Positions 1 to 64,000 of a DNA stretch of 64,000 nt are shown one piece after another. Under the pieces are notes generated by a model that was given only the letters and a program-made list of their open reading frames with translations, did no database searches and was not told the DNA's origin. The first letter of the stretch is position 1; the number at the start of each line of letters is the position of its first letter. The translations under genes were made by a program, and so were the position numbers. Origin of the DNA: Pseudooceanicola endophyticus. GTDB taxonomy: Bacteria; Pseudomonadota; Alphaproteobacteria; Rhodobacterales; Rhodobacteraceae. The stretch spans positions 1 to 64,000 of the forward strand of contig NZ_JAHIAB010000004.1 in NCBI RefSeq assembly GCF_018760365.1, given 5' to 3'.

Positions 1-3
1 TTT

Positions 4-50
4 GGGGTCGGGGCGGGGCGGGGCGGGGGGGGGGGGGGGGGGGGTGGGGG
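4..50. repeat. G-rich tract with GGGGC repeats and a 20-G run
   Basis: Several GGGG blocks separated by single C or TC are followed by an uninterrupted run of 20 G (25-44), one T and another G block that begins the hairpin element at 46. The + strand could form a G-quadruplex. No gene covers it. A homopolymer this long is also a common place for sequencing or assembly error, so its exact length should not be trusted. Confidence 0.7.
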
Positions 51-108
51 GCGCTGCCCCCCGGCGCCTGCGGCGCCTCCCCCCGAGGTATTTGGACCAA
101 GAAAATGG
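46..108 (+). repeat. Dispersed double-hairpin intergenic element, copy A
   Basis: Hairpin one pairs GGGGGGC (46-52) with GCCCCCC (56-62). Hairpin two pairs GGCGCC (63-68) with GGCGCC (72-77). These are followed by CCCCCGAGGTATTTGG and the tail AAGAAAATG. The same architecture recurs at 12605, 20106, 30752, 42456, 48181 and 59313. This copy abuts the stop codon of the minus-strand NUDIX gene at 110, so it may act as its terminator or transcript-end stabiliser. Confidence 0.8.
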
Positions 109-109
109 A

Positions 110-541
110 TCAGAGCAGGCTTTGCAGCACCGCCGCGTCGCCTTCGCTGCCGACGGCTTCGGCGGCCAGTTCCGGGGCCATCCAGAGGGCGGAGTGATGC
201 GGTTCCTTCGGCGCGGAGCGGCGCAGCACCGGACGGGCGAGGAAGACGTGGCAGATCTTTTCCGCCTGGATTTCGTATTCGGGCATCCAGACGAAGCGGC
301 GGTAGCTGGTGAGCAGGCGCGGCGCGGCGATGCTCCAGCCGGTTTCTTCCCAGACTTCGCGGTGCAGGGCCTGGATGGCAGTTTCGCCGGGATCGATGCC
401 GCCGCCGGGCAGCTGGACCTCGGGTTCCGGTTGTGCCTGGAAGGTCACCAGCAGCTTGCCGTCGCGGGGCAGGATGGCATAGGCGCCGGGGCGCAGCGTG
501 TATTTCTGGCCCGCGAGGGCCGGTTTTCCGTAACGACGCAT
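110..541 (-). CDS. NUDIX hydrolase
   Basis: A 143-residue single-domain NUDIX pyrophosphohydrolase. The Nudix box spans residues 47-69 with the G-x5-E-x7-RE-x2-EE-x-G pattern complete (G47, E53, R61, E62, E65, E66, G68), so the metal site should be intact. The family cleaves nucleoside diphosphates linked to another group. The substrate cannot be read from the sequence. The gene is divergent from hslO, with 91 bp between the two start codons, and its stop codon is directly followed by repeat copy A. It is not MutT, which is encoded at 20725-21129. Confidence 0.85.
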   Translation of the reverse strand: MRRYGKPALAGQKYTLRPGAYAILPRDGKLLVTFQAQPEPEVQLPGGGIDPGETAIQALHREVWEETGWSIAAPRLLTSYRRFVWMPEYEIQAEKICHVFLARPVLRRSAPKEPHHSALWMAPELAAEAVGSEGDAAVLQSLL

Positions 542-632
542 GGGAGGTCTCCGTCTCTCGGGGGTTGAAGAGGGTTGCCTTGCCCCTTACCTCGCACCGG
601 GTTATGCCAAGAGCAAGCGCACAGGACATCAC

Positions 633-1622
633 ATGACCATCGGCACCAAACTCGCCTGGGACGATACCGTACTTCCGTTCCAGCTCGACAATGCAGACAT
701 TCGCGGCCGGATCGCGCGGCTCGACGGGGTGCTGGACGGCATCCTCAAGCAGCACGACTATCCTCCGACCGTCGAGGCCCTCGTGGCGGAAATGGCGCTG
801 CTGACCGCGCTGATCGGCCAGACCATCAAGCTGCGCTGGAAGCTGTCGCTGCAGGTGCAGTCGGACGGCCCGGTGCGGATGATCGCCACCGATTACTACG
901 GCCCCGAGAAGGACGGCGAGCCCGCCCGCATCCGCGCCTACGCGAGCTTTGACCGCGACCGCGTGAGCGAGGGCAATCCCTTCGACCAGATCGGCAAGGG
1001 CTACTTTGCCGTGCTGATCGACCAGGGCAAGGGCACCGTGCCCTACCAGGGCCTGACGCCGATCGCCGGCGGCTCTCTGCGGGCCTGCGCAGAGGCCTAT
1101 TTCGCCCAGTCCGAACAGCTGCCGACCAGCTTCAACCTGTCCTTCGGCCTGTCGACCGAGGCGGGCGGCATCCAGCACTGGCGCGCCGGCGGCGTGATGC
1201 TGCAATCCATGCCCAAGCCGGGCGAGCATGTCGCCAATGCCGAGGGCACCGGCGAGGGCGGGCTGCTGCTGGCCCAGGACCTGGTCGAGGGCGAGGCGGA
1301 AGAGAACTGGAACCGCGTCAACTTCCACCTCGATACCGTCGAGCAGCTGGAACTGATCGGCCCCTCGGTGTCGCCCACCGATCTGCTGGTGCGCCTGTTC
1401 CACGAGGAGACCCCGCGCGTCTTTGACAGCCAGTCGGTGCGCTTCGGCTGCACCTGCTCGGAAGAGCGCGTGCGCCAGAGCCTGTCGATCTACTCTTCCA
1501 AGGACATCGAGAAGATGACCACCGAAGAGGGCATCGTCACCGCCGACTGCCAGTTCTGCGGCGCGCATTACGAGATGGATCCGAAGACGCTGGGCTTCGA
1601 GGCCGGACAGGATGAAGGCTGA
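633..1622 (+). CDS. hslO: Hsp33 redox-regulated chaperonin
   Basis: A 329-residue Hsp33, a cytosolic holdase that is activated when oxidants release its zinc. The C-terminal zinc site is present as CTC followed about 30 residues later by CQFC, the expected CxC...CxxC arrangement. I chose the ATG at 633 because the conserved N-terminal domain begins there (MTIGTKLAWDDTVLPF). The open frame runs further upstream without family character. The gene starts a compact + strand run: its stop overlaps the next ATG (1612) by 11 bases. It has the usual family length. Confidence 0.95.
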   Translation: MTIGTKLAWDDTVLPFQLDNADIRGRIARLDGVLDGILKQHDYPPTVEALVAEMALLTALIGQTIKLRWKLSLQVQSDGPVRMIATDYYGPEKDGEPARIRAYASFDRDRVSEGNPFDQIGKGYFAVLIDQGKGTVPYQGLTPIAGGSLRACAEAYFAQSEQLPTSFNLSFGLSTEAGGIQHWRAGGVMLQSMPKPGEHVANAEGTGEGGLLLAQDLVEGEAEENWNRVNFHLDTVEQLELIGPSVSPTDLLVRLFHEETPRVFDSQSVRFGCTCSEERVRQSLSIYSSKDIEKMTTEEGIVTADCQFCGAHYEMDPKTLGFEAGQDEG

Positions 1623-2214
1623 CCCTGCGGTCTTCGACAGAATTGCCGGGGCGCTTGCGCGGCCCGGCGACCCTTCGTCGGATTTCGATCTGAACCCGCC
1701 GCTGGCCCTGCCGCCGGGGCGCAGGCTGCGGCCCGCCGCCGTGCTCTGCGCGATCGAAGAGGGGCCTGCGGGGTCCCAGGTCATCCTGACGAAACGCTCT
1801 TCCGCGCTGAAGCATCATCCCGGCCAGATCGCCTTTCCGGGCGGCAAGCAGGACGCGGGCGATGCCGATGCCACCGCCACCGCCCTGCGCGAGGCGCGCG
1901 AGGAGATCGGCCTGCCACAGGACTGCGTCGAGGTGCTGGGCTTCCTACCCCCGCACGAGACGGTCACCGGCTTTCAGGTCAGCCCCGTGGTGGCCCGCGT
2001 GCTGCATCCTTTCGAGGAATGCGCCGAGCCGGGCGAGGTCGCGGAGGTCTTCCGCGTGCCGCTGTCGCATCTGCTGCGCCCGGAAAGCTATTCGATTCAG
2101 TCGCGGCGCTGGCGGGGCAACAGACGCTACTACTATACCGTTCCCTATGGGCCCTACTACATCTGGGGGGCAACGGCCCGGATGCTGCGGGTTCTGGCGG
2201 AACGCCTGTCATGA
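1612..2214 (+). CDS. CoA pyrophosphatase-type NUDIX hydrolase
   Basis: A 200-residue NUDIX protein. Just before the Nudix box it carries the LTKRS-x3-L-x2-H-x-GQIAFPGG signature that separates the CoA pyrophosphatase (NudL/NUDT7-like) group from other NUDIX enzymes. The box itself (about residues 77-100) reads GGKQDAGD...REAREEIG, with Asp where many NUDIX proteins have the first Glu, as is common in this subgroup. It probably hydrolyses CoA or acyl-CoA to phosphopantetheine and 3',5'-ADP. It overlaps hslO upstream, and its TGA overlaps the ATG of the CCA enzyme (ATGA at 2211), which suggests translational coupling. Confidence 0.9.
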   Translation: MKADPAVFDRIAGALARPGDPSSDFDLNPPLALPPGRRLRPAAVLCAIEEGPAGSQVILTKRSSALKHHPGQIAFPGGKQDAGDADATATALREAREEIGLPQDCVEVLGFLPPHETVTGFQVSPVVARVLHPFEECAEPGEVAEVFRVPLSHLLRPESYSIQSRRWRGNRRYYYTVPYGPYYIWGATARMLRVLAERLS

Positions 2215-3371
2215 CCCGGCTGTCCGGGGACTGGCTGGAGGCGCCGGCAACGAGGGCGGTCTGCGCGGCGCTGCGTGCGGGCGGTCATCAGGCCTGGTTC
2301 GTTGGCGGCTGCGTGCGCGATGCGCTGCTGGGCATCCCGGTGGGCGACATCGACATCTGCACCGATGCCCGGCCCGACACCGTGCAGGCCCTGGCCGAGG
2401 CCGCCGGGCTGAAGCAGATCCCGACAGGCATAGACCATGGCACGATCACCATCGTTTCGGGCGGGGTGCCGCATGAGGTCACGACCTTCCGCCGCGATGT
2501 CGAAACCAACGGCCGTCACGCCGTGGTGGCCTTTGCCGACACCATGGACGAGGACGCCCGGCGCCGCGATTTCACCATGAACGCGCTCTATGCCTCTCCC
2601 GAAGGGGCGGTGCGCGACCCGCTGGGGCAGGGGCTGGCGGATCTGGCGGCCCGGCGCCTGCGTTTCATCGGCGATGCCGAGACCCGCATCCGCGAGGATT
2701 ACCTGCGCACCCTGCGCTACTTCCGCTTCCATGCCCGCTTTGCCGATCCGCAGGGCGGCTTCGATCCCGAGGCGCTGGCCGCCATCGCCGCCACCCTGGA
2801 TGGCCTCGAGACGCTCTCGGCTGAGCGCGTGGGGGCCGAGCTGACCAAGCTGCTGTGCGTCACCGATCCGGCGCCTGCGCTGGCCTGCATGGGGCAGGTC
2901 GGGGTGCTGGGACGGCTGCTGCCCGGGGCGGAGGCCAAGGCGCTGGCGCCGCTGGTGCATTTCGAACAGGCCACGGGCACCACGCCGGACTGGCGTTGCC
3001 GTCTGGCGGCGCTTGGGGGCGGCGATGTGGGCCAGGCGCTGCGGCTGTCGAAGAAGGATGCCGCCACCGTGGCGCTGCTGCGCGATGCGGTGGGCGCGAT
3101 GTCCGGCCCGGCCGAGCTGGGCTATCGTCACGGGCCGGTCCTGGCGATGCAGGTGATCCTGCTGCGCGCCGCCCTGCTGGAGATGCCCCCGCCCCCCGAT
3201 GCGCAGGCCCGCGCCAGCTTCGGCGCGGCGCAGGTCTTTCCGGTGAAGGCCGGGGATCTGCCCGCAACCGTGACGGGAGCAGAGATCGGCCGGACCCTGC
3301 GCAGCCTCGAATCCCGCTGGATTTCTTCGGATTTCACACTGGACCGGGCCGGGTTGCTGGGCGAGCATTGA
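2211..3371 (+). CDS. cca: CCA tRNA nucleotidyltransferase
   Basis: A 386-residue class II nucleotidyltransferase that adds or repairs the 3' CCA of tRNAs. The catalytic head shows GGCVRDALLG and the DxD metal ligands D46 and D48, then the conserved RRDFTMNAL segment at about residues 118-126. The RNA-binding neck and body follow. It starts on the ATGA overlap with the upstream NUDIX gene. The open frame extends about 190 bases upstream, but that part lies inside the NUDIX gene and has no family similarity. Some alphaproteobacterial homologues are annotated as poly(A) polymerase; head motifs alone cannot fully separate the two. Confidence 0.9.
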   Translation: MTRLSGDWLEAPATRAVCAALRAGGHQAWFVGGCVRDALLGIPVGDIDICTDARPDTVQALAEAAGLKQIPTGIDHGTITIVSGGVPHEVTTFRRDVETNGRHAVVAFADTMDEDARRRDFTMNALYASPEGAVRDPLGQGLADLAARRLRFIGDAETRIREDYLRTLRYFRFHARFADPQGGFDPEALAAIAATLDGLETLSAERVGAELTKLLCVTDPAPALACMGQVGVLGRLLPGAEAKALAPLVHFEQATGTTPDWRCRLAALGGGDVGQALRLSKKDAATVALLRDAVGAMSGPAELGYRHGPVLAMQVILLRAALLEMPPPPDAQARASFGAAQVFPVKAGDLPATVTGAEIGRTLRSLESRWISSDFTLDRAGLLGEH

Positions 3372-3409
3372 CCGCTCGCGGGTCCGTCCCGCGCGGAAAG
3401 GTAGGCCCC

Positions 3410-5257
3410 ATGCTGCGTCCCGAAACCCTGATCGATCCCTTTGCCCCGGCAAAGGGCGCGCCGCCCCAGACCCTGCTGCGCTTCATCGGCTGGCTGCTGA
3501 AGGGCAGTTTTCCGGCGCTGATCCTGGCGGCGGCGCTTTCAGCGCTGGCCGGGGGGATGGAAGCCGCGACCGCCTGGATCCTGGGCCGGGTCGTCGACGG
3601 TGCCCAGGCCACCGGGCCCGAGGGCTTTCTGACGCCCGCGAACATCGGGATTCTGGCCCTGGCGGTGGGTTTCTTCCTGGTGGCGCGACCGCTGTTCTTC
3701 GGCCTCAGCTCGGCCACCAACTCCATGATCGTGATGCCCAATGTCTTCACGCTGGTGCTCTCGCGGCTGCATCGCTGGACCATGGGCCAGTCGGTGACCT
3801 TCTTCGACAATGATTTCGCCGGTCGCATCAGCCAGAAGCAGATGCAGACCGCCCGGGCCGCCACCGATGTGGCTTTCGAGACGATCAACACCGTGGCCTT
3901 CGCGCTGGCCTCCCTGGTCGGGTCGGCGGCGCTGATCCTGACGATCGACGGCTGGCTGGGGCTGGTCTTCGTGCTCTGGCTGGCGGGCTACCTGTCGCTG
4001 GTGCGCTGGTACATCCCGCGGGTGCGGGCACGGGCCGCGAAACGGGCGGCGGCGCGGGCCATGGTCTCGGGGCAGGTGGTGGACACGATCACCAACATCA
4101 AGACGGTCAAGCTGTTCGCCCATGCCGATCACGAGGACAAGGCGGCGCTTGGCGCGCTGGCCGGTTTCCGGTCGGCGGCGCTGCATTTCGGGCGGCTTTC
4201 GGCGCAGTTCCGTTTCACCCTGACGATCCTGGCCGGGGTGCTGCCGGTGCTGCTGGTGGGCGGCACGCTGCTGTCCTGGACCCAGGGCGGTGCCACGGTG
4301 GGCGACATCGTGGCGGCGGGGGCCATTGCCACCCGGGTCGCGCAGATGACCGGCTGGGTCAGCTTTGCCCTGATGGGGATCTACGGATCCGTGGGCGAGG
4401 TCGAGGATGGCATGAAGACCCTGGGCCGTTCGGTCCGGCTGCTGGACCGCGACGGCGCCCCCGCGCTTGCCGTGCCGGAGGGAGAGATCCGCTATCGCGA
4501 CGTGACCTTCGCCTATGGCGGCCAGAAGGGTGGCATCCGCGGCATCGACCTGACCATCCACCCCGGAGAGAAGCTGGGCATCGTCGGTGCCTCGGGGGCC
4601 GGGAAATCGACGCTGGTGTCGCTGCTGCTGCGCCTCTACGACCCCGAGGAGGGCCGGATCGAGATCGACGGCCAGGACATCGGCGGCGTCACCCAGGACA
4701 GCCTGCGCCGCAATATCGCGCTGGTCACCCAGGACACCGCGATGTTCAACCGCTCTGCGCGCGAGAACATCCTTTACGGTCGCCCCGATGCCACCGAGGA
4801 AGAGATGATCGCGGCGGCCCGCAAGGCCGAGGCCGATCATTTCATCCGCGATCTGAAGGACTTCGAGGGGCGCAGCGGCTATGATGCCCGTCTGGGCGAA
4901 CGTGGCGTGAAGCTTTCGGGCGGGCAGCGCCAGCGCATCGCCCTGGCCCGCGCCATCCTGAAGGATGCGAAAATCCTGGTTCTGGACGAGGCGACGTCGG
5001 CGCTCGACAGCGAGGTCGAGGCGCAGATCCAGGAGGCGCTGGAGCGGGTGATGGAGGGCAAGACGGTGCTGGCCATCGCGCACCGGCTTTCGACGATCAA
5101 CCACATGGACCGCATCGTGGTGCTGGACCAGGGCCGCATCGCCGAGGTCGGGCCCCATGCCGAACTGCTGAAGCAGGGCGGGCTTTACGCACGCTACTGG
5201 GCGCGCCAGTCGGGCGGCTTCATCGGCACGGACGAGACCGAAGAGGCTGCGGAATAG
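3410..5257 (+). CDS. ABC exporter, fused permease/ATPase
   Basis: A 615-residue half-transporter. The N-terminal six-helix exporter domain occupies roughly residues 20-335. The ATPase domain has Walker A GASGAGKST (about residue 391), signature LSGGQRQR (about 501) and Walker B ILVLDEATS (about 522), followed by an AHRLST switch segment. It works as a homodimer in the inner membrane unless a partner is encoded elsewhere. The substrate (lipid, peptide or drug) is not evident. The start is set by GGAAAGG a few bases before the ATG at 3410. It follows cca by 38 bp and precedes the RNA methyltransferase by 39 bp, so it is probably co-transcribed. Confidence 0.9.
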   Translation: MLRPETLIDPFAPAKGAPPQTLLRFIGWLLKGSFPALILAAALSALAGGMEAATAWILGRVVDGAQATGPEGFLTPANIGILALAVGFFLVARPLFFGLSSATNSMIVMPNVFTLVLSRLHRWTMGQSVTFFDNDFAGRISQKQMQTARAATDVAFETINTVAFALASLVGSAALILTIDGWLGLVFVLWLAGYLSLVRWYIPRVRARAAKRAAARAMVSGQVVDTITNIKTVKLFAHADHEDKAALGALAGFRSAALHFGRLSAQFRFTLTILAGVLPVLLVGGTLLSWTQGGATVGDIVAAGAIATRVAQMTGWVSFALMGIYGSVGEVEDGMKTLGRSVRLLDRDGAPALAVPEGEIRYRDVTFAYGGQKGGIRGIDLTIHPGEKLGIVGASGAGKSTLVSLLLRLYDPEEGRIEIDGQDIGGVTQDSLRRNIALVTQDTAMFNRSARENILYGRPDATEEEMIAAARKAEADHFIRDLKDFEGRSGYDARLGERGVKLSGGQRQRIALARAILKDAKILVLDEATSALDSEVEAQIQEALERVMEGKTVLAIAHRLSTINHMDRIVVLDQGRIAEVGPHAELLKQGGLYARYWARQSGGFIGTDETEEAAE

Positions 5258-5296
5258 GGCTTTGCCGGGCGGGGCTTCCGCTGTAAGGGGCCGGAC

Positions 5297-6511
5297 ATGG
5301 AACATCTCATCGAACGTCTCGGCCACCATGGCGACGGCGTGGCCCAGGGCCCCGTCTTCGCCCCCATGACACTGCCCGGTGAAACCGTCAGCGGCACGCT
5401 GAACGGCGAGCGACTGGAGAACGTGAAGATCCTCACGCCCTCTCCGGATCGCGTGGCCGCGCCCTGCCGCCACTTCCGGTCCTGCGGGGGCTGCGCCGTG
5501 CAGCACGCGGGCGAGGACTATGTTGCGGCCTGGAAGCTGGGGATCGTGCGCACCGCGCTCGAGGCCCAGGGGATCGAGGCCACGTTCCTGCCCGTCGCCA
5601 CCTCTCCGGCGCGTTCGCGTCGCCGCGCCGCGCTTTCGGCCCGCAAGACCAAGGGCGGGGCCATGGCGGGCTTCCACGGGCGGGCCTCGGATGCGATCGT
5701 CGCGGTGCCCGACTGCCAGCTGCTGCACCCCGACCTGATGCAGGCGATCCCCGCCGCCGAGGCCCTGGCCGTCGCCGGCGGTGCCCGCAAGGGAGAGCTT
5801 TCTGTGCTGGCAACCCTGTCGGACGGTGGCCTGGACGTGGCCGTCACCGGCGGCAAGCCGCTGGACGAGGCGCTGCGCATGGGGCTGACCGCCACCGCGC
5901 AGCAGCTGGGGCTTGCGCGCCTGTCCTGGGACGGAGAGACCATCGTCACCCTGAACCCGCCGGTGCAGCGCTTTGGCCGCGCCCGGGTGGTGCCGCCGCC
6001 GGGATCCTTCCTGCAGGCCACCGCCCATGGCGAGGCGGTGCTGCGTGATGCCGTGCTTGAGATCGTCGGCGGCGCCCGGAAGGTCGCGGACCTGTTCGCG
6101 GGCTGCGGCACCTTCGCGCTGCCGCTGGCAGAGCGCGCCGATGTTCTGGCGGTGGAGGGCAGCAAGGCGATGACCGCCGCGCTGGAAGAGGGATGGCGCC
6201 GCGCCGGCGGGCTTCATGCGCTGAAGGTGCAGGCCCGCGACCTGTTCCGCAACCCGCTGGAGGGCGAGGATTTCAAGGGCATCGACGCCGTGGTTATCGA
6301 CCCGCCGCGCGCCGGTGCGGAGGCGCAGATGCGCGCCCTCGCCGGCAGCAAGGTGCCGGTGATCGCCGCCGTCTCCTGCAACCCGGTGACCTTCGCCCGC
6401 GATGCCCGCCTGCTGCTGGAGGCCGGCTATGTCCTGGGCCCGGTGCAGGTGGTCGACCAGTTCCGCTGGTCGCCGCATGTGGAGCTGGTCGCGGCCTTCC
6501 GCCTCACATGA
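5297..6511 (+). CDS. TrmA/RlmD-family 23S rRNA or tRNA uracil-C5 methyltransferase
   Basis: A 404-residue SAM-dependent RNA methyltransferase. A TRAM-like N-terminal segment is followed by an Fe-S ligand set C57-x5-C63-x2-C66 (CRHFRSCGGC) and a later PDC cysteine. The Rossmann motif DLFAGCGTFALPLA and the catalytic cysteine in SCNP lie toward the C-terminus. These mark the RumA/RlmD/TrmA family, which makes 5-methyluridine in rRNA or tRNA. The exact target nucleotide cannot be assigned from motifs. It is the last gene of the run that starts with hslO. Confidence 0.9.
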   Translation: MEHLIERLGHHGDGVAQGPVFAPMTLPGETVSGTLNGERLENVKILTPSPDRVAAPCRHFRSCGGCAVQHAGEDYVAAWKLGIVRTALEAQGIEATFLPVATSPARSRRRAALSARKTKGGAMAGFHGRASDAIVAVPDCQLLHPDLMQAIPAAEALAVAGGARKGELSVLATLSDGGLDVAVTGGKPLDEALRMGLTATAQQLGLARLSWDGETIVTLNPPVQRFGRARVVPPPGSFLQATAHGEAVLRDAVLEIVGGARKVADLFAGCGTFALPLAERADVLAVEGSKAMTAALEEGWRRAGGLHALKVQARDLFRNPLEGEDFKGIDAVVIDPPRAGAEAQMRALAGSKVPVIAAVSCNPVTFARDARLLLEAGYVLGPVQVVDQFRWSPHVELVAAFRLT

Positions 6512-6600
6512 TCGCGAGGGTCGTCTGCTCTCTTCTGCGATGCACGCGGAAGTGATATGAATCAGCTAGGCAGAAAACCTGAATCATAATCGGGGCAAAC

Positions 6601-7098
6601 ATGAAACGGGCAGTGATTTTCCTGGCCCTGGCGCTCACCATGGCGCTGGCAGGCTGTGGAGCAAAGTCGATCCGGACCTATGACGGGCCGGACGTGACGC
6701 GGATTCTCGTCTACAAGGGCGACCGCAAGATGTACCTGATGCACGGCGGGCAGCCACTGAAGGTCTACAATATCAAGCTGGGCTTCGATCCGGTGGGGCC
6801 GAAGCAGTTCAGCGGCGATGGGAAGACGCCCGAGGGCACCTACCTGATCGACCGGCGCAATCCGAACTCGCAGTTCCACCTCTCGGTCGGGATCTCCTAT
6901 CCCAACCCGCAGCAGATGGCCTTCGCGTCGGAGCAGGGCAAGCAGCCCGGAGGCGACATCTTCATCCACGGCGCGCCGAACTCCGGTGCCGACGTGGTGG
7001 GCGACTGGACGGCGGGCTGCATCGCCGTCACCAATGCCGATATCGAGGAGATCTGGTCGATGGTTCCGGACGGGACGCTGATCACGATCTACCCCTGA
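6601..7098 (+). CDS. L,D-transpeptidase (YkuD) lipoprotein
   Basis: A 165-residue exported protein. The signal peptide ends in a lipobox (LAGC, lipidated C19). The YkuD catalytic site is H123 (HGAPN) and C140 in DWTAGCIAVTN, the usual HxG...S/TxGC pattern. It should cross-link or anchor peptidoglycan peptides through meso-diaminopimelate at the periplasmic face. A second YkuD protein lies 0.85 kb downstream with a Tat-type signal, and a CAP-domain lipoprotein lies between them, so the three form an envelope-remodelling neighbourhood. Confidence 0.92.
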   Translation: MKRAVIFLALALTMALAGCGAKSIRTYDGPDVTRILVYKGDRKMYLMHGGQPLKVYNIKLGFDPVGPKQFSGDGKTPEGTYLIDRRNPNSQFHLSVGISYPNPQQMAFASEQGKQPGGDIFIHGAPNSGADVVGDWTAGCIAVTNADIEEIWSMVPDGTLITIYP

Positions 7099-7131
7099 GG
7101 CACCCTTTCGCGGCTTCGGCCCGAGTGTTGC

Positions 7132-7167
7132 AAAAAAGCCCGGCATCGCAGGATGTCGGGCTTTTTT
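7132..7167. terminator. Bidirectional intrinsic terminator
   Basis: A perfect stem pairs AAAAAGCCCGGCATC with its complement around a GCAG loop and carries A and T runs on its two flanks. It lies between the convergent L,D-transpeptidase (ends 7098) and CAP lipoprotein (ends 7207) and should stop transcripts from both sides. Confidence 0.93.
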
Positions 7168-7206
7168 ACTAGCATACTTCCGCCGATGCTTCGGCGGAAA
7201 GGTGCC

Positions 7207-7767
7207 TCAGGAACCGCTGCGATCGACGCGTTCGGTGCCCGGATCGGGCAGGGTGGAGCCGACGACCATGGTCCACCAGATCTTGCCGGTGGGCTCCTGG
7301 TACCAGGCCAGGCCCATGTCGGTCGCGGATTTATCAAGCATCACGCGGCGGGTGTCTTCCTCGTTCGACCAGGCTGCGAGGGTCTCCAGCTCGGTCTCGT
7401 AGGTCTCCGAGATATCCTCGCCGACAAGGCGACCCTGGTAGCCCACGCGCTCCACCCGGTCGATCGGGGAGGAGCCGTCGGAGCCAAAGTGCCAGGGGCG
7501 ATTTTGTCTAGACATATCAAGGGAATGGGTGGCTGCCGCGGCGGTCAGCTTGGCGTTCAGCTGCAGCGGCGGAGCGCCCGCGGCGGCGCGCAGAGCATTG
7601 ACGGAGTCGAGGACTTCGTAGGGGATCTTGCTCTCCGCATCCCGGGGCATCTTGTAGACTTTTGGCAAGGGTTTGCCGTCCGGTCCCATGCGTGGCGCCT
7701 GCGGCGTGGTAGTGGAGCACGCCGAGAGGGCCAGCGTTGCCGAGATCAAGAGAGGTAGAATGCGCAT
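7207..7767 (-). CDS. CAP (SCP/PR-1) domain lipoprotein
   Basis: A 186-residue protein with a lipobox (LSAC, C17) and then a CAP domain. The domain shows the usual VNALRAAAG-x-PPL-x-LN-x-KL-x2-AA opening, an H-S-x2-M segment, GE-DIS and a GLAWY...WWTMV ending. Bacterial CAP proteins are extracytoplasmic and mostly of unknown activity. Here it is probably held at a membrane leaflet by its lipid. It sits between two L,D-transpeptidase genes and is convergent with the first. Confidence 0.88.
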   Translation of the reverse strand: MRILPLLISATLALSACSTTTPQAPRMGPDGKPLPKVYKMPRDAESKIPYEVLDSVNALRAAAGAPPLQLNAKLTAAAATHSLDMSRQNRPWHFGSDGSSPIDRVERVGYQGRLVGEDISETYETELETLAAWSNEEDTRRVMLDKSATDMGLAWYQEPTGKIWWTMVVGSTLPDPGTERVDRSGS

Positions 7768-7947
7768 TCAGATCCTGCCCGATTAGGTGTGTTGGAAACC
7801 CGCTTAGCGCGGCGCAAAGACCTTAGCAAACGCACAAGCGGGTGAGAAAGTTCGCTGACACTTGTGTGAGTTGCCGCTACACGCTCTCAGCCCTACCTTT
7901 TGGCGGCATTTTCGGTGCATACGTACCGCGAGGTTACGGAGTCCTTC

Positions 7948-8562
7948 ATGAAACCCAACAACAAGACCACGCGCCGTGCCTTCCTGGCCAGTGGCGCCGC
8001 GCTGATCGCCACTCCGGCGCTGGCGCAGACCCATTCCGCCGCCTACGAGGCGCCGTTCGAAACCCCCGAGGCAGTCGAACGCGATCCGGCCAAGGCGGCA
8101 CGGCGCAACATCTCGTCCTTCCGGACGCTGGACTGGCAGCCGTATTTCGACAACACCAAGAACGGTGTGATCCTGGTCGATATCGACAGCCGGGCGCTGC
8201 ATTTCTGGTCCGAGGACCAGTCGATCTACAAGCTCTATCCGACCTCGGTGCCGCTGACCGAGGACCTGACGCGCCGCGGCCGCACCCGTGTCGTGCTCAA
8301 GGATCCGCATCCCGACTGGCGCCCGACGCCGGCGATGAAGGCGCGCGATCCGGAATGGCCCGATTACATCCCGCCGGGCCCGGAAAACCCCCTTGGCACC
8401 CGCGCCCTGCACCTGAGCTGGACCTACTACCGGATCCACGGAACCCAGGATACGCGCAAGATCGGACGCCAGTCCTCGAACGGCTGCATCGGCCTTTATA
8501 ACCAGCATATCGAGGAGCTTTACGACCTCGCCGTGGTGGGGACGCAGGTGTTGCTAATTTGA
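7948..8562 (+). CDS. L,D-transpeptidase with Tat-like signal
   Basis: A 204-residue exported YkuD protein. The N-terminus has a twin-arginine motif (TTRRAFLAS, R9-R10), a hydrophobic segment and ALA cleavage near residue 26. The active site is IHG...SNGCIGLYN, so His and Cys are both present. I chose the ATG at 7948 because the signal peptide begins there; the open frame starts 48 bases earlier at 7900. It is an ErfK/YbiS-type L,D-transpeptidase that probably forms 3-3 cross-links or attaches proteins to peptidoglycan. Confidence 0.92.
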   Translation: MKPNNKTTRRAFLASGAALIATPALAQTHSAAYEAPFETPEAVERDPAKAARRNISSFRTLDWQPYFDNTKNGVILVDIDSRALHFWSEDQSIYKLYPTSVPLTEDLTRRGRTRVVLKDPHPDWRPTPAMKARDPEWPDYIPPGPENPLGTRALHLSWTYYRIHGTQDTRKIGRQSSNGCIGLYNQHIEELYDLAVVGTQVLLI

Positions 8563-8604
8563 CCACAGGTCGGCGACAAGCGTAGGGCGAAATCCAACTT
8601 GGAA

Positions 8605-8632
8605 TTGCTTTTGATCCGGCGCGTTCTATTAC
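8605..8632 (+). promoter_or_regulatory. Candidate sigma-70 promoter for the 60-residue gene
   Basis: TTGCTT and TATTAC are separated by 16 bp, about 90 bases before the ATG at 8720. The match to consensus is moderate and no transcript start is known. Confidence 0.35.
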
Positions 8633-8719
8633 ATCAGACTCACGAGGTAAGTCTTAGAGCCGCCCTCAATGTGTCTGGCGATCGTGTTCAGGACAGGCGG
8701 CAATTATCTGGAGGATAAC

Positions 8720-8902
8720 ATGAAGAAACTCGTTCTCGCAGCCGCTCTCGCAGGCGCCGCAACCACCGCTTCCGCAGGCTCGCTGGCTCAGCCGGTCATC
8801 GAAGCACCGGTCGTCGTCGAAGAGACCACCAGCTCGTCCACCGGCATCATCGTGCCGCTGATCATCCTGGCCGTCGTCGCTGCTGCAGTCGCATCCAACT
8901 GA
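8720..8902 (+). CDS. Small secreted/membrane protein of unknown function
   Basis: A 60-residue product. The N-terminal signal peptide (MKKLVLAAALAGAATTASA) is followed by a short Val/Glu/Ser-rich linker and a C-terminal hydrophobic stretch (GIIVPLIILAVVAAAVA) long enough for one membrane helix. GGAGG stands just before the start, at ideal spacing. The open frame begins 51 bases earlier, but this ATG has the ribosome site and the signal. It has its own terminator at 8923. I recognise no domain. Similar short proteins are common in Rhodobacterales, from memory. Confidence 0.8.
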   Translation: MKKLVLAAALAGAATTASAGSLAQPVIEAPVVVEETTSSSTGIIVPLIILAVVAAAVASN

Positions 8903-8922
8903 TCGCGCTGCACAGAGAATAG

Positions 8923-8953
8923 AAAAGGCGGTGGAGCGATCCACCGCCTTTTT
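8923..8953 (+). terminator. Intrinsic terminator
   Basis: GGCGGTGG (8927-8934) pairs with CCACCGCC (8941-8948) around AGCGAT. AAAA precedes and a T run follows. It ends the 60-residue gene and, being A/T-flanked on both sides, may also stop the convergent hemH transcript. Confidence 0.92.
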
Positions 8954-9016
8954 CTTTTGTCCCGACGTTGCGCGGGGCCGTGCCGAAACGGCCGCCGCGG
9001 CTGGGCAGGGGGCTGC

Positions 9017-10057
9017 TCAGGCGATCCAGCCCTGCAGGTTGGCCTCGATGCTTTGCATCAGCGCCGCGATATGGGCGTCGTCGTCGTTCAGGCAGGGGAT
9101 GTAGGTAAAGCTTTCGCCGCCGGCATGGACAAAGCTTTCCCGGATCTCCTCGTTGATCTCCTCCAGCGTCTCGATGCAGTCGGCCGAGAAGGCCGGCGAC
9201 ATGATCGCGATGCGCTTCTTGCCGGCCTGGGCCAGGCGCGCGACCTCTTCGACCGTGTAGGGCTTCAGCCATTCCTCGGGGCCGAATTTCGACTGGAAGG
9301 TGGTGATGATCCGGTCATCGGCCAGGCCCAGTTTTTCCTTCAGAAGGCGCGTCGTCTTGTGGCAGTGGCAGAAGTACGGGTCGCCCTCGTGCAGGTAGCG
9401 CTCGGGCAGGCCGTGGTAGGAGCACACCAGGATGTCGGGCTGTTCCGCCATCGGCGCCAGCACCCGCGTCACCGAGGCGGCCAGCGCATCGGTATAGGCG
9501 GGGCTGTCGAAATAGGGCGGCAGGGTGCGCGCGGCGGGCTGCCATTTTTCGTCCATCAGGGCGCGGAAGAACTGGTCGTTGGCCGTCGCCGTCGTGGCCC
9601 CGGCATATTGCGGGTAGAGCGGGCAGAATAGGATCTTGGAACAGCCCTGCGCCACCATCCGCCTGACCACCGACTTGGTGGAGGGGTTGCCGTAGCGCAT
9701 GCAGTAATCGACCACGACATTGCCTTCGCCGTAGCGCGTTTCAAGCGCGGTCTTCAGCTTGGCGTGCTGGGCCTTGGTGATCGTCATCAGCGGGGATTCG
9801 TCGGCCTCGTTGTTCCAGATCGACTTGTAGGCCTTGCCGGATTTCGACGGGCGCACCGTCAGCACGATGCCCTGCAGGATCGGCTGCCATTTCCAGGCCG
9901 GGTAGTCGATCACCCGCTTGTCCGACAGGAACTCCGACAGGTAGCGCCGCATGGAGCGGTAATCGGTGCCATCCGGCGTGCCGAGGTTGGCGATCAGGAT
10001 GCCGACCTTTTCGCGCGGCAGCGCGGGGTGGTCGGCGGGGCGGACGGCGTCTGTCAT
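9017..10057 (-). CDS. hemH: Ferrochelatase
   Basis: A 346-residue ferrochelatase, the last enzyme of protoheme synthesis (Fe2+ insertion into protoporphyrin IX). The N-terminal NLGTPDGTDY segment, the catalytic-histidine region SYHGLPERYLHEGDPY and the late SPAFSADCIETLEEI segment containing the conserved Glu are all present. Length is normal. It is encoded alone on the minus strand, convergent with the 60-residue gene and about 100 bp downstream of the methyltransferase on the same strand. Confidence 0.96.
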   Translation of the reverse strand: MTDAVRPADHPALPREKVGILIANLGTPDGTDYRSMRRYLSEFLSDKRVIDYPAWKWQPILQGIVLTVRPSKSGKAYKSIWNNEADESPLMTITKAQHAKLKTALETRYGEGNVVVDYCMRYGNPSTKSVVRRMVAQGCSKILFCPLYPQYAGATTATANDQFFRALMDEKWQPAARTLPPYFDSPAYTDALAASVTRVLAPMAEQPDILVCSYHGLPERYLHEGDPYFCHCHKTTRLLKEKLGLADDRIITTFQSKFGPEEWLKPYTVEEVARLAQAGKKRIAIMSPAFSADCIETLEEINEEIRESFVHAGGESFTYIPCLNDDDAHIAALMQSIEANLQGWIA

Positions 10058-10153
10058 TTGGGCACTCCTGAACTGGTCCGCCCCCGAGATAGCCGCTTGG
10101 ACCGGCAGGTCAATGGGCGGGGGCGCGGGGCGGCTGTGCAGGACGCCCGGGGA

Positions 10154-10981
10154 TCAGGATTTCAGGGGCTTTTCCGAGGTTCCGAGCGCCGCCGCCAGAG
10201 AGGTCATGGCCGAGCCGGGCCGCAGCGGTTGCTGCTGGCTTTCGTGGGGCGACCAGCCGGTCAGGGTGATCAGCTCGAACGTGGCGGGCACGCGGCCCTC
10301 GGGATCCGCGTAGCTTTGCTGGTACAGCTCCAGCGCGCGCAGGAAGACGGCACGCCGGGTCGGGCGGCGCAGCCGGTCGTTCAGGGCATTGCCCTCGCCC
10401 ATGGTGCGCAGGTCCTGAAGCAGGCGCAGCGGGTTGGCATATTGCACGCGGGTGCGGTCGTTGTCGGCCACCGGCAGGGCCAGGCCCGCACGTTGCAGCA
10501 GGGCACCCAGGTCGCGCACCTCGCCCATGGGGGCAATGCGGGGCGACAGGCCGCCGGTCACCTCGATCTCGGCCTGGCCGAGGCAGGCGCGCAGCTCGCT
10601 CAGGGTTTCGCCGCCGAAGAAGACGCCCAGGAACAGCCCGTCGGGGCGCAGGGCGCGGCGGCACTGGATCAGCTGGCCCACCGGATCGTTGCGCCAGTGC
10701 AGGTCCATCACGTGGATCACCAGGTCGGCCTCGCCCTCGGCAAGGGGCAGGGTGTCGGCGGATTCGACCAGGCGGGGGGCAACCGGCAGATCCGCCGCAA
10801 GCCCCTGCCAGTGCGCCGGAAAGGGTGTGATCAGCACCGCGTCGGTAAAGCTTTTCTTAACCATGGCCAGCCGATCCTGAAGGTCCTGTGCGACCAGGTC
10901 GTGCAGGAACAGGCCCTCGGGGGTGGCACGGGCGCGGCGGCGGGCAAGGGCTGCCATATCGGTAAGGATGGGCTGGGTCAT
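10154..10981 (-). CDS. NDUFAF5/BioC-like SAM-dependent methyltransferase
   Basis: A 275-residue class I methyltransferase-fold protein. It resembles the NDUFAF5 group found next to comF in many alphaproteobacteria: an N-terminal LARRRARA segment, FLHDLVAQDLQDRL, and a core with DLVIHVMDLHWRNDP followed by RRALRPDGLFLGVFFGGETL. The mitochondrial relative is a complex I assembly factor. Some bacterial members are annotated as malonyl-ACP methyltransferase, which I do not favour because no biotin genes are nearby. Its ATG shares the palindrome CATG (10979-10982) with the divergent comF start. Confidence 0.8.
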   Translation of the reverse strand: MTQPILTDMAALARRRARATPEGLFLHDLVAQDLQDRLAMVKKSFTDAVLITPFPAHWQGLAADLPVAPRLVESADTLPLAEGEADLVIHVMDLHWRNDPVGQLIQCRRALRPDGLFLGVFFGGETLSELRACLGQAEIEVTGGLSPRIAPMGEVRDLGALLQRAGLALPVADNDRTRVQYANPLRLLQDLRTMGEGNALNDRLRRPTRRAVFLRALELYQQSYADPEGRVPATFELITLTGWSPHESQQQPLRPGSAMTSLAAALGTSEKPLKS

Positions 10982-11738
10982 GGGATGGTTAGATAAGCGC
11001 CTTCAGGGCGCGGTGCAAACGGCGTTGCGGGTGATCTACCCGGCCCGCTGCCTGAGCTGCGGCGGTCAGGTGGAAAGCGATTTCGGCCTTTGCGCGGGCT
11101 GCTGGGCCGAGACGCCCTTTCTGGGCGGCACGGTTTGCGACAGCTGCGGCGCCCCGCTGCCCGGCGGCCCCGACGCGCAGGCCGCCCGGTGCGACCAGTG
11201 CCTTGCGGATCCGCCGCCCTGGACGCGGGGCCGCGCGGCGATGATGTACGAGGGGATGGGGCGACGGCTGGTGATGGGGCTGAAGCATGGCGATCGCCAC
11301 GACATTGCCGCCCCCGCCGCCGACTGGCTTCTGGAAAGCGCCGGCCCCCTGATCCGGTCGGGGATGATCGTCGCGCCGGTGCCGCTGCACTGGCGGCGGA
11401 TGATGTCGCGGGGCTACAACCAGTCCGCGCTTCTGTCGCGGCACTTAGCGGCGCGGCTGGCGGCGCAGGGCGCGCGCGACCTGCCCGACCTGCTGGTGCG
11501 GCGGCGCGCGACGCCAGGCCTGGATCACCGCAGCCGGGCCGAGCGGCACATGCTGCTGGAGGGCACCATGGCGGTGGACCGGCGCCACCTGGAGGTGCTG
11601 CGGGGCCGTCCGGTGCTGCTGGTGGACGATGTGCTGACCAGCGGCGCGACCTTTTCCGAGGCGACGCGGGCTTGCGTGGCGGCAGGTTCCGGGCCGGTTT
11701 CGGTTCTGGCTCTGGCGCGCGTGGCCAAAGCGCCTTAG
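10980..11738 (+). CDS. comF: ComF family phosphoribosyltransferase-like protein
   Basis: A 252-residue ComF/GntX-type protein. The N-terminal zinc-ribbon-like region has paired cysteines (CLSCG, CAGC, CDSCG, CDQC). The C-terminal PRTase domain has the phosphate-binding motif VLLVDDVLTSGAT. Members are linked to DNA uptake in naturally competent bacteria, but many Proteobacteria carry one with no known role. I took the ATG at 10980. The open frame begins at 10923, and a later GTG (11030) cannot be excluded. It is followed 35 bp later by grxC. Confidence 0.88.
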   Translation: MGWLDKRLQGAVQTALRVIYPARCLSCGGQVESDFGLCAGCWAETPFLGGTVCDSCGAPLPGGPDAQAARCDQCLADPPPWTRGRAAMMYEGMGRRLVMGLKHGDRHDIAAPAADWLLESAGPLIRSGMIVAPVPLHWRRMMSRGYNQSALLSRHLAARLAAQGARDLPDLLVRRRATPGLDHRSRAERHMLLEGTMAVDRRHLEVLRGRPVLLVDDVLTSGATFSEATRACVAAGSGPVSVLALARVAKAP

Positions 11739-11773
11739 GTTGCGGGGAAATCCCGGAACCGGAGGCCCCTCCC

Positions 11774-12034
11774 ATGCAGCCGATCGACATCTACACCACC
11801 CCGACCTGCGGCTTCTGCCAGGCCGCAAAGCGCCTGCTGACCCAGAAGGGCGCCGCCTTCAACGAGATCGACGTCAGCGCCGATCCCGACCTGCGCCAGG
11901 CGATGATGACCCGTGCCAGCGGCGGCTACACGGTGCCGCAGATCTTCGTCGGTGCGACCCATGTCGGCGGTTGCGATGACCTTTACGCGCTGGAACGCGC
12001 CGGCAAACTCGACGCGCTGCTCGAAGGCGCATGA
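11774..12034 (+). CDS. grxC: Glutaredoxin 3
   Basis: An 86-residue class I glutaredoxin. The active site is CGFC (residues 12-15), with TVPQIF cis-proline and GGCDDLYALE glutathione-binding segments. It reduces glutathionylated proteins and supports ribonucleotide reductase. The CGFC site is the variant I associate with Rhodobacterales GrxC, in place of the CPYC of enterobacteria. It is probably co-transcribed with comF. Confidence 0.94.
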   Translation: MQPIDIYTTPTCGFCQAAKRLLTQKGAAFNEIDVSADPDLRQAMMTRASGGYTVPQIFVGATHVGGCDDLYALERAGKLDALLEGA

Positions 12035-12159
12035 CGACGGCCGGCGTCCGGAGCGCCCGGGCGGGGCAGGGCGGAGGCCCTGCCTCTTGCCGCGTCGCCG
12101 GATGCCGACCCTTCCCTGTCCGCGACCTCTCCGTCGCGCCCAAGACCTGACACCAGACC

Positions 12160-12603
12160 ATGAGCGACGCCCGCAATTCCCTCGCCATCGCGCTGTTTTC
12201 CGAGATCCTGGCAGCCGATCAGCTGATCCGGAACCGCCTGTCGAAGGTGCTGCCCAAGGGGATGGAGCTGTCGCATTTCTCGGTGCTGAACCACTTGGCG
12301 CGGGCCAATACCGAACGCAGCCCGGCACAGCTGGCGCAGAGTTTTCACGTCACGCGCGGGGCGATGACCAACACGCTCTCGAAGCTGGAATGGGCGGGAT
12401 ACGTGCATATCCGCCCGGACTGGGACGATGCGCGGCGCAAGATGGTGGCGATCAGCCCGGCGGGCCGGATGGCGCGCGATGCCGCGCTGGCCGCCATCGC
12501 GCCGATGTTCGCGCAGGTCGTCGACGAGATGAGCGAGGACAAGGTGCGTGCCGTGCTGCCGATCCTGCGGGAGCTGCGCGGCAAGCTGGAAGAGGATCGC
12601 TGA
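12160..12603 (+). CDS. MarR family transcriptional regulator
   Basis: A 147-residue winged-helix regulator. The helix-turn-helix lies around SPAQLAQSFHVTRGAMTNTLSKLEWAGYV (residues 54-82), and the wing carries DDARRKMVAIS with the typical DxR. It should bind DNA as a dimer; ligand and targets are unknown. It follows grxC by 125 bp, in which I see no gene. Its stop codon is followed directly by repeat copy B. Confidence 0.92.
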   Translation: MSDARNSLAIALFSEILAADQLIRNRLSKVLPKGMELSHFSVLNHLARANTERSPAQLAQSFHVTRGAMTNTLSKLEWAGYVHIRPDWDDARRKMVAISPAGRMARDAALAAIAPMFAQVVDEMSEDKVRAVLPILRELRGKLEEDR

Positions 12604-12604
12604 A

Positions 12605-12662
12605 GGGGGGCTCTGCCCCCGTCTCCTGCGGAGACTCCCCCGGGATATTTTCGGCCAGATGA
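12605..12662 (+). repeat. Dispersed double-hairpin element, copy B
   Basis: GGGGGC-TCT-GCCCCC is followed by GTCTCC-TGC-GGAGAC, then TCCCCCGGGATATTTTCGG and a CAGATGA tail. It begins 1 base after the MarR stop codon. It may terminate or protect that transcript. Confidence 0.85.
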
Positions 12663-12705
12663 CAGGGAGCCGGGCGGGCCCGGACCCCTGATCTGGGTGC
12701 ATGGT

Positions 12706-13455
12706 TCACGCAGGGCGCAGGGCGGCGGTGACGTAGTTCACGCTGAGGTCGCGGTCACTGATCTTCCACTGCCAGCTGATCGGATTGAAGACGTATCCCT
12801 TGCGGTCGACCGGGGTCATGCCGGCCCGGGAGATCAGCGCGTAAAGCTCGTCCGGGGTAATGAACTTGGCCCAGTCATGGGTGCCCTTGGGCAGCCAGCG
12901 CATCACCCATTCCGCGCCCACGATCGCCATGGCGAAGCTTTTCGAGTTGCGGTTCAGCGTCGAGCACAGGTGCAGCCCGCCGGGCTTCAGCAGGTCGTGG
13001 CAGGCGCTGAGGTAGGTCAGCGGATCGGCGACATGTTCGACCACTTCCATGTTGAGGACGATATCGAACTGCTCGCCGGCCTCGGCCATCGCCTCGGCCG
13101 AGGTGTGGCGGTAGTCGATCTCGAGGCCCGATTGCGCGGCATGGGCCTGGGCGACGGGGATGTTCCTGCCGGCGGCATCGACGCCGACGACGGTGGCGCC
13201 GAGGCGTGCCATCGGTTCGCACAGCAGGCCGCCGCCGCAGCCGATATCGAGCAGGCGCAGACCCTTGAAGGGGTGCGGGTCCTTCAGATCGCGGGAGAAT
13301 TCCGCGGCGATCTGGGTCGTGATATATTCCAGCCGGACCGGGTTCATCATGTGGAGCGGCTTGAACTTGCCCGTGGGATCCCACCACTCGGCGGCCATGG
13401 CCTCGAACTTGGCGACCTCGGCCGGGTCAATTGTGGACGACTTGTCGGTTTGCAT
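12706..13455 (-). CDS. ubiG: Bifunctional 2-polyprenyl-6-hydroxyphenol methylase / 3-demethylubiquinol O-methyltransferase
   Basis: A 249-residue UbiG that catalyses both O-methylations of ubiquinone synthesis. Motifs are [18 protein letters not shown] at the N-terminus, [14 protein letters not shown] (SAM motif I), [13 protein letters not shown] and [15 protein letters not shown]. Length and motif order match the family. The gene stands alone on the minus strand, divergent from pip with 53 bp between starts, so the two promoters must overlap. Confidence 0.96.
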
Positions 13456-13508
13456 TCCGCGCTCCTTGCGGTCATGGTGGCTCGGACCCCCTTCTACAGG
13501 GAGAAGTG

Positions 13509-14477
13509 ATGGATAGGAACTCGGGGCAAAGAGCCGCAGGCCAGGTGCTGTATCCGCCGGTCGATCCGTTCGACCAGCGCATGCTGGATGTCGGCGAGGG
13601 CCACACGATCTACGTGGAGCAGTCCGGCAATCCCGAGGGCGTTCCGGTCGTGGTGCTGCATGGCGGCCCGGGGGGCGGCTGCTCTCCGGCGATGCGGCGC
13701 TACTTTGATCCGGCCCGTTACCGGGTGGTGCTGTTCGACCAGCGCGGTTGCGGGCGCTCGCGTCCCTTCGCCGGGGTCGAGGCCAATACGACCTGGCACC
13801 TGGTCCGCGACATCGAGAGGATTCGAGAGACGCTGGGCATCGACAGCTGGATCGTCTTCGGCGGCTCCTGGGGCGCCACCCTGTCTCTGATCTACGCCCA
13901 GGCCCATCCCGAGCGCACCCGTCACCTCGTCCTGCGCGGCGTCTTCCTGATGACCCGGTCCGAGCTTGACTGGTTCTACGGCGGCGGGGCCGGCGCCTTC
14001 TGGCCGGAAACCTGGGCGCGTTTCGTGGCGCCGATCCCCGAGGAGGAGCGCGACGACCTGATCGCGGCCTATGCCCGACGCCTTTTCACGGGCAACCAGG
14101 CCGAGGAGGTGACCTATGCCAAGGCCTGGTCGGCCTGGGAAAACGCCCTCGCCTCGATGTCCTCCTCGGGCCATGGAGGAGAGCCCCCGGGCCAGTATGC
14201 CCGCGCCTTCGCCCGCCTCGAGAACCACTATTTCACCCATCTCGGCTGGCTCGAGGACAACCAGATCCTCGACCAGGTGGACCGGATCGCCGATATTCCC
14301 GGCCATATCGTGCAGGGCCGCTACGACATGATCTGCCCACCGCGCATGGCCCATGCCCTGCACCGCGCCTGGCCGAAATCCGACCTGAGGATGATCCCGG
14401 ATGCCGGTCACGCCCTGTCGGAACCCGGGATTTCGGCAGAACTTGTCCGCATCATGAATACCCTCGTGCCGGCCTGA
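13509..14477 (+). CDS. pip: Prolyl aminopeptidase
   Basis: A 322-residue alpha/beta-hydrolase of the proline iminopeptidase family (S33). It shows the oxyanion segment [10 protein letters not shown], the [10 protein letters not shown] strand, the nucleophile elbow GGSWGATL and the late [10 protein letters not shown] histidine. It removes N-terminal proline from peptides in the cytosol. I start at the ATG at 13509, after an AGGGAGAAG ribosome site; the open frame extends into ubiG's leader. Confidence 0.94.
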
Positions 14478-14500
14478 TCTCGGGGGCTAACCGGCTCTTT

Positions 14501-14537
14501 CATCTGGCTAAAAATATCCCCGCCGGAGGCCCGGCGC
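14501..14537 (-). repeat. Tail-only copy of the dispersed element (inverted)
   Basis: On the minus strand this reads GGGGATATTTTTAGCCAGATGAAA, matching the tail of copy B (GATATTTTCGGCCAGATGA) but lacking the two full hairpins. It lies 23 bases after the pip stop. Confidence 0.6.
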
Positions 14538-14592
14538 CGCAACGCGGGGCCGGTTGCACGCCGCGCTCCCGTACCGGTTAACCCGATTTCCC

Positions 14593-14621
14593 TTGCGATT
14601 CGTGCGTCGGAGGCCTATATC
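14593..14621 (+). promoter_or_regulatory. Sigma-70 promoter of the rimP-nusA-infB operon
   Basis: TTGCGA (14593-14598) and TATATC (14616-14621) are separated by 17 bp. This predicts a transcript start near 14628 and a leader of about 90 bases before rimP. Confidence 0.75.
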
Positions 14622-14638
14622 CCCCTCAACAGCGGCGT

Positions 14639-14700
14639 GTCGGTGCCTCCGGGTCCGACGCTCCACCGGAAGCACCGACGGGCCGCGCGCCCGTTTTTTT
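14639..14700 (+). promoter_or_regulatory. rimP leader attenuator ending in an intrinsic terminator
   Basis: Stem one pairs GTCGGTGC (14639-14646) with GCACCGAC (14672-14679), continued by TCCGG with CCGGA around a 13-base loop. Stem two, CGGGC-CGCGC-GCCCG (14679-14693), is followed by seven T. The terminator lies only 16 bases before the rimP ATG and downstream of the promoter, so the operon can be expressed only by read-through or antitermination. A rimP leader of this kind has been proposed in alphaproteobacteria from premature-terminator surveys (recalled, not checked). NusA, encoded downstream, acts on termination, so autogenous control is a reasonable inference. Confidence 0.8.
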
Positions 14701-14716
14701 GTACCCGGATCATCCC

Positions 14717-15301
14717 ATGACCGATCTCATCGCGAAAACCGCCATCGATCGCCGCCTGGCCGAGATCGTCGCCCCCGTCCTGCTGGACATGGGCTTCGAA
14801 CTTGTGCGCCTGCGGCTGATGGGTGGCGAGACCAAGACCCTTCAGATCATGGCCGAGCGCCCCGACGGCGGTATCGACGTCGACGAATGCGCCGACATCT
14901 CGAACGCGGTCTCCGCCGTGCTCGATGTCGAGGACCCGATCACCGACAACTACACCCTCGAGGTCTCGAGCCCCGGCATCGACCGGCCGCTGACGCGCCT
15001 GAAGGATTTCGAGACCTACGAGGGCTACGATGCCCGCCTCGAAACCGCAGAGCTGGTCAGCGGGCGCAAGCGCTTCAAGGGCGTTCTGGCCGGCGTGGAG
15101 GAGGACGAGGTCCTCATCAACATCGAGGATCAGGGCGAGGAAGTGACCGTCGGCCTGAAATTCGACTGGCTGGCCGAGGCGAAGCTCGTGCTGACCGACG
15201 AACTGATCAAGCAGATGCTGAAGGCCCGCAAGGATGCCGGCGTTCTGAACGAAGAGAATTTTGACGAGATCGAGACCGATCCGGACTCCCAGGAGGACTG
15301 A
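14717..15301 (+). CDS. rimP: Ribosome maturation factor RimP
   Basis: A 194-residue RimP, needed for 30S subunit maturation. It has the N-terminal domain with [25 protein letters not shown] and the [11 protein letters not shown] segment, followed by the SH3-like C-terminal domain. The acidic C-terminal end is somewhat extended. It starts the operon rimP-nusA-ylxR-infB. The stop is 3 bases before the nusA ATG. The start at 14717 is the first ATG after the leader terminator; the open frame 18 bases upstream would run into the terminator's T run. Confidence 0.95.
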
Positions 15302-15304
15302 GAC

Positions 15305-16930
15305 ATGGCCATCACCTCTGCCAACCAGCTGGAGCTGCTCCAGACTGCCGAGGCCGTTGCCCGCGAGAAGATGATCGACCCCGGGCTGGTGGTCGAGGCG
15401 ATGGAGGAATCCCTCGCCCGTGCCGCCAAGAGCCGTTACGGCTCCGAGATGGACATCCGCGTGAAGATCGACCGCAAGACCGGTCGTGCCACCTTCACCC
15501 GCGTGCGCACCGTGGTCGCCGACGAGGAGCTGGAGAACTACCAGTCCGAGCTGACCGTCAAGCAGGCCAAGCAGTACATGGCCGATCCGCAGATCGGGGA
15601 CACTTTCGTCGAAGAGGTCCCGCCCGTGGAAATGGGCCGCATCGCCGCGCAATCCGCCAAGCAGGTGATCCTGCAGAAGGTGCGCGAAGCCGAGCGTGAC
15701 CGCCAGTTCAACGAATTCAAGGACCGCGTCGGCACCATCATCAACGGTGTCGTCAAGCGCGAGGAATACGGCAACGTCATCGTCGATATCGGCACCGGCG
15801 AGGGCATCCTGCGCCGGAACGAGAAGATCGGCCGCGAAGCCTATCGTCCGAACGACCGCATCCGCTGCTTCATCAAGGACGTGCGCCGCGAGACCCGCGG
15901 CCCGCAGGTCTTCCTGTCGCGCACCGCGCCCGAGTTCATGTCCGAGCTCTTCAAGATGGAAGTGCCGGAAATCTACGACGGCATCATCGAGATCAAGGCC
16001 GTGGCCCGCGATCCCGGTTCGCGCGCGAAGATCGGCGTGATCTCCTACGACAGCTCGATCGACCCTGTCGGCGCCTGCGTCGGTATGCGCGGCTCGCGCG
16101 TGCAGGCCGTGGTGAACGAGCTTCAGGGCGAGAAGATCGACATCATCCCGTGGTCCGACGACATGCCGACCTTCCTGGTGAACGCGCTGCAGCCCGCAGA
16201 AGTCACCAAGGTGGTTCTGGACGAGGATGCCGAGCGCATCGAGGTCGTCGTCCCCGAAGAGCAGCTCTCGCTCGCCATCGGTCGTCGCGGCCAGAACGTG
16301 CGTCTGGCCTCGCAGCTGACCGGTCTGGACATCGATATCATGACCGAGGCCGAGGAATCCGCCCGTCGCCAGAAGGAATTCGAAGCGCGCACCAAGCTCT
16401 TCGTCGACAAGCTGGACCTGGACGAGTTCTTTGCCCAGCTGCTGGTGTCCGAAGGCTTCACCAACCTCGAAGAGGTTGCCTATGTGGATCTGGACGAACT
16501 GCTGGTCATCGACGGCGTCGACGAGGACACCGCGAAAGAGCTTCAGGCCCGCGCCGCGGACTGCCTGGAGGCCGAGGCCAAGGCGGCCCTCGATCACGCC
16601 CGTCAGCTGGGCGCCGAGGACAGCCTTATTGAATTCGACGGCCTGACGCCCCAAATGGTGGAAGCACTGGCGGAAGACGGCGTGAAGACGCTGGAAGACT
16701 TCGCCACCTGCGCCGACTGGGAGCTGGCCGGTGGCTGGACCACGGTCAACGGTGAGCGCGTCAAGGACGAAGGCCTCCTCGAGAAGTTCGAGGTCTCGCT
16801 CGAGGAAGCGCAGCACATGGTCATGAATGCCCGCGTCCTGCTTGGCTGGGTCGATCCCTCCGAGATCGAGCCCGAAGAGGAAGAGGCGGCTGCCGAAGAT
16901 GAAGATGGCGCAGAGGAGTCCGAGGCGTAA
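15305..16930 (+). CDS. nusA: Transcription termination/antitermination factor NusA
   Basis: A 541-residue NusA. The N-terminal RNA polymerase-binding domain is followed by an S1 domain ([21 protein letters not shown], about residues 140-160), two KH domains ([20 protein letters not shown] and [17 protein letters not shown]) and two C-terminal helix-hairpin repeats that include [14 protein letters not shown] and [18 protein letters not shown]. It ends in a strongly acidic tail ([18 protein letters not shown]). It modulates pausing, termination and antitermination. Its own operon is preceded by a terminator-type leader. Confidence 0.97.
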
Positions 16931-16949
16931 GCCTCGGGTTCCCTGACCG

Positions 16950-17540
16950 ATGTCTCGCGGTGGACAGAACAGGGACCCGGAAGCGGGTCCCGAACGCAAA
17001 TGCATCGTCACGGGTGAGTCGCAGCCGAAAGGCGGCCTGATCCGTTTCGTTGTGGGTCCGGATGGGTCGGTTTTTCCGGACATCCTCGAAAAACTCCCCG
17101 GCCGGGGTATCTGGGTGTCCGCCGATCGCGCGGCCATCGAGACGGCCGCGAAGAAGAAACTGTTTTCCCGAGCGGCGAAACAGCCTGTGACGGTGCCCGA
17201 CGGGCTGGCCGACATGGTTGAGAAGCTGCTGCTGCGCCACGTGACGGATCTTCTGGCACTGGCACGCAAATCCGGTGACGCCGTCACGGGTTACGAGAAG
17301 GTGAAGGACTGGCTGGCCAAGGAAGAGGCCACCACCCTGATCCAGGCCAGTGACGGATCGGGGCGCGGCAAGTCGAAACTGTCGACCCCCTACAAGGGTC
17401 ACTACATCGGCTGGCTCACCCAAAATGAGCTGGGCTTGGCCTTCGGACGGGAATTTGTCATACACGCCGCCTTAGGAACTGGTGGTTTGAGCAAACGTGT
17501 TGTAGAGGAGGCCGCAAGGCTGAAAGGCATGCGCGCCTGA
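16950..17540 (+). CDS. YlxR-type RNA-binding protein with L7Ae-like C-terminal domain
   Basis: A 196-residue protein. The N-terminal YlxR (DUF448) domain has ERKCIVTGE, the GLIRFVVGPDG segment and GRGIWV. The C-terminal half (about residues 95-165) looks like an L7Ae/YlxQ-type domain (LLALARKSGDAVTGYEKVKDWL). In Bacillus the two domains are separate genes between nusA and infB; here they are joined, as in other alphaproteobacteria. YlxR has been linked to RNase P binding in Firmicutes; I infer only a general RNA-binding role here. Spacing is 19 bp from nusA and 42 bp to infB. Confidence 0.9.
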   Translation: MSRGGQNRDPEAGPERKCIVTGESQPKGGLIRFVVGPDGSVFPDILEKLPGRGIWVSADRAAIETAAKKKLFSRAAKQPVTVPDGLADMVEKLLLRHVTDLLALARKSGDAVTGYEKVKDWLAKEEATTLIQASDGSGRGKSKLSTPYKGHYIGWLTQNELGLAFGREFVIHAALGTGGLSKRVVEEAARLKGMRA

Positions 17541-17582
17541 CGTGAGGCGGGAGGGACCCGCCTGAAAGGAAGTATGGTCCAT

Positions 17583-20093
17583 ATGAGCGACAACGACGGC
17601 AAAAAGACTTTGGGTGTGCGCGGCGGCGGTCCCCGTTCGGGGAACGTGAAGCAGAGCTTCAGCCATGGCCGCACCAAGAGCGTCGAGGTGGAAGTTAAGA
17701 AGAAGCGTACCGTGACGAAGCCTGCCCCTGGCAAGGCTGCGGGCGGTAAGTCTTCGCTGGGCAACCCGTCTCGCCGTCCCGCCGGGATCACCGACGCGGA
17801 GATGGAGCGTCGCCTGAAGGCGGTGGCTGCGGCCAAGGCACGCGAGGCCGGCGAGGCCGAGCAGCGCGCCCGCGAGGAGCGTGAGCGCGAAGAAGAGCGC
17901 CAGCGCCGCCGCGAGGAAGCGGAGCAGAAGGAACGCGAGCAGCGCGAGGCCGAGGAAAAGGCCCGCGCCAAGGCGGAAGAGGAAGAGCGCAAGCGCAAGG
18001 AAGAGGAAGAGGCCGCCAAGCGTGCCGCTGCCGAAGCCGCTGCCGCGAAGACCGCTCCGAAGGACGATGCTGCCGGGGCAGCCCGTGGCGGTGCCGTTGC
18101 CGGCAAGCCCGCGCCCCGTGGCAAGGCCGCTCCCGTCGGCGAACGCACCGATCGCGAGGATCGCGGCAACAAGCGTGGCGCAGGCCGCGAAGATGGCCGT
18201 CGCTCCGGCAAGCTGACCCTGAACCAGGCCCTTTCGGGTGGCGAGGGTGGCCGTCAGAAGTCGCTCGCCTCGATGAAGCGCAAGCAGGAACGTGCCCGCC
18301 AGAAGGCGATGGGCACCCAGCAGCGTGAAAAGGTCGTGCGCGACGTCCAGGTGCCCGAGACCATCGTGGTGTCGGAACTGGCGAACCGGATGGCCGAGCG
18401 CGTTGCAGACGTGGTCAAGGAGCTCATGAAAATGGGCATGATGGTCACGCAGAACCAGACCATCGACCAGGACACCGCCGATCTGATCGTCGAGGAATTC
18501 GGCCACAACATGGTCCGCGTTTCCGATGCCGACGTCGAGGACGTGATCAAGTCCGAGGACGACAAGCCCGAAGATCTGAAGAGCCGCCCGCCGGTCATCA
18601 CGATCATGGGTCACGTCGACCACGGCAAGACCTCGCTGCTGGATGCGATCCGTCACGCGAAGGTCGTCGCGGGCGAAGCCGGCGGCATCACGCAGCACAT
18701 CGGCGCCTATCAGGTGCAGACGGATGGCGGCTCCACGCTGACCTTCCTCGACACCCCCGGCCACGCGGCCTTCACCTCCATGCGTTCGCGCGGGGCCCAG
18801 GTGACGGATATCGTGGTGCTGGTGGTGGCCGCGGACGATTCGGTCATGCCGCAGACGATCGAGGCCATCAACCACGCCAAGGCGGCGGGTGTGCCGATGA
18901 TCGTGGCGATCAACAAGATCGACAAGCCGGCCGCAGATCCGGACCGCGTCCGCGCGGGCCTGCTGCAGCACGAGGTCATCGTCGAGAAGATGTCCGGCGA
19001 CGTGCAGGACGTCGAGGTTTCGGCCCATACCGGCCAGGGCCTGGACGAGCTGCTGGAAGCCATTGCGCTGCAGTCCGAGATTCTGGAGCTGAAAGCGAAC
19101 CCCGACCGCGCCGCCGAAGGTGCCGTGATCGAGGCGCAGCTGGATGTCGGCCGTGGTCCGGTCGCGACCGTTCTGGTCCAGAAGGGCACGCTGAAGCAGG
19201 GCGACATCTTCGTCGTGGGCGAGCAGTACGGCAAGGTTCGTGCGCTGGTGAACGACAAGGGCGAGCGCGTGAAGGAAGCCGGTCCCTCGGTTCCCGTCGA
19301 GGTTCTGGGTCTCCAGGGCACGCCGGAAGCCGGTGACGTCCTCAACGTGGTCTCGACCGAAGCCCAGGCCCGCGAGATTGCCGAATACCGCCGCAACGTC
19401 GCGAAAGAGAAGCGCGCCGCAGCCGGTGCCGGCACCACGCTGGAACAGCTGATGGCGAAGGCCAAGGCCGACGAGAACGTCTCGGAGCTGCCGGTCATCG
19501 TGAAGGCCGACGTGCAGGGTTCTGCCGAGGCCATCGTCCAGGCGCTGGAAAAGGTCGGCAACGACGAGGTCCGCGTGCGCGTGCTGCACTACGGCGTCGG
19601 CGCCATCACCGAAACCGATGTCGGCCTGGCCGAAGCATCGGGCGCCCCGGTGATCGGCTTCAACGTCCGTGCCAACGCACCGGCCCGGAACTCGGCCAAC
19701 CAGAAGGGTGTCGAGATCCGCTACTACAGCGTGATCTACGACCTGGTGGATGACGTGAAAGCGGCGGCCTCGGGCCTGCTGTCGAACGAGATCCGCGAGA
19801 ACTTCATCGGCTACGCGTCGATCAAGGAAGTCTTCAAGGTGTCCAACGTCGGCAAGGTTGCCGGCTGCCTGGTCACCGAAGGCGTGGCGCGCCGCTCTGC
19901 AGGTGTCCGCCTGCTGCGCGACGACGTGGTGATCCACGAAGGCACGCTGAAGACCCTGAAGCGCTTCAAGGACGAAGTCAGCGAAGTGCAGTCGGGCCAG
20001 GAATGCGGCATGGCCTTCGAGAACTACGACGATGTCCGCCCCGGCGATGTCATCGAGATCTTCGAGCGCGAGGAAGTCGAACGCTCGCTCTGA
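17583..20093 (+). CDS. infB: Translation initiation factor IF-2
   Basis: An 836-residue IF-2 that delivers fMet-tRNA to the 30S subunit. A basic N-terminal segment is followed by a long charged coiled-coil (about residues 75-165, rich in E, R, K and A), the IF2_N subdomain and the G domain with [27 protein letters not shown] and NKID. C-terminal domains II-IV complete it. I chose the ATG at 17583 over 17574 because AAGGA lies too close to the upstream ATG and family members begin MSDxDGKKTLG. It ends the rimP operon and is followed by repeat copy C. Confidence 0.97.
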
Positions 20094-20105
20094 GGCCTGC
20101 GGGAA

Positions 20106-20164
20106 GGGGGCTCTGCCCCCGTCTCCTCCGGAGACTCCCCCGAGGTACTTGGAACAAGAAAATG
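20106..20164 (+). repeat. Dispersed double-hairpin element, copy C
   Basis: GGGGGC-TCT-GCCCCC and GTCTCC-TCC-GGAGAC are followed by CCCCCGAGGTACTTGG and the tail AAGAAAATG, 12 bases after the infB stop. It is the left half of a composite structure that continues to about 20230. Confidence 0.85.
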
Positions 20165-20169
20165 CAGAA

Positions 20170-20230
20170 GGCGCGCCCGGGAGACCGTGGCGCGCCTTTG
20201 GCTTTCATCTTTCCTTAAATATGCCCGCCG
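20170..20230. repeat. GGCGCGCC hairpin plus inverted tail copy of the element
   Basis: GGCGCGCC (20170-20177) pairs with GGCGCGCC (20189-20196), followed by TTT. Then TTTCATCTTTCCTTAAATAT is the element tail on the opposite strand. With copy C this makes two tails facing each other across a GC hairpin. The same design occurs, mirrored, at 48120-48238. The hairpin with TTT may be the infB operon terminator. Confidence 0.7.
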
Positions 20231-20260
20231 GAGGCGGTCCGCCGCTTGCGGTCGGGCATG

Positions 20261-20287
20261 AAAAAAGGGACGGAGAACCGTCCCTTT
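20261..20287 (-). terminator. Intrinsic terminator of the 46-residue gene
   Basis: On the minus strand AAAGGGACGG and CCGTCCCTTT pair around a TTCT loop and run into a T tract (20261-20266). It lies 24 bases after the stop of the small gene at 20311-20451. Confidence 0.9.
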
Positions 20288-20310
20288 GGGTCTTCGGTCT
20301 TGCAGGTCGC

Positions 20311-20451
20311 TCAGGCAGCGGCGGTCTGATTTACCGGAGTGCCGGAGAAAAGTTTCTCGCCCACACGGACTTCCACTTTCCCGTTCGGGAGTGCGCGGAC
20401 GAACGTGCCCTGGACGGAAACGTAACGACCAATGGTGACGGTCTTCAGCAT
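20311..20451 (-). CDS. 46-residue conserved-looking small protein
   Basis: A short basic/hydrophobic product, MLKTVTIGRYVSVQGTFVRA followed by LPNGKVEVRVGEKLFSG and a short TPVNQTAAA end. It has no signal peptide and looks like a small beta-rich soluble protein. Support for it being real: a strong ribosome site (GGGGGAAAGGA) just before the ATG, its own strong terminator, and an AT-richer leader of about 200 bases. I recall similar short proteins in Rhodobacterales genomes but no function. It is too short for most gene callers' default filters. Confidence 0.75.
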   Translation of the reverse strand: MLKTVTIGRYVSVQGTFVRALPNGKVEVRVGEKLFSGTPVNQTAAA

Positions 20452-20537
20452 GGTGGTTTCCTTTCCCCCTTAAGAATTCGTAACTCCTGAATACCTCAAA
20501 AGCCGTTAACGGAATATCTAAAATTTACTCGGATTTC

Positions 20538-20566
20538 ATTGTGACGTTACGAAAAACGGTCACAAT
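20538..20566. promoter_or_regulatory. Inverted repeat ATTGTGAC/GTCACAAT upstream of the small gene
   Basis: Perfect 8-bp arms (20538-20545 and 20559-20566) are separated by 13 bases in the AT-rich region between the 46-residue gene and mutT. It lies about 90 bases before the small gene's start, a position suited to an operator or activator site. The arms include TGTGA/TCACA, but the spacing is not that of a CRP site. Confidence 0.4.
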
Positions 20567-20667
20567 CATGCGGCACCGCAGAAAAAACCCTTCGCAGATG
20601 CGAAAATGCTTGCTCAACGCATGGATGCGAACCCGGAATGCGGGTTTTCCGGGGGGGCTCATACAGC

Positions 20668-20700
20668 CAAGGGGCGCTTCCGTGGCGGAAGCGCCCCTTG
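20668..20700 (-). terminator. Hairpin after mutT
   Basis: A perfect 14-bp stem (CAAGGGGCGCTTCC with its complement) has a 5-base loop, 24 bases downstream of the mutT stop. No T run follows on the minus strand, so it may be a weak or Rho-assisted terminator or a 3' stabilising hairpin. Confidence 0.6.
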
Positions 20701-20724
20701 CCGGTCGCGAATCATGGGCTAGGG

Positions 20725-21129
20725 CTAGAGCCAGTCCTGCAGGACCGGGATCAGCGGCAGGTCGGCGGGCGGCATCGGGTAGTCGCGCAGCTGGTTCGGG
20801 CGCGCCCAGGCCAGGGTCTGGCCTTCCTTCGGCTGCGGAACGCCTTTCCAGCGCCGGCAGGCGAAGAGCGGCATCAGCAGGTGGAAATCGTCATAGGCAT
20901 GGCTGGCGAAGGTCAGCGGCGCCAGACAGCTTTCCCAGGTGTCGATGCCCAGCTCTTCCTGAAGCTCGCGCACAAGGGCGGTTTCCGGGCTTTCGCCCGG
21001 CTCCACCTTGCCGCCCGGGAATTCCCAGAGCCCGGCGAGGGATTTGCCCTCCGGACGCTGGGCGAGCAGCACGCGGCCATCCACGTCGATCAGCGCGACG
21101 GCAGAGACCAGGATGATCTTCTTCGTCAC
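20725..21129 (-). CDS. mutT: (d)GTP pyrophosphatase MutT
   Basis: A 134-residue NUDIX enzyme that removes 8-oxo-dGTP from the nucleotide pool. It shows VLLAQRPEGKSLAGLWEFPGG then KVEPGE and ALVRELQEELGI, the complete Nudix box in the MutT-specific context (GLWEFPGGKVE). It is the last gene of ppiC-argJ-mutT; its ATG overlaps the argJ stop (ATGA, 21126-21129). The argJ-mutT pairing is common in alphaproteobacteria. Confidence 0.94.
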   Translation of the reverse strand: MTKKIILVSAVALIDVDGRVLLAQRPEGKSLAGLWEFPGGKVEPGESPETALVRELQEELGIDTWESCLAPLTFASHAYDDFHLLMPLFACRRWKGVPQPKEGQTLAWARPNQLRDYPMPPADLPLIPVLQDWL

Positions 21130-22355
21130 GAGCGGTAATCCGCGTTGATCGAGATGTAGCCGTGGGTCAGGTCGCAGGTCCAGACGGTGGACTTGCCCGC
21201 GCCCAGGCCGAGGTCGACGCCGATGCGGATCTCCTGCTGCTTCATCACGGCGGCGCCCTGGTCCTCGCTGTAGGAGGGGGAGACCCAGCCCTTCTCGGCG
21301 ACCAGAACGTCGTCGAAGGTGATGGTCAGCAGGTCGCGGTCGGCCTCGGCGCCGGACTTGCCGATCGCCATGACGACGCGGCCCCAGTTCGGATCCTCGC
21401 CGGCGACGGCGGTCTTGATCAGCGGAGAGTTGGCGATCGCCATGGCATGGACCTTGGCCTCGGCATCCGAGACGGCGCCGGTCACGGTGATCTCGACGAA
21501 CTTGGTGGCGCCCTCGCCATCCTTCACGACCTGGTGCGAGAGGTCCAGCATGACGGTTTTCAGCGCGTCCACGAAGGCGGTGTCATCTGCGGTGACCGTC
21601 ACGCCCGAGGCTCCGGTGGCGCCCATCAGCAGCGTGTCCGAGGTCGAGGTGTCGCTGTCGACGGTGATGCAGTTGAAGGTCACATCGGTCAGCGAGGACA
21701 GCATGCCCTGCAGGACCGCGCGTTCGATCTTCGCATCGGTGAAGATGTAGACCAGCATGGTGGCCATGTCGGGGGCGATCATGCCCGAGCCCTTGGCGAT
21801 GCCGGCGATCTTCACGCTGCCGCCGGGCAGGGCGACCTCGGCTGCGGCGCCTTTCGGGAAGGTGTCGGTGGTCATGATGGCGTTTGCCGCCTCGGCGATC
21901 TTGCCGGGGGCGAGGTTCGCCTTCAGCTCTTCGAGCTTGGCGGTGATGCGTTCGTGCTTCAGGGGTTCGCCGATGACGCCGGTGGAGGAGGAGAAGACGC
22001 GGGTTTCCTCCAGGCCCAGCATGGCGGCGGTGGCGGTGGTGACGGCGCGGGTCGATTCAATGCCGTTCTTGCCGGTGAAGGCGTTGGAATTGCCCGAGTT
22101 CACGATGATGGCCGCCCCGCCCGTGCCGTCCAGGCCGATCTTGGCCTGGCAGTCCAGCACCGGGGCGGAGCGGGTTTTCGAACGGGTGAAGACCCCGGCC
22201 ATGGTGCTGCCGGGGTCGAGGAGGGCAAGCATCACGTCGGTGCGCCCCTGGTACTTCACACCAGCCGCAGCGCTGGCAAAGCGCAGGCCGCCGATGACCG
22301 GAAGCTCCGGGAAGGCCGCAGGTGCGAGGGGAGACGTGGGGTACTTGCCCGCCAT
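21126..22355 (-). CDS. argJ: Bifunctional glutamate N-acetyltransferase / amino-acid acetyltransferase
   Basis: A 409-residue ArgJ, which recycles acetyl from N-acetylornithine to glutamate and can also use acetyl-CoA in arginine synthesis. The autocleavage site KGSGMIAPDMATML is intact; the Thr before Met-Leu becomes the N-terminal nucleophile of the beta chain. Other family segments are STMAGVFTRS, NSGNSNAFTG and TVDSDTSTSDT. I chose the ATG at 22355, where the family N-terminus begins, 4 bases after the ppiC stop. The longer open frame lies within ppiC. Confidence 0.96.
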   Translation of the reverse strand: MAGKYPTSPLAPAAFPELPVIGGLRFASAAAGVKYQGRTDVMLALLDPGSTMAGVFTRSKTRSAPVLDCQAKIGLDGTGGAAIIVNSGNSNAFTGKNGIESTRAVTTATAAMLGLEETRVFSSSTGVIGEPLKHERITAKLEELKANLAPGKIAEAANAIMTTDTFPKGAAAEVALPGGSVKIAGIAKGSGMIAPDMATMLVYIFTDAKIERAVLQGMLSSLTDVTFNCITVDSDTSTSDTLLMGATGASGVTVTADDTAFVDALKTVMLDLSHQVVKDGEGATKFVEITVTGAVSDAEAKVHAMAIANSPLIKTAVAGEDPNWGRVVMAIGKSGAEADRDLLTITFDDVLVAEKGWVSPSYSEDQGAAVMKQQEIRIGVDLGLGAGKSTVWTCDLTHGYISINADYRS

Positions 22356-22359
22356 GGGA

Positions 22360-23292
22360 TCACTCCGAAAGGTCGATTTTATCCAGTTGCGACGGGTCGA
22401 TGCCGTCGGCTGCACTCTTATCGACTTGGGCACCGGCGACAAGGGAATCGATGTACTTGCCGGCCAGGTCCTGCTGAACCTTGTCCTGAAGCTGGGCTTT
22501 CACGTCCTCGAACTTGGGCGCCTGCTTGCGGGTGTCGATCAGCTTGATCACGTGCCAGCCGAACTGGGTCTTCACCGGAGCGCTGACTTCGCCCGGTTTC
22601 AGGGCGGCCACGGCCTTCTGGAAGTCGGGCACCATCATGCCGTCCGAGAACCAGCCCAGGTCGCCGCCGTTCGGACCCGAGGGGCCGGTCGACTTCTCTT
22701 TCGCTTCCTTGGCGAAATCGGCGCCATCCTTGAGGTCCTTCTCGACCGCCTTGGCCTCATCCTCGGTCTTCACGAGGATGTGCGCGGCGTGCCATTCCTC
22801 CTTCGGCTCGTAGCCGTCGCCGTATTCCTTGTTGTACTCGGCCTTCAGCATGTCGTCGTTGATGTTGGCCTGAAGATAGTCGGCCAGCGCCACGGAGGCC
22901 ATGATCGAGCGGTCGGTGTTGTCGAGCGAGTACTGCACGATCTTCGGCACGGTGCCCTTGTAGGACTGCTTCAGCACCTCCTGCTGCACCAGCTGGTTGA
23001 GCAGGCCCGGGAAGATCACCGAGGTCGGAATCTTCTGATATTGCTGGGGCAGGTTGTCCCGCGCGGTCAGCAGGTGACCCACGGTGATCTTGGTGTCGCC
23101 GACGGTGGCCAGGACGGTGTCGGCGGTGACCGGCGTGGTGTCCTTCTTGGTGTCCGCGGCGGTGTCGGTCGCCGCGGGCGCTGCGGTCGTGGCGGCAGGC
23201 GCCGCGCTGTCCTTGGCGGCGCTGTCCTCGGCCATGGCAAGGGCGGGCAGGCAAAGCGCCAGGGCGGTTGCGCAGGCAAGACGGTTGATCAT
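22360..23292 (-). CDS. Periplasmic parvulin-type peptidyl-prolyl isomerase
   Basis: A 310-residue exported protein. A Sec signal peptide (cleavage after ALAMA, about residue 21) precedes an Ala/Thr/Asp-rich linker of about 45 residues, a SurA-like N-terminal helical region and a PpiC rotamase domain (WHAAHILVKTEDEA ... GGDLGWFSDGMMVPDF ... TQFGWHVIKL). It should help fold outer-membrane or periplasmic proteins. It leads the ppiC-argJ-mutT operon and is divergent from secA, with 174 bp between starts, placing two export-related genes back to back. Confidence 0.92.
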   Translation of the reverse strand: MINRLACATALALCLPALAMAEDSAAKDSAAPAATTAAPAATDTAADTKKDTTPVTADTVLATVGDTKITVGHLLTARDNLPQQYQKIPTSVIFPGLLNQLVQQEVLKQSYKGTVPKIVQYSLDNTDRSIMASVALADYLQANINDDMLKAEYNKEYGDGYEPKEEWHAAHILVKTEDEAKAVEKDLKDGADFAKEAKEKSTGPSGPNGGDLGWFSDGMMVPDFQKAVAALKPGEVSAPVKTQFGWHVIKLIDTRKQAPKFEDVKAQLQDKVQQDLAGKYIDSLVAGAQVDKSAADGIDPSQLDKIDLSE

Positions 23293-23327
23293 GGGATTTC
23301 CTTGGTTTGACCGCGGGGGCCGCGGCG

Positions 23328-23356
23328 TTGACACAGGTAGGCCCTCACCTTACATC
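23328..23356 (+). promoter_or_regulatory. Sigma-70 promoter of secA
   Basis: TTGACA (23328-23333), a perfect -35, is separated by 17 bp from TACATC (23351-23356). It lies about 110 bases before the secA ATG, leaving a moderate leader. I see no obvious arrest peptide such as SecM in that leader. Confidence 0.8.
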
Positions 23357-23466
23357 GCCTTATGGCAAAGGGCCGGAGGGCCGGTTCCGGTTCTTTCTAT
23401 GGGCCATGCGGACGCCGGACAACAGGCCCTAAAACACGAAGGCGTCAGAGAGGCGGAATACGGATC

Positions 23467-26176
<2,710 letters not shown>

Positions 26177-26193
<17 letters not shown>

Positions 26194-26845
26194 CATCTGG
26201 AAAACGGCGCTTTCGGGCGCCGTTTTTGCTGTCGGCCTGCCGCTGGCCGGGCAGGCTGCCGATTGCCCGCTGGACGCGGAGGCGGTGGCCGAGCCGGGGG
26301 CGATGGTGCGCTTCGACCTTTCGGCGCCCTGCCGCGCGGGCCAGGACGTGACCCTGCTGCACGAGGGGCTCTCCTTCACCGAAACCATCCCGCCGGACGG
26401 GCTGCTGCGCATCGACCTGCCGGCGCTTGCCGATCCGGCGCTGATCGTGGCGGCCTTTGCCGACGGCGCCTCGGCGGTGGCCACCTCTCCGGTCACCGGG
26501 CTGGAGGACGTGGCCCGCGCCGCCATCGACTGGTCCGGCCCGGCCGAGGTCGCGCTGATCTCGGCGGATGACAGCGGGGCGGTGGGCCATTTCGGCACCC
26601 ATCGCGGCGATGACAGCCGCCATCTGCGGGTGGCCTCCTTCAAGGCCGGCAGCGATGTGCCGGTGCTGCCCGAGGTGGTGCTGACCCCGGACACCTGCGA
26701 CCGTGCGCTGACCATCCACGGGGCGCTGAAGATGCCCGGCGCGGCTACCGTCTTTCACACCCTGACGCTGACCCTGCCGCCCTGTTCGGAAACCACCGAG
26801 GGCCGGCTGCTGCTGCCTCAGCTCTTCCCCGAGCTTGGCGACTGA
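26177..26845 (+). CDS. Secreted protein of unknown function coupled to secA
   Basis: A 222-residue product. A signal peptide (hydrophobic residues about 9-26, ending GQAA) is followed by a predicted beta-rich domain with [37 protein letters not shown] and paired cysteines later ([19 protein letters not shown]). Four cysteines in the mature part would allow two disulfides. I do not recognise a family. The ATG overlaps the end of secA by 17 bases, so translation is probably coupled. It is convergent with the IclR gene, which ends at 26818, so the two 3' ends overlap by 28 bases. Confidence 0.75.
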
Positions 26846-27606
26846 ACGGCCCCCATCGCCTGGGACAGCTCGGTCGCGATGCGCTGCACCGTCTCGCCGC
26901 AGCGCGCGACCTTCTCGGGCGTCATGCGCGCGGCCAGCCCCGAGACCGAGATCGCGCAGGCGGGGTCCCCGGACGGGCCCCAGACCACGGCGGCGACGCA
27001 GCGCAGGCCCAGCACGAATTCCTCGTCATCGACGGCATAGCCGCGGGCGCGGATCTGGGCCATCTCGGCCTCCACCGCGTCCATCCGGGTCAGGCTGCGG
27101 GCGGTGGCGGCGCGAAAGCCGTGGCGCTGCACCAGCCGGGCGACCTCCCGGTCGGGGCGGGTCGCCAGGATCGCCTTGCCCATGCCGGAACACAGCACCG
27201 GCACCCGGCCACCGGGGGGCGAGATGGCGCGCATGATCTCGCGGCTTTCGACCTGGCTCAGCGTCACCACCTCGCCGTCCTCGATCAGCCCCAGGTTCGC
27301 CGTCTCGCGGGTGGCATCGCGCAGCCGGCGCAGGAAGGGCAGGGCGGGCGCCACCAGATTGCGCGCCAGCACATAGGCCGCCCCCACCCGGTGCGCCGCG
27401 CGCCCGACATGCCAGTGCCCCGAGGCCGCGTCCGAATGCAGGAAGCCGCGCTGTTCCAGCGTCGTCAGCAGCCGGTGCGTGGTCGAGGCCGCCAGCCCCG
27501 CCCGCCGCGCGACCTCCGACAGGCGCAGCCCGTCGGGTTCGGCGGCGATCAGCTCCATCAGGGTCAGGGCGCGTTCGACCGACTGGACGCCCGGGGTTTC
27601 GGCCAT
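26818..27606 (-). CDS. IclR family transcriptional regulator
   Basis: A 262-residue regulator. The N-terminal winged helix-turn-helix (QSVERALTLMELIAAEP ... LSEVARRAGLAASTTHRLLTTLEQRGFL) is followed by the IclR effector domain with GKAILAT and GLRCVAAVVW and a CAISVSG end. It is divergent from malate synthase G with an IclR-type palindrome between them, so it probably controls glyoxylate use. I chose MAETPG at 27606; an ATG 15 bases upstream (27621) is also possible. Confidence 0.9.
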   Translation of the reverse strand: MAETPGVQSVERALTLMELIAAEPDGLRLSEVARRAGLAASTTHRLLTTLEQRGFLHSDAASGHWHVGRAAHRVGAAYVLARNLVAPALPFLRRLRDATRETANLGLIEDGEVVTLSQVESREIMRAISPPGGRVPVLCSGMGKAILATRPDREVARLVQRHGFRAATARSLTRMDAVEAEMAQIRARGYAVDDEEFVLGLRCVAAVVWGPSGDPACAISVSGLAARMTPEKVARCGETVQRIATELSQAMGAVQSPSSGKS

Positions 27607-27635
27607 GGGGTGCCTTTCCATTTTCCGCCCATAGC

Positions 27636-27652
27636 TTTCCACATCGTGGAAA
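27636..27652. promoter_or_regulatory. IclR-type operator between iclR-like gene and glcB
   Basis: TTTCCACATCGTGGAAA is a perfect dyad of 7 bp arms with a 3-base centre. Its TTTCCA/TGGAAA half-sites match those I recall for IclR-family operators. It lies 30 bases before the regulator's start and 72 before glcB, so one dimer could control both divergent promoters. Confidence 0.7.
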
Positions 27653-27723
27653 AGATGGCAAAGGCTTCGCCCTTCCGGCGGCACTGCGGCTAAGGTGGGC
27701 CAAAGCGTTTCAGGAGACACTCC

Positions 27724-29871
27724 ATGACCCAATACGTGACCCGCGCCGGTCTCTCGGTCGCTGCGCCGCTGGCGGCGCTGGTGGAAGACCAGGTTCTGCC
27801 CGGTCTCGGCATCTCGCCCGAGGCCTACTGGGGCGGCTATGCCAAGCTGCTGGCCCGTCTGGTGCCCGAGAACCTGCGCCTGCTGAACCGGCGCGACGAT
27901 CTTCAGGCCCGCATCGACGCCTGGCTGCTGGAGCGCAAGGGCCAGCCCTGGGATGGCGCGGCCTACCGCAGCTTCCTTGAGAAGATCGGCTACATCGTCC
28001 CCAAGGGTCCGGATTTCGAGATCGGCACCGCCGATGTCGACCCCGAAATCGCCACCATCGCCGGTCCGCAGCTGGTGGTGCCGGTGATGAATGCCCGCTT
28101 CGCGCTGAATGCTGCGAATGCCCGCTGGGGCTCTCTGTATGACGCGCTCTACGGCACCGACGCGCTGCCCGGCACCCCTGAGGGCAAGGGCTATGACCGC
28201 GCGCGCGGCGGTCAGGTGATGGCCTGGGCGGCGGAATTCCTGGATCTGTCGCTGCCGCTGAAGGGCGCCAGCCATGCCGAGGTGACCGCCTATCGCCGCG
28301 AGGGGGACACCCTGGTGGCCGAGGTCGCGGGCGTGGTCCATGGCTTCAAGGATCCCTCCGCCTTCAAGGGCTATACCGAGGACGGCCCCAAGGCCTCGTA
28401 TCTGCTGTGCCATCATGGCCTGCATGTTGTGCTGATGATCGACCCGGATCACCCGGTCGGGCAGGACAGCCCCTCGGGGCTGCGCGACGTGGTGCTGGAA
28501 TCCGCGATGACCGCGATCCAGGATTTCGAGGATTCCATCGCCGCCGTCGATGCCCAGGACAAGACCGAGGCCTATGCCAAGTGGCTGGGGCTGATGAAGG
28601 GCGACCTGTCCGAGAGCTTCGAGAAGGGCGGGCGCCAGATGACCCGCGCGCTGAACCCCGATCCCGAATACCTCTCGCCCCAGGGCCAGCCCTTCACGCT
28701 GCAGGGCCGCGCCCTGCTGCTGGTGCGCAACGTCGGCCACCTGATGACCACCGATGCGGTGCTCTTCGAGGGCGAGGAGACGCCGGAGGGGATGCTGGAT
28801 GCCGTGGTCACCGTCGCCTGCGCCATGCATGACCTGATGAAGGAAGACGGCCCGCGCAATTCCCGCGCAGGCTCGGTCTACGTGGTGAAGCCGAAGATGC
28901 ACGGCCCCGAGGAAGTGGCCTTCGCCGATGCGCTCTATGCCGGGGTCGAGGACATCCTGAAGCTGCCGCGCAACACGGTGAAGCTGGGCGTCATGGACGA
29001 GGAGCGCCGGACCTCGGTGAACCTCAAGGAATGCATCCGCGCCGTGAAGGACCGGCTGGTCTTCATCAACACCGGCTTCCTTGATCGCACCGGGGACGAG
29101 ATCCACACTTCGATGCAGGCCGGTCCCTTCGTGCCGAAGGGCGAGATGAAGGATGCCGGCTGGCTGGCGGCCTACGAGGCCGGCAATGTCGATACCGGCT
29201 TGGCCGTGGGGATGCAGGGCAAGGGCCAGATCGGCAAGGGCATGTGGGCCAAGCCCGACATGATGGCCGAGATGCTGGCAACCAAGATCGCGCACCCGAT
29301 GGCGGGCGCGACGACCGCCTGGGTGCCCTCGCCCACCGCGGCGACGCTGCATGCGACCCATTACCATCAGGTCGATGTCTTCGCCCGCCAGGACGAGCTA
29401 AAGTCCCGCGCGAAGGCGAGCCTCGATGCGCTGCTGACGCCGCCGCTGCTGGGCGGGCGCAACCTGACCGACGAGGAGGTCGCCCGCGAGGTCGACAACA
29501 ACTGCCAGGGGATCCTGGGCTATGTGGTGCGCTGGATCGACCAGGGCGTCGGCTGCTCCAAGGTGCCGGACATCCACGATGTCGGCCTGATGGAGGATCG
29601 CGCGACGCTGCGGATCTCCTCCCAATATCTGGCGAACTGGCTGCTGCACGGGGTGATCACCCCCGAGCAGGTCGAGGAAGCGCTGCGCCGGATGGCGGTC
29701 AAGGTGGATGCCCAGAACGCCGGGGATCCGGCCTATCGCCCGATGGCGCCGGGCTTTGACGGGGTGGCCTTCGCGGCGGCCCGCGACCTGATCTTAACCG
29801 GGGTGGCGCAGCCCTCGGGCTATACCGAGCCCGTGCTGCATGCCCGCCGGCGGGAAGCCAAGGCGCTTTGA
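27724..29871 (+). CDS. glcB: Malate synthase G
   Basis: A 715-residue monomeric malate synthase that condenses glyoxylate with acetyl-CoA. Characteristic segments include [18 protein letters not shown], the [12 protein letters not shown] metal-binding region, [32 protein letters not shown] and [18 protein letters not shown]. The length is typical for isoform G. No isocitrate lyase is in the window, so glyoxylate may come from elsewhere, for example glycolate or the ethylmalonyl-CoA pathway (inference). It is divergent from its probable IclR regulator. Confidence 0.97.
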
Positions 29872-29878
29872 TCCCGGC

Positions 29879-29926
29879 TGCGGCGCCCGGTTGCGGGCGC
29901 CGCATGCATATTTGGGGAAAGATGAA
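29879..29926 (+). repeat. GC hairpin plus tail copy of the dispersed element after glcB
   Basis: TGCGGCGCCCG and CGGGCGCCGCA pair around GTTG (29879-29904), followed by CATATTTGGGGAAAGATGAA, the same tail as repeat copy E (CATATTTTCGGAAAGATGAA). It fills the space between convergent glcB and radC and probably serves as their shared terminator. Confidence 0.65.
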
Positions 29927-29928
29927 AC

Positions 29929-30690
29929 CTAGAGGTAGCCCTCGGCCCGGAAGCTCAGCTCGCGGGAGCGGCCGATGATGATGTGGTCGTGCAGCACGAT
30001 GCCAAGGGCGGTCGCGGCGGCCTCGATCTGGCGGGTCATCTCGATATCGCTGTCCGAGGGGGTCGGGTCGCCCGAAGGGTGGTTGTGCACCAGGATCAGC
30101 GCGCTGGCATTGTGATGCAGGGCGCGCTTGACGACCTCGCGCGGGTAGACGGGCACGTGATCCACGGTGCCCTGGCCCTGGGCCTCGTCCGCGATCAGCA
30201 CGTTGCGACGGTCCAGGAACAGCACGCGGAACTGTTCCGTCTCCCGGTGCGCCATGGTGGTGTGGCAATAGTCCAGAAGGGCCTCCCAGGAACTGACCAC
30301 CTGGCGTTTCAGCACCCGGGCGCGGGCCAGGCGTTGCGCGGCCGCCTCGATGATCTTCAGCTCGCAGATGACCGCTTCGCCCACCTCGGGGATCTCGGCC
30401 AGCCGGTCCGCAGGGGCGCTGACCACGCCGTTGAAATCACCGAAGGCTTCCAGCAGGCGATGCGCGAGCGGCTTCATGTCCCGCCGGGCATTGGCCCGGA
30501 ACAGCACCAGCTCCAGCATTTCGTAATCCGGCAGGGCGGCGGCCCCCCCTTCCAGGAACCGGTCCCGCAACCGCTTGCGGTGATCGCGGATGTAGGAAGG
30601 TAGCCGACCGGGCGGCAGCGCCTCGGGCGCGGCCTCGTCGGAGTCGAAAAGCGGCAGGGACATTTCCTGAAAGGCGCGAGGGTCACTCAT
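29929..30690 (-). CDS. radC: RadC/DUF2466 JAB domain protein
   Basis: A 253-residue protein. An N-terminal helix-hairpin-helix region (LPDYEMLELVLF ... EIPEVGEAVICELK) precedes a JAB/MPN metalloprotease-like domain with LILVHNHPSGDPTPS and a following SDSD acid, the complete JAMM metal site. Once named a DNA repair protein, its true activity is unsettled. I use the ATG at 30690; ATGs at 30711 and 30663 are alternatives, since no strong ribosome site decides it. Confidence 0.9.
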   Translation of the reverse strand: MSDPRAFQEMSLPLFDSDEAAPEALPPGRLPSYIRDHRKRLRDRFLEGGAAALPDYEMLELVLFRANARRDMKPLAHRLLEAFGDFNGVVSAPADRLAEIPEVGEAVICELKIIEAAAQRLARARVLKRQVVSSWEALLDYCHTTMAHRETEQFRVLFLDRRNVLIADEAQGQGTVDHVPVYPREVVKRALHHNASALILVHNHPSGDPTPSDSDIEMTRQIEAAATALGIVLHDHIIIGRSRELSFRAEGYL

Positions 30691-30751
30691 GATCCCGCAA
30701 GTGTCCGGCAATCTTGATTAAGCTTAGGTTAATGCCGGATCCCCTGCTGGT

Positions 30752-30811
30752 ATTTTCTTGTTTCAAATACCTCGGGGGGAGGCTCCGCAGGAGCCTGGGG
30801 GCAGCGCCCCC
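30752..30811 (-). repeat. Dispersed double-hairpin element, copy D (inverted)
   Basis: On the minus strand: GGGGGC-GCT-GCCCCC and AGGCTCC-TGC-GGAGCCT, then CCCCCCGAGGTATTTG and the tail AACAAGAAAATA. It lies between dnaJ and radC, both on the minus strand, downstream of dnaJ. Confidence 0.85.
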
Positions 30812-30822
30812 GACGCCAGATG

Positions 30823-30849
30823 CAAAGGGGCGACCCGCAGGCCGCCCCC
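30823..30849 (-). terminator. Weak hairpin terminator after dnaJ
   Basis: GGGGCG (30827-30832) pairs with CGCCCC (30843-30848) around a 10-base loop. On the minus strand it is followed by TTTGCA. It lies 23 bases downstream of the dnaJ stop and directly before repeat copy D. Confidence 0.5.
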
Positions 30850-30871
30850 TGATCTCCGCTCAAAAGGCGCT

Positions 30872-32014
30872 TCAGCCCTTCATCGAGTCCCAGAAATTCT
30901 TCACCGATTTGAAGAACCCTTCGCTTTCCGGATTATTCTCCGCCGAAAGCTCCTCGAATTCGCGCAGCAGTTCCTTCTGGCGATGGGTCAGGTTCACCGG
31001 GGTTTCCACCGCCAGCTCGATGAACATGTCGCCATGTCCGCCACCGCGCAGGGCGGGCATGCCCTTGCCGCGCAGACGCATCTGCCGCCCGGCCTGGCTG
31101 CCCTCGGGGATCTTCACCCGGGAGCGCCCGCCATCGATCGTCGGCACCTCGATGTCGCCGCCAAGCGCGGCCGAGGTCATCGACACCGGAACGCGGCAGA
31201 ACAGGTTGGTGCCCTCGCGTTCGAAGATGTCGTGCTTGGCCACCTCGATGAAGATGTAGAGATCCCCCGAGGGACCGCCGCGCATTCCGGCCTCGCCCTC
31301 GCCGCCCAGGCGAATGCGGGTGCCGGTCTCGACACCGGCGGGAATGTTCACCGAGAGCTGCCGCTCGCGTTCGACCCGGCCCTGGCCGCCACAGGCGGAG
31401 CAGGGGTTCTTGATGATCTGGCCCAGTCCCGAGCAGGTCGGGCAGGTCCGTTCCACCGTGAAGAAGCCCTGCTGCGCGCGCACCTTGCCCATGCCCGAAC
31501 AGGTCGGGCAAGTCACCGGCTCGGCGCCACCCTCGGCGCCGGTGCCGTGGCAGACGTTGCACTGCACGGCGGTGGGGACCTTGATGGTCTTCTGCAGGCC
31601 CTGGTAGGATTCCTCCAGCGTCACCCGCAGGTTGTAGCGCAGGTCAGAGCCCCGGGTGGCACGTTGCCGGCCACCGGGCTGGCGCCCGCCCATGAAATCG
31701 CCGAAAAGATCGTCGAACACATCCGAGAAGGCCGAGGCGAAATCGCCCTGCCCACCGGCGCCCGGACGGCGCCCGCCGCCCATGCCGCCTTCGAAGGCCG
31801 CATGGCCGAAACGGTCGTAGGCCGCCTTCTTCTCGGCATCCTTCAGACAGTCATAGGCCTCGTTGGCCTCCTTGAACTGGTCTTCGGCCTGGGGGTTGTC
31901 CTTGTTGCGGTCCGGATGAAGTTCCTTGGCCTTCTTGCGATAGGCCTTCTTGATCTCTTCCGCAGAGGCTCCCTTCGACAGGCCGAGGACCTCGTAGTAA
32001 TCGCGTTTTGCCAC
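30872..32014 (-). CDS. dnaJ: Chaperone DnaJ
   Basis: A 380-residue Hsp40 co-chaperone that stimulates DnaK. The J domain has the HPD tripeptide (LHPDRNKDN). It is followed by a Gly/Phe-rich linker, four CxxCxGxG zinc repeats ([32 protein letters not shown]) and the C-terminal substrate-binding and dimerisation domain. It lies 89 bp downstream of dnaK on the same strand, the common dnaK-dnaJ pair. The spacer contains a GGGCCGG/CCGGCCC hairpin that could partially stop or process the transcript. Confidence 0.97.
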
Positions 32015-32103
32015 GTCTGGTCATCCCTTCCTACGGAACGATGAGGGCCGGCCCGCCCGATGGGAGGACCGGCCCCAGAGGTTCCTCAGCGAAGCTTCAA
32101 GGC

Positions 32104-34026
32104 TCAGCCGCGCTTCTTGTTGTCGTCCAGGTCCTCGAAGTCGGCATCGACGATGCTGTCGTCTTCCGAGGGGCCTGCGGTGGTGTCTGCCGCGGCGGGT
32201 TCGTCATCGTTCTCGGCCATCTGGGCCTTGTAGATGGCTTCACCCAGGCGCATGGAGGCCTCGGTGACGTTCTGGATGCCCGCCTTGATCTTCTCGGCGT
32301 TGCCGGTTTCCAGCTCGTCCTTCAGGGCGGCCACGGCCAGTTCGATCGCCTCGACGGTGGACGGATCCACCTTGTCGCCATGCTCTTCCACCGATTTCTC
32401 GGTCGAGTGGATCAGGCTTTCGGCCTGGTTCTTGGCTTCGATCAGCTCGCGGCGCTGCTTGTCGGCCTCGGCGTTCTCTTCCGCGTCCTTCACCATCTTC
32501 TCGATGTCGGCATCGGACAGACCGCCGGACGCCTGGATGGTGATCTTCTGCTCCTTGTTGGTGCCCTTGTCCTTGGCGCCGACCGACACGATGCCGTTGG
32601 CGTCGATGTCGAAGGTCACTTCGATCTGGGGCATGCCACGCGGGGCGGGCGGAATGTCTTCCAGGTTGAACTGGCCGAGCATCTTGTTGTCGGCCGCCAT
32701 TTCACGTTCGCCCTGGAACACGCGGATCGTCACGGCGTTCTGGTTGTCCTCGGCGGTCGAGAAGACCTGCGATTTCTTGGTCGGGATCGTCGTGTTGCGG
32801 TCGATCAGGCGGGTGAACACGCCCCCCAGGGTCTCGATGCCCAGGGACAGCGGGGTCACGTCCAGCAGAACCACGTCCTTCACGTCACCCTGCAGAACGC
32901 CGGCCTGGATCGCGGCGCCCATGGCGACGACTTCATCCGGGTTCACGCCCTTGTGGGGTTCCTTGCCGAAGAACTTGGTCACCTCTTCGATGACCTTCGG
33001 CATACGGGTCATGCCGCCGACCAGAACGACTTCGTCGATGTCGCCGGTGGACAGGCCGGCATCCTTCAGCGCGGCCATGCAGGGCTTCAGCGAGCCCTTG
33101 ATCAGGTCACCGACCAGGCTTTCCAGCTTGGCACGGGTCAGCTTGACCACGAGGTGCAGCGGGGTGCCGGTTTTCGGGTCCATCGAGATGAACGGCTGGT
33201 TGATCTCGGTCGACTGCGACGACGACAGCTCGATCTTGGCCTTTTCGGCAGCTTCCTTCAGGCGCTGCAGGGCCATCTTGTCGAGGGTCAGGTCGACGTT
33301 GTGCTCTTTCTTGAACTCGCCCGCCAGGTAGTTGACGATGCGCATGTCGAAGTCTTCACCGCCCAGGAACGTGTCCCCGTTGGTGGCTTTCACTTCGAAC
33401 AGGCCGTCGTCGATTTCCAGGATGGTGACGTCGAAGGTACCACCGCCAAGGTCATAGACCGCGATCGTGTGGGTGTCTTCCTTGTCGAGACCGTAGGCGA
33501 GGGCGGCAGCGGTGGGTTCGTTGATGATCCGCAGCACCTCGAGCCCGGCGATCTTGCCGGCATCCTTGGTGGCCTGACGCTGGGCGTCGTTGAAGTAGGC
33601 CGGGACCGTGATGACGGCCTGGGTCACTTCCTCACCGAGGTAGCTCTCGGCGGTTTCCTTCATCTTGCCAAGGATGAAGGCGGAGATTTGCGAGGGCGAG
33701 TACTTTTCGCCGCGGCTTTCCACCCATGCGTCGCCATTGGTGCCGGCAACCACGTTGTAGGGCAGGTTCTTCTTGTCCTTGGCCAGATGGCTGTCGTCTG
33801 CGCGACGGCCGATCAGGCGCTTGACGCCGAAGATGGTGTTGGAGGCGTTGGTGACGGCCTGGCGCTTTGCCGACTGCCCGACCAGGCGCTCTTCTTCCGT
33901 GAAGGCGACGATCGAGGGCGTCGTGCGCGCGCCTTCGGAGTTCTCGATGACCTTGGCCTGCGAGCCGTCCATGATGGCAACGCAGCTGTTGGTGGTGCCG
34001 AGGTCGATACCGATCACTTTGGACAT
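32104..34026 (-). CDS. dnaK: Molecular chaperone DnaK
   Basis: A 640-residue Hsp70. The N-terminal ATPase shows [27 protein letters not shown] and [12 protein letters not shown]. The substrate domain with [18 protein letters not shown] and the lid follow, ending in the acidic EEVD-like tail typical of bacterial DnaK ([19 protein letters not shown]). It is preceded by a heat-shock-type promoter and followed by dnaJ; grpE is not in the window. Confidence 0.98.
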
Positions 34027-34138
34027 GTTTTCAATCCCTTCTACTTAAGGCGATGTTACAGGGATCCGACCCGTGTCGGCATCGTTTCCCCGATCCGTGA
34101 CACGGCGGTAGGTTCCCCGCCCGCCGCGCTTCTGGGCG

Positions 34139-34168
34139 TATATAGGCAGGGGGTTTGCACCCTGCAAG
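34139..34168 (-). promoter_or_regulatory. Heat-shock (RpoH-type) promoter of dnaK
   Basis: On the minus strand, CTTGCA (34163-34168) is separated by 16 bp from CCTATATA (34139-34146). The CTTG -35 and CYTATNT-like -10 fit alphaproteobacterial RpoH promoters better than a housekeeping site. It lies about 110 bases before the dnaK start. Confidence 0.65.
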
Positions 34169-34244
34169 CGGACAGCAGGGGCGAGAATGGCAAAAAATGC
34201 GGCATTTCGCGGCGAATGCACGCGGCTTTGGCAGGAGAGGCGCC

Positions 34245-34844
34245 ATGGTACTGAAAATCCGGGGGGTGGCGCTGTGGCAGGGCCTGCTGGACCGCCCCGC
34301 GCAGGAGGCGATGCTGGCGGATCTGCGCGCCGTGGTGGCGCAGGCACCGCTGTTTTCGCCGCAGACCCGGTGGGGCAGGCCGATGTCGGTGCAGATGACC
34401 TCGGCTGGGCGCTACGGCTGGTATTCGGACCGGCGCGGCTACCGTTACGAACGCCGCCATCCTTCGGGCGGGGACTGGCCGGCGATCCCGGCCTCGGTGC
34501 TGGGCCTCTGGCGGCAGGTGACGGGACTGGAGCGCGATCCCGACTGCTGCCTGGTGAACCTCTATCGCGACGGCGCGAAGATGGGCCTGCACCAGGACCG
34601 CGACGAGGCCGACTTCCGCTGGCCGGTGCTTTCGGTGTCGCTGGGCGATGACGGGCTGTTCCGGATCGGCAATGTCGAGCGCGGCGGGCCGACGGAATCG
34701 GTCTGGCTGCGTTCGGGTGACGTGCTGGTGCTGGAGGGGGCGGCGCGGCTGATCCATCACGGGGTGGACCGGATCCGGCCCGGCAGCTCGACCTTGCTGG
34801 AGGGCGGCGGGCGGATCAACCTGACCTGCCGGGTGGTCGATTAG
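34245..34844 (+). CDS. alkB: AlkB-type Fe(II)/2-oxoglutarate dioxygenase
   Basis: A 199-residue DNA/RNA demethylase-like protein that oxidatively removes alkyl groups from bases. The Fe ligands are H116 and D118 (HQDRDE) and H172 (HHGVDR). The 2-oxoglutarate-binding RxNxTxR motif is R190-N192-R196 (RINLTCR). GCAGGAGAGG precedes the ATG at 34245; the open frame starting at 34155 lies in the dnaK promoter region. It is divergent from dnaK and convergent with the ABC-2 permease, overlapping it by 4 bases. No Ada-type regulator is nearby. Confidence 0.93.
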   Translation: MVLKIRGVALWQGLLDRPAQEAMLADLRAVVAQAPLFSPQTRWGRPMSVQMTSAGRYGWYSDRRGYRYERRHPSGGDWPAIPASVLGLWRQVTGLERDPDCCLVNLYRDGAKMGLHQDRDEADFRWPVLSVSLGDDGLFRIGNVERGGPTESVWLRSGDVLVLEGAARLIHHGVDRIRPGSSTLLEGGGRINLTCRVVD

Positions 34845-35659
34845 CGGGCCTTCCAGCTGGCCGATACATGGCGGCGGGTGTAGAATTCGCCAATCATCGC
34901 AAGGCAGAAGATCACCACCGAGACCCAGATCGCGTAGCGGAGCGAGGTGAAGTGCGGCACGTAGTTGATGAACACGTGGCCGCGGGTCTGGTCGATGGTG
35001 TGAAACAGCGGATTCCAGTCGAAGATGTCGCGCATCTTGGTGGGCAGGGTATTGACCACGAACATCTTGCCCGAGGCGATCATGTTGGCGCGCCGGTAGA
35101 ACTGCGACAGGATGTTGGCGAAGGTCGGGGCCCAGGGTTTCAGCGCGGCAAAGGCCACGCCCACCGCGATGCCGAAGCCCCAGGCGACCAGGATGCAACC
35201 GAAGGCGCCCAGCGGCTGGTAGATCTCGAACGGGCCGTGGATCAGGTGGTAGCCCACCAGGATGATGAACAGGCACAGCACCTGGATATAGAGCGCCGAG
35301 AGCGCCGAGGAGGCGAGCGCGACCAGCGTGTTGATCGGCCGGTGCTGGCGCATGGCGCTGAAGGCGCTGCTGGCCCCCATCACCGCCGAAACGGTCTGCA
35401 CATGGGTCCGGTACAGGAACACGCCGGACAGCATGAACAGCAGGAAATCGCCGCGGATCGCGGTGTTGCGCAGGCCGAACAGCAGGAACATCAGGTAAAA
35501 GACGCTCATCATCACGGCGACGCGCAGCAGGTTGTTGAGCAGCGAGAAGAGCGCGCTGCGATGCGTCTTGCGGATGTCGTGGGCGGTGGAGTGGAAGATC
35601 AGCTCGGCCATGGAGAGGGCCGATTGCAGGGTGCTGCGCGGGACGGGCTTTTCGAACAT
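34841..35659 (-). CDS. ABC-2 type polysaccharide export permease
   Basis: A 272-residue integral membrane protein of the KpsM/Wzm/RfbA type. There are about six hydrophobic segments, the first after a 30-residue cytoplasmic N-terminus containing SMAELIFHSTAHDIRKTH. The tail shows the FYRRANMIASGKMFVVNTLP and WNPLFHTIDQTRG segments common in capsule/O-antigen permeases. It should export a glycan with an ATPase partner, but no KpsT/Wzt ATPase is in the window. It stands next to galU and the glycosyltransferase block on the opposite strand, and its 3' end overlaps alkB by 4 bases. Confidence 0.85.
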   Translation of the reverse strand: MFEKPVPRSTLQSALSMAELIFHSTAHDIRKTHRSALFSLLNNLLRVAVMMSVFYLMFLLFGLRNTAIRGDFLLFMLSGVFLYRTHVQTVSAVMGASSAFSAMRQHRPINTLVALASSALSALYIQVLCLFIILVGYHLIHGPFEIYQPLGAFGCILVAWGFGIAVGVAFAALKPWAPTFANILSQFYRRANMIASGKMFVVNTLPTKMRDIFDWNPLFHTIDQTRGHVFINYVPHFTSLRYAIWVSVVIFCLAMIGEFYTRRHVSASWKAR

Positions 35660-36101
35660 CTGCGCTCCGGCGGGGGGTCCGGACGGACCTGTGGCCGAGG
35701 GGGGCGGCCGGGATGCCCCCAGGGGGCGGATGCGCGCAGCCTAGGCGGGAATCGGTTTGCGATCCGTTACCGCTGACACGCCGCACCGGCGGGGCAATCG
35801 GGCGGCGCCGGGGCGGGAATTCCCGGCGCATTGGGCAGGCAATGGCGCATTTCCCAAGCAAATGGCGGGCAGGTGATGGTTTTCCGCGCACAAGCGACGC
35901 GGCGATTTCATGCGGCCTTCCGCGTTGGAGGCAGGCGCTTTTTCCGGTGGCGAAGCCTCGCCGGATCGGCCATGCTCCGCCACACGACATCTTGAAATCG
36001 AGTTTTTCGGTCACACCATTTCATCGGAATTTGTCTGCTGTCCACCAAGTGCTATGCTTGCGGATACGGACGAAAATTAAGGCAAAAGTTGAGGACTTAA
36101 C
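35660..36101. other. Intergenic region between permease and galU
   Basis: 442 bases without a convincing gene. The left part is the permease leader. The right end carries the galU promoter. An 80-codon minus-strand frame at 35741-35983 has no ribosome site and no protein-like composition, so I do not call it. The stretch near 35990-36100 is AT-richer than its surroundings, as expected for a promoter region. I see no repeat element here. Confidence 0.6.
36031..36058 (+). promoter_or_regulatory. Candidate sigma-70 promoter of galU
   Basis: TTGTCT (36031-36036) and TATGCT (36053-36058) are separated by 16 bp, 43 bases before the GTG start. Confidence 0.55.
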
Positions 36102-36995
36102 GTGAAAAACAAAGTCACCAAAGCGATTTTCCCCGTCGCGGGTCTGGGCACCCGCTTCCTGCCGGCCACCAAATCCGTGCCGAAGGAGATCATGACCCTC
36201 GTCGACCGTCCGCTGATCCAGTACGCGATCGACGAGGCCCGCGCCGCCGGTATCACCGAGTTCATCTTCGTGACCTCCAAGGGCAAGTCCGCGCTGGAAG
36301 ATTACTTCGACCACTCCGCCGTCCTCGAGGCCGAGCTTGAGGCGAAGGGCAAGACCGACCTGCTGGAAGTCCTGCAGCAGACCTACATGGAATCCGGCCA
36401 GATTGCCTACATCCGCCAGCACAAGGCCCTTGGCCTGGGCCATGCCGTGTGGTGCGCCCGCCGCCTGATCGGCGACGAGCCCTTCGCGGTCATCCTGCCC
36501 GATGACGTCATCGCCGCCGAGAAACCCTGCCTGGCGCAGATGATCGAGGCCTTCGAGGAAGAACCCGCCTCCATGGTCGCGGCCATGGAAGTGCCCGCCG
36601 ACAAGGCGAAATCCTATGGCGTGCTCGACATTGCCGAGGACAAGGGCGACGTGGTGAAGGTCAAGGGCATGGTCGAAAAGCCCAAGGCCGGCACCCAGCC
36701 CTCCAACCTGGCGGTGATCGGCCGCTACGTGCTGCAGAACTCGGTCATGCAGAACCTCGACCAGCTGAAGACCGGCGCCGGCGGCGAGATCCAGCTGACC
36801 GACGCCATCGCGGACGAGATCAGCGCCGGCCGCAAGGTCCACGGCTTCCGCTTCAAGGGCCAGCGTTTCGACTGCGGCTCCAAGGCGGGCTTCCTGCAGG
36901 CCACCGTCTCCTTCGGCCTGTCGCGCGACGACCTGAAGGACGAGCTGATGGAATACCTCCAGGACGTCGTCTCGGTGAAGACCGCCGCGCAGTAA
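36102..36995 (+). CDS. galU: UTP-glucose-1-phosphate uridylyltransferase
   Basis: A 297-residue GalU making UDP-glucose, a precursor of exopolysaccharide, capsule and glycolipids. The nucleotide-binding opening FPVAGLGTRFLPATKSVPKE is followed by FAVILPDDVI and VEKPKAG segments. It begins with GTG after GAGGA; the conserved N-terminus begins exactly there. The glycosyltransferase block follows 126 bp later on the same strand, so sugar-nucleotide supply and use are adjacent. Confidence 0.96.
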   Translation: MKNKVTKAIFPVAGLGTRFLPATKSVPKEIMTLVDRPLIQYAIDEARAAGITEFIFVTSKGKSALEDYFDHSAVLEAELEAKGKTDLLEVLQQTYMESGQIAYIRQHKALGLGHAVWCARRLIGDEPFAVILPDDVIAAEKPCLAQMIEAFEEEPASMVAAMEVPADKAKSYGVLDIAEDKGDVVKVKGMVEKPKAGTQPSNLAVIGRYVLQNSVMQNLDQLKTGAGGEIQLTDAIADEISAGRKVHGFRFKGQRFDCGSKAGFLQATVSFGLSRDDLKDELMEYLQDVVSVKTAAQ

Positions 36996-37121
36996 GCCGA
37001 AGCCGGTTGCGCAACAGGGGGCGGTCCTGCGGGGCCGCCCTTCGCCTGGTCCGGGCCTTGCCTCTTGACCGGAGATCGCCGGGGGCGCCACTCTTCCGGC
37101 GGGGACCGGGAGGAGGACAGG

Positions 37122-38156
37122 ATGCGCAGCCCATGGCGGCATCTGCAGCGTGCGCGCGTGGCCTTCCGGCAGCGCCGGCGCCGCCAGCTTTATCTGTGGC
37201 GGGCCTTCCGGGCGCGGAGGGACCTGCGCAGGGTGGCCGACCGCAGCGCGGCGATCCGCCCCGGGGACGTGCTGCTGTTTTGCGTCCTGCGCAACGAATC
37301 CCTGCGGCTGCCGCAGTTCCTGGCCCATTACCGGGCCCTCGGCGTCGCGCATTTCCTGATCGTCGACAATGCCAGCACCGATGGCAGCGCCGCGCTGCTG
37401 GCGCGCCAGCCCGATGTCTCGCTCTGGTACAGCGGCGCCTCCTACCGGCGGGCGCGGTTCGGGATCAACTGGCTCAATCACCTGCTGGGGCGCTACGGGC
37501 ACGGCCATTGGTGCGTCATCGCCGATGCCGACGAGCTGCTGGACTATGCCGGGTCCGATCACCGCCGCCTGCCGGCGCTGGCCGCCCGGCTGGAGGCCCG
37601 CGGCCAGATGGTGATGGGGGCCTTCCTGCTTGATCTCTTCCCGAAGGGGCGGCTGGGCCTGCGCACCTACCAGGCCGGTCGCGATCCGCTGGAGGTGCTC
37701 ACGCAGTTCGATCCCGGGCCGTTCCGCGCCCGGCGCCAGGCGCCGATGGGCAATCTCTGGCTGCAGGGCGGCACCCGGGACCGGGTGTTCTTCGCGGACC
37801 AGCCCGCGCGCGCGCCGACCCTGAACAAGCTGCCCTTCCTGCGGTGGGATCGCCGTTATGCTTTCGTTAACTCTTCACATTCCATACTCCCTCCCGGGCT
37901 GAATGCCTTCTACTCGGGTCCCGGCGGCCCGTTCTTCAACGGCGTTCTGCTGCATACGAAATTCCTGCCCGATGTGCTGGACCGGGCGCGGGAGGATCTG
38001 TGCCGCAGCCAGCATTTCAACAGTCCCGACCTGTACCGGGACTATTACGAGGCGATCCTGAAGGCGCCGGATCTGTCCTGCCCGGACACCCTGCGTTTCG
38101 CCGGCACCGGGGGGCTGGTGCGTATCGGCCTGATCAGTTCGGACGAGGGGCTGTAG
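37122..38156 (+). CDS. Family 2-type glycosyltransferase (Glyco_tranf_2_4-like), paralogue 1
   Basis: A 344-residue protein. A basic N-terminus (Arg-rich residues 1-40) precedes the glycosyltransferase core: LLFCVLRNESLRLPQFLAHY, FLIVDNASTDGS and the metal-binding DADE in HWCVIADADELLDY. NKLPFLRW and LLHTKFLPD follow. The core resembles PF13704-type enzymes of roseobacters. It transfers an unknown sugar, probably in the cytoplasm for a surface glycan. GGGAGGAGGAC gives a strong ribosome site at 37122. The next gene is clearly a paralogue, which suggests local duplication. Confidence 0.85.
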   Translation: MRSPWRHLQRARVAFRQRRRRQLYLWRAFRARRDLRRVADRSAAIRPGDVLLFCVLRNESLRLPQFLAHYRALGVAHFLIVDNASTDGSAALLARQPDVSLWYSGASYRRARFGINWLNHLLGRYGHGHWCVIADADELLDYAGSDHRRLPALAARLEARGQMVMGAFLLDLFPKGRLGLRTYQAGRDPLEVLTQFDPGPFRARRQAPMGNLWLQGGTRDRVFFADQPARAPTLNKLPFLRWDRRYAFVNSSHSILPPGLNAFYSGPGGPFFNGVLLHTKFLPDVLDRAREDLCRSQHFNSPDLYRDYYEAILKAPDLSCPDTLRFAGTGGLVRIGLISSDEGL

Positions 38157-38259
38157 CGGCCGATTTTGAAGGGCCTCGTGGCGAAGACCAGGCAGGAGCG
38201 GGAAGCCGGACGGGGCTTCCGGCGGGGCCGGGCTGGACCTTGCAGGGACCGGTCCGGAG

Positions 38260-39312
38260 ATGTGGGTGCGGGCCTTCGGGCCCCGGAGGCGGAACGCGGA
38301 TTTGGGGCTTCACGACGCATACAGGCTGCGCAAATGGCGCCGCAGGCGCGCCTTGCGGGGCTTTCTGCATGGCCGCAGGCTGCGCCTGGTGCAGGACCGG
38401 CTGGATCGCATCGGCGGCAGCGACATCCTGCTGTTCGCCACCCTGCGGAACGAGAAGATCCGCCTTCCCTATTTTCTGGATTATTACCGCCGCCTCGGCG
38501 TGGATCATTTCCTGATCGTCGACAATGGCAGCACCGACGGCGCGGCGGATTACCTGGCGGAGCAGGGCGATGTCACGGTCTGGTACACCGAGGACAGCTA
38601 CCGCGAGGCCGCCTTCGGCATGGACTGGATCAACCACCTGCTGCGGCACCACGGCCACGGCCACTGGGTGCTGGTGGTCGATCCGGACGAATTCCTCGTC
38701 TACCCGTTCTGCGACACCCGTCCGCTGTCGGCGCTGACCAGCTGGCTGGATACCTCAGAGATCCGCAGCTTCGGGACCATGCTGCTGGACATGTATCCCA
38801 AGGGCCCGCCCGAGGCGCAGCCCTACCGGGAGGGGCAGGACCCGCTTGAGATCGCCGCCTGGTTCGATTCCGGCAATTACACGATCCGCCGGAACGAAAC
38901 CTTCGGGAACCTCTGGATCCAGGGCGGCCCGCGGATGCGCAGCTTCTTCCGCGAGACGCCGGAACGGGCGCCGGCACTGAACAAGATCCCGCTGGTGCGC
39001 TGGCACAAGAGCTATGTCTATGAAAGTTCTACGCACATGCTGCTCCCCCGGGGGCTGAATCTGGTCTACGATCCCTGGGGCGGAGAGAAGGCAAGCGGCG
39101 TGCTGCTGCACACGAAATTCCTCCATACTTTCGCGGCGAAGGCCGCCGAAGAGGTGCTGCGCGCAGAGCATTACCAGGCCGGGCGGGAATACCACGCCTA
39201 TGATGCCGATCCCGATGCGGTGGCGCAGCTCTGGTGCAAGTGGTCGGAGAAATACATCAACTGGCGGCAGCTCGAGGTGCTCGGGCTGCTGTCGAAGGGG
39301 AACTGGGCCTGA
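38260..39312 (+). CDS. Family 2-type glycosyltransferase (Glyco_tranf_2_4-like), paralogue 2
   Basis: A 350-residue paralogue of the preceding gene. Shared segments are LLFATLRNEKIRLPYFLDYY, FLIVDNGSTDGA, WINHLLRHHGHGHW, the metal site DPDE (DADE in paralogue 1), LNKIPLVRWHKSY and GVLLHTKFLHTF. It differs in its C-terminal 40 residues, which carry QLWCKWSEKYINWRQLEVLGLL. The acceptor and donor are unknown. The gap of 103 bp to paralogue 1 has no terminator, so co-transcription is likely. Confidence 0.85.
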   Translation: MWVRAFGPRRRNADLGLHDAYRLRKWRRRRALRGFLHGRRLRLVQDRLDRIGGSDILLFATLRNEKIRLPYFLDYYRRLGVDHFLIVDNGSTDGAADYLAEQGDVTVWYTEDSYREAAFGMDWINHLLRHHGHGHWVLVVDPDEFLVYPFCDTRPLSALTSWLDTSEIRSFGTMLLDMYPKGPPEAQPYREGQDPLEIAAWFDSGNYTIRRNETFGNLWIQGGPRMRSFFRETPERAPALNKIPLVRWHKSYVYESSTHMLLPRGLNLVYDPWGGEKASGVLLHTKFLHTFAAKAAEEVLRAEHYQAGREYHAYDADPDAVAQLWCKWSEKYINWRQLEVLGLLSKGNWA

Positions 39313-39325
39313 TGGGGGGATCCGG

Positions 39326-41023
39326 GTGACGGTCGGCATCGTGATGTTGGTTCACACGGCCCTGGGCCGGGCCGAGCAGGTGGCCCGGCACTGGAGCGCA
39401 GGGGGCTGCCCGGTGGTGATCCATTGCGATGCCCGCGTGCCCGACCGGCAATATGGCCGCCTCCAGCGGGCGGTGGCCGATGATCCCGGGATCAGCTTTG
39501 CCCGCCGCTACCGCTGCGAATGGGGCACCTGGGGGCTGGTCGCGGCCACCCAGGATGCCAGCGAACGGCTGCTGCGCGCCCATCCCGACATCGGCCATGT
39601 CTTCCTGACCTCGGGGTCCTGCCTGCCGCTGCGCCCCGTGCAGGAGCTGGTGAACTACCTGGCCGCCCGCCCGATGACCGATTTCATCGAAAGCGCCACC
39701 ACCGAGGACGTGACCTGGCCGGTCGGCGGGCTGGATCGCGAACGCTTCCTGCTGCGCTTCCCGTTTTCGTGGAAACGGCACCGGAGGCTGTTCGACGGCT
39801 ATGTGCGGCTGCAACGGCGGGTGGGCTTCAGTCGCCGCCTCCCGCCCGGCATCGTGCCGCATATGGGCAGCCAGTGGTGGTGCCTGACCCGCCGGACTCT
39901 CTCGGCGATCCTCGAGGATCCGAACCGCCGGGCCTACGACCGCTATTTCCGAAAGGTCTGGATCCCCGACGAAAGCTATTTCCAGACCCTGGCACGGCGC
40001 TGGTCCCGGCAGCTGGAAAGCCGGTCCCTGACGCTGTCGAAGTTCGATTTCCAGGGCAAGCCGCACATCTTCTACGACGATCACCTGCAGCTGCTGCGGC
40101 GTTCGGACTGTTTCGTCGCCCGCAAGATCTGGCCGCGTGCCGGCAAGCTGTACCGGGCCTTCCTGACCGACGGCCAGGGCGCGATGAAGCGGGCCGAGCC
40201 CAATCCCGGCAAGATCGACCGGATCTTCGAAAAGGCTTCGGGCCTCCGGACGCGGGGGCGCACCGGCCTTTACATGCAGAGCCGCTACCCGAACGAGGGC
40301 TGGGACAACGGGCTGACCGCCGGGCGCTACTCGGTCTTCCAGGGCTTCACCGAGGTTTTCGAGGATTTCGTGCCCTGGCTGGAACGTCATGCCACCGCCC
40401 GGGTGCATGGCCACCTGTTCGGGCCGGGCGATGCCGCCTTCGCCGGCGGGCAGCAGATCCTCAACGGCGGGTTGCTGTCCGATGCGGTGCTGCGGGACTA
40501 CGCGCCGCGCGATTTCCTGACCAACCTGATCTGGAACACCCGTGGCGAACGCCAGGTCTTCCAGTTCTCTGCCTGGGCCAACCAGGCGCTGATCTGGGAT
40601 ATCGCCAAGGATCCCAACGCCCATGTCTCGGTGATCACCGGTGCCTGGGCGGTGCCGCTCAGCCGCTCCGAACTGGGCTTCGCAGAGGTCAGGGCCGAGG
40701 CCGCGCGCCTCCAGAAGCAGGAGAGCGCCTTCCTGGAGGCGCTGCGCTCGCCCTATGCGCGGGCGCGGGTGATGGTCTGGAGCATGGCGCATTTCATCCG
40801 CGCGCCGATGGTGCCGTTGCAGAGCGCGATCGAGGTGATCGGGCCGCGCAAGGCCGCCCCGCTGGCCGAGGCGCCGACCCTGGTCTCGCTCGAGGGGTTC
40901 CCGCAGTTCCTGCAGACCCTGAAGAACAATGGCATGCACCCCTTCCTGGTCGGTGACTTCCCGACCGGGACAGAGCCGCAGCCTCCGCCGCAGCAGGCGC
41001 GGCCCTATCTGGTGCGGCAGTAG
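39326..41023 (+). CDS. Core-2/I-branching-type glycosyltransferase with C-terminal extension
   Basis: A 565-residue protein. The N-terminal half (about residues 1-260) matches beta-1,6-N-acetylglucosaminyltransferase-like (GT14) enzymes: MLVHTALGRAEQVARHW, HCDARVPDRQY, a VFLTSGSCLPLRPVQEL segment and HMGSQWWCLTRRTL. The remaining about 300 residues form a separate domain (NEGWDNGLTAGRYSVFQGF and later segments) that I recall as a Rhodobacterales-specific unknown domain (DUF5927-like, from memory). It starts with GTG at 39326 after GGGGGGATCC; the open frame upstream overlaps paralogue 2. The stop overlaps the sulfotransferase start region. Confidence 0.85.
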   Translation: MTVGIVMLVHTALGRAEQVARHWSAGGCPVVIHCDARVPDRQYGRLQRAVADDPGISFARRYRCEWGTWGLVAATQDASERLLRAHPDIGHVFLTSGSCLPLRPVQELVNYLAARPMTDFIESATTEDVTWPVGGLDRERFLLRFPFSWKRHRRLFDGYVRLQRRVGFSRRLPPGIVPHMGSQWWCLTRRTLSAILEDPNRRAYDRYFRKVWIPDESYFQTLARRWSRQLESRSLTLSKFDFQGKPHIFYDDHLQLLRRSDCFVARKIWPRAGKLYRAFLTDGQGAMKRAEPNPGKIDRIFEKASGLRTRGRTGLYMQSRYPNEGWDNGLTAGRYSVFQGFTEVFEDFVPWLERHATARVHGHLFGPGDAAFAGGQQILNGGLLSDAVLRDYAPRDFLTNLIWNTRGERQVFQFSAWANQALIWDIAKDPNAHVSVITGAWAVPLSRSELGFAEVRAEAARLQKQESAFLEALRSPYARARVMVWSMAHFIRAPMVPLQSAIEVIGPRKAAPLAEAPTLVSLEGFPQFLQTLKNNGMHPFLVGDFPTGTEPQPPPQQARPYLVRQ

Positions 41024-41028
41024 TGCCC

Positions 41029-42438
41029 ATGCCCCGGTTCGATTGCTTCATCCTGTTTGCCGACATGCGCACCGGCTCGAATTTTCTCGAGACGAACCTG
41101 AATGCCTTTGCCGGGGTGACCTGCCACGGAGAGGTCTTCAATCCGCATTTCGTCGGCTACCCGAACCGCAGCGACTGCCTGGGGATCTCCAGGGCTGTAC
41201 GCGATGCCGATCCGGGGCGGATGCTGGCGGCGCTGCGCGCGGCGCCGGGGCTGAACGGGTTTCGCTTTTTCCACGACCATGACGCACGGGTGCCCGAGGC
41301 GCTGATCGCCGATCCGCGCTGTGCCAAGATCGTGCTGGGGCGCAATCCGCTCGACAGCTACGTGAGCTGGAAGATCGCCCGGGCCACCGACCAGTGGAAG
41401 CTGACCGATGTGCGGCGGCGGCGCCAGCAGCGCATCCGCTTCGATCCGGAAGAATTCCTGCGTTTTTGGGAGGGCATGAAGCAGTTCCGCCTGCGGCTGC
41501 TGCGCCGGCTTCAGGACAGCGGCCAGGCTGCCTTCTGGCTGGATTACGAGGACCTGCGCGCGCTGGAGGTGATCAACGGGCTGGCCGCCTTCCTTGGCGT
41601 GCAGGAACGGCGCGGGGCGCTGGACGACAGCCTGAAGGTGCAGAACCCCGGTCCGCTGGAGGACAAGGTCGAGAATCCGGAGGAGATGCGCGCGGCGCTG
41701 GCGCGTCTGGACCCCTTCGGTCTGGACCGGGTGCCGGATTTCGAGCCTGGGCGCGGGCCGAGGGTCCCGGGCTTCATCGGCGGACGGCGGGTGCCGCTGC
41801 TGTTCCTGCCGGTGCCCGGGGGGACGGAGGTCGATCTTGCCGCCTGGCTGGAAGCGGTCGAAGGCGGCGCGGTGGAGCGGGACTTCAACCGCCGGCGCCT
41901 GCGGGACTGGCAGGCGGGGCACCCGGGCCATCGCAGTTTCACGGTGATCCGCCACCCGCTGCCGCGCCTGCACGAGGTGTTCTGCCGCAAGATCCTAGAT
42001 CCCGGGCCGGGGCACCTGCCCGAGATGCGGCGCATTCTGGTCAACAGATTCGGGATGAAGCTGCCAGACAGCCTTGGGCCCGGTTACGGGGCAGAGGCGC
42101 ATCGGGCGCTGTTCCGGGACTTTCTGGAGTTTCTCAAGGCCAATCTGGCGGGGCAGACCGGGCTGCGGATCGATGCCCACTGGGCCAGCCAGGCGGCCGT
42201 GCTGGAAGGGATGGCGCCGGTGCTGAGCCCGGATCTGGTGCTGCGCGAAGAGGAGCTGCCGGAGATGCTGCCGGCCCTGGCGCAGCGGCTGGGCGGGCAG
42301 GCGGTGCCCCTGCCGGTGACGGCGTGGCGCCCGCCGGTGCCGCTGGAGGCGGTGCTGGAGCCGGAGATCATCGCCCGGGTCGAGGAGATCTGCCAGCGCG
42401 ACATGCTGGCCTTCGGATTCGGGCGCTGGCCGGGCTGA
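41029..42438 (+). CDS. Stf0-like sulfotransferase with a second, degenerate sulfotransferase domain
   Basis: A 469-residue protein. The N-terminal half (about residues 1-240) resembles Stf0 sulfotransferases: FILFADMRTGSNFLETNL contains the PAPS-loop motif (RTGSN), and KIVLGRNPLDSYVSWK the 3'-phosphate-binding RNPLDSYVS. The C-terminal half looks like a Sulfotransfer_2-type domain: LFLPVPGGTEVDLAAWL replaces the usual IPKTGGTS loop and lacks its lysine, then FTVIRHPLPRLHEVFCRKIL follows. It probably sulfates a surface glycan. A GTG at 41023 overlapping the previous stop (TAGTG) is an alternative start. It closes the glycosyltransferase block and is followed by repeat copy E. Confidence 0.8.
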   Translation: MPRFDCFILFADMRTGSNFLETNLNAFAGVTCHGEVFNPHFVGYPNRSDCLGISRAVRDADPGRMLAALRAAPGLNGFRFFHDHDARVPEALIADPRCAKIVLGRNPLDSYVSWKIARATDQWKLTDVRRRRQQRIRFDPEEFLRFWEGMKQFRLRLLRRLQDSGQAAFWLDYEDLRALEVINGLAAFLGVQERRGALDDSLKVQNPGPLEDKVENPEEMRAALARLDPFGLDRVPDFEPGRGPRVPGFIGGRRVPLLFLPVPGGTEVDLAAWLEAVEGGAVERDFNRRRLRDWQAGHPGHRSFTVIRHPLPRLHEVFCRKILDPGPGHLPEMRRILVNRFGMKLPDSLGPGYGAEAHRALFRDFLEFLKANLAGQTGLRIDAHWASQAAVLEGMAPVLSPDLVLREEELPEMLPALAQRLGGQAVPLPVTAWRPPVPLEAVLEPEIIARVEEICQRDMLAFGFGRWPG

Positions 42439-42455
42439 GAGAGGGAGACCGGGCC

Positions 42456-42513
42456 GGGGGCTCTGCCCCCGTCTCCTGCGGAGACTCCCCCGCCATATTT
42501 TCGGAAAGATGAA
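42456..42513 (+). repeat. Dispersed double-hairpin element, copy E
   Basis: GGGGGC-TCT-GCCCCC (42456-42470) and GTCTCC-TGC-GGAGAC (42471-42485), then CCCCCGCCATATTTTCGG and the AAAGATGAA tail. It lies 17 bases after the sulfotransferase stop and 43 before the end of convergent ptsN. Confidence 0.88.
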
Positions 42514-42556
42514 GAGGGCTGCGGGCCGAATCGGTCCGCAGGGTTGTCCAGAAGGC

Positions 42557-43021
42557 TCAGGCGGCCTGCATGTCCTGGTCCGAGGTCAGGATCGCATAGA
42601 GCGTCGCGGGGTCGCTGTTGGAGCGCAGCTTCTTGCAAAGCGCTTGATTTCTAAGGCTACGCGACACCAGCGCGAGGGCCTTCAGATGTTCGACCCCGGC
42701 GTTCTCGGGCGCGAAGAGCGCGAAGATCACGTCGACCGGCTGGCGGTCGATGGCGGCGAAATCCACAGGCTTTTCCAGAGCGATGAAGGCGCCCAGCACC
42801 TGGTCCATGCCCTCGAGTCGGGCATGGGGCAGGGCGACGCCGTGGCCGACGCCGGTCGGTCCCAGGTTCTCGCGCTCCTGCAGCGCCTCGACCACCAGCG
42901 ACTGGTCCAGCCCGTAGGCGGACTGGGCCAGTTCCCCGATGTCCTGAAGCAGGCGCTTCTTGCTGGACGCGGAGGCGATGACCTTGATCGCCTCCGGCTT
43001 GAGAATCTGAGACAGTTTCAT
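42557..43021 (-). CDS. ptsN: PTS IIA-like nitrogen-regulatory protein PtsN
   Basis: A 154-residue EIIA-Ntr protein with the phospho-acceptor His66 in GVALPHARLE. It is the terminal acceptor of the PTS-Ntr phosphorelay and affects nitrogen, potassium or stress control in Proteobacteria. The ATG at 43021 gives the family N-terminus (MKLSQILKPEAI). It follows hpf on the same strand by 50 bp, as in the classical rpoN-hpf-ptsN order, but rpoN itself is absent here. Confidence 0.93.
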   Translation of the reverse strand: MKLSQILKPEAIKVIASASSKKRLLQDIGELAQSAYGLDQSLVVEALQERENLGPTGVGHGVALPHARLEGMDQVLGAFIALEKPVDFAAIDRQPVDVIFALFAPENAGVEHLKALALVSRSLRNQALCKKLRSNSDPATLYAILTSDQDMQAA

Positions 43022-43071
43022 GCCGTCTTTCGTATCCCTGCTTCGGGACCCGTCAGACGGGCTCCCGGTCC

Positions 43072-43641
43072 TCAATTCCTCGGGTCGATCCAGCCGATGT
43101 TGCCGTCGTCCCGCCGATAGACCACGTTCAGCCCATCTTTCTTTTCGTTCCGGAAGACCAGAACCGGCGCCCCTGCAAGCTCCATGTGCATGACGGCCTC
43201 GCCGACAGACAGGGACGGAATCTGGGTTTCCATTTCCGCAACGATGACGGGCTGCAAGCTCTCGGGTTCCGAGTCCGCATCGTCCTGCTCCGATGCGAGG
43301 ATATAGGTGGATGCCCCGAGGAGTTCAACCGGCTCTACCTTCTCCTTATAGTGGTCTTTCAGGCGGCGTTTGTAGCGCCGGAGTTGTTTCTCCATCTTCT
43401 CACAGCAGCCATCGAAGGCGGCATAGATTTCGGTCGACTTCGCCTTGGCCTGGGCGGTCAGCCCGGTACTGAGGTGCACGGTGGCTTCGCAGATGAATTC
43501 ATGTGCGCTCTTGGAAAAGGTGACGCTGCCGTCGGTCGGGCGGCCGGCATATTTCGACACTGCGGTTTCCAGGCCCTGGCGGACGTGGGATTGCAGGGCT
43601 TCGCCGATGTCGATCTGTTTTCCGGTGATCTGAGTGCGCAT
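43072..43641 (-). CDS. hpf: Long-form ribosome hibernation promoting factor
   Basis: A 189-residue HPF. The N-terminal S30AE domain (GKQIDIGEALQSHVRQGLE ... CEKMEKQLRRYKRRLKDHY) is joined through an acidic linker to the C-terminal dimerisation domain (SVGEAVMHMELAGAPVLVF ... NVVYRRDDGNIGWI). The long form pairs 70S ribosomes into 100S dimers in stationary phase. The ATG at 43641 starts the domain; the open frame upstream has no family match. It is probably co-transcribed with ptsN. Confidence 0.95.
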   Translation of the reverse strand: MRTQITGKQIDIGEALQSHVRQGLETAVSKYAGRPTDGSVTFSKSAHEFICEATVHLSTGLTAQAKAKSTEIYAAFDGCCEKMEKQLRRYKRRLKDHYKEKVEPVELLGASTYILASEQDDADSEPESLQPVIVAEMETQIPSLSVGEAVMHMELAGAPVLVFRNEKKDGLNVVYRRDDGNIGWIDPRN

Positions 43642-43971
43642 TCCGTCTCCTCTCATGACAATTCGGGCGCAGGCCGGCGCAGGGGCGCCGGTGCGCTTCA
43701 GGTTCGAATGCTGCGGAAAAATGACCGTTCGCGCCGGCAGAACGCCTTGGTGCCGCAAAGGCGGCCCGAGACATGTTCATAGGGGCGACGCGAAACTGTC
43801 ATATATCCATTTGAGCGGGAATCGTGGCGGGCTGTCAACGCCTTCGCGGTCGCATGCTTGCCACGGCATTTCGCCGCCGCCCGGGCGTGAGGGCGCAGGC
43901 CCTTTGCGGGCGGGGCCTCGGGGGCCCTGCGCTGACGCCGCGCTGGCGCGAACGTGACCCTTTGGCGCAGG
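43642..43971. other. Intergenic gap where rpoN would usually lie
   Basis: 330 bases between lptB and hpf, both on the minus strand. In many Proteobacteria rpoN lies between these genes. No sigma-54 fragment or protein-like frame is visible. A short region near 43780-43815 is AT-richer (TGTCATATATCCATT) and may carry the hpf promoter. A 100-codon + strand frame from 43824 is Arg/Pro/Ala-rich and looks like a GC artefact. Confidence 0.65.
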
Positions 43972-44727
43972 TCAGGAGATTCGGAAGCTGTCGCCCAGGT
44001 AGACGCGGCGCACGTTGTCGTTGCGCACCACCTCGTCGGGGGTGCCCGACATCAGCACCTTGCCGTCGTGCAGGATATAGGCGCGGTCGACGATTTCGAG
44101 CGTTTCCCGGACGTTGTGATCGGTGATCAGCACACCGATGCCGCGGGTCTTCAGATCCGCGACCAGGTGGCGGATATCCGCGACCGAGATCGGGTCGACC
44201 CCGGCAAAGGGCTCGTCCAGCAGGAGGTATTTCGGATCGGCGGCCAGGCAGCGGGCGATCTCGACCCGGCGGCGTTCCCCGCCCGAGAGCGCCAGCGCGG
44301 GGGCGCGGCGCAGGTGTTCGATCGAGAATTCCGAGAGCAGCTCTTCCAGCCGCTCCCGCCGCTTGTGCGGGTCAGAATGGGTGATGTCGAGAATCGCCGC
44401 GATGTTGTCCTCGACGTTCATGCCACGGAAGATCGACATTTCCTGCGGCAGGTAGCCGATGCCCAGCTTGGCGCGGCGGTACATCGGCAGGCCGGTCACG
44501 TCGATTCCGTCCAGCATCACCTTGCCGCCCTCGGGAATCACCAGTCCGGCGATCGAATAGAAACTGGTCGTCTTGCCCGAGCCGTTCGGCCCCAGCAGCG
44601 CCACCACCTCTCCCTGATCGAGAGAGATCGACACGTCGGTGATCACCACGCGCTTCTTGTAGGCCTTGCGCAGCCCGGTGATGCGCAGCCCGCGGCTGCC
44701 TTCGGTGACGCTGAGGTCGGGGGACAT
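43972..44727 (-). CDS. lptB: LPS export ABC transporter ATPase LptB
   Basis: A 251-residue ATPase. It has Walker A GPNGSGKTT (residues 46-54), the LSGGERRRVEIARCL signature and YLLLDEPFAGVDP Walker B. GYLPQEMSIFRGMNVEDN is characteristic of LptB. It powers LPS extraction from the inner membrane with LptF/G, which are not in the window. It lies 3 bp after lptA in the lptC-lptA-lptB run. Confidence 0.96.
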   Translation of the reverse strand: MSPDLSVTEGSRGLRITGLRKAYKKRVVITDVSISLDQGEVVALLGPNGSGKTTSFYSIAGLVIPEGGKVMLDGIDVTGLPMYRRAKLGIGYLPQEMSIFRGMNVEDNIAAILDITHSDPHKRRERLEELLSEFSIEHLRRAPALALSGGERRRVEIARCLAADPKYLLLDEPFAGVDPISVADIRHLVADLKTRGIGVLITDHNVRETLEIVDRAYILHDGKVLMSGTPDEVVRNDNVRRVYLGDSFRIS

Positions 44728-44730
44728 CGC

Positions 44731-45246
44731 TTACTTGTCCCCCTGCTGGCGCAGCACGGTGCGCACGTTGCCCTGCATCTGGGCCTGGCCGCTGGTCACG
44801 TCCAGATCCATGCGGTCGGCGGCGATGGTATTGGGGCCGCTGACCAGCAGAACGGAGCCCGACATGGCGATCTTGCCGCTGGTGACCTGGTAGTCGGCGG
44901 TCTCGGCCTCGGCGGAATCGGTGCCGCTGACCAGGGTCACCCCGCCGGTGGCCTGAAGGCTCTCGATGGCAGAGCCGGCGTCGTCGTATTTCACCTGCAC
45001 CTGCGCGGCGGAAAGCTTCAGCGTGTCCTGCTGGATCACCACCTTGCCCTCGAACACTGCCGTGCCGTCCTTCTGGCTGACCGAGAGCGTCTCGGACTGG
45101 ATGTGGATCGGCGCGTTGCGGTCGCCCTTGCCCTGGCCGAAGGCCAGCGAGGTGCCCTGGGCCATCGCCAGTCCCGCAGAGGTCAGCAGGAGCGCCGCGG
45201 CCAGCAGGCCGGTGAACCGTCGATATGTCTGAGCGCTCAAGGGCAT
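44731..45246 (-). CDS. lptA: Periplasmic LPS transport protein LptA
   Basis: A 171-residue exported protein. A signal peptide (cleavage after LAMA, about residue 29) precedes an OstA/LptA beta-jellyroll domain (PIHIQSETLSVSQKDGTAVF, GKVVIQQDTLKLSAAQVQV, IAADRMDLDVTSGQAQMQG). It forms the periplasmic LPS bridge. The ATG at 45246 overlaps the lptC stop (TGATG); a GTG one codon upstream is possible. Confidence 0.92.
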   Translation of the reverse strand: MPLSAQTYRRFTGLLAAALLLTSAGLAMAQGTSLAFGQGKGDRNAPIHIQSETLSVSQKDGTAVFEGKVVIQQDTLKLSAAQVQVKYDDAGSAIESLQATGGVTLVSGTDSAEAETADYQVTSGKIAMSGSVLLVSGPNTIAADRMDLDVTSGQAQMQGNVRTVLRQQGDK

Positions 45247-45854
45247 CACTCCCGAGTTGTCCTGGGGTCGTATACCAGTTCAACCCCATCGGTAAAAAGC
45301 AAATAGCTGTCGGTGCCGGTCTTGGCCTTGTGCAGGCTCATGTGGCCGGCTGTCAGCGTTCCGGCGGGGGCGGTGCCGCTGACCGGCCCGAGGCTTTCGA
45401 CATCCAGCGACTTCATCGCGGTCGACAGCCCCTCCGTGGTCAGCGTGTAGCCCAGCGAGGAAGAGAAGGCGACGCCGCCCTCCAGCCGTGTCAGGCTCTG
45501 GCCCTGGTCGATCACGCCGCGCGCGGCGCTCATCTTCACGGTGCTGCCGCCCACCAGATCCAGCTGCGCCTTCAGGCCGCTGGCGGCAAAGCTGCGGCTG
45601 CCGTCGGGGGTGGCCTCATCGGCGGTGATGGCGATCATGTCGCCGCTCTGGGTGGCACCGGCGAAACTTGGCCGGGTGATCCCCTCGCGGCTGGCGATAT
45701 CCTTCAGGTCGACCTGGGAATAGGGGATCTGGGGGTCGCTGACCTGCCCGCGCGACACCAGGAAGACGGTGGACAGCAGGGCGACGGCCGCCAGCGGCAG
45801 GGCAACCTTGAGGAGGGAGACGACCCTCGAATAGGACCTTTCGCTCAGCGCCAT
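45246..45854 (-). CDS. lptC: LPS export system protein LptC
   Basis: A 202-residue bitopic protein. One transmembrane helix (about residues 14-34, VSLLKVALPLAAVALLSTVF) is followed by a periplasmic LptC/OstA-type beta domain. It links LptB2FG to LptA. Sequence similarity to enterobacterial LptC is low; the call rests on topology and on position directly before lptA and lptB. It starts 8 bases after the RNase D stop. Confidence 0.88.
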   Translation of the reverse strand: MALSERSYSRVVSLLKVALPLAAVALLSTVFLVSRGQVSDPQIPYSQVDLKDIASREGITRPSFAGATQSGDMIAITADEATPDGSRSFAASGLKAQLDLVGGSTVKMSAARGVIDQGQSLTRLEGGVAFSSSLGYTLTTEGLSTAMKSLDVESLGPVSGTAPAGTLTAGHMSLHKAKTGTDSYLLFTDGVELVYDPRTTRE

Positions 45855-45862
45855 GGGATGCC

Positions 45863-46477
45863 TCAGGAATGCGCGAAGATATCGGTGTCGGGCCAGCCCG
45901 CGAGGTCCAGTTTCGCACGGGTCGGCAGGAAATCGAAGCAGGCCTGGGCGATCTCGGTGCGGCCCTCGCGCTCCAGGCGTTCGGCCAGCACGGCGCGCAG
46001 GCGGTGCAGGTGCAGCACGTCCGAGGCGGCATAGTCGAGCTGCGCGGCGGTCAGCTTTTCCGCGCCCCAGTCGCTCATCTGCTGTTGCTTGGAGATGTCG
46101 ACGGCCAGCAGCTCATGGGTCAGGTTCCGCAGACCGTGCCGGTCGGTGTAGGTGCGCACCAGACGGCTGGCGATCTTGGTGCACCAGACCGGGGCGGCCA
46201 GGGCGCCGAAGGCATTGTACATCGCGGCAATGTCGAAGCGGCCATAGTGGAACAGCTTCAGAACTGCTGGATCCTCCAGCATCCGGCACAGGTTCGGCGC
46301 CGCGCTCTGGCCCCTGGCGATCTGCACGATATGGGCATCGCCATCGCCGCCCGACATCTGCACCACGCAAAGCCGGTCGCGCTGCGGATTGAGCCCCATC
46401 GTCTCGCAGTCGATGGCCACGACCGGACCCAGGTTCAGCCCGTCAGGCAGGTCGTTCTGGTAAAGATGGTTTGTCAC
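45863..46477 (-). CDS. rnd: Ribonuclease D, short form
   Basis: A 204-residue DEDDy 3'-5' exonuclease. Exo I is AIDCETMG (D23, E25), Exo II lies in LKLFHYGRFDIAAM and Exo III in LDYAASDVLHLHRL. The C-terminal HRDC domains of E. coli RNase D are missing, as is usual for the short alphaproteobacterial form. It begins with GTG at 46477 after GAGGAAC; the upstream open frame has no family match. It heads a four-gene run with lptC, lptA and lptB, matching the alphaproteobacterial arrangement I recall. Confidence 0.9.
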   Translation of the reverse strand: MTNHLYQNDLPDGLNLGPVVAIDCETMGLNPQRDRLCVVQMSGGDGDAHIVQIARGQSAAPNLCRMLEDPAVLKLFHYGRFDIAAMYNAFGALAAPVWCTKIASRLVRTYTDRHGLRNLTHELLAVDISKQQQMSDWGAEKLTAAQLDYAASDVLHLHRLRAVLAERLEREGRTEIAQACFDFLPTRAKLDLAGWPDTDIFAHS

Positions 46478-46708
46478 GGGGGGCGTTCCTCGGCTCGGCT
46501 GTTCTGCACTTAGTGACTTGGCGGGGTGGATGCAAATCCGGGCAGGCTCTGTTATCCTTGCGGCAGGCGCGGTGCCCGGAATACTGCCGATTCCGGTGCT
46601 TTCCCGGGGTTTCCGCATCTGGCTCTATCGATTTGACGATTCTGGACCTAGAAGAGGACGGCCTTGCGGGCCCTTCTTGGCGCAACAAGACGTTCCCGGA
46701 GCACTTCC

Positions 46709-48082
46709 ATGCATGACAACGACATCACCGGCATCATCGAAGCCGACAAGGCCCATGTCTGGCACCACCTGACCCAGCACAAGGCCTTCGAGACCAGCGA
46801 CCCCCGCATCATCGTCGAGGGCAAGGGCATCCACGTCTGGGATGCCACCGGCAAGAAGTTCCTCGATGCCGTCTCGGGCGGGGTCTGGACGGTGAACGTC
46901 GGCTACGGTCGCGAAAGCATCGCCAACGTGGTGCGCGACCAGCTGATCAAGCTGCCCTATTTCGCCGGTGCCGCCGGCACCATTCCCGGCGCCCAGTTCG
47001 CCGAGAAGCTGATCGAGAAGATGCCGGGCATGACCCGCGTCTACTACAACAACTCGGGCTCGGAGGCGAACGAGAAGGCCTTCAAGATGGTCCGCCAGAT
47101 CGCCCACAAGCGCTACGGCGGCAAGAAGCACAAGATCCTGTTCCGCGAGCGCGATTACCACGGCACCACCATCGGCACGCTTTCGGCCTGCGGTCAGCCG
47201 CAGCGCGCCGAACAGTACGGCCCCTTCGCCCCGGGCTTCGTCGAGGTGCCGCACTGCCTGGAATACCGCGCCCAGTGGGACCTGAGCGGAGAGGCCTACG
47301 GCAAGCGTGCCGCCGATGCGATCGAGGAGGTCATCCTGCGCGAGGGCCCCGAGACCGTCGGCGCCCTCTGCCTTGAACCCGTCACCGCCGGCGGCGGCGT
47401 CATCACCCCGCCCCCCGGCTACTGGGAGCGGGTGCAGGAGATCTGCAAGAAGTACGACATCCTGCTGCATATCGACGAGGTCGTCTGCGGCCTCGGGCGC
47501 ACCGGCACCTGGTTCGGCTACCAGAACTACGGCATCAAGCCCGACATGGTGACCATGGCCAAGGGCGTGGCCTCCGGCTATGCCGCCATCGCCTGCCTGG
47601 TGACGACCGAAGAGGTCTTCAACATGTTCAAGGACGATGCCGCCGACCCGATGAGCTACTTCCGCGACATCTCGACTTTCGGCGGCTGCACTGCGGGTCC
47701 CGCGGCCGCGATGGAGAACATGCGCATCATCGAGGACGAGAACCTGCTGGGCAACACCCTTGCCATGGGGGAACGCCTGATGCTGCGCCTCGAAGAGCTG
47801 AAGGAAAAGCACGCGGTCGTCGGGGACGTGCGCGGCAAGGGCCTGTTCTGCGGCGCGGAACTGGTCGCGGACCGCGCCACCAAGGAGCCCGTGGCCGAGG
47901 CTCTCGCCCAGAAGGTCGTTGCGGAATGCGGTGCCCAGGGCGTGATGATCGGCGTGACCAACCGTTCCCTGCCGGGCTTCAACAACACGCTCTGCCTGTC
48001 GCCGGCGCTGATCGCCACCCCCGATGACATCGACCAGATCGCCGACTCGATCGACGTGGCCCTGACCCGCGTCTTCGGCTGA
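46709..48082 (+). CDS. Class III PLP aminotransferase, taurine-pyruvate aminotransferase-like
   Basis: A 457-residue omega-type aminotransferase. It shows VSGGVWTVNVGYGRES, the PLP-phosphate region YYNNSGSEANEKAFK, RDYHGTTIGTLSACG, the cofactor-binding HIDEVVCGLGRTG and the Schiff-base lysine in TMAKGVASGYAA. Its sequence reminds me of roseobacter enzymes annotated as taurine-pyruvate aminotransferase. No taurine uptake, xsc or other sulfonate genes are nearby, so the substrate stays open. GGAGCAC precedes the ATG at 46709. It is divergent from RNase D. Confidence 0.85.
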   Translation: MHDNDITGIIEADKAHVWHHLTQHKAFETSDPRIIVEGKGIHVWDATGKKFLDAVSGGVWTVNVGYGRESIANVVRDQLIKLPYFAGAAGTIPGAQFAEKLIEKMPGMTRVYYNNSGSEANEKAFKMVRQIAHKRYGGKKHKILFRERDYHGTTIGTLSACGQPQRAEQYGPFAPGFVEVPHCLEYRAQWDLSGEAYGKRAADAIEEVILREGPETVGALCLEPVTAGGGVITPPPGYWERVQEICKKYDILLHIDEVVCGLGRTGTWFGYQNYGIKPDMVTMAKGVASGYAAIACLVTTEEVFNMFKDDAADPMSYFRDISTFGGCTAGPAAAMENMRIIEDENLLGNTLAMGERLMLRLEELKEKHAVVGDVRGKGLFCGAELVADRATKEPVAEALAQKVVAECGAQGVMIGVTNRSLPGFNNTLCLSPALIATPDDIDQIADSIDVALTRVFG

Positions 48083-48119
48083 TCCGGCAGCGGCCCGCCC
48101 GGCCCCGCTGTCGGGCAGG

Positions 48120-48238
48120 CCGTATTTACGGAAAGATGAAACACAGGGGCGCGCCCGGGACTTCCCGCGGCGCGCCCTTGCATTTTCTTGTTCGAAATAC
48201 CTCGGGGGAGTCTCCGCAGGAGACGGGGGCAGAGCCCC
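48120..48238. repeat. Composite of the dispersed element: tail, GGGCGCGCC hairpin, inverted full copy F
   Basis: A + strand tail copy (CGTATTTACGGAAAGATGAA, 48121-48140) is followed by a GGGCGCGCC/GGCGCGCCC hairpin (48148-48177). Then comes a full copy in the opposite orientation (48181-48238): tail CAAGAAAATG, TATTTC, and hairpins GTCTCC/GGAGAC and GGGGC/GCCCC. It mirrors the arrangement at 20106-20230. It fills the space between the aminotransferase and the first tRNA's terminator. Confidence 0.8.
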
Positions 48239-48274
48239 TCCCGGCTGCCCGCTCCGAAGCGCGGGGGCGAAACG

Positions 48275-48310
48275 AAAAGGCTCCGAAACCGCCGTGGTTT
48301 CGGAGCCTTT
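48275..48310 (-). terminator. Intrinsic terminator of tRNA-Leu copy 1
   Basis: On the minus strand GGCTCCGAAACC pairs with GGTTTCGGAGCC around ACGGC, followed by TTTT. It lies 7 bases after the tRNA 3' end. Confidence 0.92.
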
Positions 48311-48317
48311 CGGGTAA

Positions 48318-48403
48318 TGGTGCCCAGGAGAGGACTCGAACCTCCACGTCCTTGCGAACACTAGCACCTGAAGCTAGCGCGTCTACCATTCCGCCACCTG
48401 GGC
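48318..48403 (-). tRNA. tRNA-Leu(CAG), copy 1
   Basis: 86 bases on the minus strand, from GCCCAGG to an encoded CCA. Acceptor GCCCAGG/CCTGGGC, anticodon stem CTAGC/GCTAG with loop TTCAGGT (anticodon CAG, reading CUG), a long variable arm typical of tRNA-Leu and a TTCGAGT T-loop are present. CUG is the dominant leucine codon in the genes here. Confidence 0.97.
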
Positions 48404-48419
48404 CGGTGTCGTGAGGGCG

Positions 48420-48448
48420 GATATACGGGTCTGCGCGGGGGGCGTCAA
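48420..48448 (-). promoter_or_regulatory. Promoter of tRNA-Leu copy 1
   Basis: On the minus strand TTGACG (48443-48448), a 17-bp spacer and TATATC (48420-48425). The predicted start lies about 10 bases before the mature tRNA. Confidence 0.85.
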
Positions 48449-48476
48449 TGTCCCGCGCAACACAGATGTCGGTCCG

Positions 48477-48513
48477 GCATATTTTGGGAAAGATGAAGCG
48501 GCAGGGCGCGCCC
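48477..48513 (+). repeat. Tail copy of the dispersed element plus GGGCGCGCCC palindrome
   Basis: GCATATTTTGGGAAAGATGAA is followed by a short GGGCGCGCCC palindrome, between the two tRNA units. It matches the left part of the composite at 48120. Confidence 0.6.
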
Positions 48514-48534
48514 TGAGGGTGCGGTGGGGGCGAA

Positions 48535-48574
48535 AACGAAAGAGCTCCGAAACCGCGGGGGCTTCGGAGCTCTT
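48535..48574 (-). terminator. Intrinsic terminator of tRNA-Leu copy 2
   Basis: AAGAGCTCCGAA pairs with TTCGGAGCTCTT (48563-48574), with a GC-rich loop, then a TTTCGTTTT stretch on the minus strand. Confidence 0.88.
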
Positions 48575-48580
48575 AGGTAA

Positions 48581-48666
48581 TGGTGCCCAGGAGAGGACTC
48601 GAACCTCCACGTCCTTGCGAACACTAGCACCTGAAGCTAGCGCGTCTACCATTCCGCCACCTGGGC
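48581..48666 (-). tRNA. tRNA-Leu(CAG), copy 2
   Basis: Identical in its 86 bases to the copy at 48318-48403, 263 bases away, with the same upstream promoter region and its own terminator. The two are separate transcription units produced by a tandem duplication; the terminators have diverged while the tRNAs are the same. Confidence 0.97.
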
Positions 48667-48682
48667 CGGTGTCGTGAGGGCG

Positions 48683-48711
48683 GATATACGGATGTGCGCA
48701 GGGGGCGTCAA
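48683..48711 (-). promoter_or_regulatory. Promoter of tRNA-Leu copy 2
   Basis: TTGACG (48706-48711), 17 bp and TATATC (48683-48688) on the minus strand. The -35 and -10 boxes are identical to copy 1; the spacer differs at a few positions. Confidence 0.85.
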
Positions 48712-48821
48712 CGGCCTTTTTTGCGTTTCTTCCGGCGACCTAGCGGCAATTTGTCGAACGCCTTGCCGGAGGCCGGGGGGAGGGGTAGTTACATAGGGGA
48801 AACGTCAGCCGGAGGTCGCTC

Positions 48822-49820
48822 ATGTCCCTTTCGTCCCCGTCCAAGCTTGTCACCATTTTCGGCGGCTCGGGTTTCGTTGGCCGCTATATCGCGCGGCGCA
48901 TGGCAAAGCAGGGCTGGCGGGTGCGGGTCGCCGTGCGGCGCCCGAACGAGGCGGGCTTCGTGCGCACCTACGGCGTCGTCGGTCAGGTCGAGCCGGTGTT
49001 CTGCAACATCCGCGATGACGCTTCGGTGCGGGCCGTCACCCAGGGCGCCTCGGCGGTGGTGAACTGCGTCGGCACCTTTGCCACCGGCGGCAAGAACAAT
49101 GTCGAGGCGGTGCAGACTCTCGGGGCGGGGCGGATCGCCCGGATCGCCGCCGAAGAGGGAATCACCGCCATGGTGCACCTCTCGGCGCTTGGCGCCGATG
49201 CCGAGGGCCCCAGCCGCTATGCCCGCTCCAAGGCCGAGGGCGAGGCCGCTGTGCTGGCCGCCCAGCCCGGTGCGATGATCCTGCGCCCCTCGGTGATCTT
49301 CGGGCCCGAGGACAAGTTCTACAACCGCTTCGCGGAGATGGCGCGCAACGGCTTCTGCCTGCCCATCGTCTCGGGCGGGACGAAGTTCCAGCCGGTCTAC
49401 GTGGATGACGTGGCCTGCGCGGCAGAGCTTTACCTGACCGGCCAGGCCGAGGGCGGGCTCTATGAGCTGGGCGGCCCCGATGCCCATACCTTCCGCGAGC
49501 TGATGCAGGAAATGCTGGAGGTGATCCAGCGCCGCCGTCCGATCATCGGTCTGCCGCGCTTTGTTGCGGCCATCATGGCCTCGGCGCTGGACGGCATCGA
49601 CAGTCTGACCGCGGGCACCTTCGCCAACACGACCCTGACCCGTGACCAGCTGCGTCAGCTGGGCACCGACAGCGTCGTCAGCGGTCGGGAGAAGGGCTTT
49701 GCCGATCTGGGCTTCCAGCCGCTCTCGGTCGAGAGCGTGCTGCCCGACTACCTCTGGCGCTTCCGGCCCGACGGGCAATATGCCGCGCTCAGGGCCTCGG
49801 CGCGCAATCTGCACATGTAG
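48822..49820 (+). CDS. NDUFA9-like NAD(P)-binding protein
   Basis: A 332-residue atypical short-chain dehydrogenase-type protein. The nucleotide-binding motif is VTIFGGSGFVGRYIARRMA near the N-terminus, and later segments include NCVGTFATGG, VHLSALGADA, YARSKAEGEAAV and LRPSVIFGPED. It resembles the alphaproteobacterial homologue of the mitochondrial complex I accessory subunit NDUFA9. No nuo genes are nearby, so a complex I role is inferred from the family only. Confidence 0.88.
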   Translation: MSLSSPSKLVTIFGGSGFVGRYIARRMAKQGWRVRVAVRRPNEAGFVRTYGVVGQVEPVFCNIRDDASVRAVTQGASAVVNCVGTFATGGKNNVEAVQTLGAGRIARIAAEEGITAMVHLSALGADAEGPSRYARSKAEGEAAVLAAQPGAMILRPSVIFGPEDKFYNRFAEMARNGFCLPIVSGGTKFQPVYVDDVACAAELYLTGQAEGGLYELGGPDAHTFRELMQEMLEVIQRRRPIIGLPRFVAAIMASALDGIDSLTAGTFANTTLTRDQLRQLGTDSVVSGREKGFADLGFQPLSVESVLPDYLWRFRPDGQYAALRASARNLHM

Positions 49821-49840
49821 GATCCCGGTTGCGGGATGTG

Positions 49841-49878
49841 AAAAGGCCCCGGTCCTGCGGCCGGGGCCTTTTCGTTTT
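49841..49878. terminator. Bidirectional intrinsic terminator
   Basis: AAAAGGCCCCGG pairs with CCGGGGCCTTTT around an 8-base loop and is followed by CGTTTT, between the convergent NDUFA9-like gene and uppP. Confidence 0.92.
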
Positions 49879-49884
49879 GGGGAC

Positions 49885-50706
49885 TCAGAGCTCGGGGGCG
49901 CCGAACAGATAGGCGTAGCCCAGCAGGATCACGCCCAGGATGACGCGGTAGATCACGTAGGGGGTGAAGCTGACCGAGCGCAGCAGGCGCATCATCAGCA
50001 CCAGCGCCACCAGCGCCGAGAGGAAGGCGAAGAGCGCCGCGATGGCGCCGTCGCGCAGCGCCTGCATGTTGGCGCTGGCCATGACGTCGCCGAATTCGTA
50101 GGCCGCCGCCGCGATGATCATCGGGATCGACATCAGCATGGAGATCTTGGCCGCCGCCTGGCGTTCGAAGCCGGCGAACAGCGCCCCGGTGATCGTGATG
50201 CCCGAGCGCGAGGTGCCGGGAATCAGCGCGACCGCCTGCCAGAAGCCGAGGATGATCGCATCCTTCATGGTCCAGTCCTCGGCGGGGCGGCCGCTGTCGC
50301 CGCGCCGGTCGGCCCAGTACAGCACCAGGCCGAAGATCAGCATCGTCCAGCCGATGACGGCGACAGAGCGCAGCATGTCGTCGATGCCGGTGATGGCCAG
50401 GAACAGGCCGAAGATGATGCCGGGAATCGTCGCGACGATCAGCAGCAGCGCCAGCCGCGATCCGGGGGTGTCGGCCTTGCCGCAGCTGAGGCGGGGCAGG
50501 CCGGCGATGGCATGGCCGACATCCTTCCAGAAGTAGATCATCACGGCCAGCAGCGTGCCGACATGGACGGCGACATCAAGAATCTGTCCCTGGTCCTCGG
50601 CCCCGGTCAGGGCGGGCAGCAGAATCAGGTGGCCGGAGGAAGAGATCGGCAGGAACTCGGTTATGCCCTGGATGATGGCAAGAATGAGAAGGTGAAGTAG
50701 GGGCAT
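49885..50706 (-). CDS. uppP: Undecaprenyl-diphosphatase
   Basis: A 273-residue integral membrane phosphatase (BacA type) that recycles undecaprenyl pyrophosphate for peptidoglycan and glycan synthesis. The two active-site motifs are QGITEFLPISSSGHLIL and PGTSRSGITI. About eight hydrophobic segments are present. Overproduction confers bacitracin resistance in other species. It is divergent from gltD. Confidence 0.96.
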   Translation of the reverse strand: MPLLHLLILAIIQGITEFLPISSSGHLILLPALTGAEDQGQILDVAVHVGTLLAVMIYFWKDVGHAIAGLPRLSCGKADTPGSRLALLLIVATIPGIIFGLFLAITGIDDMLRSVAVIGWTMLIFGLVLYWADRRGDSGRPAEDWTMKDAIILGFWQAVALIPGTSRSGITITGALFAGFERQAAAKISMLMSIPMIIAAAAYEFGDVMASANMQALRDGAIAALFAFLSALVALVLMMRLLRSVSFTPYVIYRVILGVILLGYAYLFGAPEL

Positions 50707-50937
50707 GAGGCATCCGTTGCGTGAAAATGGCGTTGTGTGGAACGCTTGAAAACAAGGGGCTTGATGTTAAATAGGTCCGGTATGGTACCTTAATTTGGGT
50801 CCTGAATTGATATCAAACACGGCTCCGGAAGATAAAGTGGCATATTAGGTCAGCTCTTCTGACTTTTATTGGGGGCGAACTTGATTTAGAAGGCCTTCGA
50901 CAGTGGCGGGACAAGTGTATCGAAAAGGAGCTAGGCC
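50707..50937. other. AT-rich divergent control region between uppP and gltD
   Basis: 231 bases, AT-richer than the flanks and without a gene. TTGATA (from 50807) could serve as a -35 for gltD, with GATAAA 18 bp later. A small hairpin GTCAG-CTCTT-CTGAC followed by TTTT (50849-50867) lies about 70 bases before gltD and could act as a weak attenuator. Both suggestions are tentative. Confidence 0.4.
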
Positions 50938-52383
50938 GTGGCGAAGCAACCGATGCTGAAATTCGTGACCGTAGGCCGCGACATGCCCGAAAAGCGTGAC
51001 GCCAGCCTTCGTGCCAAGGATTACGACGAAATCTACGCGGAATTCGCGGCCCAGAAGGCGGAGGAGCAGGCCTCGCGCTGCTCCCAGTGCGGTGTTCCGT
51101 ATTGCCAGAGCCACTGCCCGCTGCACAACAACATCCCCGATTGGCTGCGCCTGACCGCCACCGGCCGGCTGGAAGAAGCCTATGCGATCAGCCAGGCGAC
51201 GAACACCTTCCCCGAGATCTGCGGCCGCATTTGCCCGCAGGACCGCCTCTGTGAGGGCAACTGCGTCATCGAACAGTCCGGTCACGGCACCGTCACCATC
51301 GGCGCGGTCGAGAAATACATCACGGATACCGCCTGGGAGAACGGCTGGGTGAAGGCCCAGAAGCCCGAGGTGGAGCGCGAGGAAAGCATCGGCATCATCG
51401 GCGCCGGCCCCGGTGGCCTGGCGGCGGCCGACATGCTGCGCCGCGAGGGCTTCCAGGTCACCGTCTACGACCGTTACGACCGTGCCGGCGGCCTGCTGAC
51501 CTACGGCATCCCCGGCTTCAAGCTGGAGAAGGACGTGGTCATGCGCCGCTGCCAGCAGCTTGAGGAAATGGGCGTCGAATTCGTGCTGAACTGCACCGTC
51601 GGTGAGGACCTGTCCTTCGATGCGATCCGCGGCAAGCATGACGCGGTTCTGATCGCCACCGGCGTCTACAAGACCCGCGACCTGACCGGCCCGAATGCCA
51701 CCGCCAGCGGCATCGTGCGCGCCATCGACTACCTGACCGTCAACAACAAGGTGTCGAACTTCGGCGACGAAGTGGCCGAATACGAAAGCGGCGAGCTGAA
51801 CGCCAAGGGCAAGAAGGTCGTCGTGGTCGGCGGTGGCGATACCGCCATGGACTGCGTGCGCACCGCGATCCGCCAGGGCGCGACGTCGGTGAAGTGCCTC
51901 TATCGCCGCGACCGCGCCAACATGCCGGGCTCGCAGCGCGAGGTGAAGAACGCCGAGGAAGAGGGCGTCGAATTCGTCTGGCTGTCCAACCCCGTGGGCT
52001 TCGCCACCACCGAGGAGGGCGCCGTCGCCCAGGCCATGGTGCAGAAGATGCGCCTGGGTCAGCCCGATGCCTCGGGCCGTCGCGCGCCGGAAGTCATCGA
52101 AGGTTCCGATTACGCGGAAGATGCCGACCTGGTCATCAAGGCGCTCGGCTTCGAGCCCGAGGACCTGCCCAAGCTCTGGGACACCGACGGCCTGGAAGTG
52201 ACCCGCTGGGGCACCATCCGCGCCGAATTCGGCTCGGGCCGCACCAGCCTCGATGGCGTCTACGCGGTGGGCGACATCGTGCGCGGGGCCTCGCTGGTGG
52301 TCTGGGCGATCCGCGACGGGCGCGACTGCGCCGCCGCGATGATCGCCGACCTCAAGGGCCAGGGCGCCATCGCCGCAGAATGA
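50938..52383 (+). CDS. gltD: Glutamate synthase [NADPH] small subunit
   Basis: A 481-residue FAD/Fe-S flavoprotein that passes NADPH electrons to GltB. N-terminal cysteine clusters are CSQCGVPYCQSHCP and CGRICPQDRLCEGNC. The FAD site is IIGAGPGGLAAADML and the NADPH site is VVGGGDTAMDCVR. It starts with GTG after AAAAGGAG. gltB follows 272 bp downstream, an order (gltD first) seen in Rhodobacterales; the wide spacer suggests separate control of the large subunit. Confidence 0.96.
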   Translation: MAKQPMLKFVTVGRDMPEKRDASLRAKDYDEIYAEFAAQKAEEQASRCSQCGVPYCQSHCPLHNNIPDWLRLTATGRLEEAYAISQATNTFPEICGRICPQDRLCEGNCVIEQSGHGTVTIGAVEKYITDTAWENGWVKAQKPEVEREESIGIIGAGPGGLAAADMLRREGFQVTVYDRYDRAGGLLTYGIPGFKLEKDVVMRRCQQLEEMGVEFVLNCTVGEDLSFDAIRGKHDAVLIATGVYKTRDLTGPNATASGIVRAIDYLTVNNKVSNFGDEVAEYESGELNAKGKKVVVVGGGDTAMDCVRTAIRQGATSVKCLYRRDRANMPGSQREVKNAEEEGVEFVWLSNPVGFATTEEGAVAQAMVQKMRLGQPDASGRRAPEVIEGSDYAEDADLVIKALGFEPEDLPKLWDTDGLEVTRWGTIRAEFGSGRTSLDGVYAVGDIVRGASLVVWAIRDGRDCAAAMIADLKGQGAIAAE

Positions 52384-52515
52384 CGGATGGGGGCATGGCC
52401 CCCGTCCAGACCTCCCGACTGAACAGCGGGGAGGCTGGCATTGCCGCCGCAGAGGGCACCCTCGCGCGGCAGATCCTCGCAAAACGCGCGGGCGCCCGGC
52501 TTCCCCTTCGTCACG

Positions 52516-52530
52516 GACCCGATTCGGGTC
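52516..52530. promoter_or_regulatory. Perfect palindrome in the gltD-gltB spacer
   Basis: GACCCGATTCGGGTC has 7-bp arms and a central T. It lies 126 bases before gltB in a 272-base spacer that also holds a GGGGGC/GCCCCC hairpin just after gltD. It may be an operator or an RNA hairpin; no regulator is known to me for this site. Confidence 0.35.
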
Positions 52531-52655
52531 AGACTTTCCGCGACGGAACCGTGACGCCTCACAGGGCCCCGAGGGGCCGACAGAACAGCACCGGCTTGGG
52601 GCCGCTCCCCCGCCCCGGTTGCACGTAACGCCACTTCGGCAGAGGAGAGCTTGAA

Positions 52656-55600
52656 ATGACCCGCTTTGATGAGAACTGGGTGGCCGCCGAGGAAGCCAAG
52701 CGCAAGTGGATGGAAGAGAACGGCCTGTTCCGCGAGGAGCACGAGCACTCTTCCTGCGGCGTGGGCCTCGTCGTTTCCGTGGATGGGAAAGCCTCCCGCA
52801 AGGTGGTCGAGGCGGGCATTACCGCGCTCAAGGCCATCTGGCACCGTGGTGCCGTTGATGCCGACGGCAAGACCGGCGACGGCGCGGGCATCCACGTGCA
52901 GATCCCGGTTCCGTTCTTCCACGACCAGATCCGCCGCACCGGCCACGAGCCCCGCCTGGACGAGCTGATGGCCGTCGGCCAGGTCTTCCTGCCGCGCACC
53001 GACTTCACCGCGCAGGAAACCTGCCGGACGATCGTCGAATCCGAAGTGCTGCGGATGGGCTACTACATCTACGGCTGGCGCCACGTCCCAGTCGACATCG
53101 ACTGCCTGGGCGAGAAGGCCAACGCGACCCGTCCGGAAATCGAGCAGATCCTGATCTCGAACTCCAAGGGCGTGGACGAGGAAACCTTCGAGCGCGAGCT
53201 TTACGTGATCCGTCGCCGCATCGAGAAGGCGGCGCTGGCGGCGCAGGTCAACGGCCTGTACCTGGCCTCGCTGTCGTGCCGGTCGATCATCTACAAGGGC
53301 ATGATGCTGGCCGAGCAGGTCGCGGTCTTCTACCCCGACCTGATGGACGAGCGCTTTGAATCCGCCTTCGCGATCTATCACCAGCGCTATTCCACCAACA
53401 CCTTCCCGCAGTGGTGGCTGGCCCAGCCGTTCCGCATGCTTGCCCACAACGGCGAGATCAACACGCTGAAGGGCAACGTCAACTGGATGAAATCCCACGA
53501 GATCCGCATGGCCTCCTCGGCCTTCGGCGAGCTTGCGGAAGACATCAAGCCGATCATCCCCGGCGGGTCCTCGGATTCGGCCGCGCTGGATGCCGTGTTC
53601 GAAGTGCTGGTGCGTGCGGGCCGTTCGGCGCCGATGGCCAAGACCATGCTGGTGCCGGAATCCTGGTCCAAGCAGGCCGAGGAGCTGCCGGAAGCCTGGC
53701 GTGACATGTATTCCTACTGCAACTCCGTGATGGAGCCCTGGGACGGTCCCGCCGCCCTGGCGATGACGGATGGCCGCTGGGTCTGCGCCGGCACCGACCG
53801 CAACGGCCTGCGTCCGATGCGCTATGTCGTCACCGGTGACGGCCTGCTGATCGCGGGGTCCGAAGCGGGCATGGTCCCGGTCGAGGAAGCCACCGTGCGC
53901 GAAAAGGGCGCGCTTGGCCCGGGCCAGCTGCTGGCGGTCGATACCGCCGAGGGCAAGCTGTACCACGACGTCGAGATCAAGAACAAAATGGCCGCCGGTC
54001 AGCCCTTCGGCGAATGGGTCGGCAAGATCTCGGAGCTGGACGACTACCTGGCCAAGGTCGAGGAAAAGCCGCTCTTCGAGGGTGAAGAGCTGCGCAAGCG
54101 CCAGATCGCAGCCGGTTTCACCATCGAGGAAATCGAGCAGATGCTCGCTCCGATGGCCGAGGACGGCAAGGAAGCTCTGGCGTCAATGGGCGATGACACG
54201 CCCTCGGCCGTGCTGTCGAACAAGTATCGCCCGCTGAGCCACTTCTTCCGCCAGAACTTCTCTCAGGTGACCAACCCGCCGATCGACTCCCTGCGCGAAT
54301 TCCGCGTGATGAGCCTGAAGACGCGTTTCGGCAACCTGAAGAACGTGCTGGACGAAAGCTCTGCCCAGACCGAGATCCTCGTTCTGGACAGCCCCTTCGT
54401 GGCCAATGCCCAGTTCGATGAGCTGAAGACTCACTTCAACGCCGAGATGGTCGAGATCGACTGTACCTTCCCGGTGGACGGTGGCGAACATGCCCTTCAG
54501 GACGCCCTGTCCCGCATCCGCCGCGAGGCGGAGGATGCCGTGCGTTCCGGTGGCGGCCACATCGTGCTGACCGACCATTACCAGGATGCCGGCAAGATCG
54601 GCATGCCGATGATCCTGGCGACCTCGGCGGTGCACTCCTGGCTGACCCGCAAGGGCCTGCGGACCTTCTGCTCGCTCGGCGTGCGCTCGGCGGAATGTGT
54701 CGATCCGCATTACTTCGCAGTGCTGATCGCGAGCGGCGCGACCATCGTCAACGCCTACCTGGCCGAAGACACCATTGCCGACCGCATCAAGCGCGGCCTG
54801 CTGGATGGCTCCCTGACCGAGAACATCGGCCGCTACCGCACGGCCATCGACCAGGGCCTGCTGAAGATCATGGCCAAGATGGGCATCTCGGTGATTTCGT
54901 CCTACCGCGGTGGTCTGAACTTCGAGGCCGTCGGCCTGTCCCGTGCCATGGTGGCGGAATACTTCCCCGGCATGCTGAGCCGGATTTCCGGCATCGGCGT
55001 CTCGGGCATCCAGAACAAGCTTGAGGACATCCACGCGCTTGGCTGGCTGAAGGGCCGCGACGTGCTGCCGATCGGCGGTTTCTACAAGTCGCGCAAGTCC
55101 GGCGAGACCCACGCCTGGGAAGCGCAGACCATGCACATGCTTCAGGCAGCCTGCGACCGTTCCTCCTTCGAGATCTGGAAGCAGTATTCCGCGCGGATGC
55201 AGGCAAACCCGCCGATCCACCTGCGCGACCTGCTGGCGATCAAGCCGCTGGGCAAGTCGATCCCGCTGGAAGAGGTCGAATCGATCACCTCGATCCGCAA
55301 GCGCTTCGTCACCCCGGGCATGTCGCTGGGCGCGCTGAGCCCCGAGGCGCACAAGCTGCTGAACGTCGCGATGAACCGCATCGGCGCGAAATCCGACTCC
55401 GGCGAGGGCGGCGAGGATCCGGCACACTTCGTGCCCGAGCCCAACGGCGACAACCCGTCTGCGAAGATCAAGCAGGTGGCTTCGGGTCGTTTCGGCGTCA
55501 CCGCCGAATACCTGAACCAGTGCGAAGAGCTTGAGATCAAGGTCGCGCAGGGCGCCAAGCCCGGTGAGGGTGGTCAGCTGCCCGGCATGAAGGTCACCGA

Positions 55601-57194
55601 CCTGATCGCCCGTCTGCGCCACTCCACCAAGGGTGTGACGCTGATCTCGCCGCCGCCGCACCACGACATCTACTCGATCGAGGATCTGGCCCAGCTCATC
55701 TATGACCTGAAGCAGATCAACCCGACCGTGAAGGTGACGGTGAAGCTGGTGTCCTCCTCGGGCGTCGGCACCATCGCTGCGGGTGTGGCCAAGGCGAAGG
55801 CCGACATCATCCTGATCTCGGGCCACAACGGCGGCACCGGGGCGTCTCCGGCCACCTCCATCAAGTTCGCGGGCCTGCCGTGGGAGATGGGGCTGACCGA
55901 AGCGCACCAGGTTCTGGCGATGAACAAGCTGCGCGATCGCGTGACGCTGCGTACCGACGGTGGCCTGCGTACCGGTCGTGACATCGTCATGGCCGCCATG
56001 ATGGGCGCCGAGGAATACGGCATCGGCACCGCCGCGCTGATCGCGATGGGCTGCATCATGGTGCGTCAGTGCCAGTCGAACACCTGCCCGGTGGGCGTGT
56101 GCACCCAGGACGACGCGCTGCGCAAGAAGTTCACCGGTACGGCCGACAAGGTGGTCAACCTGATCACCTTCTACGCCCAGGAAGTGCGCGAGATCCTCGC
56201 TTCCATCGGGGCGCGCAGCCTCGATGAGGTGATCGGCCGTGCCGATCTGCTGCATCAGGTGTCGCGTGGCGCAGAGCACCTCGACGACCTCGACCTGAAC
56301 CCGCTGCTGGTGACGGTCGATGGCGCCAAGGACATCGTCTACAACCGTCTGAAGCCCCGCAACGTGGTGCCGGACACGCTGGATGCGGAAATCGTCCGCG
56401 ATGCCGCGCGCTTCCTGAAGGAAGGCGAAAAGATGCAGCTGTCCTACGCGGTGCAGAACACGCACCGCACCGTGGGCACGCGCACCTCGTCGCACATCGT
56501 TCAGAAGTTCGGCATGCGCAACGCGCTCCAGCCCGACCACCTGACCGTCAAGCTGACCGGTTCCGCCGGCCAGTCGCTGGGCGCCTTCGCGGCCCCGGGC
56601 CTGAAGATCGAGGTCTCGGGCGAGGCGAACGACTATGTCGGCAAGGGCCTCTCGGGCGGCACGATCGTCGTGCGTCCCTCGATGAACTCGCCGCTGGTGG
56701 CCTCCGAGAACACGATCATCGGCAACACCGTTCTTTACGGTGCGACCGACGGTTACCTGTTCGCGGCAGGTCGTGCGGGCGAACGCTTCGCGGTCCGGAA
56801 CTCGGGTGCGACGGTGGTGATCGAGGGCTGCGGCTCCAACGGGTGCGAGTACATGACCGGCGGTCTCGCCGTGATCCTGGGCTCCATCGGGGCGAACTTC
56901 GGGGCCGGCATGACCGGCGGCATGGCCTATCTCTATGATCCCGAAGGCATCACGGAGAAGCTGATCAACAAGGAAACCCTGGTCACCTGCCCGGTGACGG
57001 TCCAGCACTGGCAGACCCAGCTGCACGACCTGGTCAAGCGTCATGCCGAGGAAACCGGCAGCCGCAAGGCCTCGGAGATGCTGCAGCACTGGGATCTGGA
57101 GCTGGGCAACTTCCTTCAGGTCTGCCCGAAGGAGATGCTGGTGCACCTGCCGTTCCCGCTGAGCGAGGACGAAAGGGCGATGCCGGCAGAGTAA
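52656..57194 (+). CDS. gltB: Glutamate synthase [NADPH] large subunit
   Basis: A 1512-residue GltB. The first 33 residues are a propeptide, and Cys34 (SSCGVG) becomes the N-terminal nucleophile of the glutaminase domain. The central domain and FMN domain follow, with SGEGGEDPAHFVP, GGTGASP and an Fe-S cysteine cluster in CIMVRQCQSNTCPVGVC. The C-terminal GXGXG beta-helix domain has the repeated GxxxG pattern. It transfers glutamine amide to 2-oxoglutarate, giving two glutamates. AGAGGAG lies before the ATG. Confidence 0.97.
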   Translation: MTRFDENWVAAEEAKRKWMEENGLFREEHEHSSCGVGLVVSVDGKASRKVVEAGITALKAIWHRGAVDADGKTGDGAGIHVQIPVPFFHDQIRRTGHEPRLDELMAVGQVFLPRTDFTAQETCRTIVESEVLRMGYYIYGWRHVPVDIDCLGEKANATRPEIEQILISNSKGVDEETFERELYVIRRRIEKAALAAQVNGLYLASLSCRSIIYKGMMLAEQVAVFYPDLMDERFESAFAIYHQRYSTNTFPQWWLAQPFRMLAHNGEINTLKGNVNWMKSHEIRMASSAFGELAEDIKPIIPGGSSDSAALDAVFEVLVRAGRSAPMAKTMLVPESWSKQAEELPEAWRDMYSYCNSVMEPWDGPAALAMTDGRWVCAGTDRNGLRPMRYVVTGDGLLIAGSEAGMVPVEEATVREKGALGPGQLLAVDTAEGKLYHDVEIKNKMAAGQPFGEWVGKISELDDYLAKVEEKPLFEGEELRKRQIAAGFTIEEIEQMLAPMAEDGKEALASMGDDTPSAVLSNKYRPLSHFFRQNFSQVTNPPIDSLREFRVMSLKTRFGNLKNVLDESSAQTEILVLDSPFVANAQFDELKTHFNAEMVEIDCTFPVDGGEHALQDALSRIRREAEDAVRSGGGHIVLTDHYQDAGKIGMPMILATSAVHSWLTRKGLRTFCSLGVRSAECVDPHYFAVLIASGATIVNAYLAEDTIADRIKRGLLDGSLTENIGRYRTAIDQGLLKIMAKMGISVISSYRGGLNFEAVGLSRAMVAEYFPGMLSRISGIGVSGIQNKLEDIHALGWLKGRDVLPIGGFYKSRKSGETHAWEAQTMHMLQAACDRSSFEIWKQYSARMQANPPIHLRDLLAIKPLGKSIPLEEVESITSIRKRFVTPGMSLGALSPEAHKLLNVAMNRIGAKSDSGEGGEDPAHFVPEPNGDNPSAKIKQVASGRFGVTAEYLNQCEELEIKVAQGAKPGEGGQLPGMKVTDLIARLRHSTKGVTLISPPPHHDIYSIEDLAQLIYDLKQINPTVKVTVKLVSSSGVGTIAAGVAKAKADIILISGHNGGTGASPATSIKFAGLPWEMGLTEAHQVLAMNKLRDRVTLRTDGGLRTGRDIVMAAMMGAEEYGIGTAALIAMGCIMVRQCQSNTCPVGVCTQDDALRKKFTGTADKVVNLITFYAQEVREILASIGARSLDEVIGRADLLHQVSRGAEHLDDLDLNPLLVTVDGAKDIVYNRLKPRNVVPDTLDAEIVRDAARFLKEGEKMQLSYAVQNTHRTVGTRTSSHIVQKFGMRNALQPDHLTVKLTGSAGQSLGAFAAPGLKIEVSGEANDYVGKGLSGGTIVVRPSMNSPLVASENTIIGNTVLYGATDGYLFAAGRAGERFAVRNSGATVVIEGCGSNGCEYMTGGLAVILGSIGANFGAGMTGGMAYLYDPEGITEKLINKETLVTCPVTVQHWQTQLHDLVKRHAEETGSRKASEMLQHWDLELGNFLQVCPKEMLVHLPFPLSEDERAMPAE

Positions 57195-57219
57195 CCCTTG
57201 CCGGATCCGTGAAATGGAC

Positions 57220-57255
57220 GGGCCCCGGAGCGCAAGCTCCGGGGCCCTTTCCTTT
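57220..57255. terminator. Intrinsic terminator between gltB and the DUF4342-like gene
   Basis: A perfect 12-bp stem GGGCCCCGGAGC/GCTCCGGGGCCC with a GCAA tetraloop, followed by TTTCCTTT, 25 bases after the gltB stop. Confidence 0.92.
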
Positions 57256-57264
57256 GACCTGCCC

Positions 57265-57591
57265 TCAGATCGGCAGGTTGTCTCCCAGCGGGCCGTCGGC
57301 CAGCGTGTCGGCCTCGGTCGGGGCGTGCGGCGGGTCGTGACCATGCTCCACCTCGACATGAAGCTGGGTCGCAAGGCCTGCTGCGGCGCCCAGCAGCGTC
57401 AGCCAGGGGGCGGCCAGGGCCAGGGCCCCGCCGGCGACCACCGCCGCCGTCACCGGAAGTTCCAGGGTGAAGCTGCCGTCTGGGTCGCGGATGCGCAGGC
57501 GGTTCACGTTGCCCTCGGCAATCCTGTCGCGCACATGGTCGATCAGGGCGGGGGCATCGATGCAGGCGGTTCTTCTCGGGTCGAGGGCCAT
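57265..57591 (-). CDS. DUF4342-like protein
   Basis: A 108-residue protein. An N-terminal helix and beta segment (LIDHVRDRIAEGNVNRLRIRD, DGSFTLELPVT) precede a hydrophobic region (AAVVAGGALALAAPWLTLLGAAAGLA), then LHVEVEHGHD. The pattern of a short amphipathic lead followed by an ELPVT-type turn and a hydrophobic pair matches DUF4342 proteins as I recall them. Function is unknown; it is probably membrane-associated. It is convergent with gltB, and divergent from mtgA with 184 bp between starts. Confidence 0.7.
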   Translation of the reverse strand: MALDPRRTACIDAPALIDHVRDRIAEGNVNRLRIRDPDGSFTLELPVTAAVVAGGALALAAPWLTLLGAAAGLATQLHVEVEHGHDPPHAPTEADTLADGPLGDNLPI

Positions 57592-57775
57592 GTCGGGCTC
57601 CTTTCATCCGGTGTTGCCCGGGAGGATGATGCGTGGAGGAAAGACCCCGGCCACCCTCCCTTTCCGGACATCACTATGCTACTTCTTGGCAGGGGACGCG
57701 GCCTTGATCCTGATCATGGCAGCCCCCGCATTTCCGGGACGGACGGGCGCAGACCCGTCAAGGAAGAGGCAGGGC

Positions 57776-58588
57776 GTGGCGAAACAGGCCGAGCGGAAAA
57801 GCCCCCGGGCGAAGACCGGGACGAAGAAGACATCGAAGGCGCCGGCCAAGGCCGCGAAAGCCGCAGCTGCAGCCCCGGCCCGCCGGCGGCTGCTGCGCCT
57901 GCCACGCCTGCGCATCCCGACGCGTCGCGGCCTGCGGCGCCGGCTGGGGCTGACCCTGGTCGGGGTGGTCGGGCTGGCGCTGGCGCTGGTGGCGGTGAAT
58001 TCCGTGGTGCGGCCCTTCCAGGGGATCTACATGCATTCCGAGGCGCGCCGCCTGGGCGGGATCGAGCAGAGCTGGGTTCCGATGGACCAGATCGCCCCGG
58101 TGATGGCGCGCTCTGCCGTGGCGGCGGAGGATGCCAATTTCTGCCGTCACTGGGGCTTTGACATGTCGGCGATCCGCGATGCCATTGCAGACGGCATGTC
58201 GCGCGGCGGCTCGACCATCACCCAGCAGGTCGCCAAGAACGTCTATCTCTGGCAGGGCCGCAGCTATGTCCGCAAGGCGCTGGAGGCGGGCTTTACCCCC
58301 GCGATCGAGCTGTTCTGGACCAAGCGCCGGATCCTTGAAGTCTACCTGAACGTCGCCGAGTTCGACGAGGGCGTCTTCGGTGTCGAGGCCGGGGCCATGC
58401 ATTACTTCGGCGTCCATGCGGCACAGCTGAACGCCACCCAGGCGGCGCGGCTGGCGGCGATCCTGCCCTCGCCGCAGGCCTGGTCGGCCTCGCATCCGAC
58501 AAATTACGTGCTGCGCCGGTCGCGGCAGATCATCGACGGGGCGGCGACGATCCGGCGCGATGGCCGCGCCGCCTGTTTCGAGGATTGA
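57776..58588 (+). CDS. mtgA: Monofunctional biosynthetic peptidoglycan transglycosylase
   Basis: A 270-residue GT51 glycosyltransferase that polymerises lipid II. A Lys/Arg/Ala-rich cytoplasmic segment of about 55 residues precedes one membrane helix (LTLVGVVGLALALVAVNSVV). The catalytic domain has AAEDANFCRHWGFD (catalytic Glu), RGGSTITQQVAKNVYLW and RRILEVYLNVAEF. I favour the GTG at 57776 with AAGGAAGAGG upstream; an in-frame ATG at 57716 would add 20 residues. No transpeptidase domain is present. Confidence 0.9.
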   Translation: MAKQAERKSPRAKTGTKKTSKAPAKAAKAAAAAPARRRLLRLPRLRIPTRRGLRRRLGLTLVGVVGLALALVAVNSVVRPFQGIYMHSEARRLGGIEQSWVPMDQIAPVMARSAVAAEDANFCRHWGFDMSAIRDAIADGMSRGGSTITQQVAKNVYLWQGRSYVRKALEAGFTPAIELFWTKRRILEVYLNVAEFDEGVFGVEAGAMHYFGVHAAQLNATQAARLAAILPSPQAWSASHPTNYVLRRSRQIIDGAATIRRDGRAACFED

Positions 58589-58634
58589 ACCCGCCCCTGT
58601 GAAAGGGCATGACAAGGGTCCAAGGATGGTGACC

Positions 58635-59306
58635 ATGATCTCAGCAGAACTCTACCACGTGCCGCTTTCGCCGTTTTGCCGCAAGGTGCGCCTGTCGCTG
58701 TCGGAGAAGCGGATCGACTGCAAGCTGATCGAGGAACGCTACTGGGAGAAGGATACCGACTTCCTGCGGCGCAATCCCGCCGGCAAGGTGCCGGTGCTGA
58801 AGCTGGAGGGCCGGGTGCTGGCCGAGAGCGCGGCGATCTGCGAATACCTCGAGGAGGTCTATCCCGAACCCTCGCTGATGCCGCGCGATCCGATGGAGCG
58901 CCACGAGGTGCGCCGCCTGGTCAGCTGGTTCGACGACAAGTTCCACCACGAGGTGACCTCCAAGCTGCTTTACGAGCGGGTGAACAAGAAGATCACCGGC
59001 CAGGGCTTCCCGGATTCGACCAACGTCAAGGCGGGCCTTCGGGCGATCAAGTTCCACCTGGACTACCTGGGCTGGCTGCTGGACCACCGCCGCTGGCTGG
59101 CGGGCGACCGCATGACGCTGGCGGATTTCGCGGCGGCCGCGCATCTGTCCAGCCTCGACTACATCTCGGACGTGGACTGGGACCGCAATGCCTCGGTCAA
59201 GGACTGGTATGCGAAGATCAAGTCGCGCCCGGCGTTCCGGGGCATCCTGATGGACCAGGTGCCGGGCTTCCCGCCGCCGGATCACTACACGGATCTCGAT
59301 TTCTGA
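58635..59306 (+). CDS. Glutathione S-transferase family protein
   Basis: A 223-residue GST. The N-terminal thioredoxin-fold half has PLSPFCRKVRLSLSEK (Cys/Ser active-site region), NPAGKVPVL and ESAAICEYLEE. The C-terminal helical half has MTLADFAAAAHLSSLDY. It is probably a Beta- or Omega-like bacterial GST of unknown substrate. An ATG 9 bases upstream (58626) is an alternative start. It follows mtgA by 46 bp, and its stop is followed directly by repeat copy G. Confidence 0.9.
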   Translation: MISAELYHVPLSPFCRKVRLSLSEKRIDCKLIEERYWEKDTDFLRRNPAGKVPVLKLEGRVLAESAAICEYLEEVYPEPSLMPRDPMERHEVRRLVSWFDDKFHHEVTSKLLYERVNKKITGQGFPDSTNVKAGLRAIKFHLDYLGWLLDHRRWLAGDRMTLADFAAAAHLSSLDYISDVDWDRNASVKDWYAKIKSRPAFRGILMDQVPGFPPPDHYTDLDF

Positions 59307-59312
59307 GGGAGC

Positions 59313-59373
59313 GGGGGCGCTGCCCCCGTCCGCCTGCGGCGGACTCCCCCGAGGTATTGGAAACAAGAAAATG
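59313..59373 (+). repeat. Dispersed double-hairpin element, copy G
   Basis: GGGGGC-GCT-GCCCCC (59313-59327) and GTCCGCC-TGC-GGCGGAC (59328-59344), then CCCCCGAGGTATTGG and the tail AACAAGAAAATG. It lies 6 bases after the GST stop and 11 bases before the queG GTG, so it sits in the queG leader if the two are co-transcribed. Confidence 0.87.
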
Positions 59374-59384
59374 GAGGGGCCGGG

Positions 59385-60422
59385 GTGCTTCGGGATCGGC
59401 TTGTCGCGCAGGCGGTGGCAGAGGGGTTCTCTGCGGCGCGGGTGTGCCGGCCCTGCGACGTGCCGGAGGTGATGGGGCGGCTGCAGGCCTTCCTGGAGGC
59501 CGGGTATCACGGGCAGATGGGATGGCTGGCGGATCGGGTGCACTGGCGCGGCGATCCGGCGGCGCTCTGGCCCGAGGCGAAATCCGTGATCATGCTGGCG
59601 GAGAACTACGGCCCCGATGACGATCCGCGGGCGGTGCTGGCGCATCCGGACCGGGCGGCGATTTCCGTCTATGCGCAGAACCGCGATTACCATGACGTGG
59701 TGAAGAAGCGGCTGAAGCGGCTGGCGCGCTGGCTGATCGCGGAGGCCGGGCCGGAGGTGCAGGTGAAGGTCTTCGTCGATACCGCACCGGTGCCCGAGAA
59801 GGCCCTGGGCCAGGCGGCGGGGCTGGGCTGGCAGGGCAAGCATACCAACCTGGTGAGCCGGGAGCTGGGCAGCTGGTTCTTCCTGGGGGCGATCTTCACC
59901 ACCCTTGAACTGCCGGTGGACGGGCCGGAGGCGGATCACTGCGGGCGCTGCACGCGCTGCCTTCAGGCCTGTCCGACCGAGGCTTTCGTGGCGCCCTACC
60001 GGATGGATGCGCGGCGCTGCATCTCTTACCTGACGATCGAACATGCGGGGCCGGTGCCCGTGGATCTGCGGGGCCGGATGGGCAACCGGATCTACGGCTG
60101 CGACGATTGCCTGGCGGCCTGTCCCTGGAACAAGTTCGCGGAGCAGGCCGCCGAGATGAAGTACCATGCCCGCGACGATCTGCGGGCCCCCGAGCTGGCG
60201 GAACTGGCGGCGCTGGACGATGCGGGGTTCCGGGCGCGGTTCTCGGGGTCTCCGATCAAGCGGATCGGGCGGGACCGTTTCGTGCGCAATGTGCTTTACG
60301 CCATCGGCAACAGCGGCGTGCCGGCGTTGCGGGGGGCGGCCCGGGCCCTGCTGGAGGATCCCGATCCCACCGTGGCCGAGGCCGCCCGCTGGGCGCTGGC
60401 ACGCCTTGGGGACCCGGCCTAG
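59385..60422 (+). CDS. queG: Epoxyqueuosine reductase QueG
   Basis: A 345-residue cobalamin- and Fe-S-dependent reductase that performs the last step of queuosine synthesis in tRNA. It shows [20 protein letters not shown] (catalytic Asp region), WQGKHTNLV, two 4Fe-4S clusters ([24 protein letters not shown]) and a C-terminal HEAT-like segment ([19 protein letters not shown]). It starts with GTG at 59385. Its TAG shares the palindrome CTAG with the stop of the convergent repeat protein. Confidence 0.95.
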
Positions 60423-61246
60423 CCGCGGTCATCCACCAGCAGGCGCAGCCGGTTGCCGTCCGAGGCGAAGACCCCGACCACGTCCCAGGCGCCGAAGCCG
60501 CGCTGTTCCAGCCGGGCCTCGACCGGGGGGATGGCGCGAATCTGCTGCTGCATCCGGGCGATCCGGGCGCGGTCCTGGCGCAGCTGGCGGTCGAGCTTGC
60601 CCAGATTGATCCGGCCCGTGCCGGAAAGCTGGGTGAGGGTGACGATCTCCAGGTCGCTGGGGTTCAGCCGCATCCAGTCCAGCGGGGCCAGGGCGCGCGG
60701 CATCGGACGCCAGGGGGCGTTGCCGGTGCCGGTGCGACCGGCGGTGACGGTGCCGCTGCCCGTCCCCATGCCCGAACCGGTACCCGAACCGGTGCCCGAG
60801 CCGGTCCCGGAACCGGTTCCGGAGCTGCCGCCCGTGCCGGAGCCGGAGCTGCCGCCAAGGCCGACATCGACGGAGATGCCGCCGCCGCCCGAACCCGAGC
60901 CCGACCCGGAGCCGCCGGAACCCGACCCGCCGAGGCCCACGTCGGCGCTGGCCGAGAGGCCATCATCGCCGCCGAGGCCGGCATCGACATCTGCGGACAC
61001 GCCGTCCCCGCCTCCGAGGCTTGCATCGGCGCTGGCGCTGACGCCATCGCTGCCGCCGAGGCTGGCATCCGCGTCGGCGGACACGCCGTCGCTGCCCAGG
61101 CCCACGTCGGCACTGGCCGAGAGGCCGCTGTCGCCGCCTAGGCTGGCATCGACCCCGATGTCGAGGCTGCGGCCCGCCTGGGGCAGGCCGGTGATCAGAA
61201 TGAGGCTGAGGGCCGTGAGGCCGCCCGTCCGGATGATATGTCGCAT
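60419..61246 (-). CDS. Secreted repeat protein with 14-residue Gly/Ala/Ser/Asp repeats
   Basis: A 275-residue protein in three parts. A signal-like N-terminus ([15 protein letters not shown]) is followed by five near-identical 14-residue repeats at residues 39-108 (consensus [14 protein letters not shown]), then a Gly/Ser/Thr-rich stretch to about residue 170. The C-terminal domain, about 95 residues, has charged helices ([22 protein letters not shown]) and a beta-like end ([20 protein letters not shown]). I recognise no family. The acidic Asp-Gly repeats could bind calcium, but no canonical GGxGxDx(L/I) motif is present. Confidence 0.75.
60923..61132 (-). repeat. Five 42-bp coding tandem repeats
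   Basis: These encode residues 39-108 of the secreted repeat protein as five 14-residue units that differ at few positions. Alternating units carry SASAD and SADAD/SADVD, suggesting an older 28-residue doubling. The number of units may vary between strains. Confidence 0.8.
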
Positions 61247-61476
61247 GGTCTCTCCTCCCGTTGCTGCGAACTGCCCGGAAGGTCTGGTCCTGCCCTGTAT
61301 CTGTCCTGGTTCAATGGCGCGTCCTGCGTCGCGCTTGACCGCAGGAACGGAGCCGCGCCGGAAAAGGTTTCACCGCGTTAAATTATCGCGCGCCTCTGCA
61401 AGGCGGCTGCGCGGCGGCAGGGGTTTTCCTTTGCCGGGAAATCCCCACATGATGAGACGAACAGACAGGAGGCGTC

Positions 61477-61923
61477 ATGACCAACTATCGCAAGACCGAA
61501 GAGGCCATCTCCGCTCTGACCCCGGAACAGTTCCGGGTGACCCAGCAGAACGGCACGGAACGGCCCTGGAGCGGGGCATATAACGAGACGAAGCAGGCCG
61601 GGCTTTACGTCGACATCGTCTCGGGCGAGCCGCTGTTTGCCAGTGCCGCCAAGTTCGAGAGCGGCTGCGGCTGGCCCAGCTTCGTGCGCCCGGTGGCGCC
61701 CGACAACGTGGTGGAGCTGACCGATACGACCCATGGCATGGTCCGGGTCGAGGTGCGCTCGAAACACGGGGACAGCCACCTGGGCCATGTCTTCCCCGAC
61801 GGGCCGCGCGATCGCGGCGGCCTGCGCTACTGCATCAACTCGGCGTCGCTGCGCTTCATCCCCCGGGCGGAGATGGAGGCGGAAGGCTACGGCGCATATA
61901 TCGACCAGGTGGAGGAACCGTGA
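61477..61923 (+). CDS. msrB: Peptide-methionine (R)-S-oxide reductase
   Basis: A 148-residue MsrB that reduces the R epimer of methionine sulfoxide in proteins. The catalytic Cys119 is in [13 protein letters not shown] and C64 (ESGCGWPSF) is the likely resolving cysteine. [10 protein letters not shown] is also conserved. The two CxxC zinc sites of zinc-type MsrB are not present, so it is the zinc-free form. AGGAGG precedes the ATG. It overlaps msrA by 1 base (TGATG). Confidence 0.95.
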
Positions 61924-62432
61924 TGAGCGAAGAGCGTGCCGTCCTGGCGGGCGGGTGTTTCTGGGGCATGCAGGACCTGATCCGCAGGCTGCCGGGCGTC
62001 ACCCGGACCCGCGTGGGCTATACCGGGGGCGACGTGCCCCATGCGACCTACCGCAACCATGGCAGCCATGCCGAAGGGATCGAGATCTTCTTTGATCCCT
62101 CGGTGATCAGTTATCGGCAGATCCTGGAGGTGTTCTTCCAGATCCATGATCCGACCACGCCGAACCGGCAGGGCAACGACCTTGGGCCGAGCTATCGCAG
62201 CGCGATCTACTATGTCGATGCCGCCCAGAAGGCGGTGGCGCAAGAAACGATCGCCGATGTGAACGCCTCGGGGCTGTGGCCGGGGTCGGTGGTGAGCGAA
62301 CTGGAGCCGGTGGGCGATTTCTGGGAGGCCGAGCCGGAGCATCAGGATTACCTGCTGCGCTATCCCAACGGCTACACCTGCCATTTCCCGCGCCCGCACT
62401 GGGTGCTGCCGAAGCGCAGCGCCGCAGAGTGA
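61923..62432 (+). CDS. msrA: Peptide-methionine (S)-S-oxide reductase
   Basis: A 169-residue MsrA with the catalytic motif GGCFWG (Cys12) and GYTGG, and a [17 protein letters not shown] segment. It reduces the S epimer, complementing MsrB. The ATG at 61923 uses the last base of the msrB stop, so the pair is translationally coupled. No signal peptide is present, so both act in the cytosol. Confidence 0.95.
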
Positions 62433-62465
62433 GAGCCGTCCGCGTGAGAGGCGTCTGCGTCCCCG

Positions 62466-63044
62466 TCAGAGGGGGCGCAGACTGAAGGCCAACAGCAGCG
62501 CCAGGATTGCCGTCAGCCAGCTGGCCCCGATGCGCAGGGCGATCGGCCCCCAGGGGGTGGCGGCGGCGTGTTGCAGGCCCCGGGACAGCAGGGCGGCAGC
62601 GGTGATCGCCAGCCCCGCCAGCAGGTAGGCACCAAGCGCCAGCAGCAGCGGCGGGGCCGGGCTGGCGTGGAACAGGGCCGTCATCGCCAGCGCCGGCAGG
62701 ATCAGCGCCAGCGCGGCCCGCAACGCCGTCGGCGCGCCGGTCGGGCGCAGGGCCACCAGTGCCGCCGCGGGAATGCCCGCGGCCAGGGCCAGCACCGCCA
62801 CCGCTTCTCCGGTCAACGGGGCGACCAGCAGACCGGCCCCCAGCCCCGCCAGGATCAGCGCCCAGAGCCGCCCGGCCTGCGCCCCGAGTGCCAGGCCGAG
62901 TGCCAGCAGCGGCAGCAGGCATTCGGGCATGTCGGCGGCCTGCCGCAGCCCCTGCCAAAGCTGTGCCGGGGCGGGTGACGGGGCAGCGGGGGCGGCGACG
63001 CCCGGGGCAGGCAGCAGCAGCAGGGCGGCGGACAGGCGGAGCAT
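62466..63044 (-). CDS. Multi-pass membrane protein, HupE/UreJ-like
   Basis: A 192-residue hydrophobic protein with a signal-like N-terminus and about six membrane segments separated by short loops. ALALILPALAMTALFHASPAPP followed by GAYLLAGLAITAAALLS resembles the second half of HupE/UreJ proteins, which have been linked to nickel or cobalt uptake. The His-rich motifs of clear nickel transporters are largely missing, so the call is tentative. I start at the ATG at 63044; the longer frame has no signal. It is convergent with msrA and divergent from the DMT transporter. Confidence 0.6.
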   Translation of the reverse strand: MLRLSAALLLLPAPGVAAPAAPSPAPAQLWQGLRQAADMPECLLPLLALGLALGAQAGRLWALILAGLGAGLLVAPLTGEAVAVLALAAGIPAAALVALRPTGAPTALRAALALILPALAMTALFHASPAPPLLLALGAYLLAGLAITAAALLSRGLQHAAATPWGPIALRIGASWLTAILALLLAFSLRPL

Positions 63045-63232
63045 CGGGACCTCGGGTGGCGGAAGCGGCCCCTTGGTGGCGGCTCGAGGCGCCGAGGTCA
63101 ATCGTGCAGGCGGTAAGGGGCGGGGACGCAAGGAGGGCGGGAGGCGCAAGGAAGGGGGCGCAAGGGCGGCTGTGCCGTTGACCCTGCGGCGGGCTTCACG
63201 AAGGAGTGAGGCCTCTTCCCAGAGGATCCCCC

Positions 63233-64000
63233 ATGCAGCCCTTCAAAGGCATCCTGTACAAGCTGATCGCGGTGATCTGCTTCATCGTCATGCAATCCCT
63301 GATCAAGGCGGCCTCCGACCATGTGCCGCCGGGGGAAACGGTGTTCTTCCGATCCTTCTTCGCGCTGCCGGTGATCCTGGCCTGGCTGGCCTGGCGGCAC
63401 GAGCTGTCGACCGGGTTGCGGGTGAAGGCGCCGATGTCGCATGTCTGGCGCGGGCTGATCGGGACCACGTCGATGGGCTGCGGCTTTGCCGGGCTGGCCT
63501 TCCTGCCGCTGCCGGAGGTGACCGCGCTGGGCTATGCCATGCCGCTGCTGACGGTGATCTTCGCGGGCATGTTCCTGCACGAGCAGGTCGGGGTCTACCG
63601 GCTGAGCGCGGTCGGGCTGGGCCTGATCGGCGTGCTGGTGGTGCTGGAGCCGCGGGTGACCGCGCTGAACGGCACGTTGAAGGCCGAGGAGGCGATCGGG
63701 GCCATCCTGGTGCTGGTCGGAGCCATGAGCGGGGCGCTGGCCCAGGTCCATATCCGCAACATGGTGCGGCTGGAGGCGACCTCGGCCATCGTGTTCTGGT
63801 TCACCATGACCTCGACCGTGCTGTCGCTGGCGACGATCCCCTTCGGCTGGGTGATGCCCGGCGGGAAGGAGGCGCTGTGGCTGATCGGTGCTGGGCTGCT
63901 GGGCGGGGTCGGGCAGATCTTCCTGACCGCCTGCTACCGCTTTGCCGATGCCAGCGTGGTGGCGCCCTTCGACTATGCCTCGATGATCTTCGCACTGGGG
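63233..64000 (+). CDS. DMT (EamA) family transporter, cut by window end
   Basis: The first 256 residues of an EamA-type drug/metabolite transporter. It begins MQPFKGILYKLIAVICFIVM and has at least eight membrane segments in the visible part. The EamA repeats include VFFRSFFALPVILAWLAW, MGCGFAGLAFLPL and ALGYAMPLLTVIFAG. The frame is open to the last base of the window, so the C-terminus is missing only because the window stops. AGAGGA stands before the ATG. The substrate is unknown. Confidence 0.92.
   Translation, partial: MQPFKGILYKLIAVICFIVMQSLIKAASDHVPPGETVFFRSFFALPVILAWLAWRHELSTGLRVKAPMSHVWRGLIGTTSMGCGFAGLAFLPLPEVTALGYAMPLLTVIFAGMFLHEQVGVYRLSAVGLGLIGVLVVLEPRVTALNGTLKAEEAIGAILVLVGAMSGALAQVHIRNMVRLEATSAIVFWFTMTSTVLSLATIPFGWVMPGGKEALWLIGAGLLGGVGQIFLTACYRFADASVVAPFDYASMIFALG

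Follow-up and report, generated by a model that had tools for sequence, protein, structure and literature searches.

The locus examined here, in Pseudooceanicola endophyticus, encodes a sulfotransferase immediately behind a glycosyltransferase gene. The protein appears to contain two sulfotransferase domains, the second with a degenerate donor site, and the question is what such a second domain does. We analysed a stretch of 64,000 nucleotides (contig NZ_JAHIAB010000004.1, hereafter the window) together with the corresponding genes of related genomes. We consider it probable (roughly 0.6) that the gene encodes a bidomain carbohydrate sulfotransferase, in which an active N-domain would modify a surface glycan and a conserved pseudo-sulfotransferase C-domain would hold the acceptor or a partner. 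The computed evidence comprises both folds, conservation of the N-terminal site, loss of the C-terminal one, purifying selection, synteny, co-occurrence and the presence of a PAPS synthetase gene; from it we infer the activity, the acceptor, the cellular product and the binding role of the C-domain.

Table 1. Features of the fused sulfotransferase locus, in window coordinates; residue numbers refer to the fused protein.
Feature	Position	Strand	Evidence or remark
KpsM/VexB-like polysaccharide ABC-transporter permease	34841..35659	-	NF011723 1.1e-12, NF050053 1.8e-11; far below curated cut-offs
galU-like UTP-glucose-1-phosphate uridylyltransferase	36102..36995	+	named from sequence; 66/80 named loci
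Second GT2-type glycosyltransferase (Glyco_tranf_2_4)	37065..38156	+	best match in 28/80 named loci
GT2-type glycosyltransferase (Glyco_tranf_2_4)	38260..39312	+	best match in 79/80 named loci
GT14 (Branch) + DUF5927 glycosyltransferase	39311..41023	+	Pfam PF02485 4.1e-16, PF19349 6.8e-134
Fused sulfotransferase gene	41029..42438	+	open frame, ATG at 41029, 469 aa
N-domain, residues 1-240, NodH/Stf0-like sulfotransferase	41029..41748	+	intact R14-T-G-S-N18, E35, R105, S113
C-domain, residues 244-469, predicted Sulfotransfer_2-like fold without loop Lys	41758..42435	+	PF03567 profile, hhalign, predicted structure
Degenerate 5′-phosphosulfate loop, residues 260-267 (LPVPGGTE)	41806..41829	+	no basic residue
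Partly kept 3′-phosphate motif, R308-HPLPRLH-E316	41950..41976	+	Glu replaces R+8 Ser

Orthologue starts line up with the ATG at the head of the fused frame. A GTG in the same frame, at 41023, is a possible alternative start and overlaps the stop codon of the GT14-DUF5927 gene, which ends 5 bases upstream of the ATG; this short spacing and the overlapping GTG indicate that the two genes are probably translated together. The protein carries the motifs RTGSN (14-18), RNPLDSYVS (105-113), LPVPGGTEVDL (260-270) and FTVIRHPLPRLHEVFCRKIL (304-323). Its Pfam scores of 20.1 bits for Sulfotransfer_1 and 17.8 bits for Sulfotransfer_2 stay below the cut-off, which is 22 in both cases, and NCBIfam, searched at E up to 0.01, assigns no family to the fused sulfotransferase or to the three upstream glycosyltransferases. 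Among the aligned orthologues, Sulfotransfer_1 matches 63 of 80 (E up to 1, best 5.1e-6). The whole-protein model reaches a pTM of 0.55, with pLDDT below 50 at residues 229-241 and an uncertain interdomain geometry, and Foldseek searches with it return sulfotransferases mixed with nucleotide kinases. Since the VIA-align rows for the whole model cover only residues ~1-245, the C-domain was modelled by itself. Taken together, these analyses and those described below assign two sulfotransferase folds to one chain, NodH/Stf0-like in the N-half and Sulfotransfer_2-like in the C-half, in line with the original prediction that two different families had been fused.

The 5′-phosphosulfate loop of NodH/Stf0-like enzymes contains an R-[TS]-G-S motif with a basic residue, and the 3′-phosphate site is marked by an Arg and a Ser eight residues further on. 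A motif check found both the basic loop residue and the Arg/Ser pair in the N-domain, as expected from the Stf0-like PAPS loop and RNPLDSYVS motif that the original prediction had pointed out. The assignment is supported by the match of the N-half to PDB 9vki, annotated as "LPS sulfotransferase NodH" (E 4.1e-6 with the single sequence, 3.1e-9 with the profile), and by the model, whose nearest structure is Stf0 1tex (Z 12.0, rmsd 3.7, 188 residues; rows within 1 Z are tied); all 50 structural matches listed are sulfotransferases. Conservation was assessed on 135 distinct orthologues, i.e. 154 loci minus 19 duplicates, window copy included, a non-random set in which the 30 added family-level loci are the best-scoring ones and 7 deep loci were chosen by hand. 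Left out were two paralogues (L035, L036), a broken frame (L062), two loci with the N-domain only (L172, L173), a split match (L206), loci with the N-half missing or off the contig (L208, L210), one at the same place as L033 (L213), paralogue matches, fragments and repeats (L217-L225) and genomes already counted (L118-L137). R14, G16, S17, N18, E35, R105 and S113 are invariant in all 135, while T15 is kept in 132 and is Ser in the other 3. E35 aligns with a Glu of 9vki and may correspond to the catalytic Glu of Stf0 (Glu36). The N-domain is best read as an active sulfotransferase, as its motifs and modelled fold suggest. Furthermore, PAPS can be made by this organism, since its genome encodes a 571-aa bifunctional ATP sulfurylase-APS kinase.

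The gene belongs to a conserved neighbourhood. The GT14-DUF5927 frame is found in all 80 named loci (L037-L116), and in 78 of them it shares the strand of the fused sulfotransferase frame and stops within 400 bases of it; the two exceptions are L056, in which the stop-to-stop frames overlap by 1716 bases, and L062, with its broken frame. Further away, the KpsM-like permease occurs in 52 and ptsN in 74 of the 80 loci, some of which are cut by contig ends. A Pfam match of the permease to HCV_env (16.9 bits, cut-off 22) was discarded as spurious. Downstream, on the opposite strand, follow ptsN, hpf, lptB, lptA, lptC and rnd, all named from sequence. The window also contains two tRNA-Leu(CAG) genes at 48318-48403 and 48581-48666 (- strand), 263 bases apart from start to start; look-alike ORFs sharing the same initial residues overlap both and are probably spurious.

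Matches to the fused sulfotransferase were obtained in 34 of 60 relatives, in 164 of 198 genomes of the family and in 143 of the 149 genomes of the order search, all of which belong to the same family as the window; an artefactual or chance origin of the gene is ruled out by the 164 family genomes. The figures 164 and 143 are slight overcounts, as G376, G377 and G479 contribute Sulfotransfer_2 paralogues and G484 a 93-residue remnant. Nearly all rows of the family search cover both domains, among the matches listed, and the named loci include, again among the matches listed, Pseudooceanicola, Roseovarius, Leisingera, Phaeobacter, Ruegeria and Sulfitobacter. Two loci titled Nocardioides marinus (L044) and Cytophagaceae (L050) have the family-typical arrangement and are probably mislabelled or contaminated. 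At the class level, 289 genomes gave six matches, four of them full-length and all from the same family, and two consisting of the N-domain alone. The stand-alone N-domain homologues, from other families of the class, are L204 (9178-9900, 241 aa) and L205 (8726-9613, 296 aa); within 19 kb around them there is no homologue of the window's other neighbour genes.

The distribution of DUF5927 is closely similar. Among the 60 relatives it is found in exactly those 34 that have the fused sulfotransferase, and 162 of the 198 family genomes contain it, compared with none of 14 control genomes. Both genes are present in 159 of the 198 family genomes, the fused sulfotransferase only in 5, DUF5927 only in 3 and neither in 31 (Fisher p 1.3e-27, kinship ignored). 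The five sulfotransferase-only genomes comprise two with paralogues (G376, G377), one with the remnant (G484), one in which the locus meets a contig edge (G441) and one that lost the N-half (G456). G365 and G382 are DUF5927-only genomes, and G479, tallied as having both, really has DUF5927 only. In G486 (L226, ~6583-12618), galU, GT2, GT14-DUF5927 and ptsN follow each other in order, with ptsN directly after GT14 and no sulfotransferase in between. This is a natural deletion of the fused sulfotransferase, and the survival of the rest of the locus means that sulfation is not obligatory for the function of the GT14-DUF5927 protein.

As for the C-domain, sequence and predicted structure jointly support a Sulfotransfer_2-like sulfotransferase fold. 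With E values up to 1 admitted, the Sulfotransfer_2 profile (PF03567) matches 79 of the 80 aligned orthologues (best E 1.9e-13), and the C-half of the window protein scores 20.2 bits when taken alone, compared with 17.8 bits for the whole protein (cut-off 22). Profile-profile comparison by hhalign with eleven Sulfotransfer_2 paralogues of the relatives gives a probability of 98.8% over 217 columns. The domain modelled alone is predicted with confidence (pLDDT 95.4, pTM 0.91); its best VIA-align matches are the heparan sulfate 2-O-sulfotransferase 4ndz (Z 8.2, rmsd 3.9, 174 residues) and NDST1 9f6z (Z 8.0, rmsd 4.4, 181 residues). All 50 matches listed are sulfotransferases, although with modest Z values, and the alternative fold that would have contradicted the original prediction was not seen. 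Foldseek matches are weak, the best being 3rnl at E 0.012, and none reaches 0.001. When PDB sequences were searched with a profile of the C-domain, no match appeared up to E 10. With regard to the source of the domain, no close Lys-bearing single-domain relative stands out, the paralogues all scoring alike at ~25-37 bits.

The donor site of this second domain is degenerate. The Sulfotransfer_2 loop motif is I-P-K-T-G-G-T, seen in paralogues, and the original prediction had rightly read LPVPGGTEVDL in its place, with the Lys missing. Exactly where the lost Lys stood is uncertain, as it falls opposite V262 according to the originally proposed motif or opposite G264 in profile-profile alignments with mostly Lys-bearing paralogues; at both positions Lys or Arg is found in none of the 135 orthologues. 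Accordingly, the fused, Lys-less form is conserved, and a recent inactivation confined to the genome of the window is ruled out. At position 263, 111 of the 135 have a Lys or Arg, the window protein, with its Pro, being one of the 24 that have no basic residue anywhere at 262-264. As to the 3′-phosphate site, R308 is kept in 126 of the 135, but the R+8 Ser (position 316) in only 17, a loss that goes beyond what had been noticed originally. Paralogues in the same genomes, in rows picked by motif search, have lost neither the Lys nor the Ser (VVPKCACST and RNPYTR[IL]LSS). One of them, L159, is encoded in the window's own genome (G000:C34:164967-165695, - strand) and is a Sulfotransfer_2 protein in which VVPKCACST and RNPYTRLLSS are both intact; an L159-like protein is the top match, at profile positions 3-252, in each of 22 same-genus genomes. 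The proposal that the C-half may be catalytically dead is thus supported as far as the missing donor-site Lys is concerned, whereas strict inactivity does not follow, given the K/R263 of the 111 orthologues. Indeed, K/R263 together with R308 makes a residual nucleotide or sulfate site possible in the C-domain of most members.

Both halves are under purifying selection, weaker in the C-half. In the 14 pairs that are not duplicates and share at least 85% identity, the NG86 dN/dS ranges from 0.02 to 0.16 (median 0.05) in the N-half and from 0.02 to 0.17 (median 0.12) in the C-half, the low end being rough because several pairs have dS >1. A set of 595 pairs, which includes duplicated genomes and distant pairs, gave medians of 0.30 (N) and 0.47 (C) and was not relied on. 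A drifting relic is not favoured as an explanation of the C-domain, since its dN/dS stays within 0.02-0.17 in all 14 pairs. The mean pairwise identity is 0.67 for the N-half and 0.53 for the C-half (600 sampled pairs, duplicates included); 65 positions of the N-half and 24 of the C-half are shared by at least 95% of the 135 orthologues.

These data allow other views of the C-domain. It might be a second active sulfotransferase that works through a basic residue shifted to position 263, so that two positions would be sulfated and Pro263 of the window protein would be a secondary loss. The high frequency of K/R263 and of R308 speaks for this, and their losses are associated as if the two residues served one site: R308 is missing in 6 of the 24 orthologues without K/R263, against 3 of the 111 with it (Fisher p 0.001, descent uncorrected). 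That association, however, comes in part from the deepest branches, and deep members of the family have C-loops such as LTLAS, PLIEN and PLADR. With the R+8 Ser lost in 118 of the 135, and 24 orthologues, the window's included, devoid of a basic residue at 262-264, we regard a second active site as quite improbable. We give slightly more credit, while still thinking it unlikely, to the idea that the C-domain merely props up the N-domain as an internal pseudo-dimer, without touching an acceptor or partner itself. Its faster evolution means that its constraint could be structural only; within 244-469 just P310 and D458 are invariant, and the N-domain occurs without it in the 241- and 296-aa frames of the stand-alone homologues. 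Against this, R302, R313, R334, R380, Q388, D402, R406 and D458 are each kept in at least 95% of the 135 orthologues and suggest a maintained surface or pocket, although several of these polar residues could equally be structural.

A further doubt concerns the acceptor rather than the C-domain: the modified glycan may not derive from the neighbouring genes at all, the location of the gene being historical and another envelope molecule being the one sulfated. The G486 genome, which lost the gene and kept the rest of the locus intact, is in keeping with this, and ptsN, hpf, lptBAC and rnd look like housekeeping genes, so that conserved order alone is weak evidence. Yet the presence and absence of the fused sulfotransferase track DUF5927 across the 198 genomes, even if kinship is ignored in that count, and every one of the five sulfotransferase-only genomes is accounted for by paralogue matches, the remnant, the edge of a contig or truncation of the gene. 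An unrelated glycan therefore seems to us a minority view, with about one chance in a handful of being right.

According to the bidomain reading that we prefer, the N-domain would bind PAPS, with the R14-T-G-S-N loop holding the 5′-phosphosulfate and R105 and S113 the 3′-phosphate, and would move the sulfate to a sugar hydroxyl with E35 as the likely base. The acceptor would most likely be the glycan made by the products of the neighbouring galU, GT2 and GT14-DUF5927 genes, either a surface polysaccharide or a glycolipid. The C-domain would be derived from a Sulfotransfer_2 fold whose PAPS site was lost early in the history of the family, and would be retained as a non-catalytic module that most likely holds the acceptor chain or a partner, for instance the GT14-DUF5927 protein. 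The transfer step of this scheme draws on motif, fold and context; the holding role, which the original prediction had put forward as acceptor binding or scaffolding, is inferred. More tentatively, and with somewhat less than even odds, the protein may be a family-wide core enzyme whose pseudo-domain threads or positions the acceptor and which, with a dedicated GT14-DUF5927 partner, makes a sulfated surface glycan that is typical of Rhodobacteraceae and as yet undescribed.

Members of the Rhodobacteraceae rank among the most common bacteria of the sea. If our reading is correct, most of them make a sulfated surface glycan by a single conserved pathway, which the literature searched does not describe; the fused protein would provide a clean model of a pseudo-sulfotransferase joined to an active one, and DUF5927, so far without a known function, would be placed in a context open to testing. 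Searches of openly licensed papers on DUF5927, on bifunctional, two-domain or pseudo-sulfotransferases and on Roseobacter or Rhodobacter sulfation yielded no paper recognisably on such a protein, and DUF5927 is not named in that literature. Both folds are already known, while a fixed fusion of an active and a degenerate domain, tied to GT14-DUF5927 across a bacterial family, was not found in that literature.

Compared with known systems, the N-domain resembles NodH (9vki) in sequence and Stf0 (1tex) in fold, but the deposited chains of 9vki (264 aa) and 1tex (~240 aa) have no second sulfotransferase domain, unlike the window protein. The C-domain resembles Sulfotransfer_2 enzymes such as 4ndz in its profile match and fold, and shares the R-[HND]-P-x-x-R motif with the Sulfotransfer_2-family paralogues; it differs from them in the loop Lys, absent throughout the 135 orthologues, in the R+8 Ser and in being the C-terminal half of a fusion. 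A comparable design is DS-epi2 (DSEL), described in PMC4920151 as an epimerase with a C-terminal sulfotransferase-like domain. On that description, it is alike in that an enzyme modifying carbohydrates has been extended by a sulfotransferase-like domain, and different in that the partner is an epimerase and the protein is from animals. Finally, one genome (G022) encodes at another locus a 490-aa tandem protein (L035, 7799-9268, - strand) made of two Sulfotransfer_2-like halves, of which the first keeps the loop Lys (ITKCGC) and is the only one matched by Pfam, while the second has RHPVARLLSAY and no recognisable phosphosulfate loop. Although its first half is Sulfotransfer_2-like and not NodH/Stf0-like, and although the examination covered one genome, this tandem, judging from its motifs, is possibly a second, independent pairing of an active with a degenerate sulfotransferase domain.
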